Source: Pseudomonas sp. PSKL.D1
GTDB taxonomy: Bacteria > Pseudomonadota > Gammaproteobacteria > Pseudomonadales > Pseudomonadaceae
Length of the DNA stretch: 64,000 nt
Direction of reading: 5' to 3'
Assembly (NCBI RefSeq): GCF_028898945.1
Contig: NZ_CP118607.1
Location: 1,474,001 to 1,538,000, forward strand
Shown here: positions 1 to 64,000 of the stretch, piece after piece
Layout of the letters: every line of letters starts with the position of its first letter
Numbering within the stretch: position 1 is the stretch's first letter
Made by a program: the position numbers and the translations under genes
Notes under the pieces: generated by a model
Databases searched by the model: none
What the model was told of the DNA's origin: nothing
What the model saw: the letters and a program-made list of their open reading frames with translations, nothing else

Positions 1-57
1 TGACCGTGGCCCTTGCCTCGTGGGCACCTGCGGGCGGAAACTCTGCCCTGTTCACAA

Positions 58-84
58 GGTTATCCACAATAAATGTGGATAACC
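58..84. promoter_or_regulatory. Inverted pair of perfect DnaA boxes
   Basis: TTATCCACA at 60-68 and its reverse complement TGTGGATAA at 74-82 both match the DnaA-box consensus exactly. With two extra flanking bases on each side they form 11-bp perfect arms around a 5-nt AT-only spacer. The pair ends 20 bp before the start codon of the DUF1232 gene and could be a DnaA-responsive operator or a titration site. The sequence shows the boxes; function is inferred. Confidence 0.7.
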
Positions 85-104
85 CTTTCGTTATTGGAGG
101 CACC

Positions 105-545
105 ATGAGCGCACCCTGGAACTTCGCCCGCTTCCTGCCCCTTGCCGAGCGCCTGCTCAGCCGCGGCCGGCTGCCGGCGTTGCTGTTTGCCGTGGCGCGC
201 AAAGGCCCGCGTATTGGCCAATTGCGTGAGGACATCAAGCTTTTGCAGTCGCTGTGCCTGGCATGGTGGCGCGGCGAGTACCGGGCAGTCAGCCCCAAGG
301 CTTTGGTCACCGTGGTGGCAGGCTTGCTGTACTTCGTCAGCCCCATCGATGCCATTCCTGACTGGTTGCTGGGAGTTGGATTTCTCGATGACATCGCTGT
401 GTTGGGTTGGGTGCTGAAGACCGTGGCCGATGAGTTGGCCCGTTTCAAGGCCTGGCGCGACAGCCAGGCGCCGGAGCGTTTGCGTGTGGTCGAGCGCTTG
501 CCGGCTACGCCAGAGGCCTTGCACCTGGAGCGCGATACGCACTGA
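105..545 (+). CDS. YkvA/DUF1232 family membrane-associated protein
   Basis: This 146-residue protein carries the DUF1232 (YkvA) signature: a hydrophobic segment around residues 66-78 leads into SPIDAIPD (79-86), followed by a second hydrophobic stretch with FLDD. The family is small and membrane-associated, and its biochemical role is not established. The ATG at 105 is chosen because GGAGG lies at 96-100 with good spacing; an upstream in-frame start would run through the DnaA-box palindrome. No operon partner is visible. The closeness of the two DnaA boxes is the notable feature. Confidence 0.8.
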   Translation: MSAPWNFARFLPLAERLLSRGRLPALLFAVARKGPRIGQLREDIKLLQSLCLAWWRGEYRAVSPKALVTVVAGLLYFVSPIDAIPDWLLGVGFLDDIAVLGWVLKTVADELARFKAWRDSQAPERLRVVERLPATPEALHLERDTH

Positions 546-582
546 AAAAGAGCAAGTCCCCACAGACTCCCGGGCTTGGTAA

Positions 583-628
583 TATAATTGGCATAAGCAT
601 TATGCCTACGGATTACATGCCGTAATCC
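583..628 (+). promoter_or_regulatory. Promoter with two dyad operators for the XRE gene
   Basis: A perfect -10 hexamer TATAAT lies at 583-588, without a good -35. It is followed by two inverted repeats: GGCATAA/TTATGCC around GCA (590-606) and GGATTAC/GTAATCC around ATGCC (610-628). Both would lie over the transcription start and leader of the regulator gene that begins at 646. This is the usual arrangement for an autorepressor; binding by the encoded XRE protein is inferred. Confidence 0.5.
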
Positions 629-645
629 TACGTTAGGGGGTTGTT

Positions 646-981
646 ATGGGTATTCAGGTCATCAGCCGGGACGGTCAACCCGAGTACGCCGTGGTTCCCT
701 GGGAGCAGTATCAGGCACTGCTCAAGGCCGCGGGCCAGGCACCTGCCGAGGTTGCCGTCGAAGAAACCGTGCAGGCTCCGAGTGCCAGCCTGCCAGCCTT
801 TACTGAAGTGGCACAGCTGCGCCAGGCCAAGGGTATTGCCCCGGAGGCGCTGGCGCGTAACGTGGGCGTGAGCCCGGCCTACCTCAGCATGATCGAGTCG
901 GGTGAGCGTGAGCCGAACGATGCGATTCGTCGAGCGTTGGCGTGGCACCTGGGCGTGGCAGGCTGGAGCGAGCCATCATGA
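646..981 (+). CDS. XRE-family HTH regulator with antitoxin-like N-terminus
   Basis: This 111-residue protein has two parts. Residues 1-30 (starting MGIQVISRDGQPEYAVV) look like the short beta-strand/helix N-terminus of Phd/YefM-type antitoxins. Residues about 56-104 form a Cro/C1-type helix-turn-helix with the typical SPAYLSMIESGEREP core. It probably represses its own operon through the two dyads just upstream. Its stop codon overlaps the ATG of the next gene (ATGA), so the two are translationally coupled. An antitoxin or partner-binding role is an inference from architecture only. Confidence 0.75.
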   Translation: MGIQVISRDGQPEYAVVPWEQYQALLKAAGQAPAEVAVEETVQAPSASLPAFTEVAQLRQAKGIAPEALARNVGVSPAYLSMIESGEREPNDAIRRALAWHLGVAGWSEPS

Positions 982-1352
982 GCCAGGTCCAGGTCAGGAT
1001 CAGCCGACAGCATTGGCAAAACCTGCTGGACGAACTTGACCTGGCCCGACGACAACGCCACCTGCTTACCTACCGCGCGTTGATCGAGCGTTTGCAGCTG
1101 CCCAGCCCGGCCATGCAGACGCTGACGGCTGCACTGGAGTATCTCGCCGTGCTTGATGCCCGTGCCGAGCAGCCGTTGCGCAGTTCGCTGGTGATCAGCC
1201 AAGGGGCCAGCCGCTTGCCGCGCACCGGCTTTTTTGAATGCGTGGAGCGCCTGGGGCGTTTTGCCGGGCCGGTGGATGGGATGGAGGCGGCGTCGTGGCA
1301 TGCTTCCGAGGTGGTGCGGGTGTTTGAGTATGCCTATCCCGAGACGGCTTGA
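978..1352 (+). CDS. Hypothetical protein coupled to the XRE regulator
   Basis: The 124-residue product starts at an ATG that overlaps the stop of the XRE gene by four bases, so it belongs to the same operon. I do not recognise a family. The sequence is predicted helical and soluble, with many Arg, Leu and Gln in the first 60 residues and no signal peptide or membrane segment. The coupled gene order (small DNA-binding protein first, protein of about 120 residues second) resembles toxin-antitoxin or regulator-effector pairs, but no toxin motif is visible. Confidence 0.65.
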   Translation: MSQVQVRISRQHWQNLLDELDLARRQRHLLTYRALIERLQLPSPAMQTLTAALEYLAVLDARAEQPLRSSLVISQGASRLPRTGFFECVERLGRFAGPVDGMEAASWHASEVVRVFEYAYPETA

Positions 1353-1354
1353 TG

Positions 1355-1449
1355 TATTGCCTGTGTTGGCCTCATCGCGGATGAATCTGCTCCTACACGG
1401 CTCCCTGTAGGAGCGGATTTATCCGCGATGAGGCCACTACAGGCAATGC
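1355..1449. repeat. REP pair (GCGGATAAATCCGC type)
   Basis: Two inverted REP copies with the CTCCTACA / TGTAGGAG core face each other. The similarity extends outward on both sides, making a long imperfect palindrome from 1355 to 1449. The left copy is diverged (GCGGATGAATCTGC). The last codons of the EAL gene on the minus strand are encoded by the right copy. Confidence 0.85.
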
Positions 1450-2358
1450 ATTCCTGTGAACCAGCCCACAAGGCTTGCCATCGCTGCCCAGTACCTCCAG
1501 CGACTCCAAATGCCCGTGCCGCCCAAACAACTCGATGATCTGCCCGATCGTTGCGTTCAACCCCACCGTGGGTTGCTCGGTCAATGTCACAGGCATCAGA
1601 TGCGCCAACACCTGCTGCCCCTCCCGAACCCCCAGCTCCTGCGGCCGCCCCAGCAAATACCCCTGCACCAGGTCCACCCCCATCTCCCTCAACACCTCCA
1701 ACTCCTCGGCCAGCTCGATCCCCTCGGCAATCACCTGCGCCCGTGACGCTCGGGCAATCTGCAGGATCGACCCCACGAACTCGCGCTTGAGTGGGTCCTG
1801 GTGGATGCCATCAATGAAATGCCGGTCGATCTTCACGTACTCCGGGCGCAGCTCCGACCACAAACGCAGGCTTGAATACCCCGCACCCAAGTCATCCAGG
1901 GCAATGGAAAACCCCATGTCGCGGTAATGGTGCAGCGCGTTGGAAAGCAGCTGAAAATCATCGGTGGGCGTCTGCTCGGTCAGCTCGATCACGACCTGGC
2001 TGGGTGCTAGGCCAACCTGCTCCAGCAGCTTCAACGTGCGCCCGGAGGGGTAGTGCGGCTCCAGCAGCGACTCCGGGGAGACGTTCAGGTACAACTTGCC
2101 GCCCAGCTGTTGCTCGCTGAAACGCCGGCAAGCGCTCTCCCGGCAAACGCTTTCCAGTTCGGTCAGGTGGCCCGCCTGACGTGCAATGGCAAACAGGTTC
2201 AGGGGCGAATGCAGCGGGCTGTTGGACGGCCCCCGGCTCAAGGCTTCGTGGCCGTGCACGCGCCCCTCGCTCAGGCACATGATCGGCTGAAACAGGCTAT
2301 GAATGCTGCGCTGAGCCAAAATGGCACTCAATGCACTGAGCTGTTCGACAACGGTCAT
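1393..2358 (-). CDS. EAL-domain cyclic-di-GMP phosphodiesterase, probably C-terminally truncated
   Basis: This 321-residue protein has a full EAL domain (about 15-250) that would cleave cyclic di-GMP. EALSR is at 38-42, the metal and catalytic residues include Asn92, Glu125, DDLGAG 155-160, Lys176 and Glu212, and QGY is at 232-234. After residue 260 comes the beginning of what looks like a CBS-type linker, which then stops: residues from about 308 on are translated from a REP. Related pseudomonad proteins are, to my knowledge, longer EAL-CBS-GGDEF proteins, so this copy seems to have lost its C-terminal part. No transmembrane segment is visible, so it should be cytoplasmic. Confidence 0.8.
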   Translation of the reverse strand: MTVVEQLSALSAILAQRSIHSLFQPIMCLSEGRVHGHEALSRGPSNSPLHSPLNLFAIARQAGHLTELESVCRESACRRFSEQQLGGKLYLNVSPESLLEPHYPSGRTLKLLEQVGLAPSQVVIELTEQTPTDDFQLLSNALHHYRDMGFSIALDDLGAGYSSLRLWSELRPEYVKIDRHFIDGIHQDPLKREFVGSILQIARASRAQVIAEGIELAEELEVLREMGVDLVQGYLLGRPQELGVREGQQVLAHLMPVTLTEQPTVGLNATIGQIIELFGRHGHLESLEVLGSDGKPCGLVHRNALPVVASSRINPLLQGAV

Positions 2359-2369
2359 GACGGCATCCT

Positions 2370-2406
2370 GAAAATGAAAGGGCCGGGCATTTGCATACCC
2401 GGCCCC
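2370..2406 (-). terminator. Intrinsic terminator after tsp
   Basis: An 8-bp GC stem (GGGCCGGG at 2380-2387 with CCCGGCCC at 2398-2405) is followed on the minus strand by a T-rich tract (CTTTCATTTTC). It lies between the protease gene and the EAL gene and would end tsp transcription. Confidence 0.65.
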
Positions 2407-2470
2407 GCTATTTCACGACAGCGCGATGACTGTTTGATGACAGGTCACATTAATCTGCCATCACTCGTCG

Positions 2471-4552
2471 TTACTGCTTGGCCACCTTGGTGCTGGCGCT
2501 CAGGTAGTCGATCAGGATGCGACCGGTTTCCGAGAGGTAGGCGTCGTCTTCCGGCTTGGTGTTTTCGTCCTCGGCCGGCAGCGCGTCTTCGTCTTCCTTC
2601 TTCAGCTCCTTGAGCGGCTCTTCACCTTTGGCCTTGCGGCGGATGTTCTCCAGCGCCAGTTGCTTGGCCTCGATGTCATCGTGGCGGGCGCGGCGGTCCT
2701 GTTCGTTGAGGCTGACGGTTTTCTCGTTCATCAGCTTCTGGGTCAGGGCCAGGCGGTCACGGATGTAGGTGAACTCTGCATCCTTGTCGCTGCGCGCCTC
2801 ATGCTGTGCCTTGAGCTGGGCCAGGTACGGCTTGAACGGGTCGGCCGCCGGCTTGACCACCGGGCGGATGGTGTCCCATGGCATGGCTTCGGGCAGGGCA
2901 CTTTCGCCGATTTCCTTGGTGTCGATGATCGACGGGTAATCGATGTCCGGCAGCACGCCCTGATGCTGGGTACTCTGCCCGGAAACCCGGTAGAACTTGG
3001 CCAGGGTCAGTTTCAGCTCGCCGTGGTTGAGCGGCTGAATGGTCTGCACGGTGCCTTTGCCGAAGGTCTGGCCGCCGATGATCAACGCACGGTGGTAGTC
3101 CTGCATGGCGCCGGCGAAAATCTCCGAGGCCGAGGCCGAAAGGCGGTTTACCAGCAGCGCCAGCGGGCCTTTGTAGAAGGCGCCGGGGTTTTCGTCTTCC
3201 AGCACGTCCACACGGCCGTCGCTGTTGCGTACCAGCACGGTCGGGCCTTTTTCGATGAACAGGCTGGTCAGCTCGGTGGCTTCCTGCAGCGAGCCACCGC
3301 CGTTGTTGCGCAGGTCGATGACCACGCCGTCGACCTTTTCCTTCTGCAGCTCGGTGAGCAGTTTTTTCACGTCGCGCGTGGTGCTCTTGTACTCGGGGTC
3401 ACCGGCACGGTAAGCCTTGAAGTCCAGGTAGAAGGCCGGGATTTCGATGATGCCCAGTTTGTAGTCACGCCCGTCCTGCTTGAGCTTGAGCACCGACTTC
3501 TTGGCTGCCTGCTCTTCAAGCTTCACCGCTTCGCGGGTGATCGAAACGATCTTGCTGGTCTGGTCGCTTGGCGCATTGCTGGCCGGGATGATCTCCAGGC
3601 GCACCACGGAGCCTTTCGGGCCGCGGATCAGCTTGACCACTTCGTCCAGGCGCCAGCCGACCACGTCGACCATTTCCTTGTTGCCCTGGGCCACGCCGAT
3701 GATCTTGTCGGCCGGGGCCACCTGCTTGGTTTTGGCTGCAGGGCCTGCCGGCACCAGGCGCACGATCTTGACCTGGTCGTTGTCGCTTTGCAGCACCGCG
3801 CCGATGCCTTCGAGCGACAGGCTCATGTTGATGTCGAAGTTTTCGGCGTTGTCTGGCGACAGGTAGTTGGTGTGCGGGTCGTAGGACTGGGCAAAGGTGT
3901 TGATGTAGGCCTGGAAGATGTCTTCGGCACGGGTCTGGTCCAGGCGCGAAAGCTGGTTCTTGTAGCGCTTGGTCAGGGTTTCCTGAATCTGCTTGGGCTC
4001 TTTGCCGGCAATCTTCTGGCGCAACACTTCGTCTTTGACGCGCTTGCGCCACAGGTCGTCCAGTTCGGCCTGGTTCTTCATCCACGGGGCGTCCTTGCGG
4101 TCGATCAGCAAGGTTTCCTTGGTGGTGAAGTCCATCTTGTCGACGCCCTTGTTCAGCTCGGCCAGGGCAAAGTCCAGGCGCTGCTTCACGCGGTCCAGGT
4201 AGCGTTTGTAGATGGTGAAGCCAGGGTCGAGGTTGCCGCTTTTGAGGAAGTCGTCGAATTGCGTCTTCCACTTGTCGAACTCGGCAATGTCAGCCGCGGT
4301 GAAGTAGCTGCGGGCTGGGTCGAGCAGCTTGATGTAGCTGTCGTAGATGATCACCGAACGGGCGTCATCGAGCGGCGGTTTGCTGTAATGGTGGCGCTTG
4401 AGCAGCTCCACCACATTAAGGCTGGCGACGATTTCGTCGCGGTCCGGCTGCAGGCTGTCCCATTTGTTGGCGGCCGCCGCATTGCCGCCGAGCGCAAGGC
4501 TACCCAGGCCGATCATCAGGGCCAGGGCGGTGCTAGGTAGGTAATGCTTCAT
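2471..4552 (-). CDS. prc: Carboxy-terminal (tail-specific) processing protease
   Basis: This 693-residue periplasmic serine protease (Prc/Tsp, family S41) cleaves proteins from their C-terminus and in Pseudomonas also acts in envelope quality control. A signal peptide covers residues 1-27 (cleavage after AAA). A PDZ domain lies around 245-330. The catalytic dyad is Ser476 in SASASEIF and Lys499 in FGKGTVQ, followed by a charged C-terminal domain. The start at 4552 gives a normal signal peptide; an upstream in-frame ATG at 4585 would add 11 residues and cannot be excluded. The gene is divergent from the quinone oxidoreductase and has a terminator-like hairpin in its leader. Confidence 0.92.
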   Translation of the reverse strand: MKHYLPSTALALMIGLGSLALGGNAAAANKWDSLQPDRDEIVASLNVVELLKRHHYSKPPLDDARSVIIYDSYIKLLDPARSYFTAADIAEFDKWKTQFDDFLKSGNLDPGFTIYKRYLDRVKQRLDFALAELNKGVDKMDFTTKETLLIDRKDAPWMKNQAELDDLWRKRVKDEVLRQKIAGKEPKQIQETLTKRYKNQLSRLDQTRAEDIFQAYINTFAQSYDPHTNYLSPDNAENFDINMSLSLEGIGAVLQSDNDQVKIVRLVPAGPAAKTKQVAPADKIIGVAQGNKEMVDVVGWRLDEVVKLIRGPKGSVVRLEIIPASNAPSDQTSKIVSITREAVKLEEQAAKKSVLKLKQDGRDYKLGIIEIPAFYLDFKAYRAGDPEYKSTTRDVKKLLTELQKEKVDGVVIDLRNNGGGSLQEATELTSLFIEKGPTVLVRNSDGRVDVLEDENPGAFYKGPLALLVNRLSASASEIFAGAMQDYHRALIIGGQTFGKGTVQTIQPLNHGELKLTLAKFYRVSGQSTQHQGVLPDIDYPSIIDTKEIGESALPEAMPWDTIRPVVKPAADPFKPYLAQLKAQHEARSDKDAEFTYIRDRLALTQKLMNEKTVSLNEQDRRARHDDIEAKQLALENIRRKAKGEEPLKELKKEDEDALPAEDENTKPEDDAYLSETGRILIDYLSASTKVAKQ

Positions 4553-4635
4553 GCTGATTCGACGTGGAGGCAATTGATCACGCATAGTAGGCCGTCTTTT
4601 CCGTTGCCGGTTCCATGGAGCCGGACAAATACTGC

Positions 4636-4664
4636 AAAAAGCCTGGGGTAGGCATACCCCAGGC
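4636..4664 (-). terminator. Terminator-like hairpin in the tsp leader
   Basis: GCCTGGGGTA (4641-4650) and TACCCCAGGC (4655-4664) form a perfect 10-bp stem with a 4-nt loop. On the minus strand it is followed directly by TTTTT. It points into the protease gene from the divergent intergenic region, where no upstream minus-strand gene exists, so it could be an attenuator if tsp transcription starts further upstream. Confidence 0.5.
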
Positions 4665-4694
4665 CCAGTCATGTGATTCAACTATGGAGGCACT

Positions 4695-5657
4695 GTGAAG
4701 GCATTGCAAGGCGTTGACGGACATGTGGCCTGGATCGAGGCCGAACGCCCGGCCTGTGACGCGGGGCAGGTACGCATTCGGGTGGCTGCCGCGGGGCTGA
4801 ACCGCGCCGACCTGCTGCAAATGAAGGGGTTGTACCCGCCGCCGCCGGGGGCCAGCCCTTACATGGGCCTGGAGTGCGCCGGGGTGATCGAAGAAGTGGG
4901 TGCAGGGGCCGACTGGCGGGTGGGCGACCGTGTGTGCGCGCTGCTGGCCAGCGGTGCCATTGCGGAAGAAGTGGTGGTTGATGCCCGCCATGTCCTGCCC
5001 GTGCCCGAAGGCCTGAGCCTGCATGAAGCGGCGGCGCTTCCAGAGGTGTATGCCACCGCTTGGCTGAACATCTTCCAGCTCGGTGCAGTAAAGGCCGGGG
5101 AGAAGGTCTTGGTGCACGCGGGTGCCAGTGGCGTGGGCTCGGCGGCGATTCAGCTGTGCAAGGCGTTTGGCAACCCGGTGTATGTGAGCGTGGGGTCGCA
5201 GGAGCGCCTGAGCTATTGCGAAGCTTTGGGGGCTGCTGGGGGGGTGGTGCGCAACGAGAACCTCGATGCGCTGGAGGGCTTCGGGCCTTTCGATGTGATT
5301 CTCGACCCGGTCGGGGCCGGTTACGGGGAACTCAACCTCAAGCTGCTGGCGCGTGATGGGCGCTGGGTGATCATCGGCTTGATGGGTGGGCGCAAGTTCG
5401 AAGTGGACCTGGCACAGGTGCTGGGCAAGCGTCTGGAAATTACCGGCTCAACCCTGCGCAACCGTGACGACGGCTTTAAGGCCGAATTGCTGCGTGAACT
5501 GCAACAGCAGGTATGGCCGCTGTTTGCCGAGGGGCGGTTGTCGCCGCAGTTGGTCGATACCTACCCGGTTGAGTTTGCCCAGGCGGCGTATGCCGAGCTT
5601 GAGAGCAATCAGGTGTCGGGGAAGTTGGTGATGGTGATTGATCCGAGTTTGACTTAA
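4695..5657 (+). CDS. NAD(P)H quinone oxidoreductase, zinc-type alcohol dehydrogenase superfamily (PIG3-like)
   Basis: The 320-residue protein is a medium-chain dehydrogenase/reductase of the quinone oxidoreductase (PIG3) group. It has an N-terminal GroES-like domain (GLNRADLLQ, about 35-43) and a Rossmann domain with HAGASGVGSAA around 140-150 for NADPH. The zinc-binding cysteines of true alcohol dehydrogenases are missing, as expected for this branch. Translation starts at GTG 4695 with GGAGG at 4686-4690. The natural substrate cannot be deduced. It is a single gene, divergent from tsp and closed by a REP pair. Confidence 0.85.
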   Translation: MKALQGVDGHVAWIEAERPACDAGQVRIRVAAAGLNRADLLQMKGLYPPPPGASPYMGLECAGVIEEVGAGADWRVGDRVCALLASGAIAEEVVVDARHVLPVPEGLSLHEAAALPEVYATAWLNIFQLGAVKAGEKVLVHAGASGVGSAAIQLCKAFGNPVYVSVGSQERLSYCEALGAAGGVVRNENLDALEGFGPFDVILDPVGAGYGELNLKLLARDGRWVIIGLMGGRKFEVDLAQVLGKRLEITGSTLRNRDDGFKAELLRELQQQVWPLFAEGRLSPQLVDTYPVEFAQAAYAELESNQVSGKLVMVIDPSLT

Positions 5658-5663
5658 GAAGAT

Positions 5664-5758
5664 CAGGCCATATCGCGGCGGTCCGACGTCTCGGTGAATC
5701 CGCTCCTACAAGACGGATGCCGATCCTGTAGGAGCGGATTTATCCGCGATGAGGCCGG
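5664..5758. repeat. REP pair, left copy interrupted
   Basis: The right copy (about 5726-5758) is intact and of the GCGGATAAATCCGC type. The left copy is split: its outer part (ATCGCGG) is separated from the inner AATCCGCTCCTACA by about 20 unrelated bases. Confidence 0.75.
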
Positions 5759-5765
5759 CACTGTT

Positions 5766-6419
5766 TCAGCTCCAGCTCAAGACCGGCCAGCCATGCTTCT
5801 CGGCATGTTCACGCAACACCGGGTCCGGGTTCACCGCCTTCGGATAATCCACCTTCTGCAACAACGGCAGATCATTGCGCGAGTCCGAATAGAAACTCGC
5901 CCCCTCCAGGTTCTCCTGCTCCTGGTCCAGCCACTCCAGCAACCGGGTGATCTTGCCTTCACGGTAAGTCAGCACCCCATGGGTCTTGCCGGTAAATACC
6001 CCGTGTTCCGCTTCCAGGTCGATGGCCAGATACTCGTCCACCCCCAGCCGCGCCGCAATCGGCCCTACCAGGTGCGAGCCCGAGGCCGAAATGATCAGGA
6101 TGCGGTCCCCGTCATGGCGGTGCTGGGCAATGCAGCGGCAGGCATCGCCGTAAATGATCGGCTCGATCACATCCTCCACCCATGGCTCGATCAGGTGCTC
6201 GACTTCTTCCAGCGTACGCCCGGCAATCGGCTCCAGGCTGAAGGCCATGTAGTCCTCCATCCGCAGGTGGCCCCTGCCATAGGCGTCCATCAGCTCGCGG
6301 TCGCGGCGCAAGAAGCTTTCGCCGTCAACCCAGCCCAGCTTCACCATCTGCTCGCTCCACAGCGACGCGCAATCGCCGTGGATCAGGGTTTCGTCGAGGT
6401 CGAAAATTGCCAGTGCCAT
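5766..6419 (-). CDS. HAD-superfamily (IB) phosphatase
   Basis: This 217-residue cytoplasmic phosphatase begins with the HAD motif I DLDETL (residues 6-11; nucleophile Asp6, acid/base Asp8). Motif II is ISASG and motif IV is SDSRND. The helical cap between motifs I and II places it in subfamily IB (SerB-like). The ATG at 6419 is chosen for its AAGGAG ribosome site and because HAD proteins start just before motif I. It lies 13 bases after the ABC transporter ATPase on the same strand, so it probably dephosphorylates a compound imported by that transporter. The substrate is unknown. Confidence 0.85.
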   Translation of the reverse strand: MALAIFDLDETLIHGDCASLWSEQMVKLGWVDGESFLRRDRELMDAYGRGHLRMEDYMAFSLEPIAGRTLEEVEHLIEPWVEDVIEPIIYGDACRCIAQHRHDGDRILIISASGSHLVGPIAARLGVDEYLAIDLEAEHGVFTGKTHGVLTYREGKITRLLEWLDQEQENLEGASFYSDSRNDLPLLQKVDYPKAVNPDPVLREHAEKHGWPVLSWS

Positions 6420-6432
6420 GCGTTGAATCTCC

Positions 6433-7422
6433 TTAAGCCACTTCCCGTAGCGCCGTGGGGTCGATCGACAAGGATACACGCTTGCCGTCGGCGTGAAGGT
6501 CGGCCGGCGAACGGTTGAGCACATCCACCACCAGCTCCACCTCGCGCACCTGCACCCGGTAGCGGATGACGTTGCCGAGCAGGCTGTGGCTGCGCACTTC
6601 GGCGTCCAGCTCGCCATTCAGGCCCAGGGTGATCGACTCGGGGCGGATCGCCAGGCGGCTGGCCACCGGGCGCTGCAACAGGCGGCTGGCGCTGTCGGCG
6701 TCGAGCAGGTTGTAGTTGCCGATAAAGCCTGCGGCAAACAGGTCGACGGGCGCGGTGTAGAGGGTTTCGGCGTCGCCGCTCTGGACGATGCGGCCCTGGT
6801 TCATCAGGAAGATGCGGTCAGACATGGTCAGCGCCTCTTCCTGATCGTGGGTAACGAAGATGGTGGTCAGCCCCAGCTCACGCTGGATCGCGCGGATTTG
6901 TTCGCGCAGGTGCTTGCGAATGCGCGCATCCAGCGCCGACAGCGGCTCGTCGAGCAGCAACAGGCGAGGGCGGGTGACCAGCGAGCGGGCCAGCGCCACG
7001 CGCTGGCATTGGCCACCGGACAGCTGGTGCGGGTAGCGCCCGGCAAAACTGCCCAGTTCCACCAGCTCCAGCGCTTCGCGCACTCGCGCCTGGCTTTCGT
7101 CGGCTTTGACCTTCTGCATGCGCAAGCCGAACGCCACGTTCTGCTCCACGGTCATGTTGGGGAACAGCGCGTAACTCTGAAACACCATGCCGATGCCGCG
7201 CTTTTGCGGGCTCAGCGGCACGATGTCCTGGCCATCGAGCATAATCTGCCCGCCGTCCACCGGGGTCAGCCCGGCGATGCAGCGTAGCAGGGTGGACTTG
7301 CCGCAACCGGAAGGGCCCAGCAGGGTGACGAATTCGCCGCGTTGGATCTGGCAGTCGATGTTTTCGAACACCGTGGTGCCGGCGTAGCGTTTGTGCAGTT
7401 TCTGTACGCTGACGAAGCTCAT
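6433..7422 (-). CDS. ABC importer ATP-binding protein (PotA/PhnT type)
   Basis: The 329-residue ATPase carries Walker A GPSGCGKST (36-44), the LSGGQ signature, Walker B LLLLDEP with the D-loop SALD, the switch His in FVTHDQEEA, and a C-terminal TOBE-like region. It powers the importer made of the two downstream-coded permeases and the binding protein at 9998-11056. Its start is two bases from the stop of the permease gene, so the operon is translated as a unit. The class imports spermidine, iron or 2-aminoethylphosphonate; the neighbouring hydrolases favour a phosphorus compound. Confidence 0.88.
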   Translation of the reverse strand: MSFVSVQKLHKRYAGTTVFENIDCQIQRGEFVTLLGPSGCGKSTLLRCIAGLTPVDGGQIMLDGQDIVPLSPQKRGIGMVFQSYALFPNMTVEQNVAFGLRMQKVKADESQARVREALELVELGSFAGRYPHQLSGGQCQRVALARSLVTRPRLLLLDEPLSALDARIRKHLREQIRAIQRELGLTTIFVTHDQEEALTMSDRIFLMNQGRIVQSGDAETLYTAPVDLFAAGFIGNYNLLDADSASRLLQRPVASRLAIRPESITLGLNGELDAEVRSHSLLGNVIRYRVQVREVELVVDVLNRSPADLHADGKRVSLSIDPTALREVA

Positions 7423-7423
7423 G

Positions 7424-8209
7424 TCAGGTTTTGTCCTTGTTCAAACGGTTGGCGACCCAGGTCAGCACCAGCACGAAGGCGAAGTACGAAATCACCAGCG
7501 CGCTGTTGAAGTGGCCACTGCTGTTGCGCATGTTGTTCAGGTACACCTGCAGGGTTTCGTAACGGGTGCCCACCAGCAGGTTGGCGAACACGAACTCGCC
7601 GAACAGGAACGAAAACGACAACAGCAACGCCACCATCAGGCCTTTGCGCAGGTTGGGCAGCACCACCAGCAAGGCGGCCTGCCAGGTACTGGCGCCCAGC
7701 AACTGGGCGGCGTCCATCAGGTCGCGCAGGTTGATGGCTTGCAGGTTGTTGGTGATGGCCCGGTACATGAACGGCAGGGCGACGGTGAAGTAGCAGCCGA
7801 TGAGGATCCACGGCGTGCCGACCATGGCCATCGGCCCGCTGCCGTACAGCTGCAGCAAGCCCACCGACGACACCACTGGCGGCACCGCAAAAGGCAGCAG
7901 GATGAGGATGTTCATCAGCGCGTCGAGCTTGGGGAAGTGGTAGTGCACCACGAACAGCAACGGCAGGATGAGCACCACCGACAGCACCAGCGCACCCACG
8001 CACACCAGCAGCGATTGGCCGAAGGCGGCCAGAAAACGCGGCTCGCTCCACAGTGCCACGTACCATTTCAGGGTCAGGCCGCTGGGCAGCAGGCTGGCCG
8101 ACCAGCTGGTGGCCAGCGAGTAGAGCAGGGTGCCGGCCAGTGGCAGCAGCAGGATCAGGAACAGCAGGTACACCACCACGCGGTGGTACAGGCTGGATTC
8201 AGCTCGCAT
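7424..8209 (-). CDS. ABC importer inner-membrane permease (second)
   Basis: This 261-residue protein has about six hydrophobic segments and the BPD_transp_1 fold. The coupling loop that meets the ATPase is around residues 167-185 (DLMDAAQLLGAS). It forms the translocation pore together with the permease encoded just upstream. An AAGGAG site precedes the ATG at 8209, and the gene overlaps the previous permease by 11 bases. Confidence 0.87.
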   Translation of the reverse strand: MRAESSLYHRVVVYLLFLILLLPLAGTLLYSLATSWSASLLPSGLTLKWYVALWSEPRFLAAFGQSLLVCVGALVLSVVLILPLLFVVHYHFPKLDALMNILILLPFAVPPVVSSVGLLQLYGSGPMAMVGTPWILIGCYFTVALPFMYRAITNNLQAINLRDLMDAAQLLGASTWQAALLVVLPNLRKGLMVALLLSFSFLFGEFVFANLLVGTRYETLQVYLNNMRNSSGHFNSALVISYFAFVLVLTWVANRLNKDKT

Positions 8210-9038
8210 GGTAGCTCCTTTTCAGCAGCCATTGATGCACCACGGTCACCAGCGTCATCAGGCCCACCAGCACCATGGCCAGGGCGCTGGCCAGGTTCGG
8301 GTCGAGGGTGATGTCACCGGCCACCAGCGCGGCAATGCGGATGGGCAGCACGTTGAAGTTGCCGGTGGTTAGGGCATACACCGTGGCATAGGCGCCCAGT
8401 GCGTTGGCCAGCAGAATGACGAAGGTGCCGAGCAGGGCAGGGGTCAGCACCGGCAGGCCGATGTGCCGCCAGAACTGCCAGTGGCTGGCGCCCAGCAACG
8501 CGGCGGATTCGCGCCAGTCTTCACGCAGGGCGTCGAAGGCCGGGTACAGCAACAGCACGCCCAGGGGGATCTGGAAGTAGGTGTACACCAGAATCAGCCC
8601 GCTCTTGGAGTAGATGCTGAAGTCTTCCAGCAGGCCTATTTGCTTCAGCAGCAAGGTCAGCGCGCCGTTGAAGCCGAGCAGGATGATGAAGGCAAATGCC
8701 AGCGGCACCCCGGAAAAGTTACTGGTCATATTGGCGAAGGCGCTGACGAAGTCGCGCAGGCGCGAGTCCACCTGGCGCAGCGAATAGGCACCCACGGTGG
8801 CAATCACGATGCCGAACAGGCTCGACCAGAAGCTGATCTCCAGGCTGCGTTGAAGTGCCTGCAGGTAGAACTTCGAGGCAAATACCTTGCTGAAGTTGTC
8901 CAGCCCCCAGCCCGCCTCCGATTGCAGGCTGTGGATCGCCACCCAGGCCAGCGGGGCGACCTGGAAGATGACGAAGAACACCACGAACGGCAGCAGGCAC
9001 AGCAGGGCGAGGTAACGGCCACGGCTGCCGGCATTCAC
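8199..9038 (-). CDS. ABC importer inner-membrane permease (first)
   Basis: The product is a 279-residue polytopic membrane protein with the coupling-loop motif ESAALLGASHWQFW in its second half, typical of binding-protein-dependent permeases. I choose GTG 9038, which overlaps the stop codon of the phosphodiesterase gene (GTGA) and has GGGAG about eight bases upstream; a GTG at 9056 would add six residues. It partners with the second permease and the PotA-type ATPase. Confidence 0.82.
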   Translation of the reverse strand: MNAGSRGRYLALLCLLPFVVFFVIFQVAPLAWVAIHSLQSEAGWGLDNFSKVFASKFYLQALQRSLEISFWSSLFGIVIATVGAYSLRQVDSRLRDFVSAFANMTSNFSGVPLAFAFIILLGFNGALTLLLKQIGLLEDFSIYSKSGLILVYTYFQIPLGVLLLYPAFDALREDWRESAALLGASHWQFWRHIGLPVLTPALLGTFVILLANALGAYATVYALTTGNFNVLPIRIAALVAGDITLDPNLASALAMVLVGLMTLVTVVHQWLLKRSYHAS

Positions 9039-9841
9039 GCGAGCAACTCCCGGCACACGGTTTTGTCATGGGGCGCGCCCAGCAACTCGCAGATGGTGCC
9101 GCACAGTTCGGTTTGCAGGGGCTTGGCGGCCGGGTCCAGGCTGAAGGCATCGCCGAATACGAACAGCGGCACTTCGCGCTCTTCGGCCAGCAGCCCGTTG
9201 TGCGAGCGGTCGTTGTTCATGCCGTGGTCGGCGGTGACCAGCACCTGATAACCCTCTTCGAGCCAGCGTGGCAGGTAATCGGCCAGCAGGATGTCGGCGG
9301 TACGCGCGGCGTTGCGGTACTGGCTGCTGTCCAGGCCATGGCGGTGGCCGGTGTCGTCGATGCTCATCGGGTGCACCAGCAAGAAGTTGGGCGCGTGGCG
9401 GCGGCGCAGGTATTCGGCGTCGGCCAGCAGGTGCGAGTCGGGGTAGCGGTCGTCCCAGTAGAACAGCCCGTGCTGGATCGGCAGCTTTGGCGCGTGGGTA
9501 TGGCGGTCGCGCTGTGGGTCGAAGGGCGAGCGGTTGTAAAGCTCGCTCATCCAGTGGTACGCCGCCGCCGCGGTGCCCAGGTTGGCCTCGCGGGCATAGT
9601 GGAACACGCTGCGCTGGTTGGACAGGCGGTTGACGTTGTTGTGCACGATGCCGCTTTCGATGGGCGGCACGCCGGTCAGGATGCACTCGTACAGCGGGCG
9701 CGACAGCGACGGCAGCTCGCATTCCACGCGGTACAGCGCGGCGCGGTCGGCTTCGACGTAGGCGTGCAGGTGGCCCATGGCGTGGTGGGCCACTTGGTGG
9801 TTGAGGCCGTCTAGCAAGACCAGGATGACGTTGTGGCTCAT
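9035..9841 (-). CDS. Alkaline-phosphatase-superfamily phosphodiesterase/nucleotide pyrophosphatase
   Basis: This 268-residue metal-dependent hydrolase belongs to the type I phosphodiesterase/nucleotide pyrophosphatase branch. It starts with the metal-binding LLDGLNH (residues 8-14), has further ligands in HPMSIDDTGHRHG and ends with TADHGMN. No signal peptide is visible, so it acts in the cytoplasm. It is the first gene of the translationally coupled transporter operon, which suggests that it splits the imported compound (a phosphodiester, phosphonate or nucleotide-like substrate). Phosphonoacetate-hydrolase-like activity is one option but is unproven. Confidence 0.82.
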   Translation of the reverse strand: MSHNVILVLLDGLNHQVAHHAMGHLHAYVEADRAALYRVECELPSLSRPLYECILTGVPPIESGIVHNNVNRLSNQRSVFHYAREANLGTAAAAYHWMSELYNRSPFDPQRDRHTHAPKLPIQHGLFYWDDRYPDSHLLADAEYLRRRHAPNFLLVHPMSIDDTGHRHGLDSSQYRNAARTADILLADYLPRWLEEGYQVLVTADHGMNNDRSHNGLLAEEREVPLFVFGDAFSLDPAAKPLQTELCGTICELLGAPHDKTVCRELLA

Positions 9842-9857
9842 TCAATACTCCGTAGGG

Positions 9858-9985
9858 CAGCGGGGAGGGCTTCGCCCTCCTTTCGCGACACAAGGCCGCT
9901 CCCACAGGGACAGTGAAAACCTCTGGGGCGACGCTGGCCCTGTGGGAGCGGCCTTGTGTCGCGATGGGCTGCGCAGCAGCCCCGA
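9858..9985. repeat. REP pair (GCGACACAAGGCCGCTCCCACA type)
   Basis: Two inverted copies of a second REP subfamily face each other across about 40 bases. Each is flanked outside by its own small GC hairpin (GGAGGGCTTCGCCCTCC on the left, GGGCTGCGCAGCAGCCC on the right). It fills the gap between the binding-protein gene and the rest of the transporter operon. Confidence 0.85.
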
Positions 9986-9997
9986 ATCAATCCTGCT

Positions 9998-11056
9998 TTA
10001 CTCCATCTCGATAATCACCTGCTCCTGCCACATCTGCGGCAGTTTCTTCGATGTGGCTTCCCACGCCTCGGCATTCTTGATCGGCTGCGCCACCTTGTAC
10101 TGCTCGTTCGGCAGCAACTTGGCTTGCACATCCGCCGGCAGGGTCAGGTGCTCGGCACGGATCGGCCGCGCATGCCCTTTGGCCAGGTTGATCTGCCCGG
10201 CATCGCTGAAGATGTACTCACGCGCAAGCTTGGCCGCATTCGGGTTTTTCGCGTACTTGTTGATGATGGTGGTGTAGCCGGAAATCACCGAACCATCAGC
10301 CGGGATCAGCACTTCGAAGCGCTTGGGGTCGATCTGCTCGCGGTAGCTCAGGCCGTTGAAGTCCCATACCACGCCCACTTCCACTTCGCCTTTTTCAAGG
10401 GTCTGGATGGTCGGGTTGGCCAGCGACAGGCGCTTTTGCTGGGCCAGCTTGGTAAACAGTTGCAAGCCCGGGGCGACGTTGGTTTCGTCACCTTTGTAGG
10501 CGATGGCGGCAGCCAGCACGCCATTGGCGGCCTGGGCGGCAGTGCCAACGTCACCGATAGCCACCTTGTACTTGCCTTTTTCCAGGTCGTGCCAGGTTTT
10601 CGGGCGTTCTTCTTCCTTCACCAGGTCTTTGTTGATGATGAAGGCGATGGTGCCGGTATAGGCCAAGGCCCAGTGGCCGTCCTTGTCCTTGGCCCAGGCG
10701 GGCACTTGGTCCCAGGTGCTGGGTTTGTAGGGCTGGGTTACGCCCTTGGCGGCGGCAATCGGGCCAAAGGCGGCGCCCACGTCGCCGATGTCGGCGCTGG
10801 CGTTGTCCTTCTCGGCTTCGAACTTGGCCACTTCCTGGGCCGAACTCATGTCGGTGTCGCTGTGCTTGAGGCCATACTTGCTGGCCAGGTCTTCCCAAGT
10901 GCCTTTCCAGTTGGCCCAGGCATCGGGCATGCCCACGCTGTTGACGGTGCCTTCCTTGCGGGCGGCGTCTTCCAGTGCCTTGAGGTCCGCGGCCATGGCC
11001 GAGGTGCAGAACGCGATAGCCGAACCGAGCAGTGACGCCATGAAGAACTTTTTCAT
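9998..11056 (-). CDS. Periplasmic substrate-binding protein of the ABC importer
   Basis: The 352-residue protein has a Sec signal peptide (residues 1-22, ending SAMA) and the fold of the iron/2-aminoethylphosphonate/polyamine binding family (extracellular solute-binding cluster D). It delivers the ligand to the two permeases. It is the most upstream gene of the minus-strand cluster and is separated from the phosphodiesterase gene by a REP pair, which may allow higher expression of the binding protein than of the rest. It is divergent from a GntR/UTRA regulator. Confidence 0.87.
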   Translation of the reverse strand: MKKFFMASLLGSAIAFCTSAMAADLKALEDAARKEGTVNSVGMPDAWANWKGTWEDLASKYGLKHSDTDMSSAQEVAKFEAEKDNASADIGDVGAAFGPIAAAKGVTQPYKPSTWDQVPAWAKDKDGHWALAYTGTIAFIINKDLVKEEERPKTWHDLEKGKYKVAIGDVGTAAQAANGVLAAAIAYKGDETNVAPGLQLFTKLAQQKRLSLANPTIQTLEKGEVEVGVVWDFNGLSYREQIDPKRFEVLIPADGSVISGYTTIINKYAKNPNAAKLAREYIFSDAGQINLAKGHARPIRAEHLTLPADVQAKLLPNEQYKVAQPIKNAEAWEATSKKLPQMWQEQVIIEME

Positions 11057-11371
11057 CCGTAGCTCCTGGTGGTGGGTGCCTGTAGCGGTTGTTGTTATGC
11101 AGGGGACCTTTGGTCTAGGTCAGCAAACCTTGAGCCAAGGTAGGCCGGTTGCGTGACAATTTGATGTAGGGAAGGCCTGAGCCCGGCGCCCGGGCTTCCT
11201 GAACGTACAGCGTAGACCACAACCAAAGCCGCGATTTTGCTGCGCTGGCCCGCTTCTGGCATCGGCTTGTACAAGCCTCTGTCACAGGATGTTCATCAGC
11301 CCTGCCTAGGCTTGCACTATCCTCCACTTGCCCCTTTATGGGGCTGGACTAGTCCAGATAGGTAACCTTTG
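11057..11371. promoter_or_regulatory. Divergent control region of the importer and its regulator
   Basis: This 315-base non-coding region separates the binding-protein and GntR genes. It holds a perfect palindrome CTGGACTAGTCCAG (11344-11357) just upstream of the regulator gene. Closer to the binding-protein gene is a partial dyad TGGTCTAGGTCA (11111-11122) resembling the TGGTCTAGACCA-type sites of GntR/UTRA regulators. Two small hairpins are also present, CCTTG/CAAGG near 11129 and AGCCCGG/CCGGGCT at 11180-11196. A weak -35/-10 (TTGCAC 11312, TTTATG 11335) would drive the regulator gene. Operator function is inferred. Confidence 0.5.
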
Positions 11372-12085
11372 ATGCAATCCACGCCACCGCGAGCGGTAAC
11401 AGCCATCTGCCATGCCTTGCAGGAGCAGATCGAGCACGGCCTGCTGGCGCCGGGCGGCAAGCTGCCAGCCGAACGCAAGCTCAGCGAGGTGTTTGATACC
11501 ACCCGCATCACCCTGCGCGAGGCGCTGGTGCAGTTGGAGGCCCAGGGGCTGATCTACCGCGAAGAGCGGCGCGGCTGGTTCGTGGCACCCCAACGGCTGA
11601 CCTACGACCTGATCGAGCGCAGCCACTTCCATGCGATGGTGCGCAACCAGGGGCGGGTGGCCAGTACCGAGTTGCTGTCGGCGCGGTTGCAGCCAGCCTC
11701 GGCGGCCATTTGTGCGCGCCTGCAGTTGCCGGCGTTATCGAGCGTGGTGCGCATCTGTCGGTTGCGGCGCATTGACGGGCGGGCAGTGCTGTATGCCGAG
11801 CATTACCTCAACCCGAAGTACTTCCCCGGCATCCTTGAACAGGACCTGGCGCAATCACTGACCGAAATTTATGGCCGGGCGTACGGCATTCAGTACGGGC
11901 AAGTGTGTTTCGAGATCCTGCCCACGGCGTTGCCCGTGGAGGCAGCCGCAGCATTGAAGGTGTCAACCGGCAGCCCTGGGTTGCATATCACCCGGGTCAA
12001 CAGTGATCAGCACGGGCACCTGATCGACTGTGACCTGGAGTACTGGCGCCATGATGCGATCCGCATTAGAGCACAGGCGGGGTGA
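11372..12085 (+). CDS. GntR-family regulator with UTRA ligand domain (PhnF/HutC type)
   Basis: The 237-residue protein has an N-terminal winged helix-turn-helix (about 10-70; DTTRITLREALVQLEAQG is the recognition region) and a C-terminal UTRA domain (about 90-230) that binds small molecules. UTRA regulators typically repress the neighbouring uptake operon until the ligand or a breakdown product binds. The start is ATG 11372; a TTG directly before it is also in frame. It is divergent from the importer genes and has a perfect 14-bp palindrome just upstream. It ends three bases before the stop of the convergent channel gene. Confidence 0.85.
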   Translation: MQSTPPRAVTAICHALQEQIEHGLLAPGGKLPAERKLSEVFDTTRITLREALVQLEAQGLIYREERRGWFVAPQRLTYDLIERSHFHAMVRNQGRVASTELLSARLQPASAAICARLQLPALSSVVRICRLRRIDGRAVLYAEHYLNPKYFPGILEQDLAQSLTEIYGRAYGIQYGQVCFEILPTALPVEAAAALKVSTGSPGLHITRVNSDQHGHLIDCDLEYWRHDAIRIRAQAG

Positions 12086-12088
12086 GCC

Positions 12089-14239
12089 CTAACTGGACGT
12101 ATTGCCCTCAGCCATGGCGCCCCCACCAGCCGTCACCACCTGCACCGACAAGCGCGGCGTCGCCAGGTCCACCCCGGCCTCATCCATCTGCCGCTTCAAC
12201 GCCAGGTTGAACGCCCGCGAAACCTCCCACTGCTTGATTGGCGCGGTCTTGAACCGTGCCCGCAAGATCGCCGACCCCGACTCGAAACTCTCCACCCCCT
12301 GCAACTCCAGCGGCGACCAGATGTTGCGGCGCATCAGCGGGTCATTGCGCAGCTTCTGCCCCACCTCGCGGATCAGCTTGATGGCCTGGTCGATGTTCAT
12401 GCTGTGCGGGATCGCCACGCGGAAAATCGCGTAGCCGAACTCCCGCGAGTAGTTCTTGATGCTCTTGATCTCACTGAACGGGATGGTGTGCACGATGCCG
12501 TCGATGTCACGCAGGCGCACGGTGCGGATGGTCAGGCCCTCGACCGTGCCCAGGTGCCCGCCCACGTCCACGTAGTCATCGATGGCCAGCGAGTCTTCGA
12601 TGATGATGAACAGCCCGGTGATCAGGTCGGCCACCAGCGATTGCGCGCCAAAACCGATGGCCAGGCCGATCACACCGGCACCGGCCAGCAGTGGTGTGAC
12701 GTTCATGCCCATGTTGGCCAGTGCAACGATGACCGCAATGATGAAAATGGCCACGAACATCACGTTGCGGATCAGCGGCATCATGGTTTGCGCGCGGGCG
12801 TTGGCCAGGCCCCGGCGTGAACGCACCAGCGCGTGGTGCACGGCGGTGTCGGCAAGGATCCACACCAGCCAGGCGGCAATCAGCGTGCCGGCCAGGCCCA
12901 GCAGGCGCACGCTCACTTCATGGCCTTCGCCCTCGGCGAAGCTGATCATCGACAAACCCCATACCCGCAGGCCCAGTTCGATGAACAGCAGCCAGATGCC
13001 CAGGTGCACCAGCGCATAGGCGAAATTGCTCAGGCGCTCGGCGTACACTGCCTGGCGCTTGTTGCTTTTGGGCTTGGCGGCATGGCGCCGCACCAGGCCG
13101 TTGAGCACCATGCACACCACCACCAGCACCGTGCACATCAGCGACTGGCGCAGGGCAGTGCTGGTGTCGCCGGCCGAAACGAACGTGGCGAACAGCGAAA
13201 TGGCCACCAGGATCATGGCCGGTACGAACCAGAAGCTGCCGAGGATTTCGATGGTGTCGCTCAGGGTGCGGCGGGTCAGGCGGCGGTCCAGCGGCTGGTT
13301 GCGGATCAGGTGAGCGATCGGGCGGCGGAAGCGCAAAATGAACAGGCCCGTGCACAAGGCAGCAATCACGTTGGCCAGGGTGGCCAGGCCATGGGCCAGG
13401 TGGGTGCCCAGCGCGCTGGTCATGCGTGGGTCGCTCATGGCTTCACCGAACGCGGCGAAGCTGCCGATCAGCCACAGCGGGCGGAACGCCTGGTGGCGCA
13501 GGATGTACAGCGCCCGGTGGCGGTGCGGGCCGTCGAGCAGCGAAAAGGCGATGACGCAGATGGCCGAGAAGCAGGTGCCCACCACCAGCGCGTAGGCCAG
13601 CACCATGGCCAGCGACTTGCCCAGTGATGGCGGCAGGGCGAAGCTCAGGTACACGGTGAACACCAGCGCCACCAGCCACGGCCCCAGCTTGCGCAGGGCA
13701 AAGCGCACCAGGTCCCAGGTGCGCGGGTGTTGGGGCAACTCTTCACTCAGGCCAAAGCGCACTCGTACCCGGTGGCCGATCCAGTTGAAGGCGTAGGCCA
13801 GCAGGCTCCACACCGCGATGACCGCCGCGAAGCCGAACAGAATCGCCGGCCACTGGTGCACCGGCACCACCAGCGCGGCGAGTTCCTCCTGGGCCTGGCT
13901 GATTTCCTCGGACCAGCGGTAGAACGGGCTGGCATCGCCGCTGAACTGTTTTTCAAGATCATGCAGGGCGCCGCCAATCAGCCCCAGCACGCCTTGTTCG
14001 ACGGTGGGTTGCGATTGCTTGGTGGCGTCGCGCAGTTTTTTCAGGTCGGCCAGCAGCTTGGCGCGTTGCTGGTCGTTTTCCAGGTTCTTGATCACCTCGT
14101 CCAGCGATTTGCCCAGCGGCTCGGTGGCCTCGGGCTGGGCAGGTGTGCTGGAGCCGAGCAGGCCAGGCAGGCCCGCGGCGTGTGCCGGGGTGATGAACAG
14201 AAACAGCAGCAGGGCAAGGCAACGCAGGAGGGCAGGCAC
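12089..14239 (-). CDS. Large MscS-family mechanosensitive channel (YbiO-like)
   Basis: This 716-residue inner-membrane protein has a signal peptide (1-21), a coiled, charged periplasmic region (to about 110), about ten transmembrane segments and the MscS core near residues 510-620. That core includes the glycine-rich pore helix (GVIGLAIGFGAQSLV) and the beta domain with IDDYVDVGGHLGTVEG. Such channels open under membrane tension and release osmolytes after hypo-osmotic shock. Translation appears to start at GTG 14239. Length and layout resemble E. coli YbiO more than small MscS. Confidence 0.87.
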   Translation of the reverse strand: MPALLRCLALLLFLFITPAHAAGLPGLLGSSTPAQPEATEPLGKSLDEVIKNLENDQQRAKLLADLKKLRDATKQSQPTVEQGVLGLIGGALHDLEKQFSGDASPFYRWSEEISQAQEELAALVVPVHQWPAILFGFAAVIAVWSLLAYAFNWIGHRVRVRFGLSEELPQHPRTWDLVRFALRKLGPWLVALVFTVYLSFALPPSLGKSLAMVLAYALVVGTCFSAICVIAFSLLDGPHRHRALYILRHQAFRPLWLIGSFAAFGEAMSDPRMTSALGTHLAHGLATLANVIAALCTGLFILRFRRPIAHLIRNQPLDRRLTRRTLSDTIEILGSFWFVPAMILVAISLFATFVSAGDTSTALRQSLMCTVLVVVCMVLNGLVRRHAAKPKSNKRQAVYAERLSNFAYALVHLGIWLLFIELGLRVWGLSMISFAEGEGHEVSVRLLGLAGTLIAAWLVWILADTAVHHALVRSRRGLANARAQTMMPLIRNVMFVAIFIIAVIVALANMGMNVTPLLAGAGVIGLAIGFGAQSLVADLITGLFIIIEDSLAIDDYVDVGGHLGTVEGLTIRTVRLRDIDGIVHTIPFSEIKSIKNYSREFGYAIFRVAIPHSMNIDQAIKLIREVGQKLRNDPLMRRNIWSPLELQGVESFESGSAILRARFKTAPIKQWEVSRAFNLALKRQMDEAGVDLATPRLSVQVVTAGGGAMAEGNTSS

Positions 14240-14283
14240 CGGGAAATCTACCTCAGGTCAAACGATTGACCGAGTGTAGAGGT

Positions 14284-14451
14284 TTATGACGGCAGTTTCT
14301 CCAGGATCTTCCAGCAGGTGAGGCCGAAGATGCCCAGGGTGCCGATCCACATCATCAGTACGCCGATGTTGCGCTCGCGCAGGCTGAAGCCGATGGTCAG
14401 CAGCATCAGGAACAGAAACACCGGCACGAACAGTGACAGGAACGGGGACAT
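14284..14451 (-). CDS. Small two-helix membrane protein
   Basis: The 55-residue product is almost entirely hydrophobic: MSPFLSLFVPVFLFLMLLTI, a short basic loop (RERN), and a second membrane helix before a lysine-rich end. The start at 14451 has AAGGA about nine bases upstream; an earlier in-frame start would give 68 residues. It lies upstream of the mechanosensitive channel gene on the same strand, 45 bases away, so they may share a transcript. I do not recognise a function. Confidence 0.6.
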   Translation of the reverse strand: MSPFLSLFVPVFLFLMLLTIGFSLRERNIGVLMMWIGTLGIFGLTCWKILEKLPS

Positions 14452-14510
14452 GGGCAGCAATCCTTTTGCTTTGGGGCATGTCATAAGCATAGCGGTGGGT
14501 GTAGGCCTGT

Positions 14511-14584
14511 GCCGGCCTCTCGCGGATAAATCCGCTCCTACACGGGCTCTGTAGGAGCGGATTTATCCGCGAGAGGCCGGCCCC
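14511..14584. repeat. REP pair (GCGGATAAATCCGC type)
   Basis: A near-perfect inverted pair with 10-nt spacer, CTCCTACA facing TGTAGGAG, and GGCCTCTCGC outer arms on both sides. It separates the small membrane protein gene from apeB. Confidence 0.85.
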
Positions 14585-14597
14585 GCCTACATCAAAC

Positions 14598-15887
14598 TCA
14601 CGGCAATTCGCGGCTGCGGTAAAACGCTGTCAACACCTTCACCAGGTGCGCCAGGTCATGGCTGCCACACAGCTCGCGAATCGAATGCATGGCGAACGTC
14701 GGCAACCCGATGTCCACCGTGCGCACCCCCAGGTGGCTGGCCGTGATCGGCCCGATGGTCGAGCCACAGCCCATGTCGCTGCGCACCACAAAGCTCTGCA
14801 CCGGCACTTCTTCGGCCATGCATAGGTGGCGGAAGAAGCCCGCCGTTTCGCTGTTGGTGGCGTAGCGCTGGTTGTTGTTGACCTTGATCACCGGCCCGGC
14901 ATTAAGCTTGGGCCCGTGGTTGCCGTCGTGCTTGTCGGCATAGTTGGGGTGCACGCCATGGGCGTTGTCGGCCGAGACCATCAGCGAGCGCTGGATGGTG
15001 CGCACGTAGGCGTCGCCGTCCGGCAGCAGGCGCTGCAGGGTCTGCTCCAGCATCGGGCCATCGGCGCCGCAGGCCGAGCAGCTGCCGACTTCTTCGTGGT
15101 CGTTACACACCAGCACGCAGGTTTCGTCACTGTCGGCCGCCAGCAGCGCTCGCAGGCCGGCAAAGCACGACAGCAGGTTGTCCAGGCGGGCGCCGGCGAT
15201 GAAGTCACCGTTCAGGCCAATCTGCGCAGCGTCCTGGGTGTCGTAGAAGCTCAGCTCGTAATCCAGTACCACGTCGGCGTTCAGGTCATGCTCGCGGGCC
15301 AGTTGCTCGGTGAGCACGGCGCGGAAGTCGATGCGCTCGTCGCCGGCCACCTGGGCCAGAATCGGCGGCAGCTCGTTCTGCGGGTTGATCTGCCAGCCTT
15401 CGTTGGCGGTGCGGTTGAGGTGGATCGCCAGGTTGGGGATGATCGCGATCGGCAGCTTGAAGTCGATCAGCTGGCTCTCGACTTTGCCATCACGGCGGAA
15501 GGTAACCCGCCCCGCCAGCGACAGGTCGCGGTCGAACCACGGCGCCAGCAGCGCGCCGCCATACACTTCAACACCCAGTTGCAGGAAGCCCTGGCGCTGC
15601 AGCTCGGGCTGCGGTTTCACCCGCAGGCACGGGCTGTCGGTGTGTGCGCCGACCATGCGGATGCCGTTCAGCAGCGGGGCTTGCAAGCCCCGCTTGATGG
15701 CGATGATCGAGGAATCGTTGCGGGTGACGTAGTAGCGCCCGCCGGGCACCGTGGCCCAGCTGTCACGCTCGTCCAGGCGCTGGTAGCCGGCAGCTTCCAG
15801 GCGCTGGGCCAGGCTGGCGGTGGCGTGGAAGGGCGTCGGGGAGGCCTTGAGGAATTCGATCAGGCCGGTATTCAGTGCTTCGCGCAT
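14598..15887 (-). CDS. apeB: M18-family aminopeptidase
   Basis: The 429-residue cytoplasmic zinc aminopeptidase of family M18 releases N-terminal, often acidic or hydrophobic, residues from peptides. Metal and catalytic residues sit in GAHTDSP (about 80-86), NDHEEVGS (about 259-266), the SADNAHG segment and the C-terminal THLGV-like region ([11 protein letters not shown]). The full length matches the family. It stands alone, with a REP pair downstream. Upstream there was a REP pair, now split by an insertion sequence. Confidence 0.92.
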
Positions 15888-15946
15888 AGCTCACTCCAGA
15901 CAGCAGTGGCGCGAGTTTAGCGCAGATGGTTACAAATTTGTGTGGG

Positions 15947-15974
15947 CTTGATCGCGGCTGAAGCCGCTCCTACA
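15947..15974. repeat. REP half-site left of the insertion sequence
   Basis: GATCGCGGCTGAAGCCGCTC plus CTACA is one REP copy of the GCGGCTGAAGCCGC type. Its inverted partner is now at 17426, on the other side of the IS, so the two were a normal pair before insertion. Confidence 0.8.
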
Positions 15975-15989
15975 ACCAACGTGTAATCG

Positions 15990-16066
15990 ATGGACTCGCC
16001 CCCGCCGAGGCATCACAGTGCCACGGTGGCGTTCGAAGAAGCCAACGGCAGCGAGGGCGAGACCAT
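15990..16066 (+). promoter_or_regulatory. Left-end hairpin covering the transposase ribosome site
   Basis: The left inverted repeat ATGGACTCGCCC (15990-16001) can pair with GGGCGAGACCAT (16055-16066) at 11 of 12 positions. The second arm contains the GAGGG ribosome site and the first two bases of the start codon at 16065. A further CGC/GCG segment (16003-16005 with 16051-16053) extends the stem. Transcripts entering from outside would therefore hide the start. Pairing is visible; repression is inferred. Confidence 0.55.
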
Positions 16067-17168
16067 GAAAAAGCATAGTTCGAAGCACGATTCCCTGTCT
16101 TCCACTGATGTGGAGCTTTGCACAACCATCTGCGTAGACTTGGCCAAACAGGTCTTCCAGTTAGCAGGCGAGGATGCTACCGGTCGGGTGATCTACGAAG
16201 ATCGCATCAAATCCCGACAGGCTTTCCATGATTTCCTACTCAAGGTGCCAGTGACGGTAACTGTCTTGATGGAGTGTGGTCCGGGTGCGCAAGCCTGGGC
16301 CAGGTTGCTGCAGGCCAAGGGTAATCCGGTTCGCATTCTGCCTGCGCAACGCGTGGCCGAGCACCGCAGTGGCGCCAAGAACGACCGTAACGACGCTCAT
16401 GCCATTTTGCGCGCTGGTCGCGACAGCAGCATCGCCTCGATACCGGTCAAGAGCACCACAGCACTGACTATTCAGGCGCTGCACCGTATCCGGCGCGGCA
16501 ACATCAAGCGACATACAGCGCTGGGTAATCAGATGCGTGGCTTGCTGCTTGAGCATGGTGTATCCATGCCCCAAGGTGATACCGCGATCAGTACACATGT
16601 ACCGCGAGCTCTTGAGGATGCCTCCTTGCCCCTGCCTGATTTGTTGCGCGAGTTGCTCGATGAACTGCTAGCTGACTGGCTCTTTCTGAGTGAGCGCATT
16701 GCGACGCTAAGTGCGCGGCTCGAAGCGACAGCCCAAGAGGATAAGGTCGCACAACGGTTGATCACCATTCGTGGTGTCGGCCCCATCATCGCCACGGCGA
16801 TCGTGGCGAAAGAGACAGAACCTGCACGCTTCGCCAGTGGCCGGATGTTTTCTGCTTTCTTCGGTGTCGTGCCCGACCAGCACAGCAGCGGAAACAAAAT
16901 CAGGCTGGGCAGAATGAGCAAGCGAGGTGACGGCTACATACGCAGCTTGATGATTCAAGGCGCGCATGCTGTCTTGAGTCAGCTAAAGCCTGATTCCGAT
17001 CAGCCAGATGATCGCCGCCTCTTGCGCTGGCTATCCCGCCTTGGGCGCAAGGAGGCGGCGATCAGACTGGCTAATCGAAATCTGCGCATTATTTGGTCAC
17101 TGCTGCAAAGTGATCAGGTTTATCAACGCAAACCGAAAGGTCATGAGGAGGCTGCCATGAGCAGCTGA
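16065..17168 (+). CDS. IS110/IS1111-family transposase (DEDD recombinase)
   Basis: The 367-residue transposase has an N-terminal RuvC-like DEDD domain: Asp in ICVDLAKQVF (about residue 25), Glu in VLMECGPG (about 67) and two Asp in DRNDAHAI (about 108-111). It also has the C-terminal Tnp_20 domain, with the GVGPIIATAI helix-hairpin-helix and the conserved serine region FFGVVPDQHSSG. It recombines circular IS intermediates into target DNA with the help of an element-encoded RNA. ATG 16065 is chosen because a GAGGG site precedes it; the ATG at 15990 lies in the terminal repeat and has no ribosome site. The frame is intact, so the element may be active. Confidence 0.88.
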   Translation: MKKHSSKHDSLSSTDVELCTTICVDLAKQVFQLAGEDATGRVIYEDRIKSRQAFHDFLLKVPVTVTVLMECGPGAQAWARLLQAKGNPVRILPAQRVAEHRSGAKNDRNDAHAILRAGRDSSIASIPVKSTTALTIQALHRIRRGNIKRHTALGNQMRGLLLEHGVSMPQGDTAISTHVPRALEDASLPLPDLLRELLDELLADWLFLSERIATLSARLEATAQEDKVAQRLITIRGVGPIIATAIVAKETEPARFASGRMFSAFFGVVPDQHSSGNKIRLGRMSKRGDGYIRSLMIQGAHAVLSQLKPDSDQPDDRRLLRWLSRLGRKEAAIRLANRNLRIIWSLLQSDQVYQRKPKGHEEAAMSS

Positions 17169-17410
17169 TCAACCGAGCAATGCCACCGGGGCGCTGCGCG
17201 CCCCAACCCCTGCTAGTGAACATTGCCCCTTGGTAAGACCGTCGCAGAGAAATGCCTCCGCTCCTACAGGCCCGGCAACATTATGGCCTCAATGTAAACG
17301 GCAAACTGCGAGCTCACCACGATGTTGGCCAGAAGCGAAAAGCTTCCTCGAATAGGCCTGATACATAGATGCAACCGGGTTCCTATGTTCAAAAAGCAGC
17401 TAGACAGTGT
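17169..17410 (+). ncRNA. Candidate bridge/seek RNA region of the IS
   Basis: The 242-base non-coding right part of the IS carries a strong 7-bp hairpin GGGGCGC-TGC-GCGCCCC (17188-17204). It also has CCGCTCCTACAGG (17258-17270), which is exactly the REP core and complementary to CCTGTAGGAGCGG. A further ATACATAG (17361-17368) repeats the IS right junction (17421-17428). IS1111-group elements are known to encode a guide RNA in this position, with loops matching target and donor. RNA boundaries cannot be placed from sequence alone. Confidence 0.5.
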
Positions 17411-17425
17411 GGGCGAGTCCATACA
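17401..17425 (+). promoter_or_regulatory. Right half of a circle-junction promoter
   Basis: TAGACA at 17401-17406 is a good -35. When the right end (ending ATACA) is joined to the left end (starting TAATCG), a CATAAT -10 appears exactly 17 bases downstream. In the integrated element the -10 is broken (CATAGG). This would switch transposase transcription on only in the circular form. Confidence 0.55.
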
Positions 17426-17452
17426 TAGGAGCGGCTTCAGCCGCGATGCAGG
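17426..17452. repeat. REP half-site right of the insertion sequence
   Basis: TAGGAGCGGCTTCAGCCGCG and the following GATGCAGG form the inverted partner of the REP at 15947. The IS right end abuts its TAGGAG core directly. Confidence 0.8.
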
Positions 17453-17462
17453 CAACACCGAT

Positions 17463-18098
17463 TCAGAACGGCGCAGGGCACTCGAACTTCAACCGCTCCC
17501 CGGAAACCGGGTGGGTAAAGCTCAGCATCGACGCATGCAGGCACAAGCGCTCATGGGCCGCCAGCGCTTGCGGGTTGGCATACAAACGGTCACCCAGCAG
17601 CGGGTGGCCGATCGACAGCATGTGCACGCGCAACTGGTGCGAACGGCCGGTGATCGGCGTCAGCTCAACCCGGCAGTAATCGCCACAACGCTCGACGATG
17701 CGCCAGAAGGTCAGCGCGTGCTTGCCCTGTTCGTGGTCCACCACATGCCGAGGCTTGGTGGGCGGGTCGTAGCGCAGGGGCAGGTCGATGCTGCCGCTGT
17801 CCAGCGCGGGTTGGCCCCAGCACAGCGCGGTGTAGGCTTTTTCGGTTTCGCGGTCGTGGAACTGGCGCGACAGCTCGCGGTGGCTGTCGGCATCGCGGGC
17901 CAGCAGGATGATGCCGGAGGTTTCCCAGTCCAGGCGGTGCACGATCAGTGCATCCGGGTAGCCGTTTTCCTGCAGGCGGGTGATCAGACAGTCCTTGTTG
18001 TCCTCGGCGCGGCCGGGGACCGACAGCAGCAGGGTCGGCTTGTTGATCACCAGGATGGCGGCGTCTTCGTGGAGGATCTGGATGTTTGACAGCGGCAT
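17463..18098 (-). CDS. rluA: RluA-family rRNA/tRNA pseudouridine synthase
   Basis: The 211-residue protein is a single-domain pseudouridine synthase with the catalytic HRLDWETSG (54-62; Asp57) and the RSHQLRVH motif later on. It lacks the S4 domain found in RluC/RluD, and its length matches E. coli RluA, which modifies 23S rRNA U746 and tRNA U32. The start at 18098 follows from comparison with family length. It lies downstream of minE on the same strand, separated by a REP pair, and its 3' flank is the IS-split REP. Confidence 0.82.
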   Translation of the reverse strand: MPLSNIQILHEDAAILVINKPTLLLSVPGRAEDNKDCLITRLQENGYPDALIVHRLDWETSGIILLARDADSHRELSRQFHDRETEKAYTALCWGQPALDSGSIDLPLRYDPPTKPRHVVDHEQGKHALTFWRIVERCGDYCRVELTPITGRSHQLRVHMLSIGHPLLGDRLYANPQALAAHERLCLHASMLSFTHPVSGERLKFECPAPF

Positions 18099-18120
18099 TG
18101 CGGGGTCTCTATTGAGAAAG

Positions 18121-18230
18121 TTGGGGCCGCTTTGCGGCCCAATCGCGACACAAGGCCGCTCCCACATGGAGTATGCATTCCCCCTGTGGGAGCGGCCTTG
18201 TGTCGCGATTGGGCTGCAACGCAGCCCCAA
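18121..18230. repeat. REP pair with outer GC hairpins (GCGACACAAGGCCGC type)
   Basis: A symmetric unit: GGGGCCGCTTTGCGGCCC hairpin, REP ending CTCCCACA, spacer, TGTGGGAG REP, and GGGCTGCAACGCAGCCCC hairpin. It separates minE from rluA. Confidence 0.87.
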
Positions 18231-18244
18231 CGATCAAAACCGAA

Positions 18245-18499
18245 TCAACGATCCGGCAAAGTAATGTTCAGCTCCAGAATCGAGCAGCTGCCCTGGTTTT
18301 CCAGCTCGATGTGCACATCATCGTTGCCGATGTTCACATACTTGCGGATCACTTCGAGCAGTTCTTTCTGCAGCGCCGGGAGGTAGTCCGGCTCGCTGCG
18401 CTGGCCGCGCTCATGCGCCACGATGATCTGTAGACGCTCTTTCGCTACCGACGCGCTGGTCTGTTTCTGTCTGCCACGAAAGAAGTCAAAAAGGTTCAT
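18245..18499 (-). CDS. minE: Cell division topological specificity factor MinE
   Basis: The 84-residue MinE stimulates MinD ATPase and drives pole-to-pole oscillation so that the division ring forms at mid-cell. The N-terminal MinD-binding and membrane segment ([12 protein letters not shown] and the [10 protein letters not shown] strand) and the C-terminal dimerisation domain ([16 protein letters not shown]) are complete. It starts three bases after the minD stop and is the last gene of minCDE. Confidence 0.95.
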
Positions 18500-18502
18500 G
18501 GT

Positions 18503-19315
18503 TTATTTACTCCCGAAAATGCGCTCGAAGAATCCCTTCTTCTGTACGTCGATGAAGCGCATCGGCTTCTCTTTGCCCAACAGGCGATCGACGGTGTCGC
18601 TGTACGCCTGGCCGGCATCGCTCTGGTCGTCGAGGATGACCGGGATACCCTGGTTGGAGGCCTTGAGCACGGCCTGGGACTCAGGGATCACACCACGCAG
18701 TTTGATCGCCAGGATCTCTTCGACGTCGGCAATGCTGAGCATTTCGCCGCGCTCGACGCGCTCCGGGTTGTAGCGGGTGATCAGCAGGTGTTCCTTGATC
18801 GGCTCTTCGCCGGCTTCCGAGCGGCGCGACTTGCTCGACAGGATGCCCAGCATGCGGTCGGAGTCACGTACCGAGGACACTTCCGGGTTGGTCACGACGA
18901 TGGCTTCGTCGGCGAAGTACATCGCCAGGTGCGCGCCCTTCTCGATACCGGCCGGGGAGTCGCAGATGACGAATTCGAACTCGTTTTTGAGCTCCATCAG
19001 CACCTTTTCGACGCCTTCCTGGGTCAGCGCGTCCTTGTCACGCGTCTGGCTGGCGGCCAGCACGTACAGGTTTTCGAGGCGCTTGTCCTTGATCAGGGCC
19101 TGCTGCAGGTTGGCTTCGCCGTTTACCACGTTGACGAAGTCGTACACCACGCGGCGTTCGCAGCCCATGATCAGGTCGAGGTTACGCAGGCCCACGTCGA
19201 AGTCGACGATGACAGTCTTGTGGCCACGCAGTGCGAGGCCGGTACCGATGGCGGCGCTGGTGGTGGTCTTGCCCACACCCCCCTTGCCGGAAGTAACCAC
19301 GAGAATCTTGGCCAA
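18503..19315 (-). CDS. minD: Septum site-determining ATPase MinD
   Basis: The 270-residue ParA-type ATPase has the deviant Walker A GKGGVGKT (10-17). Its C-terminal amphipathic helix (KKGFFERIFGSK) anchors the ATP-bound dimer in the membrane. It recruits MinC to block FtsZ near the poles and MinE to release itself. It sits between minC (99 bases upstream) and minE (three bases downstream). Confidence 0.96.
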   Translation of the reverse strand: MAKILVVTSGKGGVGKTTTSAAIGTGLALRGHKTVIVDFDVGLRNLDLIMGCERRVVYDFVNVVNGEANLQQALIKDKRLENLYVLAASQTRDKDALTQEGVEKVLMELKNEFEFVICDSPAGIEKGAHLAMYFADEAIVVTNPEVSSVRDSDRMLGILSSKSRRSEAGEEPIKEHLLITRYNPERVERGEMLSIADVEEILAIKLRGVIPESQAVLKASNQGIPVILDDQSDAGQAYSDTVDRLLGKEKPMRFIDVQKKGFFERIFGSK

Positions 19316-19414
19316 GGTGTTTCACCCCTAAATAAGTCGGGACAGGCGTCCCAGCAAAATGCAAAAAATGGCAACAGATGAAAAAGTTGCTCTAAAAATG
19401 ACGGCAAGTATCCG

Positions 19415-20170
19415 TTAAAGGCGGGTGATGTTCAACACATCACCGGACAGGCTGACTTGCACGCCGGCGCCCCACAGCGGGTCGCGGCGCAGGTCTTCGC
19501 ACACCCGGTACTGGCCGGCGATCGAGACCATTTCGGCGGTCATCTGCTGGCAGAAGATACGGGCCCGGGTGTTGCCTTTGATGCCGGCCAGCGCCCGGCC
19601 GCGCATGGCGCCGTACACATGGATGTTGCCATCGGCCAGAAGTTCCGCGCCCGGGCTGACCGAAGCGGTGACGATCAGGTCGCCGCCCTGGGCGTAAATC
19701 TGCTGCCCACCGCGTACCGGTGAGGTGATGATGCGGGTCGGGCGCACTTCCGGCTCGGGCGCGGGCGCGGGCGCAGGCGCAGGGGCTGGCTCGGGCTTTT
19801 TCACCTCGGGCTCGGGCTCCAGCGGCCTTTCGCGGGCACCGGATGGCGGCAGCACCGGCAGATCGATGGCGATGGCGGCGGCAATGTCCTCGATGCGGTT
19901 GGCGCGGATGGCCAGCGTGCGCAGGCCGTGGTGGCGGCAGATGCGCATCAGCCCCGGCAAGTCGATGGCCCCTTCGCCGGCCGGCAGCTTGTCCAGGGCC
20001 AGCACCAGCGGCGTGTTGCTGAAGAAATTGGGGGCCTGAGCCACTTTCGCCGCCAATTGGCGGTCGAGGGCTTCCAGGTCGTTGCGGCCCAGTTCCAGCA
20101 CGGTGATGGCGAGCATGCTGCCCTTGAGCTGGAACACGGAGGCGGAGTCGGGTGTTGGGTTTGTGCTCAT
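19415..20170 (-). CDS. minC: Septum site-determining protein MinC
   Basis: The 251-residue FtsZ-assembly inhibitor has an N-terminal MinC_N domain (to about 110) and a C-terminal beta-helix domain (about 145-251, with [16 protein letters not shown] and [13 protein letters not shown]). The linker between them is unusually long and made of Pro, Ala and Glu repeats (about 112-142). I choose the ATG at 20170; an ATG nine bases earlier is also possible. It is the first gene of minCDE, divergent from lpxL, with a recognisable promoter. Confidence 0.93.
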
Positions 20171-20209
20171 GGTCTGCATAGACGGCTTGTTGCGAAAAAA
20201 GTGCCCTGA

Positions 20210-20238
20210 CTTATAACGATAAGACCGGTTGGCCGCAA
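20210..20238 (-). promoter_or_regulatory. Probable sigma-70 promoter of minCDE
   Basis: On the minus strand TTGCGG (20238-20233) and TATAAG (20215-20210) are separated by exactly 17 bases, and transcription would start about 35 bases before minC. Confidence 0.5.
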
Positions 20239-20290
20239 CCGGCACCGAACCGATGTAGAATGCACGGCCTTTGTCTTACCGGAAGCTTCA

Positions 20291-21226
20291 ATGGAACGCC
20301 CGCGTTTTCGACCCTACTTTTTCCACCCCAGGTTTTGGGGCCTGTGGCTGGGCCTGGGCCTGCTGTGGCTGGTGGTGCAGTTGCCCTACCGCGCCCTGCT
20401 GTGGCTCGGCGCTGCCCTGGGCGCGTTGATGTACCGCGTGGCCGGCGAGCGCAGGCGTATTGCCGCGCGCAACCTGGAGCTGTGCTTCCCGGAGCTGTCG
20501 GCTGACGAACGGCGCCGTTTGCTCAAGGCCAACTTCGCCTCCACCGGCATTGCGTTCTTCGAAATGGCCATGAGCTGGTGGTGGCCCAAGGCCAGGCTGG
20601 CGCGCCTGGCGCACATCGAAGGCATCGAGCACCTGCAGGCTGCGCAGCAGGCCGGGCAGGGGGCCATCCTCATGGCCGTGCACTTCACCACCCTGGAAAT
20701 CGGCGCCGCCTTGCTGGGCCAGGCCCACACCATCGACGGCATGTACCGCGAGCACGGCAACCCGCTGTTCGACTTCATCCAGCGCAGTGGCCGCGAGCGG
20801 CACAACCTCGATTCGCTGGCGGTGGAGCGTGAGGACGTACGCGGCATGCTCAAGCTGCTGCGTTCGGGCCGGGCAATCTGGTATGCGCCGGATCAGGACT
20901 ATGGCGCCAAGCAAAGCCTGTTTGTGCCGCTGTTCGGCATCCCGGCGGCCACTGTCACTGCCACCACCAAGTTTGCCCGGCTGGGCAAGGCACAGGTGAT
21001 TCCGTTCACCCAGAAGCGCCTTGAAGACGGCAGCGGCTATCGTTTGGTGATTCATCCGCCGCTGGAAGATTTCCCGGGGGAAAGCGAAGAGGCGGATTGC
21101 CTGCGCATCAACCGGTGGATCGAAGGGGTGTTGCGCGAGTGCCCGGAGCAGTATCTGTGGGCGCACCGGCGGTTCAAGTCGCGCCCTGATGGGGCGCCGC
21201 GGCTGTATGAGAAAAAGAAGCGGTAA
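20291..21226 (+). CDS. lpxL: Lipid A biosynthesis lauroyl acyltransferase
   Basis: The 311-residue inner-membrane enzyme of the HtrB/LpxL family adds a secondary acyl chain to the Kdo-lipid A precursor on the cytoplasmic face. It has an N-terminal membrane anchor (about 17-35), the catalytic HX4E motif in AVHFTTLE (about 134-140) and the GMYRE and YAPDQDYG substrate motifs. The gene is divergent from minC and is followed 25 bases later by the patatin gene, with which it may be co-transcribed. Pseudomonads have several paralogues, so the exact chain added cannot be read from sequence. Confidence 0.87.
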   Translation: MERPRFRPYFFHPRFWGLWLGLGLLWLVVQLPYRALLWLGAALGALMYRVAGERRRIAARNLELCFPELSADERRRLLKANFASTGIAFFEMAMSWWWPKARLARLAHIEGIEHLQAAQQAGQGAILMAVHFTTLEIGAALLGQAHTIDGMYREHGNPLFDFIQRSGRERHNLDSLAVEREDVRGMLKLLRSGRAIWYAPDQDYGAKQSLFVPLFGIPAATVTATTKFARLGKAQVIPFTQKRLEDGSGYRLVIHPPLEDFPGESEEADCLRINRWIEGVLRECPEQYLWAHRRFKSRPDGAPRLYEKKKR

Positions 21227-21250
21227 TAACAGCTAACCAGGGAAGACCCG

Positions 21251-22393
21251 ATGACCCCAACCACCGGCCTGATCCTTTCCGGTGGCGGCGCCCGCGCCGC
21301 CTATCAGGTCGGTGTGCTGGCTGGCGTCGCCGAACTGTTGCCACCCGGTGCCCACAACCCGTTCCCGGTCATCGTCGGCACTTCGGCCGGGGCCATCAAT
21401 GCTGTGACCCTGGCCAGCGGTGCCACCCGCTTTGGGGAAGCCGTAAAGAGCCTGACTGCCTTTTGGCAAAACCTGAGCAGCCACCTGGTGCTGCGCAGCG
21501 ACTGGCCCGGGGTTATCCGCCAAGCCAGCCGCTTCGTCGGCCACAGCCTGCTGGGCCTTGGCGGGCAAGCCCCGGTGGCCCTGCTCGACAGCAGCCCGCT
21601 GCGCACATTGCTGGCATCGCACCTGCACCTGGACGGCATCGGCCATGCCCTTGCAGCCGAGCAATTGCGCGCTGTTGCAGTCACCGCGTTCGGCTACGAG
21701 TCCGGCCAGGCAGTGACCTTTTATCAGGGCCGCGGCACCATCGATGCCTGGCTGCGTCACCGACGCATCGGCGTGCCGACGCCGCTGACCATCGACCACT
21801 TGCTGGCCAGCGCGGCCATCCCGCTGTTGTTCGCCCCGGTACGGCTGGGTGACGAGTACTACGGCGATGGTGCCGTGCGCCAGTCGGCACCGATCAGCCC
21901 AGCGTTACACCTGGGGGCCAGCCGGGTGCTGGTGGTTGGGGTGAGTGGCAACCCGCAGCGGCCGGCGGCGCCGGTGGCGGCCCCACGGGTGTTCAGCGGC
22001 CAGCAGCCAAGCCTGGCGCAGATTGGTGGGCATATGCTCAACAGCACGTTCATTGACAGCCTTGAAGATGACATCGAGCTGTTGCAGCGGCTCAACCACC
22101 TCAGCCACCTGCTGCCCGCGCACCTGGATGCCCGGCGCTTGGGCCTGGCACCAATCGATGTGCTGGTGGTGGCGCCCAGCCAGCCGCTGGACGAGATCGC
22201 CGCGCGGCACCGGCGCGAGTTGCCGGCGGCGCTGCGCCTGTTTTTGCGCGGGCCAGGGGCGACGCGAACCAGCGGGGCGGGGGTGTTGAGTTATTTGCTG
22301 TTCGAGGCGAGCTATTGCAGTGAACTGATCGAGTTGGGGCGGCGGGATGCGCTGGCCAAAAAACGCGAGCTCAGCCAGTTTCTGGGGATTTGA
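21251..22393 (+). CDS. Patatin-like phospholipase
   Basis: The 380-residue protein has the patatin core: an oxyanion loop GGGARAAYQVG (10-20), the nucleophile elbow GTSAG (about 38-42) and the catalytic Asp in DGAV. It is a Ser-Asp dyad lipid acyl hydrolase acting on phospholipids. No clear signal peptide is present, so it is probably cytoplasmic or peripheral. It lies directly after lpxL and convergent to the MlaA-like and hydrolase genes, all of them envelope-lipid functions. Confidence 0.85.
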   Translation: MTPTTGLILSGGGARAAYQVGVLAGVAELLPPGAHNPFPVIVGTSAGAINAVTLASGATRFGEAVKSLTAFWQNLSSHLVLRSDWPGVIRQASRFVGHSLLGLGGQAPVALLDSSPLRTLLASHLHLDGIGHALAAEQLRAVAVTAFGYESGQAVTFYQGRGTIDAWLRHRRIGVPTPLTIDHLLASAAIPLLFAPVRLGDEYYGDGAVRQSAPISPALHLGASRVLVVGVSGNPQRPAAPVAAPRVFSGQQPSLAQIGGHMLNSTFIDSLEDDIELLQRLNHLSHLLPAHLDARRLGLAPIDVLVVAPSQPLDEIAARHRRELPAALRLFLRGPGATRTSGAGVLSYLLFEASYCSELIELGRRDALAKKRELSQFLGI

Positions 22394-22405
22394 TGTTGCC
22401 TGCGC

Positions 22406-22504
22406 GGGCCTCTTCGCGGGTAAACCCGCTCCCACAGAGACCGAACCGGTCTCGAGGCTGTCTAGTCCCTGTGGGAGCGGGTTTACCCGCGAAGAGGCCG
22501 GCCC
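22406..22504. repeat. REP pair (GCGGGTAAACCCGCTCCCACA type)
   Basis: A pair of a further REP subfamily with GGCCTCTTC outer arms, lying between the convergent patatin and MlaA-like genes. Confidence 0.85.
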
Positions 22505-22507
22505 TGC

Positions 22508-23332
22508 TTACTCGGCTATCTGCAATTTGCGCGCCTGTGTATACACATACCGCACCTTCTCGTACTCGAACGGCGAGTTCATCTGCCCATACCGGAATTT
22601 GGTGGTATAGCGCTTGTCCACCACCTGCAATGCCAGGATTTCCGGGTGGTCGGTGGTGGTTTCAGGCATGTTGAGGAAGTTCACCGCCTGCTCGCCGGCA
22701 TAGTCCACCACCAGCCCGGTGGTATCACGCAGGTTCGACGGCCCGAACAACGGCAGCATCAGGTATGGCCCTTCCGGCACACCATAAAAGCCCAAAGTCT
22801 GGCCAAAATCTTCACTCTGGCGCGGCAGGCCCATCTTGGTGGCCGGGTCCCATAACCCGCCCACCCCAATGATGGTGTTGAACAGCAGGCGCGCGGTGAT
22901 TTGCCCCGAGCGTTTGGCTTTCAACTGCAGCACGCTGTTGAGCAGGTTGGGCACGTCACCCAGGTTGTTGAAGAAGTTGCTCACACCGGTACGCACGAAG
23001 CTCGGCGTGACGTATTGGTAGCCATCGACCAGCGGCAGCAGCACCCATTGGTCCAACCGGTAGTTGAAGTGGTAGATGCGTCGGTTCATCGACTCCAGCG
23101 GGTCGTAGATGTTCAGCGCGGTCAGGGTGGAACGCTCAAACTCGCGCTGGTCCAGCCCGGGGTTGAATTTCAGTTCGCGCAGCGGGTCGATGAAGCCGTC
23201 GGCCTCTGGTTGCAGGGGCGCCGCGGTAACCTGCGGGTCGGCCTCGACCACGCTGGCCCGGGGAGCGGTCTCTTCGGCCAGGGCATTGCCAGCGGCGAGC
23301 AGGGCGGTGACGAGCAGCAATTTGTTAACCAC
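22508..23332 (-). CDS. MlaA (VacJ)-family protein without a lipobox
   Basis: The 274-residue protein belongs to the MlaA/VacJ family, which removes mislocalised phospholipids from the outer leaflet of the outer membrane. Family motifs DPLESMNRRIYHFN and PSNLRDTTG are intact. It starts at GTG 23332, overlapping the end of the hydrolase gene, with GGAG eight bases upstream. The signal peptide ends AGNALA and has no cysteine, so the product should be periplasmic and soluble, unlike the lipoprotein MlaA of E. coli. Confidence 0.85.
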   Translation of the reverse strand: MVNKLLLVTALLAAGNALAEETAPRASVVEADPQVTAAPLQPEADGFIDPLRELKFNPGLDQREFERSTLTALNIYDPLESMNRRIYHFNYRLDQWVLLPLVDGYQYVTPSFVRTGVSNFFNNLGDVPNLLNSVLQLKAKRSGQITARLLFNTIIGVGGLWDPATKMGLPRQSEDFGQTLGFYGVPEGPYLMLPLFGPSNLRDTTGLVVDYAGEQAVNFLNMPETTTDHPEILALQVVDKRYTTKFRYGQMNSPFEYEKVRYVYTQARKLQIAE

Positions 23333-24623
23333 GGAAGAACTCCAGCATGGCGTCGCTGTTGACGCGGTAATTGAGGTTGCCGCAATGGCCGCCATGGGGG
23401 TAAAGGGTCAGGCGATCGCCGAACACCCGGCGCAGGAACCCGATGTCGCCAGGGCCCAGAATCACATCATCAGCGTTGTGCATTACCGCCACTTTCGGGC
23501 TGTTGTGCAGGTAGTCTTCCAGGGCATACAGGCTGGTCTGGTTGATCAGTTGCAGGATGCTGCCACCGTCGGTGCGGGCGCGCCACATGGGGATCACCTG
23601 CTCGGTCAGGTAACAGTCGAAGTCACACTGCAGCGCCCGCTTGAAGAACGGCGTGAGGCTGCTGCCCTCGGTAATCGGGAACTTCGGCGGGATGATCAGG
23701 CCGCGGCGGTTGATCAGGTCGGAGGTGAAGGCGATATCGGCCGCCGAGAAGCGGAACGAGGTGCCGATCAGCATGGCCATCTGCTCGTTGGACAAGTGCT
23801 GGCGCGATTGCTGGAAGTCGTACAGCAGGGCGTCATTCAGGTCGATGTAGCCTTTGTCCTGGAAGTAACGGGTGAGCTTTTCCAGCATCAGTTCGTAAAA
23901 GGTGGTGCTGCGGTCGATGCCCTTGACCTGGGTTTGCACCAGTTTGTCGAGGTTGGTGATCGAGGTGTACAGGTTGACCGGCGGGTTCAGCAGCAGCACG
24001 CGCTTGAAGTTGAAGCTGCGGCGGGTTTCATCCAGGTGGCTGACGAATGCCGCATCCAGCGCACCCAGGCTGTAGCCGGTGAGGTAGAAGTCGCTGACCG
24101 GCAGGCGCGGGTGCTGGGCACGCACGGCCTGCATCACGCGGTACATGTCTTCGGCGTCTTCCTTGCTCACCCCGGGGGTGGCGAAGCGCGAGGCGGCGCT
24201 CATGAAGTCCCAGCTGGTGGGCGACGACAGTTGCACCACGTGGTAGCCGCCCTTGTAGAAGAGCTTTTTGAGGTATTCGTTGATGCTGCTCGAATACGGC
24301 GCCCCGGTGCCGGCGATGATGAAGATCAGTGGCGCCTCGTGGTCCTGACGGGCCAGGCGGTATTTGAGCTTTTTGACTGACCAGAAGTTGTCGGGCAGCG
24401 TGAACTCGCGCTCCGGGCGCAGGCTGAGGCTGTAATCGGCCTGGTCGATCTCGTCGTCGCTGGGCAACGCCGGGCGCTGTTCGGGCGGCGTGGTGGCGAT
24501 GGTCGCCTCGAACGGGTTGGTCAAGGGGAAGCCGTAGCTGGCGGCGTCGATGTCCCGCGCCGAAGCGGTTGCAGCCATCAGCAGGCCGCCAAGAAGGGCG
24601 ACAAGGCGCCAGGATCGAAGCAT
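23325..24623 (-). CDS. Secreted alpha/beta-hydrolase-fold protein
   Basis: The 432-residue protein has a signal peptide (1-22) and an alpha/beta-hydrolase fold. The oxyanion region is IFIIAGTGAP, the nucleophile elbow is GYSLGA (about residues 190-195), an acidic pair lies in NADDVILG and the terminal histidine is in GGHCG. This fits a periplasmic esterase or lipase; the substrate is not known. The gene overlaps the MlaA-like gene by eight bases, a strong sign of co-translation and a shared role in lipid turnover. Confidence 0.8.
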   Translation of the reverse strand: MLRSWRLVALLGGLLMAATASARDIDAASYGFPLTNPFEATIATTPPEQRPALPSDDEIDQADYSLSLRPEREFTLPDNFWSVKKLKYRLARQDHEAPLIFIIAGTGAPYSSSINEYLKKLFYKGGYHVVQLSSPTSWDFMSAASRFATPGVSKEDAEDMYRVMQAVRAQHPRLPVSDFYLTGYSLGALDAAFVSHLDETRRSFNFKRVLLLNPPVNLYTSITNLDKLVQTQVKGIDRSTTFYELMLEKLTRYFQDKGYIDLNDALLYDFQQSRQHLSNEQMAMLIGTSFRFSAADIAFTSDLINRRGLIIPPKFPITEGSSLTPFFKRALQCDFDCYLTEQVIPMWRARTDGGSILQLINQTSLYALEDYLHNSPKVAVMHNADDVILGPGDIGFLRRVFGDRLTLYPHGGHCGNLNYRVNSDAMLEFFRG

Positions 24624-24807
24624 GTATTCCCCCGGAAAAGTACTCGAGCAAAGTCAGGCTATGACCACGGTGGTATCGGCAAAGTTGCCAAGTGCCGTGG
24701 TCTTTGGTGTGCTTGTTATCAGCAAGGTAGCTGTCTGGCAGTGATTTTGCCTTACATCGGGCCTGGGCAATCATGCACTGTTTCGATTACCGGTATTGGA
24801 GATTGGG

Positions 24808-25149
24808 ATGTCTCGTTGGCTGTTGCTGTTTCTGGCGCTGTGGCTCGCGGCCAGCTATGGCGTGCGCTATGGGTTGATGGAGGATGGCCGCTGGGTCGGG
24901 CTTTGCGCCGTGCCCGGGGAATATTGGCAGTGCCAGGTGCGGGCGTGGCTGGGGTTGGGTATTCACTACCAAGTGCTGGCCTGGGCCGGGTTGGGGGCAG
25001 CCTTGCTGGCCCAAGTGGTCAAAGGGCCTGCCGGGTGGTGGCTGGCGCTGGTGGCCTTGGCGTTCGGGGTGCCGGCGTTGGTGCTGTACACCGCCAGCAT
25101 CGCGGTGTTCGCGGTGGTGTTGGCCGGGTTGCGGCTGGTACGCGCTTGA
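24808..25149 (+). CDS. Small multi-spanning membrane protein
   Basis: The 113-residue product has three or four hydrophobic segments, with a Trp- and Cys-containing loop (residues about 30-47) between the first two. GGAG six bases upstream supports the ATG at 24808. I do not recognise the family. It is convergent with, and only five bases from, the GH17 enzyme gene. Confidence 0.65.
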   Translation: MSRWLLLFLALWLAASYGVRYGLMEDGRWVGLCAVPGEYWQCQVRAWLGLGIHYQVLAWAGLGAALLAQVVKGPAGWWLALVALAFGVPALVLYTASIAVFAVVLAGLRLVRA

Positions 25150-25154
25150 GGCCC

Positions 25155-26711
25155 TCAGGCCTTGCGCCGACTTCGCCATAACGCAACCGTCATCATCATG
25201 CTTACCACCGCCCAGCCCCAGGCCTGCTGGCTTTGCAGCCCTTCGCGATACAACTGCGGCAGCACGCCGGCCCCGATGATACAGGCCAGCAGCGTTACCT
25301 CCGCCCGGCTGGCCACCACCGGCCGCAACAGGTAAACCAGCGCTGGCAAGGCCAACGCCGGGGTAGGGAAGCTGCGATAACGCGGGTCGAACACCATCGC
25401 CAGCATGCTCACCGCAGCGGCAAACCCCGTCGCCAGCAGCATCCAACCCGCTTGGGCCTCGAACCAGGCAAACAGGCGCTGGCGCCAGCCGTCACGCTTG
25501 GCCAGCCCCAGCACGCCGTGCAGCAGTACCAGCAGGTTCAGCATGGCCAGCGCCACTGCCCACACCCATTCCCCGGCAAACCGCGCGTGGGTGCGCATCA
25601 ATTCCCCCCACAACCCGAGGCAACCTGCGCCAAACGCGGCGAGCAACGGCAGCAGCAGAGCGGCCAACGGGGTGGCGGGGCGCCCGGCCAGCATCAGCAT
25701 CATGCCCATCAGTGCAAGGGTGGCCAGCAACCACTGGGGCCAGTAGGCCAAATTGCTTACCGGCCCTTCGAGCACGCCCTTGTCTTGCCGGTCGGCATCG
25801 TAAAGCCCCCAATAACCGCCTACGGCCCCTTCGCTGGCGCGCTTCCAGGGTTGGTCGAACGCCTCGATCAGGTTGTACTGCCAGCCGTTGGCCTCGGCCA
25901 TGGCAACAAACCCACGGATAAAGCGCGCTTCGTTGGCGCGGCTGGGGACGGCGGTTTCTCGCTGTCGGCCTTCACTGGGCCAGCCGGTTTCGCCAATCAC
26001 GATACCCTTGGGTGCAAAGCGTTCGCCGAACTCCCGGCGCACGTCGGCAACATGGGCCAGCGCGTCGTCAATGCCGCGTGGGTCGTCCTCCCAATAAGGC
26101 AGCAGGTGGATGGTGAGAAAGTCCACCGCCGGGGCAATTTGCGGGTGCTGTAGCCAGAACTCCCAGACGTCGGCATAGGTCACCGGTACCTTTACCTGGC
26201 TTTTGACTTTGCTGATCAACCCGGCCAGTCGCTCGCCGGTGACCTCTTTGCGCAGCAGGGTTTCGTTGCCGACGATGACCGCACTGACGACGTCCGGGTT
26301 GGCGTTGGCAGAGTCAATCAGCAGCCCCACTTCTTGTTCGGTAATCACCGGGTCGGCACTGACCCAAGCCCCGAGCATCACCTTCAGCCCATGCTTGCGC
26401 GCCAACGCCGGTATCGCTTCAAGGCCGGTCATCGAATACGTGCGGATGCACTGAAATCGCTCGGCCAGCAGTGCCAGGTCGGCATCCATGCGCGCCGGGC
26501 GCAGGCGAAACGGCTGGTCGAAGGGCGACTGGTCCTTGTCGAACGGGGTGTAGGAAGCGCACTGCAACTTGTGCGTGGGGCTGGCCGCATCGGGCAGGTG
26601 CACCGGCTTGCCAAGCCCGTACCAGAGCGCCCCGAGGCCGGCAGCGGCCAGCAGGCAGGCGAGCAGGTACAGCGGCAGCAGGCGGGCGGCGTGGGGCATC
26701 GGGCGGTCCAT
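25155..26711 (-). CDS. GH17 beta-1,3-glucan-active enzyme with membrane domain
   Basis: This roughly 518-residue protein combines an N-terminal anchor (about 8-28) and a periplasmic glycoside hydrolase family 17 domain (about 50-330; acid/base Glu in VGNETLL, nucleophile Glu in GETGWPS). The C-terminal half is polytopic, with about seven helices. GH17 enzymes of this kind in pseudomonads act as beta-1,3-glucosyltransferases on periplasmic or exported glucans. The start is uncertain (26711, 26699 or a TTG at 26723), since no strong ribosome site is seen. Confidence 0.8.
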   Translation of the reverse strand: MDRPMPHAARLLPLYLLACLLAAAGLGALWYGLGKPVHLPDAASPTHKLQCASYTPFDKDQSPFDQPFRLRPARMDADLALLAERFQCIRTYSMTGLEAIPALARKHGLKVMLGAWVSADPVITEQEVGLLIDSANANPDVVSAVIVGNETLLRKEVTGERLAGLISKVKSQVKVPVTYADVWEFWLQHPQIAPAVDFLTIHLLPYWEDDPRGIDDALAHVADVRREFGERFAPKGIVIGETGWPSEGRQRETAVPSRANEARFIRGFVAMAEANGWQYNLIEAFDQPWKRASEGAVGGYWGLYDADRQDKGVLEGPVSNLAYWPQWLLATLALMGMMLMLAGRPATPLAALLLPLLAAFGAGCLGLWGELMRTHARFAGEWVWAVALAMLNLLVLLHGVLGLAKRDGWRQRLFAWFEAQAGWMLLATGFAAAVSMLAMVFDPRYRSFPTPALALPALVYLLRPVVASRAEVTLLACIIGAGVLPQLYREGLQSQQAWGWAVVSMMMTVALWRSRRKA

Positions 26712-26908
26712 CGTCAGGTGCAAAGCGATAGATAGTAGCCCGGCGCCAATCCTTTGGCATGCAAGGATCGCGCAGAGCTGCCCGCCACAGTGCCGCTAAT
26801 GGCACAGTGCTGTCGCATATGGTTGGGTTGCAGGTCGCAGCTGGAGCAGGTCGCGGTGTGTGGCAGGACGATGATGCAATCTCCAAGACCTGACGTGGGG
26901 ATGCTTTG

Positions 26909-27757
26909 ATGAGTATGCGACGTTTCCTGGGGGTGGGTACTGCCCTGGTATTGGCCATGAGCGCTGCGCAGGCAATGGCCAAAGAGGTAAGCATCGGTTA
27001 CGTGGACGGGTGGGCCGACAGTGTGGCCACCACCAACGTGGCCGCCGAAGTGATCAAGCAGAAACTTGGCTATGACGTGAAGCTGCAGGCGGTTGCCACC
27101 GGCATCATGTGGCAGGGCGTGGCCACCGGCAAACTTGACGCCATGCTCTCGGCCTGGCTGCCGGTCACCCATGGTGAATACTGGACCAAGAACAAGGACA
27201 ACGTGGTCGATTACGGCCCTAACTTCAAGGACGCCAAGATCGGCCTGATCGTGCCGGAGTACGTCAAGGCCAGCAGCATTGCCGACCTGAAGACCGACAC
27301 CACCTTCAAGCAGAAGATCGTCGGTATCGACGCAGGCTCGGGCGTGATGCTCAAGACCGACCAGGCCATCAAGGACTACGACCTTACCGGCTACAAGCTG
27401 CAGGCCAGCTCGGGCGCTGCGATGACCGCCGAACTGGGCCGGGCATACGCCAAGCAGCAGTCCATTGCAGTGACCGGTTGGGTGCCACACTGGATGTTCG
27501 CCAAGTGGAAGCTGAAGTTCCTCGAAGACCCGAAAGGCGTGTATGGCGCGGCCGAGACCGTGAACAGCATTGGCAGCAAAGAGCTGGCGAGCAAGGCGCC
27601 GGAAGTGGCGGAGTTCCTGAAGAAATTCAGCTGGCAGTCCAAGGACGAGATCGGCGAGGTGATGCTGGCGATCCAGGAAGGTGCCAAGCCTGAAGCGGCG
27701 GCCAAGGATTGGGTGGCCAAGCATCCGGACCGCGTGAAGGAGTGGACCGGTAAGTAG
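26909..27757 (+). CDS. Glycine betaine/choline-type periplasmic binding protein (OpuAC family)
   Basis: The 282-residue protein has a signal peptide (to about residue 24, AMA) and the OpuAC/ProX fold. Its aromatic residues (VDGWADS, GIMWQG, LSAWLP, GWVPHWMF) would cage a quaternary ammonium ligand such as glycine betaine. GGGG lies eight bases before the ATG. No ATPase or permease gene adjoins it, so it is an orphan binding protein that must work with a transporter elsewhere. Confidence 0.85.
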   Translation: MSMRRFLGVGTALVLAMSAAQAMAKEVSIGYVDGWADSVATTNVAAEVIKQKLGYDVKLQAVATGIMWQGVATGKLDAMLSAWLPVTHGEYWTKNKDNVVDYGPNFKDAKIGLIVPEYVKASSIADLKTDTTFKQKIVGIDAGSGVMLKTDQAIKDYDLTGYKLQASSGAAMTAELGRAYAKQQSIAVTGWVPHWMFAKWKLKFLEDPKGVYGAAETVNSIGSKELASKAPEVAEFLKKFSWQSKDEIGEVMLAIQEGAKPEAAAKDWVAKHPDRVKEWTGK

Positions 27758-27774
27758 GTCCAAGGGCCAGTTCG

Positions 27775-27849
27775 GGGCCATCGCGGATAAATCCGCTCCT
27801 ACAGGGATAGCTGGAACCCTGTAGGAGCGGATTTATCCGCGAAAGGGCC
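27775..27849. repeat. REP pair (GCGGATAAATCCGC type)
   Basis: Inverted copies with CTCCTACAGG facing CCTGTAGGAG around a 14-nt spacer, placed just after the binding-protein gene. Confidence 0.85.
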
Positions 27850-27977
27850 GTCGCTTTGTTACGCAATCTGTAAAACACCGTTGCATCTAAGACTAAGGTC
27901 GTCTGGTTGGCGTCGTACGGCAGCATAAAGTGAAGGTGTGGGTTCCATCCCCTATCTGTGCTGCTAGGACAAAAACA

Positions 27978-28289
27978 ATGAACGACAGCATTTACCTCTC
28001 GATACAAAACAGCCCCCGCTTCAAGGAGCTGGTCAGCAAACGCGAGCGCTTCGCCTGGATCCTCTCGGCGATCATGCTCGGCCTCTACTGCGCTTTCATC
28101 CTCCTCATCGCCTACGGCCCGCAAGTGCTTGGCGCCAAGCTCAGCCCGGACTCGTCGATCACCTGGGGCATCCCCCTGGGCGTTGGCCTGATCCTCTCGG
28201 CGTTCGTGCTGACCGGCATCTACGTGCGCCGCGCCAATGGCGAATTCGATGAGCTGAACAAGGCCATCCTGAAGGAGGCGCAACAATGA
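27978..28289 (+). CDS. yjcH: DUF485 membrane protein, acetate uptake partner
   Basis: The 103-residue protein of family DUF485 has two transmembrane helices (about 27-47 and 64-84) with cytoplasmic charged ends. It regularly precedes actP and is thought to assist the symporter. Its stop overlaps the actP start (ATGA). AGGAC lies upstream of the ATG at 27978. Confidence 0.87.
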
Positions 28290-29950
28290 TCCGCCACGCC
28301 AAAGCTTTGGCCGTACTGGCCTGCGGCGTTTTCGCACCCGCCGTGTGGGCCGCCGATGCCCTGACCGGCGAGGTGCAGAAACAGCCGCTGAACGTTTCGG
28401 CGATCGCCATGTTCGTGGCGTTCGTTGCCTTTACTCTGGGGATCACCTACTGGGCCTCCAAACGCAACAAATCGGCGGCCGACTACTACGCCGCCGGTGG
28501 CAAGATCACCGGGTTTCAAAACGGCCTGGCGATTGCCGGTGACTACATGTCGGCGGCCTCGTTCCTGGGAATTTCCGCGCTGGTGTTCACGTCGGGCTAC
28601 GACGGCCTGATCTACTCCATCGGCTTTTTGGTCGGCTGGCCGATCATCCTGTTCCTGATCGCCGAACGCCTGCGCAACCTGGGCAAATACACCTTTGCCG
28701 ACGTGGCGTCGTACCGCCTCGGGCAAAAAGAAATCCGCACCCTGTCGGCCTCCGGCTCGCTGGTGGTAGTGGCCTTCTACCTGATTGCCCAGATGGTCGG
28801 TGCCGGCAAGCTCATCGAGTTGCTGTTTGGCCTGGACTACCACGTTGCGGTCATCCTGGTGGGTATCCTGATGTGCCTGTACGTGCTGTTCGGCGGCATG
28901 CTGGCCACCACCTGGGTGCAGATCATCAAGGCGGTGTTGCTGCTGTCCGGTGCCAGCTTCATGGCGCTGATGGTGATGAAGCACGTGGGCTTCGACTTCA
29001 ACACCCTGTTCTCCGAGGCGATCAAGGTGCACGCCAAGGGTGAAGCGATCATGAGCCCGGGCGGCCTGGTCAAAGACCCGATCTCGGCATTCTCGCTGGG
29101 CCTGGCACTGATGTTCGGTACCGCCGGCCTGCCGCATATCCTGATGCGCTTCTTCACCGTCAGCGACGCCAAGGAAGCCCGCAAGAGCGTGCTGTATGCC
29201 ACCGGCTTCATCGGTTACTTCTACATCCTGACCTTCATCATCGGCTTTGGCGCGATCCTGCTGGTCAGCACCAACCCCGACTTCAAGGACGCCGCCGGCG
29301 CCCTGATCGGCGGCAACAACATGGCGGCGGTGCACCTGGCAGATGCCGTGGGTGGCAGCGTGTTCCTGGGCTTCATTTCGGCAGTAGCCTTCGCCACCAT
29401 CCTGGCGGTGGTTGCCGGCCTGACCCTGGCCGGTGCCTCGGCGGTGTCCCATGACCTGTACGCCAGCGTTTGGCGCAAGGGCAAGGCCAATGACAAGGAC
29501 GAGATCCGCGTGTCGAAGATCACCACCATTGCCTTGGGCGTGCTGGCGATCGGCCTGGGCATCCTGTTCGAGAAGCAGAACATCGCCTTCATGGTGGGCC
29601 TGGCGTTCTCCATTGCTGCCAGCTGCAACTTCCCGGTGCTGCTGCTCTCGATGTACTGGAAGAAGCTGACTACCCGCGGCGCCATGATTGGCGGCTGGCT
29701 GGGCCTGATCAGCGCGGTGACGCTGATGGTGCTCGGCCCGACCATCTGGGTACAGATTCTCGGCCACGAGAAAGCCATCTACCCGTACGAGTACCCTGCG
29801 CTGTTCTCGATGATCATTGCCTTTGCCGGTATCTGGTTCTTCTCGGTTACCGACAAGTCCAAGGCTGCTGATGACGAGCGTGCGCTGTTCTACCCGCAGT
29901 TTGTGCGTTCGCAAACAGGCCTGGGGGCCTCGGGCGCTGTGTCGCACTGA
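28286..29950 (+). CDS. actP: Cation/acetate symporter ActP
   Basis: The 554-residue sodium:solute symporter family protein takes up acetate and other short monocarboxylates. It has a signal-like N-terminus (ending VWA), about thirteen transmembrane segments, and the family sequence [20 protein letters not shown] around residues 70-89. It is translationally coupled to yjcH and followed by a strong terminator, so yjcH-actP is a complete two-gene operon. Confidence 0.93.
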
Positions 29951-29963
29951 GCCATTGCCCCAT

Positions 29964-29994
29964 AAAAAAACCGCGCTTCGGCGCGGTTTTTTTT
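29964..29994. terminator. Bidirectional intrinsic terminator after actP
   Basis: CCGCGC-TTCG-GCGCGG with seven A before and eight T after (29964-29994). It can stop actP from the left and the small minus-strand gene from the right. Confidence 0.9.
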
Positions 29995-30005
29995 ATTTGT
30001 TGCGG

Positions 30006-30158
30006 CTAGATCATGCCCAGTAACAACAGCACCAGCAGAATCACAAGCACCACGCCGACGATGCCGGACGGGCCATAGCCCCAGCTGCGCGAGTGCGGGA
30101 AGACCGGTAAGCCACCAATCAGTAGAAGGATCAGGATGATGATGAGGATCGTGGTCAT
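30006..30158 (-). CDS. DUF3309-type tiny membrane protein
   Basis: The 50-residue product starts at 30158 after AAGGA with good spacing. It reads as a first helix MTTILIIILILLLIGG, a loop PVFPHSRSWGYGPSG and a second helix to the end. This matches small DUF3309 proteins, whose function is unknown. It is convergent with actP and shares its terminator. Confidence 0.8.
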   Translation of the reverse strand: MTTILIIILILLLIGGLPVFPHSRSWGYGPSGIVGVVLVILLVLLLLGMI

Positions 30159-30269
30159 GAAGGAGTCCTTGCGTGGTTGAGGGTCAAGGGCCTCGGACTG
30201 CTGGCCTCTTGCTAATTCGGACTGCTGCCGCTTTGGAAAGATTCCATTTGTGTGTTGCCTGTGCTGACG

Positions 30270-30335
30270 TCATCGCGGATAAATCCGCTCCTACACATAA
30301 CCCCTGTAGGAGCGGATTCATCCGCGATGAGGCCC
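30270..30335. repeat. REP pair (GCGGATAAATCCGC type)
   Basis: An inverted pair with a short spacer (about 10 bases) upstream of the short-chain dehydrogenase gene; the right copy has ATTCATCC in place of ATTTATCC. Confidence 0.83.
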
Positions 30336-30444
30336 TCATTGACCACCCAGTCATGCCTGCCCATTCACTACCCTGATGAACCCTGCTTTGCGCAATTGCC
30401 TTGATTAGACTCGATTCACAATCAGTCAACACAAGGCCAGCCCC

Positions 30445-31254
30445 ATGCAAAACCGCATCATGATCACCGGCGCCGGTTCAGGCCTCGGCCGCGAAATCGC
30501 CCTGCGTTGGGCGCGCGAGGGCTGGCGCCTGGCGCTGGCCGATGTCAACGAAGCCGGCCTGCGCGACACCCTGGAGCAGGTGCGTGCGGCGGGTGGTGAG
30601 GGCTTCACCCAGCGCTGCGATGTGCGCGACTACAGCCAGCTCACCGCCCTGGCCCAGGCCTGCGAAGAGAAGTTCGGCGGCATCGATGCCATCGTCAACA
30701 ATGCCGGTGTCGCCTCGGGCGGGTTCTTTGCCGAACTGTCGCTGGAGGACTGGGACTGGCAGATCGCCGTCAACCTGATGGGCGTGGTCAAGGGCTGCAA
30801 GGCGTTCCTGCCGCTGCTGGAGCGCAGCAAGGGGCGCATCATCAACGTGGCCTCCATGGCCGCCTTGATGCAGGGGCCGGGCATGAGCAACTACAACGTT
30901 GCCAAGGCCGGGGTGCTGGCCCTGTCGGAAAGCCTGCTGGTGGAGCTGCGCCAGCTGGAAGTGGCGGTGCACGTAGTGTGCCCGTCCTTCTTCCAGACCA
31001 ACCTGCTGGACTCGTTCCGCGGGCCGAACCCGGCCATGAAAGCCCAGGTGGGCAAGTTGCTGGAAGGCTCGCCCATCAGCGCGGCGGACATCGCCGACTA
31101 CATTCATGAGCAGGTAGCAGCCGGGGAGTTCCTGATTTTGCCGCACGAAGCCGGGCGTCAGGCATGGCAGCTCAAGCAGCAAGCGCCGCAGCGGCTGTAT
31201 GACGAGATGGCGGAGATGGCGGTGAAGATGCGAGCCAAGGCGCAAACGCGCTGA
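30445..31254 (+). CDS. Short-chain dehydrogenase/reductase
   Basis: The 269-residue classical SDR has the cofactor motif TGAGSGLG (8-15), NNAG, a catalytic Ser in VASMAAL, and YNVAK (about 150). The Asp in ALADVNE after the second strand suggests NAD preference. A hydrophobic substrate is likely from the C-terminal substrate loop, but the substrate is unknown. It is the last gene before the rsmI leader on the same strand. Confidence 0.85.
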   Translation: MQNRIMITGAGSGLGREIALRWAREGWRLALADVNEAGLRDTLEQVRAAGGEGFTQRCDVRDYSQLTALAQACEEKFGGIDAIVNNAGVASGGFFAELSLEDWDWQIAVNLMGVVKGCKAFLPLLERSKGRIINVASMAALMQGPGMSNYNVAKAGVLALSESLLVELRQLEVAVHVVCPSFFQTNLLDSFRGPNPAMKAQVGKLLEGSPISAADIADYIHEQVAAGEFLILPHEAGRQAWQLKQQAPQRLYDEMAEMAVKMRAKAQTR

Positions 31255-31255
31255 T

Positions 31256-31380
31256 TGTAGGATGTGTCTGTAGGATGTTTTACCTGTAGCTGTAGGAGCA
31301 TTCTGAATTAGTGGTGAAGTATTGAGTAGCCGAATATCCCCATGCAGGCTGGGGTTTTCCCAGTTTGCAGGAGGATTGGA
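31256..31380 (+). promoter_or_regulatory. rsmI leader with repeated GGA motifs
   Basis: TGTAGGATGT occurs twice (31256-31265, 31269-31278), matching the 3' part of the CsrA/Rsm SELEX site (AGGAUGU). Nearer the gene a small hairpin CTGGG/CCCAG (31349-31363) precedes AGGAGGATTGGA (31369-31380), where the ribosome site itself carries GGA motifs. Binding by Rsm proteins is inferred; the upstream copies may partly be REP remnants. Confidence 0.4.
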
Positions 31381-31382
31381 CG

Positions 31383-31571
31383 ATGTTGGTGATTGGCCGT
31401 GAAGTGGGCGAGGTCATCGTCATTGGCGATGACATTCACATCAAGGTGGTAGAGACCCGGGATGGCATGGTGCGTTTCGGTGTGTGTGCGCCGCGTGAGG
31501 TGCCAGTACACCGGGCCGAGGTGTACAAACGGATCAAGGCAGGGGAGGCGCGCAAGGTGAAGATGGCCTGA
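31383..31571 (+). CDS. rsmI: CsrA/RsmA-family RNA-binding regulator
   Basis: The 62-residue CsrA homologue binds GGA motifs in mRNA leaders and blocks or alters translation. It begins MLVIGREVGE, close to the canonical start; Arg6 is kept but Arg7 is Glu. The RNA-contacting VPVHRAEVYKRI segment with the critical Arg near position 44 is intact. Gene context next to this dehydrogenase fits RsmI, the third Rsm protein of P. putida beside RsmA and RsmE. AGGAGG lies eight bases upstream. Confidence 0.87.
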   Translation: MLVIGREVGEVIVIGDDIHIKVVETRDGMVRFGVCAPREVPVHRAEVYKRIKAGEARKVKMA

Positions 31572-31576
31572 GTTGG

Positions 31577-31624
31577 CCTGTACCGGCCCTTTCGCGGGTG
31601 AACCCGCGAAAGGGCCGGTACAGG
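31577..31624. terminator. 48-bp perfect palindrome between convergent genes
   Basis: Two 23-bp arms (CCTGTACCGGCCCTTTCGCG and GGT on the left) pair without mismatch around a GA centre. It starts six bases after rsmI and touches the stop codon of the yheU gene. It should form a very stable hairpin and act as a bidirectional terminator or transcript-end stabiliser; it has no T tract. It looks related to REPs but lacks the CTCCTACA core. Confidence 0.65.
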
Positions 31625-31852
31625 TTAATCCAGCAACTCCCGAGGCACATCATGCCTGGCCAGCAACTGGCACTGCTGGCTCTCGGGGTCGAAGAGGATG
31701 AACGCCTGCCCTTTGGCCAATGCCTGACGCACCCGCAGCACACGGGTTTCCAGCGGTGTGTCGTCGCCATTGTCGGTGCCGTCGCGGGTTACGAAGTCCT
31801 CGATCAGGCGCGTCAGGGTGTCAGCTTCTAGTTGGTCGTAAGGGATCAGCAT
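31625..31852 (-). CDS. yheU: YheU-family small protein
   Basis: The 75-residue protein starts MLIPYDQLEADTL and matches the YheU (UPF0270) family of small cytoplasmic proteins of unknown function. The start at 31852 is chosen because E. coli YheU begins MLIP; an ATG nine bases upstream also fits. Confidence 0.82.
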   Translation of the reverse strand: MLIPYDQLEADTLTRLIEDFVTRDGTDNGDDTPLETRVLRVRQALAKGQAFILFDPESQQCQLLARHDVPRELLD

Positions 31853-31907
31853 GGGCAACATTCTGTTTCATTGAACGATGCCGCCATCCTACGCCAAACC
31901 GGGCGCG

Positions 31908-33092
31908 TCAGTCTTTGTTTCCCAACAGGCTGTCCACCACCGGTACCCGCGTGTCGCTGCCCATCTGGGTTTCATGTTCCAGCTGATGGCTGAAGCGCTC
32001 GAGCGAGCCGTTGGCCGGTTGCGAGTCGCTGGCGAACACCGGCGGGCTCAGCAAGTAGGCGGCCAGCAGGCGGCTGAGGGTGGCAAGGCTGTCGATGTGC
32101 GTGCGTTCGTAGCCGTGGGTGGCGTCGCAGCCGAATGCCACCAGCGCGGTGCGGATGTCGTGCCCGGCCGTCACGGCGGAATGGGCATCGCTGAAGTAAT
32201 AGCGGAACAGGTCACGTTTCACCGGCAAGTCCTGGTCACCGGCCAGTTTCAGCAGGTGACGTGAAAGGTGGTAGTCATAAGGCCCCGAGGAGTCCTGCAT
32301 GGCCACGCTCACCGCATGTTCGCTGGACGCCTGGCCAGGCGCGACGGGGGCGATATCGATGCCAACGAATTCGCTCACGTCCCAAGGCAGGGCCGCGGCG
32401 GCACCTGAGCCGGTTTCTTCGGTGATGGTGAACAGCGGGTGGCAGTCGATCAGTGGCTGTTGCCCACTTTCCACCACGGTTTTCAACGCCGTGAGCAATG
32501 CAGCCACACCCGCTTTGTCGTCCAGATGACGGGCGCTGATGTGGCCGCTTTCGGTGAACTCCGGCAGCGGGTCGAAGGCCACGAAATCACCGATGGCGAT
32601 GCCTAAGGCCTCGCAGTCGGCGCGGGTGGCGCAGTAGGCATCCAGGCGCACTTCCACGTGCTCCCAGCTGACTGGCATCTGGTCGATGGCGGTGTTGAAG
32701 GCATGCCCGCTGGCCATCAGCGGCAGCACGCTGCCGCGAAACACGCCGGTGTCGGTAAAAATGCTGACCCGGCTGCCTTCGGCGAAGCGGCTGGACCAGC
32801 AGCCCACCGGGGCCAGGGCCAGGCGGCCGTTGTCCTGCAACTGGCGCACGCTGGCGCCGATGGTGTCGAGGTGGGCCGAAACGGCACGGTCGGGGGAGTT
32901 CTGCCGGCCCTTGAGGGTGGCGCGGATGGTGCCGCGGCGGGTCAGCTCGTAGGGGATGCCCAGCTCGTCCAGGCGTTCGGCCACGTAGCGCACGATGGTG
33001 TCGGTGAAACCGGTGGGGCTGGGGATGGACAGCATTTCCAGCAGCACGCGCTTGAGGTAGTCGAGGTCGGGTTCGGGGTGTTGTTGAGGCAT
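31908..33092 (-). CDS. M42/M20-like peptidase of the NAGGN osmoprotectant cluster
   Basis: The 394-residue metallopeptidase-like protein has zinc-site motifs SAHLDTIG (about 71-78), ARHLDDKAG, ITEETGSG and the terminal THGYERTH. Homologues are regularly encoded next to the two enzymes that make N-acetylglutaminylglutamine amide (NAGGN) and are annotated as the M42 peptidase of that system; it may turn over the dipeptide osmolyte. AAAGGAG precedes the ATG at 33092. A REP pair separates it from the ngg-type gene. Confidence 0.85.
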   Translation of the reverse strand: MPQQHPEPDLDYLKRVLLEMLSIPSPTGFTDTIVRYVAERLDELGIPYELTRRGTIRATLKGRQNSPDRAVSAHLDTIGASVRQLQDNGRLALAPVGCWSSRFAEGSRVSIFTDTGVFRGSVLPLMASGHAFNTAIDQMPVSWEHVEVRLDAYCATRADCEALGIAIGDFVAFDPLPEFTESGHISARHLDDKAGVAALLTALKTVVESGQQPLIDCHPLFTITEETGSGAAAALPWDVSEFVGIDIAPVAPGQASSEHAVSVAMQDSSGPYDYHLSRHLLKLAGDQDLPVKRDLFRYYFSDAHSAVTAGHDIRTALVAFGCDATHGYERTHIDSLATLSRLLAAYLLSPPVFASDSQPANGSLERFSHQLEHETQMGSDTRVPVVDSLLGNKD

Positions 33093-33122
33093 GTGTTCTC
33101 CTTTGAGGCTTGTGCCAGCTTT

Positions 33123-33183
33123 GCCGGCCCTTCGCGGCTGAAGCCGCTCCTACAGGGAGCGCGCTTTCAGCCGCGATGGCCGT
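33123..33183. repeat. REP pair, right copy shortened (GCGGCTGAAGCCGC type)
   Basis: The left copy is intact through CTCCTACAGG. The right copy retains GCTTTCAGCCGCGATGGCC but has lost most of its TGTAGGAGCGG core. The site lies between the peptidase and the NAGGN synthetase genes. Confidence 0.75.
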
Positions 33184-34928
33184 TACGCCAACGCCCGGCT
33201 ATGCGGAAACAGCAAATCGACAAACCGCTCCGCCGTGGGCTGCGGTTCATGGTTGGCCAACCCAACCCGCTCGTTGGCCTCGATGATGACGTACTCGGGC
33301 TGCGTGGCATCGCGCACCATCAGGTCCAGCCCCACCACCGGAATGTCCAGTGCCCGCGCCGCGCGTATGGCGGCATCGGCCAGTACCGGGTGCAGGCGTT
33401 CGGTCACGTCTTCCAGGGTGCCGCCGGTGTGCAGGTTGGCAGTACGGCGCACGGCCAGGCGCTGGCCGGCGGGCAGTACCGTGGCGTAATCGAGCCCGGC
33501 ATCACGCAGGGTGCGTTCGGTCTCGTCATCCAGCGGAATGCGGCTTTCGCCGCCGGTGGCAGCCTGGCGGCGGCGGCTTTGGGCTTCGATCAGCGCCTTG
33601 ATGCTGTGCTTGCCGTCACCCAGCACTTGGGCGGGGTGGCGGATGGCGGCGGCCACCACTTCATGGCCAATCACCACGATGCGCAGGTCATGGCCCGGGT
33701 GGAAGCTTTCCAGCAGCACGCGGCTGTCAAAACGCTTGGCCTGTTCGATGGCCTGGGCCACTTGCTCGAACGTGGTCAGGTTCACCGCCACGCCCTGGCC
33801 TTGCTCGCCGTCCACCGGCTTCACCACCACGGCGCCGTGGTCTTCCACGAAGGCGAGGTTGTCATCGGCACTGGCTGCCAATTGCTGCACCGGCACGTGC
33901 AGGCCGGCGTTGTGCAGGGCCTGACGGGTCAGGCGTTTGTCCTGGCACAGGGTCATGCTGACGGCGCTGGTCAGGTCGCTGAGCGATTCGCGGCAGCGTA
34001 CCCGCCGCCCGCCCAGGCTGAGGGTGAACAGCCCGCCGGCCGCATCGTCCACCTGCACCTCGATGCCGCGGCGGTGGGCCTCGTCGACGATGATCCGTGC
34101 GTAGGGGTTGAGCTCCGCTGCCGGGCCAGGGCCCAGGAACAGTTGCTGGTTGATGCCGTTCTTGCGCTTGACCGCAAAGGTGGGCAGGTTACGAAACCCC
34201 AGCTTGCCGTACAGGCGCTTGGCCTGGCGATTGTCGTGCAGCACCGACAGGTCGAGGTAGGCCAGGCCACGGCTCATGAAATGCTCCACCAGGTGGCGCA
34301 CCAGTACTTCACCCACGCCGGGGCGGCTGCACTGCGGGTCAACGGCCAGGCACCACAGGCTGCTGCCGCGTTCAGGGTCGTCGAACGCCTTGCTGTGGTT
34401 CAGGCCCATCACACTGCCGATCACCGCGCCGCTGTCTTCATCTTCGGCCAGCCAGTACACCGGGCCGCCCAGGTGGCGCGGGGTGAGCAATTCGGGTTGT
34501 ACCGGCAGCATGCCGCGGGCCTGGTACAGGCTGTTGATCGCCTGCCAGTCGGTGTCGCTTTGCGCCCGACGGATGCGGAAGCCGCGGAACACGCGCTGCG
34601 CCGGGCGGTAGTCGGTAAACCACAGGCGCAGGGTGTCGGACGGGTCGAGAAACAGCTGATGCGGCGCTTGGGCCAGCAATTGCTGTGGCGCGGCCACGTA
34701 CAGGGCGATGTCGCGCTCGCCGGGGCGTTCGTGCTGCAGCGCCTCGGCCAGGCTGGCGGCATCCGGGTAGGTGTGGCCGATCAGCAGGCGGCCCCAGCCG
34801 CAGTGCAGGGCACGTGGCTGGTCGTGTGGCTCGCTGCCGTCACCGGCCAGGCGCGCCTGCAGCCGCTCGTAGGACGGTGACTGGCCCCGCAGCAGGCGCT
34901 GACCGTAAGCGATTTCGTGGGCTTTCAT
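33183..34928 (-). CDS. ngg: N-acetylglutaminylglutamine synthetase (GNAT plus ATP-grasp)
   Basis: The 581-residue bifunctional protein has a GNAT acetyltransferase domain (about 110-260, with CLAVDPQCSRPGVGEVLV for acetyl-CoA) and a C-terminal ATP-grasp ligase (about 300-575, with HGAVVVKPVDGEQGQGVAV and the metal-site EANERVG). It acetylates glutamine and joins a second glutamine to give the osmolyte precursor. It starts three bases after the asnO stop, so the two are coupled. Confidence 0.88.
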   Translation of the reverse strand: MKAHEIAYGQRLLRGQSPSYERLQARLAGDGSEPHDQPRALHCGWGRLLIGHTYPDAASLAEALQHERPGERDIALYVAAPQQLLAQAPHQLFLDPSDTLRLWFTDYRPAQRVFRGFRIRRAQSDTDWQAINSLYQARGMLPVQPELLTPRHLGGPVYWLAEDEDSGAVIGSVMGLNHSKAFDDPERGSSLWCLAVDPQCSRPGVGEVLVRHLVEHFMSRGLAYLDLSVLHDNRQAKRLYGKLGFRNLPTFAVKRKNGINQQLFLGPGPAAELNPYARIIVDEAHRRGIEVQVDDAAGGLFTLSLGGRRVRCRESLSDLTSAVSMTLCQDKRLTRQALHNAGLHVPVQQLAASADDNLAFVEDHGAVVVKPVDGEQGQGVAVNLTTFEQVAQAIEQAKRFDSRVLLESFHPGHDLRIVVIGHEVVAAAIRHPAQVLGDGKHSIKALIEAQSRRRQAATGGESRIPLDDETERTLRDAGLDYATVLPAGQRLAVRRTANLHTGGTLEDVTERLHPVLADAAIRAARALDIPVVGLDLMVRDATQPEYVIIEANERVGLANHEPQPTAERFVDLLFPHSRALA

Positions 34929-34931
34929 CGG

Positions 34932-36719
34932 TCAGATTCCTTGTTCGCTCAGCCACAGGTTGAGGGCCGCGAGCTGCCACAGCTTGGAGCCGCGCAGCGG
35001 GGTGAGCTGGCCGTGCGGGTTGCTCAGCAGGCGGTCGAGCATGGCCGGGTTGAATAGGCCACGGTCCTGGCTCGGGTCGGTCAGCAGCTCGCGCACCCAA
35101 TCCAGGGTGGCACCTTGCAGGTGCTTGAGGCCGGGCACCGGGAAGTAGCCCTTCTTGCGGTCGATCACCTCGTGGGGGATGACCCGCCGCGCGGCCTGCT
35201 TGAGCACTTGCTTGCCGCCGTCAGGCAGCTTGAAGCGTGCCGGGATGCGTGCCGACAGCTCCACCAGGCGGTAGTCGAGGAACGGCGTGCGCGCTTCCAG
35301 GCCCCAGGCCATGGTCATGTTGTCGACGCGCTTGACCGGGTCGTCCACCAGCATCACGGTGCTGTCCAGGCGCAGTGCCTTGTCTACCGCGTCGGCGGCG
35401 CCGGGGCGGGCAAAGTGCTCGCGCACAAAATCGCCAGCCGCGTCGGTTTCCAGCAGCCACGGGGCTTGCACGGTGTCGCGGTACTCGGCGTGGCTGCGGT
35501 CGAAAAAGGCCTCACGGTAAGCGCTGTAGGGGTCAGCCGCGCCGTCCACCTGCGGGTACCAGTGGTAACCGGCAAACAGCTCGTCGGCGCCCTGGCCGCT
35601 TTGCACACCTTTGCAATGCTTGGCCACCTCGCGAGACAGCAAATAGAAGGCAATGCAGTCGTGGCTGACCATTGGCTCGCTCATGGCGCGGAAGGCCGCA
35701 GGCAGTTGCTCGATGATTTCGCTTTCGGCAATGCGCAACTGGTGGTGGTGGGTGCCGTAGTGTTTGGCGATCAGGTCGGAATACTGGAATTCGTCGCCAC
35801 GTTCGCCGCCGGCGTCTTCAAAGCCGATGGAGAAGGTGGAGAGGTCGTCCACGCCAGCTTCGCGCAGCAGGCCGACCAACAGGCTGGAATCAACACCGCC
35901 CGACAACAGCACGCCGACGTCCACTGCTGCACGCTGGCGGATGGCCACGGCATCGCGGGTGGCGTCGAGCACGCGGGTGGTCCAGCCTTCCAGGTCGAGA
36001 TCACGCTCGTCCGGGTTTGGGCCGTAATGCAGTTGCCACCAGGTGTGGCGCTCCACTTCGCCATGGCGGTCGATGCGCATCCAGGTGCCGGGCTCGAGCT
36101 TCTGCACGTTGGCCAGCAAGGTGCGTGGCGCTGGCACCACGGCGTGGAAGTTGAGGTAGTGGTTGAGCGCCACCGGGTCGATCATCGGGTCGATGTCACC
36201 GCCCTTGAGCAGCGCCGGCAGGGTGGAAGCAAAGCGCAGGCGCTCGCCATTGCGCGACAGGTACAGCGGCTTCACGCCCAGGCGGTCGCGGGCCAGGAAC
36301 AGGCGCTGGTTGTCGCGCTCCCAGATGGCCAGGGCGAACATACCGTTGAGCTTGGGCAGCAAGGCCGCGCCCCAGGCGTGGTAGCCCTTGAGCAGCACTT
36401 CGGTATCGCCGTCGGACCAGAAGGTGTAGCCCAGGTCCTGCAGCTCCTGGCGCAGCTCGGGGAAGTTGTAGATGGCGCCGTTGAACGCCAGCGACAGGCC
36501 CAGGGTGTTGTCGACCATGGGCTGCGCCGAGCCGTCGGACAAGTCCATGATCTTCAGGCGCCGGTGGCCCAGGGCAATCGGGCCCTGGCTATGGAAGCCC
36601 CAGGCATCGGGGCCACGGGGCGCCAGGTGGTGGGTGATGCGCTCCACCGCGGCCAGGTCGGCCGGGCGTGGGGCTTGGTCGATGGGGGTGAAACGTAACT
36701 CTCCTGCTAATCCGCACAT
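34932..36719 (-). CDS. asnO: N-acetylglutaminylglutamine amidotransferase (asparagine synthetase-like)
   Basis: The 595-residue class II glutamine amidotransferase has the nucleophile Cys2 directly after Met1, a glutaminase domain (to about 215) and an asparagine-synthetase-type ATP-pyrophosphatase domain with LLSGGVDSSLL around 270-280. In pseudomonads and rhizobia it amidates N-acetylglutaminylglutamine to the osmoprotectant NAGGN under salt stress. AAGGA precedes the ATG. The 200-base upstream gap holds the promoter region and a REP pair; no clear sigma-factor site is recognised. Confidence 0.9.
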   Translation of the reverse strand: MCGLAGELRFTPIDQAPRPADLAAVERITHHLAPRGPDAWGFHSQGPIALGHRRLKIMDLSDGSAQPMVDNTLGLSLAFNGAIYNFPELRQELQDLGYTFWSDGDTEVLLKGYHAWGAALLPKLNGMFALAIWERDNQRLFLARDRLGVKPLYLSRNGERLRFASTLPALLKGGDIDPMIDPVALNHYLNFHAVVPAPRTLLANVQKLEPGTWMRIDRHGEVERHTWWQLHYGPNPDERDLDLEGWTTRVLDATRDAVAIRQRAAVDVGVLLSGGVDSSLLVGLLREAGVDDLSTFSIGFEDAGGERGDEFQYSDLIAKHYGTHHHQLRIAESEIIEQLPAAFRAMSEPMVSHDCIAFYLLSREVAKHCKGVQSGQGADELFAGYHWYPQVDGAADPYSAYREAFFDRSHAEYRDTVQAPWLLETDAAGDFVREHFARPGAADAVDKALRLDSTVMLVDDPVKRVDNMTMAWGLEARTPFLDYRLVELSARIPARFKLPDGGKQVLKQAARRVIPHEVIDRKKGYFPVPGLKHLQGATLDWVRELLTDPSQDRGLFNPAMLDRLLSNPHGQLTPLRGSKLWQLAALNLWLSEQGI

Positions 36720-36841
36720 AGGTCCTTACCGGTTTTTCCGTTGGGGAATCGGTGCCCTGGGATGGGCACGTGTAAGGAACTGACCGGGGGGGATTGTGAG
36801 AGTTTTAGATCGATATGTTATAAGCGGGGAGAACGTGCAAT

Positions 36842-36910
36842 GCCCTTCGCGGATAAATCCGCTCCTACAGGGACAGCGTTTCCCTGTAGGAGCGGATTTA
36901 TCCGCGAAGC
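36842..36910. repeat. REP pair (GCGGATAAATCCGC type)
   Basis: A near-perfect inverted pair with CCCTTCGC / GCGAAGC outer arms between asnO and the mnmC stop. Confidence 0.85.
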
Positions 36911-36919
36911 CGTGACGCG

Positions 36920-38893
36920 CTACTTCCCGCGTATCAATTTGCGCAATGCAAACCGGTTCGGATGGCAGGCTTCTGCAACTGCACGAGGCACTGGCAAAGG
37001 CTCACCACACACCCATGCCGCAATCAGCTCGCCACTCAACGGCGCCGTGATCAGCCCCCGCGACCCATGCCCGCTGTTCACGTACAACCCATCCAGCCAA
37101 GGGCAAACGATGTCCGGTATCTGGCGGGCATCCTTTGCCAGCACCGCATAAGCCTCGGCAAATGCGCCAGGGTCGGCCAGCGGCCCGACAATCGGCAAGT
37201 AATCCGGGCTGGTGCAACGAAACGCCGCGCGCCCTTGCAAGAGCTCCGGGTTCAGCGCCGCGGTATCAAGGCGCTGCGCGAGGTCTGCGGAAATGTCGTC
37301 CAGTAGCCTCAGATTGCCCTGATGTTCGGCCACCGTCGGCGTGAGGTCGTCCGTGTGGAAATCAAAGCTTGCCCCAAGCGTGTGCTCATCCCCGCGAGGC
37401 GGCGCCACGTAACCATCGGCGCACACCACCGTGCGTAGCGCACGGCTGGCCGGGGTGACGGGCAGCCGGGTGATCTGCCCGCGAATGCGCTTGAGGGGCA
37501 GGCCTGCGCAAGGCTCGAATCGGCGCACGTCGGCCGCGCCCGCCAGCACCACCACCGGCGCGTTGGCCAGTAGGTGCTCGCCGGCCCAGGCCTGCCATTG
37601 GCCGTCGACCTTGCGCAGTTCGGCCACATCCTTGTGTGTGCGCAGCTGAATGTTGGGATGTTGCAGTTGCGCCTGGCACAGCGCTGGCGGATGTACCCAG
37701 CCGCCTTCGGGGTAGAACAGGCCGCCCGCCGGCAGCGCCACGCCGGCAACCGCTTCAGCTTCATTGCGCTCCAGTGCCTGCAGTAAGCCGCTGTCGAATG
37801 CCTCGGCAAGCTTGGCCTGGCGTTCGGCTTCCTTGCTGTCGAACGCCAGTTGCAATACGCCACACGCGTCCCAGTCCTGGCCTTTTTGCAGCCGCTCAAG
37901 CTGGCGGCGGGTGTAGCCGAAACCGGACAGAATCATCTGCGACAGTGCCGTGCCATGTGCCGACAACTTCAGGTACAGCACACCTTGCGGGTTGCCGGAC
38001 GCTTCACGCGCAGGTGCTTCGTGGCGCTCCAGCATGGTGACTTGCCAGCCACGCGCCGCCAGGCTGGCGGCGCTGGCGCTGCCGGCGAGGCCCGCACCGA
38101 TCACCAGCGCATGACGCGGGCCGGCCGGAAGCTGCGGGCGCGCATACCAAGGTGGTGACAGCGGCGCGGCCGGCGTGCCGATGTACTCGCCACTCATCAC
38201 TTCCCACTTCTTGCCCAGGCCCGGCACCTTTTTCATGGCGAAACCCGCTTCGACCAGGCTACGACGCACCCAGCCGGTGGTGGTGAAGGTGGCCAGCGCC
38301 GTGCCGGGGCGCGATAGCCGCGCCAGCTGCGCGAACAGTTCGGGCGTCCACATGTCGGGGTTTTTGGCCGGTGCAAAGCCATCGAGAAACCACACGTCGA
38401 TAGGCGCATCAAGTTGCGGCAACTGCTCCAGCACATCGCCAATCAGCAAGGTCAGGGTGACCCGGCCGTGGTCGAATGTGAACTGCTGGAAGCCCGGATG
38501 CACCGCCACGTACTGCTGCAAAAAAGGCTCGGTGAACGCTGCAAGCTCCGGCCACAGGCGCACGGCGCGGGCCATGTCGTCATGGCTAAGCGGGTACTTC
38601 TCGACACTGACGAAATGCAGGCGAGCTTGCGCGGGGGCTGCCTCGGCAAACAGCTGCCAGGCGCAGAAAAAGTTCATGCCGGTGCCAAAGCCTGTTTCGC
38701 CGATCACCAGGCAGCCATGGGCAGGCAGCGCGGCAAAGCGCTCGCGCAGCCGGGGTTGTTCGAGGAACACATGGCGGGTTTCGTCGGTGCCTTCGTTCTT
38801 GGAAAAGTACACATCGTCGTACTGCCGGGAAAGGGGGCGGCCTTGGTCGTCCCAGTCGATCTGGGCATGCTGGAGAAGGGTGGGTGCAGGCAT
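36920..38893 (-). CDS. mnmC: tRNA 5-methylaminomethyl-2-thiouridine biosynthesis bifunctional protein
   Basis: The 657-residue enzyme completes mnm5s2U at the wobble position of several tRNAs. The N-terminal part (to about 240) is the SAM-dependent methyltransferase MnmC2 (GETGFGTGMNF, VWFLDGFAP). The C-terminal part is the FAD-dependent demodification oxidase MnmC1, beginning with the dinucleotide motif VIGAGLAGSASA near residue 267. The start at 38893 (MPAPTLLQ) matches the family. It is divergent from the polyphosphate kinase-like gene. Confidence 0.93.
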   Translation of the reverse strand: MPAPTLLQHAQIDWDDQGRPLSRQYDDVYFSKNEGTDETRHVFLEQPRLRERFAALPAHGCLVIGETGFGTGMNFFCAWQLFAEAAPAQARLHFVSVEKYPLSHDDMARAVRLWPELAAFTEPFLQQYVAVHPGFQQFTFDHGRVTLTLLIGDVLEQLPQLDAPIDVWFLDGFAPAKNPDMWTPELFAQLARLSRPGTALATFTTTGWVRRSLVEAGFAMKKVPGLGKKWEVMSGEYIGTPAAPLSPPWYARPQLPAGPRHALVIGAGLAGSASAASLAARGWQVTMLERHEAPAREASGNPQGVLYLKLSAHGTALSQMILSGFGYTRRQLERLQKGQDWDACGVLQLAFDSKEAERQAKLAEAFDSGLLQALERNEAEAVAGVALPAGGLFYPEGGWVHPPALCQAQLQHPNIQLRTHKDVAELRKVDGQWQAWAGEHLLANAPVVVLAGAADVRRFEPCAGLPLKRIRGQITRLPVTPASRALRTVVCADGYVAPPRGDEHTLGASFDFHTDDLTPTVAEHQGNLRLLDDISADLAQRLDTAALNPELLQGRAAFRCTSPDYLPIVGPLADPGAFAEAYAVLAKDARQIPDIVCPWLDGLYVNSGHGSRGLITAPLSGELIAAWVCGEPLPVPRAVAEACHPNRFALRKLIRGK

Positions 38894-38978
38894 GGTTGGC
38901 TCGGTTTGCAGCGGAAAGGCGATTTTAAGGGGATTGTGGATGCTAGTCTTGTTTATCCATTGAAGGAGCCAGTCCAGC

Positions 38979-40472
38979 ATGTTCGAATCCGCGGAAATCG
39001 GTCACAGCATCGACAAGGAAACCTACGAGGCAGAGGTGCCCGCCCTGCGCGAGGCCCTGCTTGAAGCCCAGTACGAACTCAAGCAGCAGGCACGTTTCCC
39101 GGTGATCGTGCTGATCAACGGCGTGGAAGGCGCCGGCAAGGGCGAGACGGTGAAACTGCTCAACGAGTGGATGGACCCGCGCATGATCGACGTGCTCACC
39201 TTCGACCAGCAAACCGACGAAGAACTGGCCCGGCCACCGGCATGGCGCTACTGGCGGGCACTGCCGCCAAAGGGGCGCATGGGGGTGTTTTTCGGCAACT
39301 GGTACAGCCAGATGATTCAAGGCCGCGTGCATGGCGTGTTCAAGGACGCCGTGCTCGACCAGGCCATCACCGGGGCCGAGCGCCTGGAACAGATGCTGTG
39401 CGATGAAGGCGCGCTGATCATCAAGTTCTGGTTCCACTTGTCCAAAAAACAGATGAAGGCCCGCCTCAAGGCGCTCAAGGACGACCCGCTGCACAGCTGG
39501 CGCATCAGCCCTTTGGACTGGCAGCAATCGGAAACCTACGACCGCTTCGTGCGTTTTGGCGAACGCGTGCTGCGCCGCACCAGCCGCGACTACGCACCTT
39601 GGCACGTGGTGGAGGGCGCAGACCCGCATTACCGCAGCCTGGCCGTTGGGCGCATCTTGCTCGAGAGCCTGCAGGCGGCGCTGGAGCACAACCCCAAAGG
39701 CAAGCACCAGGGCAACATCGCCCCGCTGGGGCGCAGCATCGACCAACGCAGCTTGCTGGGTGCGCTGGACCTGAGCGTGCGCCTGGACAAGCACGATTAC
39801 CAGGAACAACTGGTCACCGAACAGGCCCGCCTGGCCGGCCTGCTGCGCCACAAGCACATGCGCCGGCACGCGCTGGTGGCGGTGTTTGAAGGCAATGACG
39901 CGGCTGGCAAGGGTGGGGCCATCCGCCGGGTGGCCGCGGCGCTCGACCCGCGCCAGTACCGCATCGTGCCGATTGCCGCGCCCACTGAAGAGGAACGTGC
40001 CCAGCCCTACCTGTGGCGGTTCTGGCGGCACATTCCGGCGCGGGGCAAGTTCACCATCTTCGACCGCTCCTGGTATGGCCGGGTGCTGGTGGAGCGGGTG
40101 GAGGGCTTTTGCACGCCGGTTGACTGGATGCGCGCCTACGGCGAGATAAACGATTTTGAAGAACAGTTGGTCAATGCCGGCGTGGTGGTGGTGAAGTTCT
40201 GGCTGGCGATCGACCAGCAGACGCAGCTTGAGCGTTTCGAGGAGCGTGAACAGATCCCGTTCAAGCGTTACAAGATCACCGAGGATGACTGGCGCAACCG
40301 CGATAAGTGGGGTGTGTATGTGGATGCCGTGGGTGACATGGTCGACCGCACCAGCACCGAGATCGCGCCGTGGACGCTGGTGGAGGCCAACGACAAGCGG
40401 TGGGCGCGGGTGAAGGTGTTGCGTACCATCAATGAGGCGCTGGAAGCGGCGTTTGCCAGGCATAAGAAGTAA
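38979..40472 (+). CDS. pap: Polyphosphate:AMP phosphotransferase (two PPK2 domains)
   Basis: The 497-residue protein contains two PPK2 domains. It transfers phosphate from polyphosphate to AMP to give ADP. The C-terminal domain (about 255-490) has an intact Walker A GNDAAGKGGA and lid/Walker B FDRSWYGRV. The N-terminal domain keeps GVEGAGKGE (48-56) but has FFGNWYSQ where the catalytic Asp and Arg are expected, so only the C-terminal half should be catalytic. Confidence 0.88.
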   Translation: MFESAEIGHSIDKETYEAEVPALREALLEAQYELKQQARFPVIVLINGVEGAGKGETVKLLNEWMDPRMIDVLTFDQQTDEELARPPAWRYWRALPPKGRMGVFFGNWYSQMIQGRVHGVFKDAVLDQAITGAERLEQMLCDEGALIIKFWFHLSKKQMKARLKALKDDPLHSWRISPLDWQQSETYDRFVRFGERVLRRTSRDYAPWHVVEGADPHYRSLAVGRILLESLQAALEHNPKGKHQGNIAPLGRSIDQRSLLGALDLSVRLDKHDYQEQLVTEQARLAGLLRHKHMRRHALVAVFEGNDAAGKGGAIRRVAAALDPRQYRIVPIAAPTEEERAQPYLWRFWRHIPARGKFTIFDRSWYGRVLVERVEGFCTPVDWMRAYGEINDFEEQLVNAGVVVVKFWLAIDQQTQLERFEEREQIPFKRYKITEDDWRNRDKWGVYVDAVGDMVDRTSTEIAPWTLVEANDKRWARVKVLRTINEALEAAFARHKK

Positions 40473-40479
40473 GCTGTGA

Positions 40480-40554
40480 CGGCCCCTCGCGGCTAAAGCC
40501 GCTCCTACAGGATTTCGCTGAACCTGTAGGAGCGGCTTTAGCCGCGATGAGGCC
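40480..40554. repeat. REP pair (GCGGCTAAAGCCGC type)
   Basis: Inverted copies with CTCCTACAGG facing CCTGTAGGAG. The stem is GCGGC/GCCGC with loop TAAA, intermediate between the two commoner types. Confidence 0.85.
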
Positions 40555-40605
40555 TTGAACCCCTTGGAATCAAGTACCCCCACCACGGGCCTGACTGAGA
40601 ACCCC

Positions 40606-41568
40606 ATGCACACAACATCCGGCCGCTGGCTTTACGGCCTGTCCCTTGCTCTGCTGACCGCGCTCCTCTGGGGCATCCTTCCGATAAAACTCAAACAAGT
40701 GCTGCAGGTGATGGACCCGGTAACCGTCACCTGGTACCGCCTGCTCGTTTCCGGCGGTTTGCTGTTCGCCTGGCTGGCCACCAAACGTCGCTTACCTTCC
40801 TTGAACAAGCTGCCGCCCAAGGGTAAAGGCCTGGTGGTGGTGGCCGTGTGCGGCTTGCTGGGTAACTACGTGCTGTACCTGATCGGCCTCAAGCTACTCA
40901 GCCCCGGCACCACGCAACTGGTGGTGCAAATTGGCCCGGTGTTGCTGCTGGTGGCCAGCGTATTCGTGTTCAAGGAGCGCTTCAGCCTGGGGCAGGGCAT
41001 TGGTTTGTTGATACTGCTGGCCGGTTTCGGGCTGTTCTTCAATCAGCGGCTTGAAGAATTGCTGACCTCACTGGGCACCTACACCACGGGTGTGCTGACC
41101 ATTCTGCTGGCCACCAGCATCTGGGTGTTCTATGCCCTGAGCCAGAAGCAGTTGCTCTCGGTGTGGCATTCGCAGCAGGTGATGATGGTGATCTACCTGG
41201 GGTGTGCGGCATTGCTCACGCCCTGGGTGCACCCGCTGGAGGCGTTGCAGTTGACGCCGTTGCAGGGTTGGCTGTTGCTGGCCTGCTGCCTTAACACGCT
41301 GGTGGCCTATGGTGCGTTCGCCGAGGCATTGGCGCACTGGGAGGCTTCGCGGGTAAGTGCCACGCTGGCGCTGACGCCGCTGGTGACCTTTGTGGCGGTG
41401 GCGCTGGCAGCCTGGATGTGGCCTGGGTTTGTGCAGGCGGAGGACATCAATGCCCTGGGGTATGTGGGGGCGGTGACGGTAGTGATCGGGTCGACGTTGG
41501 TGGCGGTGGGGCCTTCGTTGGTGGCGGGGTGGCGGGCGAGGAGGGGTTCAGGTATTCAGCGCCTGTAA
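40606..41568 (+). CDS. EamA-family transporter (RarD-like)
   Basis: The 320-residue inner-membrane protein has ten predicted helices in two EamA repeats, the first with LLWGILPIKLKQVLQVMDP near the N-terminus as in RarD-like permeases. Such proteins export metabolites; the substrate is unknown. ATG 40606 is chosen because the upstream extension would be translated from a REP. Confidence 0.82.
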   Translation: MHTTSGRWLYGLSLALLTALLWGILPIKLKQVLQVMDPVTVTWYRLLVSGGLLFAWLATKRRLPSLNKLPPKGKGLVVVAVCGLLGNYVLYLIGLKLLSPGTTQLVVQIGPVLLLVASVFVFKERFSLGQGIGLLILLAGFGLFFNQRLEELLTSLGTYTTGVLTILLATSIWVFYALSQKQLLSVWHSQQVMMVIYLGCAALLTPWVHPLEALQLTPLQGWLLLACCLNTLVAYGAFAEALAHWEASRVSATLALTPLVTFVAVALAAWMWPGFVQAEDINALGYVGAVTVVIGSTLVAVGPSLVAGWRARRGSGIQRL

Positions 41569-41572
41569 TACC

Positions 41573-41673
41573 GGGCGCCGCCTGCGCGGCGCATCGCGGA
41601 TGAATCCGCTCCTACAGGTTGCGTGTTGCTTGTAGGAGCGGATTTATCCGCGATGCGCCGCGCAGGCGGCGCT
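41573..41673. repeat. REP pair with outer CGCCGCCTGCGCGGCGC hairpins
   Basis: The REP cores (GCGGATGAATCCGCTCCTACAGG and its partner) are enclosed by long complementary outer arms (GGCGCCGCCTGCGCGGCGCA and TGCGCCGCGCAGGCGGCGC). The unit lies between the convergent EamA and fumC genes. Confidence 0.85.
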
Positions 41674-41701
41674 CGATCTCCCAGGCGCAGACAATCTCAA
41701 T

Positions 41702-43096
41702 TCAACCCTTACCACCCGGCGCCAGCATGTTCGCGGGCCGCACCCACTCGTCAAACTGCTCATTGGTCAGGTACTTCAACTCCAGCGCCGCCTCCCGCAG
41801 GGTCTTGCCCTCGCTGTAGGCCTTCTTGGCAATCTCCGCCGCCTTGTCATACCCAATGTGCGGGTTCAGCGCCGTCACCAGCATCAACCCCCGCTCCAGA
41901 TGCGCCGCCATTTGTTCGGCGTCCGGCTCGATCCCGGCCACGCAATGCTGCTGGAAGTTACGGCAGCCGTCGGCCAGCAGTTCAATCGACTGCAGCAGGT
42001 TGTGGATGATCACCGGTTTGAACACGTTCAACTGCAAATGCCCCTGGCTGGCGGCAAAGCCGATGGCGGCGTCGTTGCCCAATACCTGGCAGGCCAGCAT
42101 CGACAGCGCCTCGCACTGGGTCGGGTTGACCTTGCCGGGCATGATCGAACTGCCCGGCTCGTTGGCCGGCAAGCGCACTTCGGCAAGCCCTGCGCGGGGG
42201 CCAGAGCCGAGCAGGCGCAGGTCGTTGGCGATTTTCATCAGGGCCACTGCCAGCGTCTTCAGCGCACCGGCCAGGCTGGTGAGCGGTTCATGGCCGGCGA
42301 GGGCGGCGAACTTGTTTGGCGCCGTGACAAACGGCATGCCGGAGAGCGCCCCCAGTTCGCCCGCCACCGCTTCGGCAAAGCCATGTGGCGCGTTCAGGCC
42401 GGTGCCCACTGCCGTGCCGCCCTGGGCCAGTTCGCACACTGCCGGCAGGGTGGCGCGGATGGCACGCTGGGCATAGTCGAGCTGGGCGACGAAGGCGGAC
42501 ACCTCCTGGCCGAAGGTGATGGGCGTGGCGTCCATCATGTGCGTGCGCCCGGTCTTGACCAGCTTGTGGTGGCGCGCCGACAGTTCAGCCAGCCCCGACG
42601 ACAGCTCGGCAATGGCAGGCAGCAGTTTTTCGTTCACCGCCTGGGCTGCCGCGATGTGCATGGCGGTGGGGAAGCAGTCGTTGGAGCTCTGCGAGCGGTT
42701 GACGTGGTCGTTGGGGTGTACTGGCGCCTTGCCGCCACGGCCTTTGCCGGCCAGTTCGTTGGCGCGCCCGGCAATCACCTCGTTGACGTTCATGTTGCTT
42801 TGGGTGCCGCTGCCGGTCTGCCAGACGACGAGCGGGAACTGGTCGTCGTGCTCGCCTTTGAGCACCTCGTCGGCCGCTTGTTCGATCAACCGGGCGATGT
42901 CGGCCGGTAGGTCGCCATTGCGGTTGTTGACGCGTGCGGCGGCTTTCTTGATCAAAGCCAGGGCGTGCAGCACCGCGAGCGGCATGCGTTCCTTGCCGAT
43001 GGCAAAGTTGATCAGCGAGCGTTGGGTTTGCGCGCCCCAGTAGGCGTCCTCCGGAACTTCGACCGGGCCCAGGCTGTCTGTCTCGATACGGCTCAT
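41702..43096 (-). CDS. fumC: Class II fumarate hydratase
   Basis: The 464-residue cytoplasmic enzyme interconverts fumarate and malate in the citric acid cycle. The superfamily signature [12 protein letters not shown] is near residues 317-328; the active-site regions [16 protein letters not shown] and [12 protein letters not shown] are present. It is the iron-independent, oxidation-stable isoenzyme. It stands alone, divergent from the DUF2059 gene. Confidence 0.94.
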
Positions 43097-43251
43097 GCTG
43101 CGTTCACTCCTTTGTCAGTCAGAATCAGCAGTTTAGGCCCTCATGCGGCGACGCGGTTCATTCGCTCGTCGTGCCACTTGAGCAGCACGCCCTGCGGGGC
43201 GCAGAATGCTCTACTCTTGAGGTTTCGCCTCCCCTCCCTGAAGGAAATGCA

Positions 43252-43776
43252 ATGACCCGTCTCCGTGTCCTCTGTGCCGCCGTTGCCCTGGCTTGCGCCA
43301 GCGGCCAGGTGCTCGCTGCCACCGCCAGCCACAACGCTGCCGCCGAGAAATTCCTGACCCTGGCCAATGCCGACAAGCTGGGCACCCCGGTGTACATGCA
43401 GGTCCAGCAGATGTTCGCCCAACGCTTCGCCCAGACCAAGGCCCCGGCTTCCAAGCAGTCGGTGCTGGAAAGCTACCAGGCCAAGGCCAATGCTGCGCTC
43501 GACAGCGCCATCGGCTGGAACAAGCTGAAGCCGAAGATGGTCGACCTGTACACCCAGACCTTCACCGAGCAGGAGCTCAAAGACCTGGTCAAGTTCTACG
43601 AGTCGCCGCTGGGCAAGAAAGTGCTCACCCAGATGCCTAAGGTTACCCAGCAGTCGGCCCAGCTGACCCAGCAGAGCCTGGAGCCTGCGGTACCGGTGGT
43701 CAACAAACTGCTCGACGACATGACCAAAGAGCTGGACCCCAATGCTGGCAAGGCCGCCGCACCGGCCAAGAAGTGA
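43252..43776 (+). CDS. DUF2059 periplasmic protein
   Basis: The 174-residue protein has a signal peptide (1-22, VLA) and a helical DUF2059 domain with YTQTFTEQELKDLVKFYES (about 102-120), then a Lys/Ala/Pro-rich end. Function is not established; members are periplasmic and co-occur with BolA in pseudomonads. AAGGA lies just upstream, and the gene ends ten bases before the BolA gene, so they form an operon. Confidence 0.83.
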   Translation: MTRLRVLCAAVALACASGQVLAATASHNAAAEKFLTLANADKLGTPVYMQVQQMFAQRFAQTKAPASKQSVLESYQAKANAALDSAIGWNKLKPKMVDLYTQTFTEQELKDLVKFYESPLGKKVLTQMPKVTQQSAQLTQQSLEPAVPVVNKLLDDMTKELDPNAGKAAAPAKK

Positions 43777-43786
43777 GTAACACCCG

Positions 43787-44083
43787 ATGACCATGCAGCA
43801 ACGCATCGAGCAGCAACTGGGCGCACTGGCGCCCCAGCACCTTGAAGTGTTCAACGAAAGCCACATGCACAGCCGTGGCCAGGAGACGCACTACAAGGCG
43901 GTGATCGTCAGTGAGCAGTTTGCCGGGCTCAACAGCGTCAAGCGTCACCAGAAGGTGTATGCCACCATGGGTGAGCTGATGGGCGAAATCCATGCGCTGG
44001 CCATTCATACCTATACCGCAGAAGAGTGGGCCAAGGTTGGCGTTGCGCCGGCGTCGCCGGTGTGTGCTGGCGGCGGGCACTGA
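43787..44083 (+). CDS. bolA: BolA-family protein
   Basis: The 98-residue protein has the BolA fold: the VFNESHMHSRG loop followed by HYKAVIVSEQFAG and the helix-strand VKRHQKVYATMGELM. BolA proteins act with monothiol glutaredoxins in iron-sulfur trafficking and in morphology control. The C-terminal tail (PVCAGGGH) contains a Cys and His that could take part in cluster binding. It is second in an operon with the DUF2059 gene. Confidence 0.85.
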   Translation: MTMQQRIEQQLGALAPQHLEVFNESHMHSRGQETHYKAVIVSEQFAGLNSVKRHQKVYATMGELMGEIHALAIHTYTAEEWAKVGVAPASPVCAGGGH

Positions 44084-44119
44084 ATCCTTTTTTCTGATCT
44101 GGTACAATCTGCGACATCC

Positions 44120-44226
44120 GGGGGGCCGCTGCGCGGCCCTTTCGCGACACAAGGCCGCTCCCACAGGAGGAATGTGTATTCCTGTGGGAGCGGCCTTGTG
44201 TCGCGAAAGGGGCGCAAAGCGCCCCC
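44120..44226. repeat. REP pair with outer hairpins (GCGACACAAGGCCGC type)
   Basis: The left hairpin GGGGCCGCTGCGCGGCCC and right hairpin GGGGCGCAAAGCGCCCC flank the inverted REPs (CTCCCACAGG / CCTGTGGGAG). It lies between bolA and trhO. Confidence 0.85.
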
Positions 44227-44290
44227 TTGCTATTTCATGTCAAACCCAGGTCCGCCCCTTACGAGGGCACCTACCCGGAGATTCAACGCA

Positions 44291-45223
44291 ATGACCCAAC
44301 CGATCGTCGTGGCGGCGCTGTACAAGTTCGTCACCCTGCAAGACTACGTTGAGCTACGCGACCCGCTGCTCAAGGCCATGACCGACAACGGCGTCAAAGG
44401 CACCCTGCTGCTGGCCCATGAAGGCATCAACGGCACCGTCTCGGCCACCCGCGAAGGCATCGACGGCCTGCTGGCCTGGCTGCGCAACGACCCGCGCCTG
44501 GTGGATGTCGACCACAAAGAGTCCTACTGCGACGAGCAGCCGTTCTACCGCACCAAGGTCAAGCTGAAAAAAGAGATCGTCACCCTCGGCGTGCCGGGCG
44601 TGGACCCGAACCAGGCCGTTGGCACCTATGTCGACCCCAAAGACTGGAACGCCCTGATCAGCGACCCTGAAGTGCTGCTGATCGACACCCGCAACGACTA
44701 CGAAGTGGCCATCGGCACCTTCAAGGGTGCCATCGACCCCAAGACCGAAACCTTCCGCGAGTTCCCCGACTACATCAAGGCCAACTTCGACCCGAGCAAG
44801 CACAAGAAGGTCGCCATGTTCTGCACCGGCGGCATCCGTTGCGAAAAAGCCTCCAGCTACATGCTCGGTGAAGGCTTCGAGGCGGTCTATCATCTTAAGG
44901 GCGGCATCCTGAAATACTTCGAGGAAGTGCCTCAGGAAGAAAGCCTCTGGGATGGCGACTGCTTCGTCTTCGACAACCGGGTCACGGTGCGCCATGACCT
45001 GACCGAGGGTGAATACGACCAGTGCCATGCCTGCCGCCACCCGATTGATGTGCAGGACCGTGCGTCCGAGCATTATTCGCCAGGCGTGAGCTGCCCGCAC
45101 TGCTGGGACTCGCTGAGCGAAAAGACCCGGCGCAGCGCCATCGACCGCCAGAAGCAGATCGAGCTGGCCAAGGCGCGCAACCTGCCGCACCCGATCGGCT
45201 ACAACTACAAAGCCGAGGCTTGA
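44291..45223 (+). CDS. trhO: tRNA uridine-34 hydroxylase (rhodanese family)
   Basis: The 310-residue protein of the TrhO (YceA) family makes 5-hydroxyuridine at the wobble position of tRNAs using oxygen. It has an N-terminal ferredoxin-like acylphosphatase domain (to about 95), a rhodanese domain (about 120-220) with the catalytic CTGGIRC, and a cysteine-rich C-terminal motif ([14 protein letters not shown]) that may bind zinc. It is followed three bases later by a DsbA-like gene. Confidence 0.92.
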
Positions 45224-45226
45224 TGC

Positions 45227-45859
45227 ATGACTGCACGCCTGCTCTATGTGATGGACCCGATGTGCTCCTGGTGCTGGGGTTTCGCGCCAGTGGCCGAGGC
45301 CCTGATCGCCCAGGCGCGTGAGGCGGGCGTGGCCACCCGATTGATTCCGGGTGGTTTGCGTACCGGTGGCAGCGCCCTGGACGGCTCCACCCGCAAGTAC
45401 ATCCTTGAGCATTGGCAGGCGGTGGCAGAGGCAACCGGGCAACCGTTCCGGTTCGACGGTGCCATGCCCGATGGCTTCGTCTACGATACCGAGCCGGCCT
45501 GCCGGGCGCTGGTCACTGCCCGCGAACTGGATGCCGAACGGGTCTGGCCGCTGTTGGCATCGATCCAGCGGTCGTTCTACGAGCAGGGCGTGGACGTCAC
45601 CACGGCGCCGCAACTGGTCGAGCTTGCCGCTCGGGCCGGTTTCGACCGAGCCGTGTTTGCCGAGGCCTTCGCCCGTGCCGACACCCGCACGGCCACCCAG
45701 GCCGACTTCAGCTGGGCGCAGGATTTGGGCATCGCCGGCTTCCCGACCCTGCTGGCCGAGCGCAATGGCCAACTGGCCTTGCTGACCAACGGCTACCAGC
45801 CGCTGGGCCGCCTGCAACCCTTGCTTGGCCGCTGGCTGCAGCAGGCCGCCTGTGCTTGA
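45227..45859 (+). CDS. DsbA/FrnE-like thioredoxin-fold protein
   Basis: The 210-residue protein has a thioredoxin fold with the redox pair CSWC at 13-16 (MDPMCSWCWGF) and the cis-Pro region IAGFPTLL near 170-177. No signal peptide is visible, so it acts in the cytoplasm, as the FrnE group does. It sits between trhO and the ABC exporter gene, overlapping the latter by eight bases. Confidence 0.83.
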   Translation: MTARLLYVMDPMCSWCWGFAPVAEALIAQAREAGVATRLIPGGLRTGGSALDGSTRKYILEHWQAVAEATGQPFRFDGAMPDGFVYDTEPACRALVTARELDAERVWPLLASIQRSFYEQGVDVTTAPQLVELAARAGFDRAVFAEAFARADTRTATQADFSWAQDLGIAGFPTLLAERNGQLALLTNGYQPLGRLQPLLGRWLQQAACA

Positions 45860-47684
45860 CCTGCCAGGGTCGCCCGACCCTGTGCCGGGGAAGCCTGCTG
45901 CTGCGGCCGATCGACTGAGCTGGGCAGAAATCCGCCGCCTGGCGTTGCACCACAAGAAAAATCTCTGGACCGCCAACTTCGTTGCCGTGCTGGCTGCCTG
46001 CTGCAGCGTGCCGATTCCGCTGCTGCTGCCGCTGCTGGTGGACGAAGTGCTGCTGGGCCACGGCGATGCCGCGCTCAAATGGATGAACCACCTGCTGCCG
46101 AGCAATTGGCAAGTCGCGGCGGGCTACATCGGCCTGATGCTGGGCGTCACGCTGTGCCTGCGCCTGGCGGCGCTGGCCTTCAACGTGGTGCAGGCCAAGC
46201 TGTTCGCGGGCCTGGCCAAGGACATCGTCTACCGTCTGCGCATTCGCCTGATCGAGCGGCTCAAGCGTATTTCACTCAAGGAATACGAAAGCCTGGGCAG
46301 CGGCACGGTAACCACCCACCTGGTCACCGACCTGGATACCCTCGACAAGTTTGTTGGCGAAACCCTGAGCCGCTTCCTGGTGGCCATGCTTACCCTGGCC
46401 GGTACTTCAGCCATCCTGATCTGGATGCACTGGAAGCTGGCCTTGCTGATCCTGCTGTTCAACCCGCTGGTGATTTACTTCACCGTGCAGTTGGGCAAGC
46501 GGGTCAAGCACCTGAAGAAGCTTGAAAACGACAGCACCTCGCGGTTTACCCAGGCGCTGTCGGAAACCCTGGATGCCATACAGGAAGTGCGTGCCGGTAA
46601 TCGGCAGGGCTACTTCCTGGGGCGGCTCGGCCTGCGTGCGCGTGAAGTGCGCGACTACGCCGTCGAGTCCCAGTGGAAGAGTGATGCCAGCGGGCGGGCC
46701 AGTGGCTTGCTGTTCCAGTTCGGCATCGACATTTTCCGTGCAGCAGCCATGCTCACGGTGCTGTTCTCCGACTTGTCGATCGGGCAGATGCTGGCGGTGT
46801 TCAGCTACCTGTGGTTCATGATCGGGCCGGTGGAGCAACTGCTTAACCTGCAGTACGCCTACTACGCTGCCGGGGGTGCCCTGAGCCGACTCAACGAATT
46901 GCTGGCGCGCGAAGACGAGCCTCAGTACCCCGCCGCCTGCGACCCGTTCGCCGGGCGCGAAACCGTGGGTATCGAAGTGCGCGACCTGCGCTTCGCCTAC
47001 GCCGACGAGCCGGTGCTGGAGCACCTCGACCTGGCCATTGCACCGGGCGAAAAAGTCGCCATCGTCGGGGCAAGTGGTGGCGGCAAGAGCACGCTGGTAC
47101 AGCTGCTGCTAGGCCTTTATACGGCGCAGGCCGGGACCATCCGCTTTGGCGGAGCCAGCCTGCAGGAAATCGGCCTGGAAACCCTGCGCGAAAACGTGGC
47201 GGTGGTGCTGCAGCACCCGTCGCTGTTCAACGACACGGTACGCGCCAACCTGAGCATGGGCCGCGATTGCACCGACGAGGCCTGCTGGCAGGCCCTGCGG
47301 ATCGCCCAGTTGGAGGCCACCATCGCAGCCTTGCCGCAAGGGCTGGACAGCGTGGTCGGCCGGTCCGGCGTGCGTTTGTCCGGTGGGCAGCGTCAGCGCC
47401 TGGCCATTGCCCGCATGGTGCTGGCCGAGCCCAAGGTAGTCATTCTCGACGAAGCCACTTCGGCGCTGGACGCTGCTACCGAGTACAACCTGCATCAGGC
47501 CTTGGCGCGGTTCCTGAGCGGCCGTACCACCTTGATCATTGCCCACCGGCTGTCGGCCGTGAAGCAGGCTGACCGGGTACTGGTGTTCGATGGCGGGCAC
47601 GTTGCCGAGGACGGTGGGCATCAGCAACTGATTGCTGAAGGTGGCTTGTACGCCAAGTTGTATGGGCATTTGCAGCAGTCCTGA
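45852..47684 (+). CDS. ABC exporter, fused membrane and ATPase domains
   Basis: This roughly 610-residue half-transporter has a six-helix exporter domain (about 30-320) and a nucleotide-binding domain with GASGGGKST, LSGGQRQR and VVILDEATSALD. It should work as a homodimer, exporting lipid or a hydrophobic compound. The GTG at 45852 is chosen because it follows the codon region of the DsbA-like gene and gives the family-like N-terminus (VLDLPGSP); no strong ribosome site is seen, so the start is tentative. Confidence 0.83.
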   Translation: MLDLPGSPDPVPGKPAAAADRLSWAEIRRLALHHKKNLWTANFVAVLAACCSVPIPLLLPLLVDEVLLGHGDAALKWMNHLLPSNWQVAAGYIGLMLGVTLCLRLAALAFNVVQAKLFAGLAKDIVYRLRIRLIERLKRISLKEYESLGSGTVTTHLVTDLDTLDKFVGETLSRFLVAMLTLAGTSAILIWMHWKLALLILLFNPLVIYFTVQLGKRVKHLKKLENDSTSRFTQALSETLDAIQEVRAGNRQGYFLGRLGLRAREVRDYAVESQWKSDASGRASGLLFQFGIDIFRAAAMLTVLFSDLSIGQMLAVFSYLWFMIGPVEQLLNLQYAYYAAGGALSRLNELLAREDEPQYPAACDPFAGRETVGIEVRDLRFAYADEPVLEHLDLAIAPGEKVAIVGASGGGKSTLVQLLLGLYTAQAGTIRFGGASLQEIGLETLRENVAVVLQHPSLFNDTVRANLSMGRDCTDEACWQALRIAQLEATIAALPQGLDSVVGRSGVRLSGGQRQRLAIARMVLAEPKVVILDEATSALDAATEYNLHQALARFLSGRTTLIIAHRLSAVKQADRVLVFDGGHVAEDGGHQQLIAEGGLYAKLYGHLQQS

Positions 47685-47782
47685 TACCCCTTCTTAAAAT
47701 TCCCCCCAGACAGATGGCAAATGGCCTACGCTGTGCTTGTCTGGGTTGATTTGTGCCTTATCCGCTCTGTGACAGGGACTAC

Positions 47783-50239
47783 ATGAAGGGAAATCGCACT
47801 CTAGAAGCGCCAAGGTTGCTGGGTATCATCTGGCCCTTCATCGCTGTCGTAGTCTTCCAGGTACTGCTGGGCAGCCTGAGCCTTTATGCGCTCTCGGCAG
47901 TGCGTGCCTATGTGGCAGGCGAAAGCCTGTGGTCCAAGGCGCAGAAAGACGCCATTTATTACCTGAGCCTGTACGCCGACAGTGGCGACGATCACACCTA
48001 CCAGCGTTATCGCCAGGTCATCACCGTGCCCCAGGGTGACCATCAGTTGCGTGAGGTGCTCGACCAGCCCGACCCGGACCTGGACGAAGCGCGCCGCGCA
48101 GTGCTGCAGGGCGGCAACCACCCGGATGATGTTGACCGCATCATCTGGTTCTATCGCAACTTCCACCAGATCAGCTACATGCAAACCGCCATTGCCTACT
48201 GGAACGTGGGCGATGACTACCTGGCCAAGCTGGATGTGCTGGCCGCCGAAATGCGCGCGGGGTTCGCCAACGGGCAGGTGACGGCTGAACAGGCGGCCGG
48301 CTGGCGCGGGCGCATCGTGGCGATCAACGAAGGTGTCACCCCGGCCGCCAAAGCCTTCAGCGACGCGCTGGGCGAAGGTTCGCGGATGCTGTTGCGCGTG
48401 CTGCTGGTCACCAACCTGCTGACGGCCCTGTTCCTCATCAGCATTGCCTGGCGCCGCTCAAGCAAGCTGCTAGCCCAGCGCCAAGCGTTTGCCAGCGCCC
48501 TGCAGGAAGAAAAAGAACGGGCACAGATTACCTTGCAAGCCATTGGCGATGCGGTGATCACAGCCGATGTCGAAGGCAACATTGGCTACATGAACCCGGC
48601 CGCCGAGCAGCTCACCCATTGGCAGGCCGGGCAGGCGCTGGGGCTGCCGCTGACGGCGCTGTTCAGCCTGGTGGACGAGCAAGCCGAGGACGACACCAGT
48701 ACGTTGATCGAACAGGTACTCAACGGCAGCCTCAAGGGTGGCGCCGAGCATGCCCGGCTGATCCAGCGGCTTGATGGCAGTACGGTGTCGATCAACCTGG
48801 TGGGTTCGCCCATCATCAGCGACGGGCAACTGGCCGGGATCGTGCTGGTGCTGCACGACATGACCCAGGAGCGCCAGTACATCGCCAACCTGTCGTGGCA
48901 GGCAACCCACGATGCGTTGACCGGCCTGGCCAACCGTCGCGAGTTCGAGTACCGCCTGGAGCAGGTGCTCAATGGCTTGATGCGCATGGCCGGGCGCCAT
49001 TCGCTGATGTTCCTTGACCTTGACCAGTTCAAGCTGGTGAACGACACCTGCGGCCATGCAGCGGGTGACGAGCTGCTCCGGCACATCTGTGCCGTGCTGC
49101 AGTCGGTGCTGCGCGAAGGCGATACGTTGGCGCGGCTGGGGGGCGACGAGTTTGGCGTACTGCTTGAAAACTGCCCGCCCGACCAGGCCGAACGCATTGC
49201 CGAAAACCTGCGTCAGGCCGTGCAGAGCCTGCAATTCGTATGGAAGGGCAGGCCGTTCGTCAGCACCGTAAGTATTGGCCTGGTGCACATGGCGCAGGTG
49301 CCAGGCACGCTGGAAGCTTCGCTGCGCGCGGCGGACATGGCGTGCTACATGGCCAAGGAGAAGGGCCGCAACCGGGTGCAGGTGTACCACGTGGACGACA
49401 GCGAGCTGTCGATGCGCTTTGGCGAAATGGCCTGGATCCAGCGCCTGCACGTGGCGCTGGAAGAGAACCGCTTCTGCCTCTATGCCCAGGAAATCGCGCC
49501 GCTGACCACCCTTGAAGGGCCTGGCCATATTGAAATTCTGCTGCGCCTGCACGACGAAAGCGGCCGTACGATCCTGCCTGACAGTTTTATCCCTGCCGCT
49601 GAACGCTATGGCCTGATGACGGCACTGGACCGGTGGGTTGTGCGCAATGTGTTCCAGGTGATCCGCCAGTGCCTGGACGAGGGGCGGGAAGGGCCTTTGT
49701 CGATGTGTGCCATCAACTTGTCGGGTTCCAGTATCGGTGACGACAAGTTTCTTGAGTACCTGCAGCGACTGTTCGTCGAATTTTCCATTCCGCCACGGCT
49801 GATCTGCTTCGAGATCACCGAAACCAGCGCCATTGCCAACCTTGGGAGTGCCATCCGCTTCATCAACGAATTGAAAGGGCTGGGCTGCAAGTTTTCGCTG
49901 GATGACTTTTGTGCCGGAATGTCGTCATTCGCTTATTTGAAACATTTACCTGTCGACTTCTTGAAGATCGACGGAAGTTTTGTCAAAGATATGCTGGACG
50001 ATCCGGTTAATCGGGCTATGGTCGAAGTAATTAACCACATCGGCCACGTCATGGGTAAACGGACCATTGCCGAGTTTGTTGAAACACCGCTGATCGAACA
50101 GGCCTTGCAGGAAATCGGCGTGGATTACGCCCAGGGCTACCTGATCGAACGGCCGCAGGTGTTCACCTGCGACAGTCTGCAGCGCCAACGAATCGCTGCA
50201 CGGCCCCTGTTGCACCGGGCGCCTGGTACCTTTCGCTGA
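47783..50239 (+). CDS. Membrane-bound PAS-GGDEF-EAL cyclic-di-GMP enzyme
   Basis: The 818-residue sensor has a transmembrane helix (about 13-35), a periplasmic domain (to about 205), a second helix (about 207-227), a PAS domain (about 245-365), a GGDEF domain (about 375-540) with an intact RLGGDEFG active site, and an EAL domain (about 555-805). The EAL motif is EIL, but the other key residues (ETSAI, DDFCAG, LKIDGSF, AQGYLI) remain, so both synthesis and breakdown of cyclic di-GMP are possible. CAGGGAC precedes ATG 47783. An 8-bp dyad CCCAGACA/TGTCTGGG (47705-47745) lies upstream. Confidence 0.88.
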   Translation: MKGNRTLEAPRLLGIIWPFIAVVVFQVLLGSLSLYALSAVRAYVAGESLWSKAQKDAIYYLSLYADSGDDHTYQRYRQVITVPQGDHQLREVLDQPDPDLDEARRAVLQGGNHPDDVDRIIWFYRNFHQISYMQTAIAYWNVGDDYLAKLDVLAAEMRAGFANGQVTAEQAAGWRGRIVAINEGVTPAAKAFSDALGEGSRMLLRVLLVTNLLTALFLISIAWRRSSKLLAQRQAFASALQEEKERAQITLQAIGDAVITADVEGNIGYMNPAAEQLTHWQAGQALGLPLTALFSLVDEQAEDDTSTLIEQVLNGSLKGGAEHARLIQRLDGSTVSINLVGSPIISDGQLAGIVLVLHDMTQERQYIANLSWQATHDALTGLANRREFEYRLEQVLNGLMRMAGRHSLMFLDLDQFKLVNDTCGHAAGDELLRHICAVLQSVLREGDTLARLGGDEFGVLLENCPPDQAERIAENLRQAVQSLQFVWKGRPFVSTVSIGLVHMAQVPGTLEASLRAADMACYMAKEKGRNRVQVYHVDDSELSMRFGEMAWIQRLHVALEENRFCLYAQEIAPLTTLEGPGHIEILLRLHDESGRTILPDSFIPAAERYGLMTALDRWVVRNVFQVIRQCLDEGREGPLSMCAINLSGSSIGDDKFLEYLQRLFVEFSIPPRLICFEITETSAIANLGSAIRFINELKGLGCKFSLDDFCAGMSSFAYLKHLPVDFLKIDGSFVKDMLDDPVNRAMVEVINHIGHVMGKRTIAEFVETPLIEQALQEIGVDYAQGYLIERPQVFTCDSLQRQRIAARPLLHRAPGTFR

Positions 50240-50278
50240 AGAAACGTTCGCAAGATCACAAGGATCAAGGAGCTGAAA

Positions 50279-51064
50279 GTGATTGATGCATTCGTCCGCA
50301 TCGGGCCATTGATGGACCCGGCCAGTTACCCTCAATGGGCTCAGCAACTGATCGAAGATTGCCGCGAAAGCAAGCGCAGGGTGGTGGAGCATGAGTTCTA
50401 CCAGCGGCTGCGTGACGGCCAGTTGCGAGCCTCGACCATACGCCATTACCTGATCGGCGGCTGGCCGGTGGTGGAGCAGTTTTCCCTTTATATGGCCCAC
50501 AACCTGACCAAGACCCGCTACGCCCGCCACCCCGGCGAAGACATGGCGCGGCGCTGGTTGATGCGCAACATACGGGTGGAGCTACACCATGCCGACTATT
50601 GGGTGCACTGGTGCCATGCCCATGGCATTCACCTGCACGAACTGCAGGCCCAGGAGGTACCCGCCGAGCTCAACGGGCTCAACGACTGGTGCTGGCGCGT
50701 GTGCACCACCGAATCGCTGGCCATTGCCATGGCCGCGACCAATTACGCGATAGAAGGGGCGACCGGGGAGTGGTCGGCGGTGGTGTGCGCCGAGGACACC
50801 TACGCCATGGGCTTCCCGGAGGATCAGCGCAAGCGGGCCATGAAGTGGCTGAAGATGCACGCCCAGTATGACGACGCGCACCCCTGGGAGGCGTTGGAGA
50901 TCATCTGCACCCTGGCGGGGGAGAACCCGACCTTGGGGTTGCGCACCGAATTGCGCAGGGCGATTTGCAAGAGTTATGACTGCATGTACCTGTTTTTGGA
51001 GCGGTGCATGCAGATGGAAGGGCGCCAGCAAGGGCGGCTGCGCCCGGCGTTGGCGGCGGGTTGA
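50279..51064 (+). CDS. TenA/PqqC-like heme-oxygenase-fold protein
   Basis: The 261-residue all-helical protein has the TenA/THI-4/PqqC fold. It carries acidic and histidine residues in VEHEFY, ELHHADYW and DDAHPWEALE, which resemble the ligand positions of heme-oxygenase-like diiron oxidases. The reaction is not known. It begins with GTG 50279 after AAGGAG and lies 39 bases after the GGDEF/EAL gene, so both are probably in one operon. Confidence 0.8.
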   Translation: MIDAFVRIGPLMDPASYPQWAQQLIEDCRESKRRVVEHEFYQRLRDGQLRASTIRHYLIGGWPVVEQFSLYMAHNLTKTRYARHPGEDMARRWLMRNIRVELHHADYWVHWCHAHGIHLHELQAQEVPAELNGLNDWCWRVCTTESLAIAMAATNYAIEGATGEWSAVVCAEDTYAMGFPEDQRKRAMKWLKMHAQYDDAHPWEALEIICTLAGENPTLGLRTELRRAICKSYDCMYLFLERCMQMEGRQQGRLRPALAAG

Positions 51065-51069
51065 GGCAT

Positions 51070-51174
51070 TGGGGCCGCTTTGCGGCCCATCGCGGCTGAA
51101 GGCCGCTCCTACAAGGACGCGCGTACCCCTGTAGGAACGGCCTTCAGCCGCGATGGGCTGCAAAGCAGCCCCAA
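51070..51174. repeat. REP pair with outer hairpins (GCGGCTGAAGGCCGC type)
   Basis: The unit has GGGGCCGCTTTGCGGCCC and GGGCTGCAAAGCAGCCCC hairpins outside, and REPs whose stem is GCGGCTGAAGGCCGCTCCTACA and its partner (with GGAACGGCC). It lies between the convergent TenA-like and yciK genes. Confidence 0.85.
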
Positions 51175-51186
51175 CAATCTCAAACC

Positions 51187-51927
51187 TTACTGCGCGTTAA
51201 ACGCCTGCCCATTCACCCCGGCACTGTCCGGCCCCATCAAATACAGGTAAACCGGCATGATGTCCTCGGGCAGCGGGTTGTTTTGCGGGTTCTCACTCGG
51301 GTAAGCCTGCGCCCGCATCGCCGTGCGTGTGCCCCCCGGGTTGATGCTGTTCGAACGCACAGGCGCCACGCCATCCAGCTCGTCGGCCAGCGTCTGCATC
51401 AGCCCTTCGGTGGCAAACTTCGACACCCCGTAAGCTCCCCAGTAGGCCCGGCCCTTGCGCCCGACGCTGCTGGAGGTGAACACCACCGACGCATCCTCCG
51501 ACAGCTTCAGCAGCGGCAGCAGCGTGCTGGTCAGCATGAAGGTGGCGTTGACGTTGATGTGCATCACCCGCATGAAGTTGTCGCCCGACAGCTGCTCCAG
51601 CGGCGTACGCGGGCCGATGATCGAGGCATTGTTCAGCAGGCCGTCGAGGCGGCCGAACTCCCTCTCGACCATGGCCGCCAGTTCGTCGTACTGGTGGGGC
51701 AGGGCGGTTTCCAGGTTGAACGGGATCACCACCGGTTGCGGGTGGCCGGCGGCCTCGATCTGGTCATAGACCTCGTTGAGGTTGGCCTCGGTCTTGCCCA
51801 GCAGCAGCACTGTGGCGCCCAGGGCCGCGTAGGCCTTTGCGGCAGCGGCGCCGATGCCACGGCCAGCACCGGTGACCAGAATGACGCGGCCCTTGAGCAG
51901 GTCGGGGCGGGCGGTGTAGTCGAACAT
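51187..51927 (-). CDS. yciK: YciK-family short-chain dehydrogenase
   Basis: The 246-residue classical SDR has TGAGRGIG (about 19-26), NNAS, a catalytic Ser in TSSSVGRKG and the YGVSK motif. It matches YciK, a widespread oxidoreductase of unknown substrate. It is third in the minus-strand set ubiG-mupP-yciK, 28 bases after mupP. Confidence 0.88.
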   Translation of the reverse strand: MFDYTARPDLLKGRVILVTGAGRGIGAAAAKAYAALGATVLLLGKTEANLNEVYDQIEAAGHPQPVVIPFNLETALPHQYDELAAMVEREFGRLDGLLNNASIIGPRTPLEQLSGDNFMRVMHINVNATFMLTSTLLPLLKLSEDASVVFTSSSVGRKGRAYWGAYGVSKFATEGLMQTLADELDGVAPVRSNSINPGGTRTAMRAQAYPSENPQNNPLPEDIMPVYLYLMGPDSAGVNGQAFNAQ

Positions 51928-51955
51928 TGATTAGTCCCTGTCTTCTTGGGCTGGC

Positions 51956-52627
51956 TCAGCAGCCGCACAGCGCGCTGTCGATGACCTTGCGCAGCTCCAG
52001 CGGGTGGTCCACGACCACATCCGCACCCCAGTTGTTGGGGTTGTCCTCTGGGTGAATATAGCCGTAGCGCACCGCCGCGGTGCGGGTGCCGGCGTCGCGG
52101 CCAGACTCGATGTCACGCAGGTCGTCGCCCACGAACAGTACGCTGGCCGGGTCCAGGTTCAAGGTTTTGCAGGCCAGGATCATCGGCTCGGGGTCGGGCT
52201 TGCTGTTCTTGACGTGGTCCGGGCAGATCAGCAGGGCTGAACGCTCGGCCAAGCCCAGGCGTTGCATGATAGGTTCGGCAAAGCGCACGGGCTTGTTGGT
52301 GACCACGCCCCACAGCAGGTTGCCTTTCTCGATGTCGGCCAGTAATTCGCCCATGCCGTCGAACAGTTTGCTGTGTACCGCGCAGTCGCGCTGGTAACGC
52401 TCCAGAAACTCCAGGCGCAGGGCCTCGAAGCCCTCGGCCTCCGGGTCCATGTCAAAGCTGGCCGCTACCATTGCGCGCGCGCCACCGGAAATCACGTCGC
52501 GGATACGCTTGTCGTCGACGGCCGGTAGGCCGCGCTCGGCCAGCATGGCCTGGCAGATGGCGATGAAGTCCGGCGCCGTGTCGAGCAGGGTACCGTCCAT
52601 GTCGAATAGAACTGCTCGCAAACGCAT
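51956..52627 (-). CDS. mupP: N-acetylmuramic acid 6-phosphate phosphatase (HAD, Gph-like)
   Basis: The 223-residue HAD phosphatase has motif I DMDGTLLD (about 9-16), a helical cap, and motif [12 protein letters not shown]. It looks like phosphoglycolate phosphatase. The gene next to ubiG in P. putida is known as MupP, which dephosphorylates MurNAc-6-phosphate in peptidoglycan recycling and affects fosfomycin resistance. The start at 52627 has GAGGA at six bases; the ATG at 52633 sits directly on that site and is less likely. It begins two bases after ubiG. Confidence 0.87.
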
Positions 52628-52629
52628 GC

Positions 52630-53328
52630 TCATTCCTCGCGCAGGGTCTGGATCATGTAGTTGACGTCCACGTCGCTGCTCAGCTTGTAGTGCTTGGTCA
52701 GCGGGTTGTAGGTCAGGCCGATGATGTCCTTCACTTCAAGGCCGGTGGCACGGCTCCAGGCACCCAGTTCGGATGGGCGGATGAATTTCTTGAAGTCGTG
52801 GGTGCCGCGCGGCAGCATCTTGAGGATGTATTCGGCGCCGACGATGGCGAGCAGGTAGGCCTTGGGGTTGCGGTTGATGGTGGAGAAGAACACCTGGCCG
52901 CCCGGCTTGACCATACGATAGCAGGCGCGGATGACCGACGACGGGTCTGGCACGTGCTCGAGCATTTCCAGGCAGGTGACCACGTCGAACTGCTCGGGCA
53001 TTTCTTCGGCCAGGGCTTCGGCGGTGGTCTGGCGGTACTCCACCTGCACGCCGGACTCCAGTTGGTGCAGCTGGGCCACGGCCAGAGGCGCCTCGCCCAT
53101 GTCGATGCCGGTGACCGTGGCGCCACGCAGGGCCATCGCCTCGCTGAGGATGCCGCCGCCGCAACCCACGTCCAGCACCTTCTTGCCGGCCAGGCCGACG
53201 CGCTCGTCAATCCAGTTGACGCGCAGCGGGTTGATGTCGTGCAGCGGCTTGAACTCGCTTTCGCGGTCCCACCAGCGGTGCGCCAAGGCTTCAAACTTGG
53301 CGATTTCGGCGTGGTCGACGTTGCTCAT
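52630..53328 (-). CDS. ubiG: Ubiquinone biosynthesis O-methyltransferase
   Basis: The 232-residue SAM-dependent methyltransferase carries out both O-methylations in ubiquinone synthesis. The SAM motif is VLDVGCGGG (about 51-59), with the post-I Asp in GIDM and the family-typical [20 protein letters not shown] near the N-terminus. It is the first gene of ubiG-mupP-yciK and is divergent from mtnA across 111 bases. Confidence 0.94.
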
Positions 53329-53439
53329 TTGAACAGTCCTCTGAAACTTCGCTAAATTGGGCCGGAGTATACCCGAGCGCCCAGGGCTGAGGGTCGCTAT
53401 AATCGCCCGCTTTTGATATCCGAACGACGGGGAGAGGCG

Positions 53440-54516
53440 ATGCGCGAGCGACTTTTGGCGGCGGAGAAGGTGACCGGGATCCGGTGGCACGACGGGGTCC
53501 TGCACCTTCTGGACCAGCGCCAGCTGCCGTCGCAAGAGCGCTGGCTGGCCTGCGACAATGTCGCACAGGTAGCGGATGCCATCCGTGACATGGCCGTGCG
53601 CGGCGCGTCGGCCATCGGCATTGCCGCTGCCTATGGCATGGTGCTGGCCGTGGAAGAGCGCTTGGCCCAGGGCGGCGATTGGGAAATGGACCTGGAAGAA
53701 GACTTTCTTAGCCTGGCCGAAGCCCGGCCGACCGCCGCCAACCTGTTCTGGGCCCTGAACCGTATGCGAGAGCGCCTGCAGCGCGTGCGCCCTGAGGAGG
53801 ATGTGCTCGCGGCGCTGGAGGCCGAGGCGGTGGCCATTCACGAGAGCGATCGCGAGGCCAACCTGACCATGGCCCAGTATGGCATCGAGCTGATCCGGCG
53901 CCATCAGGGCAACGAGCAAACCCTGCTGACCTACGGTAACGCCGGCGCCTTGGCCAGCGGCGGCTTTGGCACTGCGCTGGGGGTGATCCGCGCCGGTTAC
54001 CTGGAGGGCATGGTCGAGCGTGTGTATGCCGGTGAGACCCGCCCATGGCTGCAGGGCTCGCGCCTGACCGCCTGGGAGTTGGCCAACGAAGGCATCCCGG
54101 TGACCCTGTGCGCCGATTCGGCGCTGGCCCACCTGATGAAAAGCAAGGGCATCACCTGGGTGGTGGTGGGCGCGGACTGCATCGCCGCCAATGGCGACAT
54201 GGCCAGCAAGATCGGCACCTACCAGCTGGCCGTCAGTGCCATGCACCATGGTGTGCGCTTCATGGTGGTGGCGCCGAGCACCAGCATCGATCTGAACCTG
54301 GCCACCGGCGATGACATTCCGCTGGAAGAGCGTGATGCCGACGAACTGCTGGATTACGCCGGTACCCGAGTGGCGCCGCAGGTCGAGGTGTTCAACCCGG
54401 TGTTTGACGTGACGCCGGCCGACCTGATCGACGTGATCGTGACCGAGCGGGGCATCGTCGAGCGGCCGGATGCGGCCAAGCTGGCGCAGTTGATGTGCCG
54501 CAAGCGGTTGCATTGA
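53440..54516 (+). CDS. mtnA: S-methyl-5-thioribose-1-phosphate isomerase
   Basis: The 358-residue enzyme converts methylthioribose-1-phosphate to methylthioribulose-1-phosphate in methionine salvage. Motifs include RGASAIG, the TYGNAGALA segment with the LTYCNTG-like position altered to Gly-Asn-Ala, and [10 protein letters not shown] (catalytic Asp). GGAGAGG lies just upstream of ATG 53440, and a TATAAT -10 is at 53398-53403. The rest of the methionine salvage genes are not in this window. Confidence 0.92.
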
Positions 54517-54559
54517 GTGGGTGGTGTAGGGCTCGGAGTTTGTGGTGTTGGTGTGATCG

Positions 54560-54648
54560 CGCGCCGCCCACGCGGCGCATCGCGGATAAATCCGCTCCTA
54601 CAAGGTTCCAGCTATCCCTGTAGGAGCGGATTTATCCGCGATTTGCGC
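54560..54648. repeat. REP pair (GCGGATAAATCCGC type)
   Basis: Inverted copies with a 15-nt spacer; the left one has an outer CGCCGCCCACGCGGCG hairpin. It lies between mtnA and gyrA. Confidence 0.83.
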
Positions 54649-54868
54649 CCAACCACCAAAACCAAGCCGTACACTTCCACCCCCCCTTTGTGATAACATC
54701 CGGCAGTTTCCAAGGCCGCCCACAACAACGGCCTTCATTGCGCAAGTCCATGGCACAACTCATTGATTTGTCGTATGTCGTCGCACCCTTACGCGCTGCG
54801 GCGGCGAGCTTCGTTCGGCCCTTGATGGAGGCTGCGAAGTTTCACCAGAAAAAGGAATCAGGCTTCTC
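54649..54868 (+). promoter_or_regulatory. Upstream region of gyrA
   Basis: This 220-base stretch precedes gyrA and has no convincing gene. A TGTGATAACAT at about 54690-54700 could be an extended -10 (TG-T-GATAAC), with only a weak -35, giving a leader of about 165 bases. An open frame starting at 54750 overlaps the gyrA start but lacks a ribosome site and family match. Confidence 0.35.
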
Positions 54869-57631
54869 ATGGGCGAACTGGCCAAAGAAATCCTCCCGGT
54901 CAATATCGAAGACGAACTGAGACAGTCTTACCTCGACTACGCGATGAGCGTGATTGTCGGGCGAGCGCTGCCCGATGCGCGTGATGGCTTGAAGCCCGTG
55001 CATCGTCGCGTTCTCTATGCGATGAGCGAACTGGGCAACGACTGGAACAAGCCGTACAAGAAATCCGCCCGTGTGGTCGGTGACGTGATCGGTAAGTACC
55101 ACCCGCACGGCGACACTGCGGTCTACGACACCATCGTGCGTATGGCCCAGCCGTTCTCGCTGCGCTACCTGTTGGTCGACGGCCAGGGCAACTTCGGCTC
55201 GGTGGACGGCGACAACGCCGCGGCCATGCGATACACCGAAGTGCGCATGACCAAGCTGGCTCACGAGCTGCTGGCCGACCTGCATAAAGAAACCGTCGAC
55301 TGGGTGCCCAACTATGACGGCACCGAGCAGATCCCGGCGGTCATGCCAACCCGCATCCCCAACCTGCTGGTCAACGGTTCCAGCGGTATCGCCGTGGGCA
55401 TGGCAACCAACATCCCGCCGCACAACCTGGGTGAGGTGATCGATGGCTGCCTGGCGCTGATCGACAACCCCGAGGTCACTGTCGACGAGCTGATGCAGTT
55501 CATCCCCGGCCCGGACTTCCCGACTGCGGGCATGATCAACGGTCGCCAGGGCATCATCGAGGCCTATCGCACCGGCCGTGGCCGCATTTACATGCGCGCC
55601 CGCTCCGAGATCGAAGACATCGACAAGGTTGGCGGTCGCCAGCAGATCGTCGTCACCGAGCTGCCGTACCAGCTGAACAAGGCTCGCCTGATCGAGAAGA
55701 TTGCCGAGCTGGTCAAAGAGAAGAAGATCGAAGGCATCACCGAGCTGCGCGACGAGTCCGACAAGGACGGTATGCGCATCGTCATCGAGCTGCGCCGCGG
55801 CGAGGTGCCGGAGGTGGTGCTCAACAACCTCTATCAGCAAACCCAGCTGCAGAGTGTGTTCGGTATCAACGTGGTCGCACTGATCGACGGTCGCCCGCGC
55901 CTGCTCAATCTCAAGGACCTGCTTGAAGCGTTCGTCCGTCACCGCCGTGAAGTGGTGACCCGCCGTACCGTGTTCGAGCTGCGCAAGGCCCGCGAGCGTG
56001 GCCACATCCTTGAGGGCCAGGCGGTCGCGCTGTCCAACATCGACCCGGTCATCGCGCTGATCAAGGCATCGCCGACCCCGTCGGAAGCCAAGGAAGCGCT
56101 GGTATCCATGGCGTGGGAATCCAGTGCCGTGCAGGTCATGGTCGAGCGCGCCGGCGCCGACTCCTGCCGCCCTGAAGACCTGCCTGAGCAATATGGCCTG
56201 CGCGATGGCAAGTATTACCTGTCGCCGGAACAGGCCCAGGCCATTCTCGACCTGCGCCTGCACCGTCTGACTGGCCTTGAGCACGAAAAGCTGCTGGCCG
56301 AGTACCAGGAAATCCTGGAGCAGATCGGTGAGCTGATTCGCATCCTGAACAGCGCCCAGCGCCTGATGGAAGTGATCCGCGAAGAGCTCGAAGCCATTCG
56401 TGCCGAGTACGGTGATGCCCGTCGCACCGAAATCCTCGATGCCCGCCACGACCTCAACTACGGCGACATGATCCCGGAAGAAGAGCGCGTGGTAACCATT
56501 TCCCATGGTGGCTATGCCAAGACCCAGCCGTTGTCCGCCTACCAGGCCCAGCGCCGTGGCGGCAAAGGCAAGTCGGCAACCGGCGTGAAGGACGAGGACT
56601 ACATCGAGCACCTGCTCGTTGCCAACAGCCATGCCACGCTGCTGCTGTTCTCCAGCAAAGGCAAGGTGTACTGGCTCAAGACCTACGACATCCCTGAAGC
56701 TTCGCGCGCCGCCCGTGGTCGCCCGTTGGTCAACCTGCTGCCGCTGGAAGAAGGTGAGCGCATCACCGCCATGCTGCAGATCGACCTTGAGGCCCTGCAG
56801 CAGAGCGCAGGCGCCGAAGAGGAGCTGGACGAGGCGGAGGACGCGGTACTCGAAGGCGAAGTGCTCGAGGCCGAGGAAATCGACGAGGAAGACGGTGATA
56901 CCCCTGAGTGGGCCGCCGAGCCGACCGGTGCCTACATCTTCATGGCCACCGCTTCCGGTACCGTCAAGAAAACCCCGCTGGTGCAGTTCGCCCGTCCGCG
57001 CTCCAACGGCCTGATCGCCCTGAAGCTCAAGGAAGGTGACACCCTGATCGCCGCCGCCATTACTGACGGTGCGAAGGAAGTCATGATGTTCTCCGACGCC
57101 GGCAAGGTCATTCGCTTTGCCGAGAGCGTGGTGCGTGAAATGGGCCGTAACGCCCGTGGCGTGCGCGGCATGAAGCTGGGCAAGGGCCAGCGCATCATCT
57201 CGATGCTGATCCCGGAGTCCGGCGCGCAGATCCTTACCGCTTCCGAACGTGGTTACGGCAAGCGCACGCCACTGTCCAAGTTCCCGCGTCGCGGGCGTGG
57301 TGGTCAAGGCGTGATTGCCATGGGTACCAAAGGGCGCAACGGCTTGCTGATTGGTGCTATCCAGGTGCAGGAAGGCGAAGAGATCATGCTGATCTCCGAC
57401 CAGGGCACCCTGGTGCGTACTCGGGTCGGCGAAGTTTCCAGCCTGGGCCGTAACACCCAGGGCGTGACGCTGATCAAGCTGGTGACCGACGAAACGCTGG
57501 TAGGCCTGGAGCGTATCCAGGAGCCGTCCGAGGAAGAGCTCGATGATGTCATCGAGGCGGACGAGGACGGCGTCGAGGGCGATGCGCCTGATGACGAAGC
57601 TGCTGGTGCCGAAGACGCCCAGCAGGAGTAA
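54869..57631 (+). CDS. gyrA: DNA gyrase subunit A
   Basis: The 920-residue topoisomerase subunit breaks and rejoins DNA to introduce negative supercoils. The catalytic Tyr is 122 (AAAMRYTE). The quinolone-resistance region GDTAVYD has Thr83 and Asp87, the wild-type state for Pseudomonas. The C-terminal beta-pinwheel includes the GyrA box QRRGGKG (about 555-561). An acidic insert of about 35 residues (about 650-685, rich in Glu and Asp) lies between pinwheel blades, and the tail is also acidic. AAGGA is 12 bases upstream. Confidence 0.97.
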
Positions 57632-57647
57632 GCAAGCGTAAAACCCG

Positions 57648-57674
57648 AACGGGGCGACCAAGGTCGCCCCGTTT
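57648..57674 (+). terminator. Terminator after gyrA
   Basis: AACGGGGCGACC (57648-57659) pairs with GGTCGCCCCGTT (57662-57673), a 12-bp stem with an AA centre, followed by a short T tract. It lies 16 bases after the gyrA stop. Confidence 0.75.
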
Positions 57675-57710
57675 GACTGATTACGGTAGGCAACGCTGTT
57701 GTGGGATCTG

Positions 57711-57850
57711 CCTTTGTGGGAGCGGCCTTGCCGGAGCGCCGGGCCGGTCGGAAAGGGCTGCAAAGCAGCCCCCGGATTCCAGTGTTGACGCATATATGTC
57801 TGGGGCTGCTTCGCAGCCCTTTCGCGACACAAGGCCGCTCCCACAAAGGG
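57711..57850. repeat. REP pair with inner hairpins, left copy degraded
   Basis: The right side has GGGGCTGCTTCGCAGCCC, then TTTCGCGACACAAGGCCGCT and CCCACAAAGG. The left side begins TTTGTGGGAGCGGCCTTGCC and continues with altered sequence to AAAGGGCTGCAAAGCAGCCC. Here the REP cores are at the outside and the hairpins inside, the reverse of the other units. Confidence 0.75.
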
Positions 57851-57900
57851 CGCGTGCCTTCAGGTTACGATTTGTACTATTTGGCAGAGCGAGAGTGGAT

Positions 57901-58986
57901 GTGAGCAAACGAGCCTTTAACTTCTGCGCAGGCCCTGCCGCGCTTCCTGATGCTGTGTTGCAGCGTGCCCAGGCCGAAATGCTGGACTGGAACGGCAAGG
58001 GCTTGTCGGTGATGGAAATGAGCCACCGCAGCGATGACTATGTGGCCATCGCCGAAAAGGCCGAGCAGGACCTGCGTGACCTGCTGTCCGTCCCCTCCAA
58101 CTACAAAGTGCTGTTCCTGCAGGGCGGCGCCAGCCAGCAGTTCGCTGAAATCCCGCTGAACCTGCTGCCGGAAAGCGGCACCGCCGACTATGTCGAAACC
58201 GGCATCTGGTCGAAAAAGGCCATTGAAGAAGCGCGCCGCTTCGGCAACATCAATGTTGCCGCCAGCGCCAAGCCCTACGATTACCTGGCCATCCCGGGCC
58301 AGAACGAGTGGAAGCTGACCAAGAACGCTGCTTACGTTCACTACGCCTCCAACGAAACCATCGGTGGCCTGCAGTTTGACTGGGTGCCAGAAACCGGTGA
58401 TGTTCCGCTGGTGGTCGACATGTCTTCCGACATCCTCTCGCGACCGATCGATGTATCGCAGTACGGCTTGATCTATGCCGGTGCGCAAAAGAACATCGGC
58501 CCGAGCGGCCTGGTGGTGGTGATCGTTCGCGAAGACCTGCTGGGCCATGCCCGCAGCAGCTGCCCGACCATGCTCGACTACAAGGTGTCGGCCGACAACG
58601 GCTCGATGTACAACACCCCGGCCACGTATTCGTGGTACCTCTCGGGCCTGGTGTTCGAGTGGCTCAAGGAGCAGGGCGGCGTCGAAGCCATGGAGCAGCG
58701 CAACCGGGCCAAGAAGGACCGCCTGTACGGCTTCATCGATGCCGGCGAGTTCTACACCAACCCGATCAGCCACAACGCCCGTTCGTGGATGAACGTGCCG
58801 TTCCGCCTGGCTGACGAGCGCCTGGACAAGGCCTTCCTGGCAGGCGCAGACGCCCGTGGCCTGCTCAACCTCAAAGGGCACCGTTCGGTGGGTGGCATGC
58901 GCGCCTCCATCTACAATGCCCTGGGCCTGGACGCCGTGGAAGCCCTGGTGGGCTACATGGCCGAATTCGAGAAGGAGCACGGCTGA
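57901..58986 (+). CDS. serC: Phosphoserine/phosphohydroxythreonine aminotransferase
   Basis: The 361-residue class V PLP aminotransferase makes phosphoserine for serine synthesis and acts in pyridoxal phosphate synthesis. The start sequence FNFCAGPAALP and the PLP lysine in GAQKNIGPSG (about 198) are present. It starts at GTG 57901; a second GTG six bases upstream is possible. The gene leads the serC-pheA pair (one base between them). Confidence 0.94.
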   Translation: MSKRAFNFCAGPAALPDAVLQRAQAEMLDWNGKGLSVMEMSHRSDDYVAIAEKAEQDLRDLLSVPSNYKVLFLQGGASQQFAEIPLNLLPESGTADYVETGIWSKKAIEEARRFGNINVAASAKPYDYLAIPGQNEWKLTKNAAYVHYASNETIGGLQFDWVPETGDVPLVVDMSSDILSRPIDVSQYGLIYAGAQKNIGPSGLVVVIVREDLLGHARSSCPTMLDYKVSADNGSMYNTPATYSWYLSGLVFEWLKEQGGVEAMEQRNRAKKDRLYGFIDAGEFYTNPISHNARSWMNVPFRLADERLDKAFLAGADARGLLNLKGHRSVGGMRASIYNALGLDAVEALVGYMAEFEKEHG

Positions 58987-58987
58987 C

Positions 58988-60082
58988 ATGTCCGATCAGG
59001 AACTCAAAGCCCTGCGCGTACGCATCGACAGCCTCGACGAGAAAATCCTCGAGCTGATCAGCGAGCGCGCCCGCTGCGCCGAAGAAGTGGCGCGGGTCAA
59101 GACGGCCTCGCTGGCCGAAGGCGAAAAGCCGGTGTTCTACCGCCCCGAGCGTGAAGCCGCCGTGCTCAAGCGCGTGATGGAGCGCAACAAGGGCCCGTTG
59201 GGCAACGAAGAGATGGCGCGGCTCTTCCGCGAAATCATGTCGTCCTGCCTGGCCCTCGAAGACCCGCTCAAAGTCGCGTACCTCGGCCCGGAAGGCACCT
59301 TCACCCAGGCTGCCGCCATGAAACACTTCGGCCATGCCGTGGTGAGCCGCCCGATGGCGGCCATCGACGAAGTGTTCCGCGAAGTGGCGGCCGGTGCCGT
59401 CAACTTTGGCGTGGTGCCGGTGGAAAACTCCACCGAAGGCGCCGTGAGCCACACCCTGGACAGCTTCCTCGAGCATGACATGGTGATTTGTGGTGAGGTC
59501 GAGCTGCGCATTCACCATCACCTGCTGGTGGGCGAGAGCACCAAAACCAACAGCATCACCCGCATCTACTCCCACGCCCAGTCGCTGGCCCAGTGCCGCA
59601 AGTGGCTGGACGCGCACTACCCGAACGTGGAGCGTGTGGCCGTGTCGAGCAATGCCGAAGCGGCCAAACGCGTGAAGGGCGAGTGGAACTCGGCGGCCAT
59701 CGCCGGTGACATGGCGGCCAACCTGTACGGCCTGACCCGCCTGGCCGAAAAAATCGAAGACCGCCCGGACAACTCCACGCGCTTCCTCATGATCGGTAAC
59801 CAGGAAGTGCCGCCGACCGGTGACGACAAAACGTCCATCATCGTGTCGATGAGCAACAAGCCAGGTGCCCTGCACGAGCTGCTGGTGCCGTTCCATGAAA
59901 ACGGCATCGACCTGACCCGTATCGAGACTCGCCCGTCGCGCAGCGGCAAGTGGACCTACGTGTTCTTCATCGACTTCGTGGGCCACCACCGTGACCCGCT
60001 GATCAAGGCGGTGCTGGAGAAGATCAGCCAGGAGGCTGTGGCGCTGAAGGTGCTGGGGTCTTATCCGAAGGCGGTGCTTTGA
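58988..60082 (+). CDS. pheA: Bifunctional chorismate mutase/prephenate dehydratase
   Basis: The 364-residue protein has an AroQ chorismate mutase domain (about 1-90), a prephenate dehydratase domain (about 94-275, starting VAYLGPEGTFT, with the catalytic VENSTEGAV) and a C-terminal ACT domain (about 285-364, with GALHEL and ESRP-like ETRPSR) for feedback inhibition by phenylalanine. It follows serC by one base. Confidence 0.95.
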   Translation: MSDQELKALRVRIDSLDEKILELISERARCAEEVARVKTASLAEGEKPVFYRPEREAAVLKRVMERNKGPLGNEEMARLFREIMSSCLALEDPLKVAYLGPEGTFTQAAAMKHFGHAVVSRPMAAIDEVFREVAAGAVNFGVVPVENSTEGAVSHTLDSFLEHDMVICGEVELRIHHHLLVGESTKTNSITRIYSHAQSLAQCRKWLDAHYPNVERVAVSSNAEAAKRVKGEWNSAAIAGDMAANLYGLTRLAEKIEDRPDNSTRFLMIGNQEVPPTGDDKTSIIVSMSNKPGALHELLVPFHENGIDLTRIETRPSRSGKWTYVFFIDFVGHHRDPLIKAVLEKISQEAVALKVLGSYPKAVL

Positions 60083-60091
60083 TTTGAGGTT

Positions 60092-60176
60092 GCCGGGGCG
60101 CCTTGCGCCCCATCGCGGCTGAAGCCGCTCCTGTAGGAGCGGATTTATCCGCGATGGGCGGCAACGCCGCCCCAAT
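60092..60176. repeat. Fused hybrid REP pair
   Basis: A GCGGCTGAAGCCGCTCCT copy joins directly to a GTAGGAGCGGATTTATCCGC copy with no spacer, so the two halves belong to different subfamilies. Outer hairpins are GGGGCGCCTTGCGCCCC and GGGCGGCAACGCCGCCC. It lies between pheA and tyrA-aroA, where other pseudomonads have hisC2. Confidence 0.85.
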
Positions 60177-60219
60177 GGTCTCGCAGAACTGCCTAGATTT
60201 CTGAACAGGGTTCGCACTC

Positions 60220-62460
60220 GTGGTAAATGCAGCAAAAACCAAACCCGCGCCAATCATCAACCGCCTGGTCGTCGTCGGCCTCGGTCTGATCGGCGGTTCG
60301 TTCGCCAAAGGCCTGCGTGAAAGCGGCCTGTGCCGCGAAGTGGTCGGCGTCGATCTGGACGCTCCTTCGCGCAAGCAGGCTGTCGCCCTGGGCGTGGTCG
60401 ACCGCTGTGAAGAAGACCTCGCTGCCGCCTGTGTCGGCGCCGATGTCATCCAGCTTGCCGTACCGATCCTGGCCATGGAAAAAGTGCTGGCACGATTGGC
60501 GCAGCTTGATCTTGGCAACGCCGTGATCACCGATGTTGGCAGTGCCAAAGGCAACGTTGTGCGTGAAGCGCGCGCTGTTTTTGGCGAGCGCCTGCCGCGC
60601 TTCGTGCCAGGCCACCCGATCGCTGGCTCCGAGCAGAGCGGGGTAGAGGCATCCAATGCCACCCTGTTCCGCCGCCACAAGGTCATCCTTACGCCGCTGG
60701 CGGAAACCGACCCCGGGGCTCTGGCCCTGGTCGACCGCCTGTGGCGTGCGCTGGACGCCGATGTAGAGCACATGTCGGTGGAGCGCCACGACGAAGTGCT
60801 GGCCGCCACCAGCCACTTGCCGCACCTGCTGGCGTTCGGCTTGGTCGACTCGCTGGCCAAACGCAATGAAAACCTGGAAATCTTCCGGTACGCTGCGGGT
60901 GGCTTCCGCGATTTCACACGTATCGCCGGCAGTGATCCGACCATGTGGCACGACATCTTCCTCGCCAACCGCGAGGCAGTACTGCGTACCCTGGACACAT
61001 TTCGCAGCGACCTCGACGCCTTGCGCGACGCGGTCGATGCAGGGGACGGGCACCAGTTGCTGGGTGTATTCACCCGCGCTCGGGTAGCCCGCGAGCATTT
61101 CAGTAAAATCCTGGCCCGCCGGGCCTATGTGGACGCTATGAACGCCAACGATCTGATTTTCCTGGCCCAACCGGGTGGCCGCCTGAGCGGGCGAATCCGC
61201 GTACCGGGCGACAAGTCGATTTCCCACCGTTCGATCATGCTCGGCTCGCTGGCCGAGGGCACGACCGAAGTCGAAGGTTTCCTCGAGGGTGAAGATGCCC
61301 TGGCGACACTGCAGGCGTTTCGTGACATGGGTGTGGTCATCGAAGGCCCCAATCACGGTCGCGTGACCATCCATGGCGTTGGCCTGCATGGCCTGAAGCC
61401 ACCGCCAGGGCCGCTGTATGTCGGCAACTCCGGCACCTCGATGCGCCTGCTGTCCGGCCTGCTCGCCGCGCAGCCATTCGACACCACCATGACCGGTGAT
61501 GCCTCGTTGTCCAAGCGGCCGATGAACCGTGTCGCCAACCCGCTGCGCGAAATGGGTGCCGTGGTCGAGACCGGCCCTGAGGGCCGCCCGCCACTGACCA
61601 TTCGCGGCGGCCAAAAACTGAAGGCGCTGACCTACACGCTGCCGATGGCCAGTGCCCAGGTCAAATCCTGCCTGCTGCTGGCTGGCCTGTACGCTGAAGG
61701 CAAAACCACCGTCACCGAGCCTGCGCCGACCCGTGACCACACCGAGCGCATGCTGCGTGGCTTCGGCTATTCGGTTGAGTCCAATGGCCCGGTTGCCTCG
61801 CTGCAAGCCGGTGGCAAGCTCACCGCCACCCGCATCGAGGTGCCGGCAGACATCTCGTCCGCTGCGTTCTTCCTGGTGGCGGCCTCCATTGCCGAAGGTT
61901 CGGAACTGGTGCTCGAGCACGTTGGCATCAACCCCACCCGCACAGGTGTGATTGACATCCTGCGCCTGATGGGCGGCGACATTACCCTGGAAAACCAGCG
62001 TGAAGTTGGCGGTGAGCCGGTGGCCGACCTGCGCGTACGAGGCGCCAAGCTCAAGGGTATCGACATCCCCGAGCACCTGGTGCCGCTGGCGATCGACGAG
62101 TTCCCGGTGTTGTTCGTTGCCGCGGCCTGCGCCGAAGGCCGTACCGTGCTGCGCGGTGCTGAAGAGCTGCGGGTGAAGGAATCGGACCGTATCCAGGTGA
62201 TGGCCGATGGCCTGATTACCTTGGGCATCAAGTGCGAGCCTACCCCTGACGGCATCATCATTGACGGCGGCCAGCTGGGTGGTGGCGAAGTGCATGGCCA
62301 CGGCGACCACCGTATTGCCATGGCCTTCAGTGTTGCCTCTCTGCGCGCCAGCGCGCCCATCCGCATTCACGACTGTGCCAACGTTGCCACCTCGTTCCCG
62401 AACTTCCTCAAGCTGTGCGCCGAAGTCGGCATTCGTGTCGCCGAAGAGGGCAAGTCGTGA
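60220..62460 (+). CDS. Fused prephenate/cyclohexadienyl dehydrogenase and EPSP synthase
   Basis: This 746-residue fusion, typical of Pseudomonas, has an N-terminal TyrA/TyrC dehydrogenase (about 15-300, NAD motif GLGLIGGS) for tyrosine synthesis and a C-terminal AroA 5-enolpyruvylshikimate-3-phosphate synthase (about 310-746, starting [12 protein letters not shown], with GNSGTSMRL and the DHR motif HGDHRIAM). It starts at GTG 60220 with CAGGG upstream. Its TGA overlaps the ATG of cmk. Confidence 0.93.
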
Positions 62461-63143
62461 TGTTGCAAGCGCCCGTCATCACCATTGACGGCCCAAGTGG
62501 CTCGGGCAAGGGCACGGTTGCAGGCCTGTTGGCGCGCGAGTTGGGGTGGAGGCTGCTGGATTCCGGCGCGCTGTACCGGCTGCTGGCGTTCAACGCCACC
62601 AATCACGGTGTGGATTTGACCAACGAAGAGTTGCTCAAGGCGCTGGCTGCTCACCTGGATGTGCAGTTCATCGCTGCCGAGCCGGGCAAGCTGCAGCAGA
62701 TCATCCTCGAAGGTGAGGATGTCAGTAATGTCATCCGCACTGAAACGGTCGGGGCCGGTGCTTCGATGGTCGCCTCGCTGCCGGCGGTGCGTGAGGCGCT
62801 GTTGCAGCGCCAGCGCGCGTTCCGCGAAGCGCCCGGGCTGATCGCCGATGGCCGTGACATGGGCACTGTCGTGTTCCCGGATGCGCCGCTGAAGGTGTTC
62901 CTGACCGCCAGTGCCGAAGAGCGGGCTCGTCGTCGTTACCTGCAGCTGAAGGGCAAGGGTGAAGATGTGAGCCTGGAAAGCCTGCTGGAAGAGATCCAGG
63001 CGCGTGACGAGCGTGATACGCAGCGCTCTGTCGCCCCGCTCAAGCCTGCGGATGATGCCATTCAGCTTGATTCCACCGCGCTTTCGATCGAGCAGGTGCT
63101 GCAGCGTATTCGCAGTGAGTTGGCGCAGCGCGATCTCGTCTGA
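62460..63143 (+). CDS. cmk: Cytidylate kinase
   Basis: The 227-residue enzyme phosphorylates CMP and dCMP. Walker A is GPSGSGKGT (about 11-19), the CMP site is in DSGALYR and [11 protein letters not shown], and the lid includes RARRRYLQ. It overlaps the tyrA-aroA stop by one base (TGATG) and is followed by a strong terminator. The ribosomal gene rpsA normally follows cmk, but here cold-shock genes do. Confidence 0.95.
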
Positions 63144-63160
63144 ACCTTCCGTTTCAATCG

Positions 63161-63187
63161 AAGGGCTGCCTTGCAGCCCTTTTTTTA
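63161..63187 (+). terminator. Intrinsic terminator after cmk
   Basis: AAGGGCTGC (63161-63169) pairs with GCAGCCCTT (63173-63181) around a 3-nt loop and is followed by a run of seven T. It closes the aroA-cmk transcription unit 18 bases after the stop. Confidence 0.9.
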
Positions 63188-63371
63188 TGCCTTTTCGTTG
63201 ATCGGCCGCCATCCGCTCGGCTGTCACCCGGTACGCTTTCGTACGTGCCGCGCTGTAATCCTCGCACTCCCTTGATGTTCATTCTGATTCTTTGATGTTG
63301 GCCGGCGTTTGCACAATCTCGGGTGTGTCGGAATGCGTGTTTGTGCGCAAATGTCCATTGAGAGAAGGCTT

Positions 63372-63578
63372 ATGTTGGAAGGAACTGTGAAGTGGTTCAA
63401 TGATGTCAAGGGCTTCGGATTCATTACCGTGGAGGGGGTCGGCAAGCGCGATGTGTTCGTGCATCAAAAGGCTATCCAGGCCAAAGGGTTCAGAACATTG
63501 CACGAAGGTCAGCGTGTGAAGTTTGATGTCGAGCACGGGCAAAAAGGCGAGCAGGCAGTCAATGTCGTCCCCTGCTAA
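63372..63578 (+). CDS. Cold-shock-domain protein
   Basis: The 68-residue protein has a standard cold-shock domain with the RNA-binding motifs [12 protein letters not shown] (RNP1 region, 7-18) and VFVHQ (RNP2, about 28-32). It should bind single-stranded RNA or DNA. GAGAGAAGG lies just before ATG 63372. About 190 bases of leader follow the cmk terminator, including a small GTACG/CGTAC hairpin (63229-63242) and TTGATGTT repeated 20 bases apart (63272, 63292). Confidence 0.9.
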
Positions 63579-63804
63579 GCCTTCGGGCATGCCGGAAAAA
63601 GACCTTGAGCGTGTGGATGCTTCCCGGATGGGTACAGGGTGCATTACGCGTGACGAGGATGGGCGGGAAATTTTCTTCCGGGTGAGGTCCAGTGTGGATG
63701 GTGGCCCGACGTTCCTCCCCGGCCAGCGTGTTACCTACGATGTTGAAGAGGGTGAGGACGGCAGGTTGTACGCCGTCAATATAGAGCTTGCGGATGACGA
63801 CTGA
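63562..63804 (+). CDS. Divergent cold-shock-like OB-fold protein
   Basis: The 80-residue product starts at an ATG that overlaps the end of the cold-shock gene by 17 bases; an ATG at 63589 is another option. The segment [20 protein letters not shown] followed by [18 protein letters not shown] follows the spacing of a cold-shock domain. The KWFN and GFGFI residues are gone and the VFVH motif is replaced by IFFRV. It may be an OB-fold protein that has lost canonical nucleic-acid stacking or binds a different ligand. The call rests on pattern and context only. Confidence 0.6.
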
Positions 63805-63853
63805 AGTGATCGTGTCGGCGTGGGTTATTTATCGGATTCAGAGGTTCAGCTAA

Positions 63854-64000
63854 ATGTCGAAAGGTAAAGTGAAGTGGTTCAACAATGAAAAGGGCTACGG
63901 CTTCATCACGGTGGATGAGGGTGGGCCGGATGTGTTCGTGCATTTCAGGCAAATCCTGACTGACGGCTTCAAGAGCCTTCAGGAAAATCAGCCCGTCGAA
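63854..64000 (+). CDS. Cold-shock-domain protein (partial at window end)
   Basis: The first 49 codons are present. [16 protein letters not shown] (5-20) and DVFVHFRQ (about 26-33) show a canonical cold-shock domain. GAGG nine bases upstream supports ATG 63854. The C-terminal part lies beyond position 64000. It follows the divergent gene by 49 bases and is probably part of the same cluster. Confidence 0.88.

Follow-up and report, generated by a model that had tools for sequence, protein, structure and literature searches.

Four insertion sequences (ISEc11, ISKpn4, ISPst6 and ISPa11) have been described whose seekRNAs were isolated together with their transposases (PMC11187229), and ISPa11 and ISPpu10 are among the elements with a predicted bridge RNA (PMC11208160). 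Natural re-direction has been reported for two pairs of elements, ISEc11/ISXne4 and ISEc21/ISMch6 (PMC11187229). Insertion of ISPa11, ISPpu9 and ISPpu10 into REPs had been described by 2006 (PMC1525189), and for ISPpu9 production of a small RNA from the region behind the transposase gene has been reported (PMC8450116). Elements of the IS1111 type, as set out in PMC11187229, have subterminal inverted repeats that are usually 11–13 bp long, terminal extensions of 7 (or 6) bp on the left and 3 bp on the right, and a non-coding region downstream of the transposase gene.

Here we describe an element of Pseudomonas sp. PSKL.D1 that lies in a 64,000-nucleotide stretch of contig NZ_CP118607.1 (the window). 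ISPa11, an IS1111-family element with a REP target in P. aeruginosa and a 96-nt seekRNA, is like it in anatomy and in target, in the location of the guide in the downstream non-coding region and in having the top-strand match first (PMC11187229); the likeness is one of description and not of sequence, and the present clade differs in having 11 guide octamers with matching targets. ISEc11 and ISXne4, also of the IS1111 family, offer a parallel in that related transposases go with a changed guide and a matching changed target (PMC11187229), but as described there they form one pair, whereas the octamer has changed repeatedly within the single clade studied here, in some cases by one base. The bridge RNA of IS621 (IS110 group) has target-binding and donor-binding loops (PMC11208160); in our element there is support for the target loop, and a donor loop is only likely. 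Unlike the present element, members of the IS110 group are described as carrying the RNA mostly in the left end and as having the order of target matches reversed (PMC11208160, PMC11187229). ISPpu9 and ISPpu10 of P. putida KT2440, reported as IS110-type elements, likewise lie in REPs, between the ninth and tenth REP bases and with 2-bp direct repeats (PMC1525189), a comparison that again is made by description. Searches of the open-access literature brought up no title or abstract opening that names this clade. Our reading, to which we assign a probability of roughly 0.92, is that this is an IS1111-type element whose targeting of REPs is guided by an RNA encoded downstream of its transposase gene.

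Element anatomy and insertion site

The element and its immediate surroundings comprise the following features.

15984–17425, + strand: complete IS1111-type element, 1442 bp, with subterminal inverted repeats, 6-bp left and 3-bp right extensions and bounds common to eight full genome copies
15984–15989, + strand: left terminal extension TAATCG (7 bp in most relatives, e.g. TAATTGG)
15990–16001, + strand: left subterminal inverted repeat ATGGACTCGCCC
16065–17168, + strand: DEDD transposase gene, start codon inferred; the two IS110-type Pfam domains PF01548 and PF02371, as in IS1111 transposases
17411–17422, + strand: right subterminal inverted repeat GGGCGAGTCCAT
17423–17425, + strand: right terminal extension ACA
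17426–17434, + strand: right target flank TAGGAGCGG, the start of a REP-like repeat, identical in 8/8 full copies

This anatomy places the element among the IS1111-type insertion sequences. The subterminal inverted repeat of 12 bp is bordered by extensions of 6 bp (left) and 3 bp (right), most relatives having 7 and 3, and the long non-coding region (17169–17410) is found downstream of the transposase gene, not upstream of it as in the IS110 group. The first-pass annotation had ended the element at 17422, which we correct to 17425 because IS1111 ends extend 3 bp past the subterminal repeat. Residues D25, E70, D107, D110 and S275-G276 of the transposase are invariant in nine aligned sequences and are candidate catalytic residues. 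The match between this protein and the IS621 and ISCro4 transposases, whose structures are known, is weak at the sequence level.

The transposase start codon (16065) lies inside an inverted near-copy of the subterminal repeat, GGCGAGACCATG, and a strong hairpin is predicted for the leader (15984–16085; z −3.43, with 0/200 shuffles folding as well). By analogy with the role proposed for the 5′ leader structure of ISPpu9, this hairpin may block translation of the transposase. The motif GGCGAGNCCATG is kept in 17 of the 21 elements examined, this one included.

Eight full copies and one damaged copy are present in the genome. All eight full copies occupy a single position, in one orientation, of a specific target, with TG directly to the left of the insertion point and TAGGAGCG directly to the right (TG^TAGGAGCG); in the window the right flank begins TAGGAGCGGCTTCAGCCGCG at 17426. 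The right flank of the damaged copy (L009, C1:644330–645688) is TTAGGAGC; this copy is 94 bp shorter between the subterminal repeats and has an extra T preceding the repeat flank. Judging from the appearance of the repeats and from the description in PMC1525189, we read the targets as REP-like. Sites of the form GTAGGAGCG number 977 in the genome, counting both strands, against 106 for a reversed control pattern. Insertion in the IS1111 family goes without target duplication. When the flanks are joined across the present element, a normal repeat start results; no intact empty site was found at the three orthologous IS-free loci examined, all of which are without the repeat.

The first-pass annotation drew attention to a 13-nt segment in the right end that is fully complementary to the adjacent REP sequence. 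The match is real, CCGCTCCTACAGG at 17258–17270 being the exact reverse complement of CCTGTAGGAGCGG. With up to two mismatches allowed, 33 occurrences of the 13-mer are found in the window where shuffles predict 2.11, an excess that reflects the abundance of the REP-like repeat there.

Guides and targets among relatives

Relatives were collected from a same-genus genome sample (12/199 at E 1e-60; 27/398 with the right-end pattern), a same-family sample (9/397 at E 1e-90) and a named collection in which the best 80 loci were kept and 11 were used for the guide test, the remainder either having no usable right end or being relatives of 35–40% identity that were handled separately. The copies collected are a sample of those present in these genomes. 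A further hold-out search gained no new genomes, a plasmid search gave no match at E 1e-60, and a class-wide search with the transposase of a relative found 1/369 genomes, the element's own. Transposases in the guide test are 53–100% identical, the 20 full ones being 53–90% identical to that of our element. Guides were read by a pattern blind to the target and the flank was taken as the bases 3 nt past the subterminal repeat; copies from a given genome that share a 30-base flank were merged, so that some separate insertions may have been counted as one. The merged set holds 143 copies from 37 genomes, with guide and flank readable in 98 copies from 27 genomes. The other 45 copies were omitted as their guides were unreadable: 34 come from ten genomes with no readable guide at all, in most cases owing to draft contigs that end within the element, and 11 come from seven genomes in which another copy supplies one.

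The octamer at 17259–17266 is exactly complementary to the first eight bases right of the insertion point in 91/98 copies, and the consensus guide and target of each genome match at 8/8 positions in 26 of the 27 genomes. Eleven guide octamers are found, paired with targets as follows (guide/target).

CGCTCCTA/TAGGAGCG
GGCTCCTA/TAGGAGCC
AGCTCCTA/TAGGAGCT
AGCTGCTA/TAGCAGCT
CGCTCTTA/TAAGAGCG
CCCTCCTA/TAGGAGGG
CGGTCCTA/TAGGACCG
CCATCCTA/TAGGATGG
CCACCCTA/TAGGGTGG
CCAGCCTA/TAGGCTGG, Burkholderiaceae MAG, transposase 65% identical
CCGCCCTA/TAGGGCGG, Rhodanobacter MAG, transposase 53% identical

The proposal that REP targeting is programmed by this segment would have fallen had relatives with other targets kept it, and they do not; the two distant MAG elements obey the same rule. 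Not one of 200,000 permutations of guides against targets reached the observed agreement, whether every genome was entered or a single one for each octamer, although kinship is ignored in such a test. With one genome per octamer there are 10/11 exact matches (permutation mean 1.0, maximum 8), AGCTGCTA happening to be represented by its sole misfit, G046. Kinship is corrected for in part by a tree of 21 transposases, some of its nodes weak, on which parsimony requires at least ten octamer changes. The transposases of G129 and ERMR are 96.4% identical; their octamers are alike except at the base that faces target position 4, and their targets differ likewise. A guide that is complementary to its target and changes with it is a feature of seekRNAs and bridge RNAs, and on this covariation the element is one of that kind.

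Beyond the octamer, target position −1 is always G, opposite a guide C, in the 84 copies with a readable left flank (84/84). Position 9 agrees in only 19/98 copies and position −2 in only 15/84, so the 13-nt match resolves into nine working bases and four that most relatives drop. On this pattern the target match needs eight bases on the right and the G on the left, the adjoining base on either side being untracked; the REP match of the first-pass annotation therefore stands, with its guide shortened to 9 of the 13 bases.

Seven of the 98 copies do not match their guides: the damaged copy in our genome, the single copy in G046 (which has a broken transposase), two in G469 and one each in G139, G264 and G255. 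Behind the mismatching G255 copy the right end is repeated in tandem (L186:3131–3281), its last 73 bp being duplicated in a manner reminiscent of the tandem ssr9 copies of ISPpu9. Among the 11 guide-less copies in genomes with a guide from elsewhere, ten have the flank which that guide predicts. The eleventh, a decayed copy in G182 (L222), has the flank TAGATATC, which misfits the G182 guide; both of its ends are kept, but other repeated sequence has taken the place of much of the interior, including the RNA region. The guides of ten draft genomes are absent from the assemblies; of nine guides predicted beforehand, that of G243 alone became readable, and it agreed. The draft genome G137, its guide unread, has three right-flank octamers, TAGGAGCG (5), TAGGAGTG (4) and TAGCAGCT (1). 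A cruder test of wider IS1111 relatives (35–40% identity), with ends locatable at 37 of 60 loci, gave a complement of at least 7 nt in 13/37, against 7.3% of 1,260 non-cognate pairs; 16/37 had no complement at all, perhaps from misplaced ends.

One relative points to a shift between repeat classes; P. fluorescens, for its part, has described families of intergenic repeats (PMC2718517). The octamer of G264 is one base off the commonest octamer and its target is TAAGAGCG; its seven distinct copies all occupy the same point in a longer intergenic repeat, one that is unlike a REP and has no uninterrupted palindrome next to the insertion point, and 6/7 match the guide exactly. We infer that this lineage moved to a non-REP repeat, and the number of guide steps is likewise inferred.

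Predicted RNA fold and its loops

The features predicted in the right end are these.

17218–17390, + strand: predicted guide RNA (seekRNA/bridge RNA) core, its bounds predicted, containing 39 of 44 consensus pairs
17259–17267, + strand: right target guide, consisting of CGCTCCTA and a following C and complementary to G^TAGGAGCG
17289–17299, + strand: 3′ side of the target loop by its position in the consensus fold; a possible left guide, as it includes a GTA that the left junction also has
17319–17323, + strand: possible donor guide ACGAT, in which CGAT can pair with ATCG of the left end
17361–17368, + strand: ATACATAG, copy of the right junction and possible second donor guide, in 23/25 aligned rows

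A stable hairpin had been proposed for this region. A GC-rich GGGCG..CGCCC stem does exist at 17189–17203, but when folded as a single sequence the right end shows no unusual stability (z −0.42; 56/200 shuffles at least as stable), and support for structure comes instead from covariation across relatives. The consensus fold of 25 aligned right ends has 44 pairs, with 96.2% of cells paired. Changes affecting both partners are seen at 20 pairs, compared with 6.6 pairs in shuffles and between 1 and 9 in slid versions; covariation exceeds that of 500/500 shuffles on four of five measures, and of all slid versions, the fifth measure being reached by 2/500 shuffles. In this fold the guide makes up the 5′ strand of an internal loop that is bounded by 17253–17256/17300–17303 and 17269–17272/17285–17288. 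The early suggestion that the right end encodes a guide RNA is thus supported, in that the guide covaries with its target and sits within a covarying RNA fold. Four Rfam matches were obtained, none at gathering score.

By analogy with the studied members of the family, the downstream region would be made into a folded guide RNA that acts with the DEDD transposase. Its loop bases CGCUCCUA-C would direct the element to one position of the REP-like repeats by pairing with top-strand G^TAGGAGCG, a role that natural covariation supports. For a second match like that of seekRNAs and bridge RNAs, to the bottom strand and 3′ of the first, GTA is in the right place but invariant: GTAA on the 3′ side of the target loop is the same in 25/25 rows and no programming is seen there, nor did the 84 readable left flanks reveal any on the left target side beyond the G.

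The second loop is likely to be a donor loop that recognises the element's own ends. Agreement between the possible donor guide and the left end is 22/22 units at position 5, 19/22 at position 6 and 12/22 at position 7; 2/50,000 permutations did as well at position 5 and 0/200,000 at positions 5–7 together, but by the transposase tree position 5 has changed only about three times. The left ends of G022 and G204, which were read later, scored 5/5 and 3/5 (for G204, TAATCGG predicted and TAATCAA found), with position 5 agreeing in both. On the right, ATACATAG does repeat the junction at 17421–17428, as the first-pass annotation had noticed, and fits a donor guide, but its near invariance makes for a weak test of that role. 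Right end and junction copy change in step in the Burkholderiaceae element (ATA end, ATATAAAG) and not in the Rhodanobacter element (ACG end, ATACATAA). With support so uneven, the donor loop is likely rather than proven; it would probably, though on weak support, recognise the joined ends, CGAT pairing with the left end and AUACAUA matching the right.

Bases 17219–17225 can pair either with 17320–17326, on the donor-guide side, or with 17383–17390 at the 3′ end. The former helix is supported too and excludes one helix of the consensus fold; as both alternatives covary, a switch of the RNA between them is possible. When 17380–17425 is joined to 15984–15989, a promoter-like TAGACA-N17-CATAAT is formed, and such hexamers, with 9 to 11 of 12 consensus bases (a count made without a shuffle control), occur in 21/21 elements with both ends, ours included. 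A promoter formed at the circle junction is a feature of the IS1111 family, and in a circular form of the present element the joined ends are predicted to supply one for transposase and RNA.

Alternative explanations and consequences

That the transposase itself recognises REP palindromes, the 13-nt match being a chance REP fragment in non-coding DNA, would fit the many REP-like targets and a window full of the same 13-mer, and an uninterrupted palindrome does follow the insertion point in 56/98 copies against a background of about 11%. Such a palindrome is lacking, however, in 36 of the 91 exactly matching copies (many of the 36 having imperfect ones), the G264 copies match an altered guide at a repeat without a palindrome, and transposases 96.4% identical have different targets that follow the guide, all of which makes this explanation very improbable. 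We give equally little credence to the idea that the region encodes only a regulatory sRNA like Ssr9, which in ISPpu9 is made downstream of the transposase gene and is about 180 nt long (PMC8450116), and that guide and target match by shared ancestry: several related genomes do have guides and targets in common, but on the tree the octamer changed at least ten times with targets changed to match, and the matching ends after eight bases on the right. A guide of the full 13 nt, or one reading both target sides like two-sided seekRNAs, is unlikely, if less remote than these; the guide bases CA of our element also fit TG at −2,−1 of all nine copies in its genome, and it is across the relatives that agreement at −2 and at position 9 breaks down.

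We therefore return to RNA-guided targeting by the downstream region, under which the present element is, on comparative evidence, a further member of the seekRNA/bridge-RNA elements and one with a clear natural reprogramming series. This offers an explanation for the REP location of these elements and makes target choice readable from sequence. We think it rather probable that target choice is almost wholly one-sided, with a 9-nt right guide and the left target side free except for the G. If so, single guide substitutions would re-aim the element, and its lineages would therefore track the dominant host repeat and could leap to another repeat family, as in G264. The 11 natural guide octamers, two of them on 96%-identical transposases, would provide a ready test set for the bases checked by a compact RNA-guided recombinase and for the ease with which it may be re-aimed.
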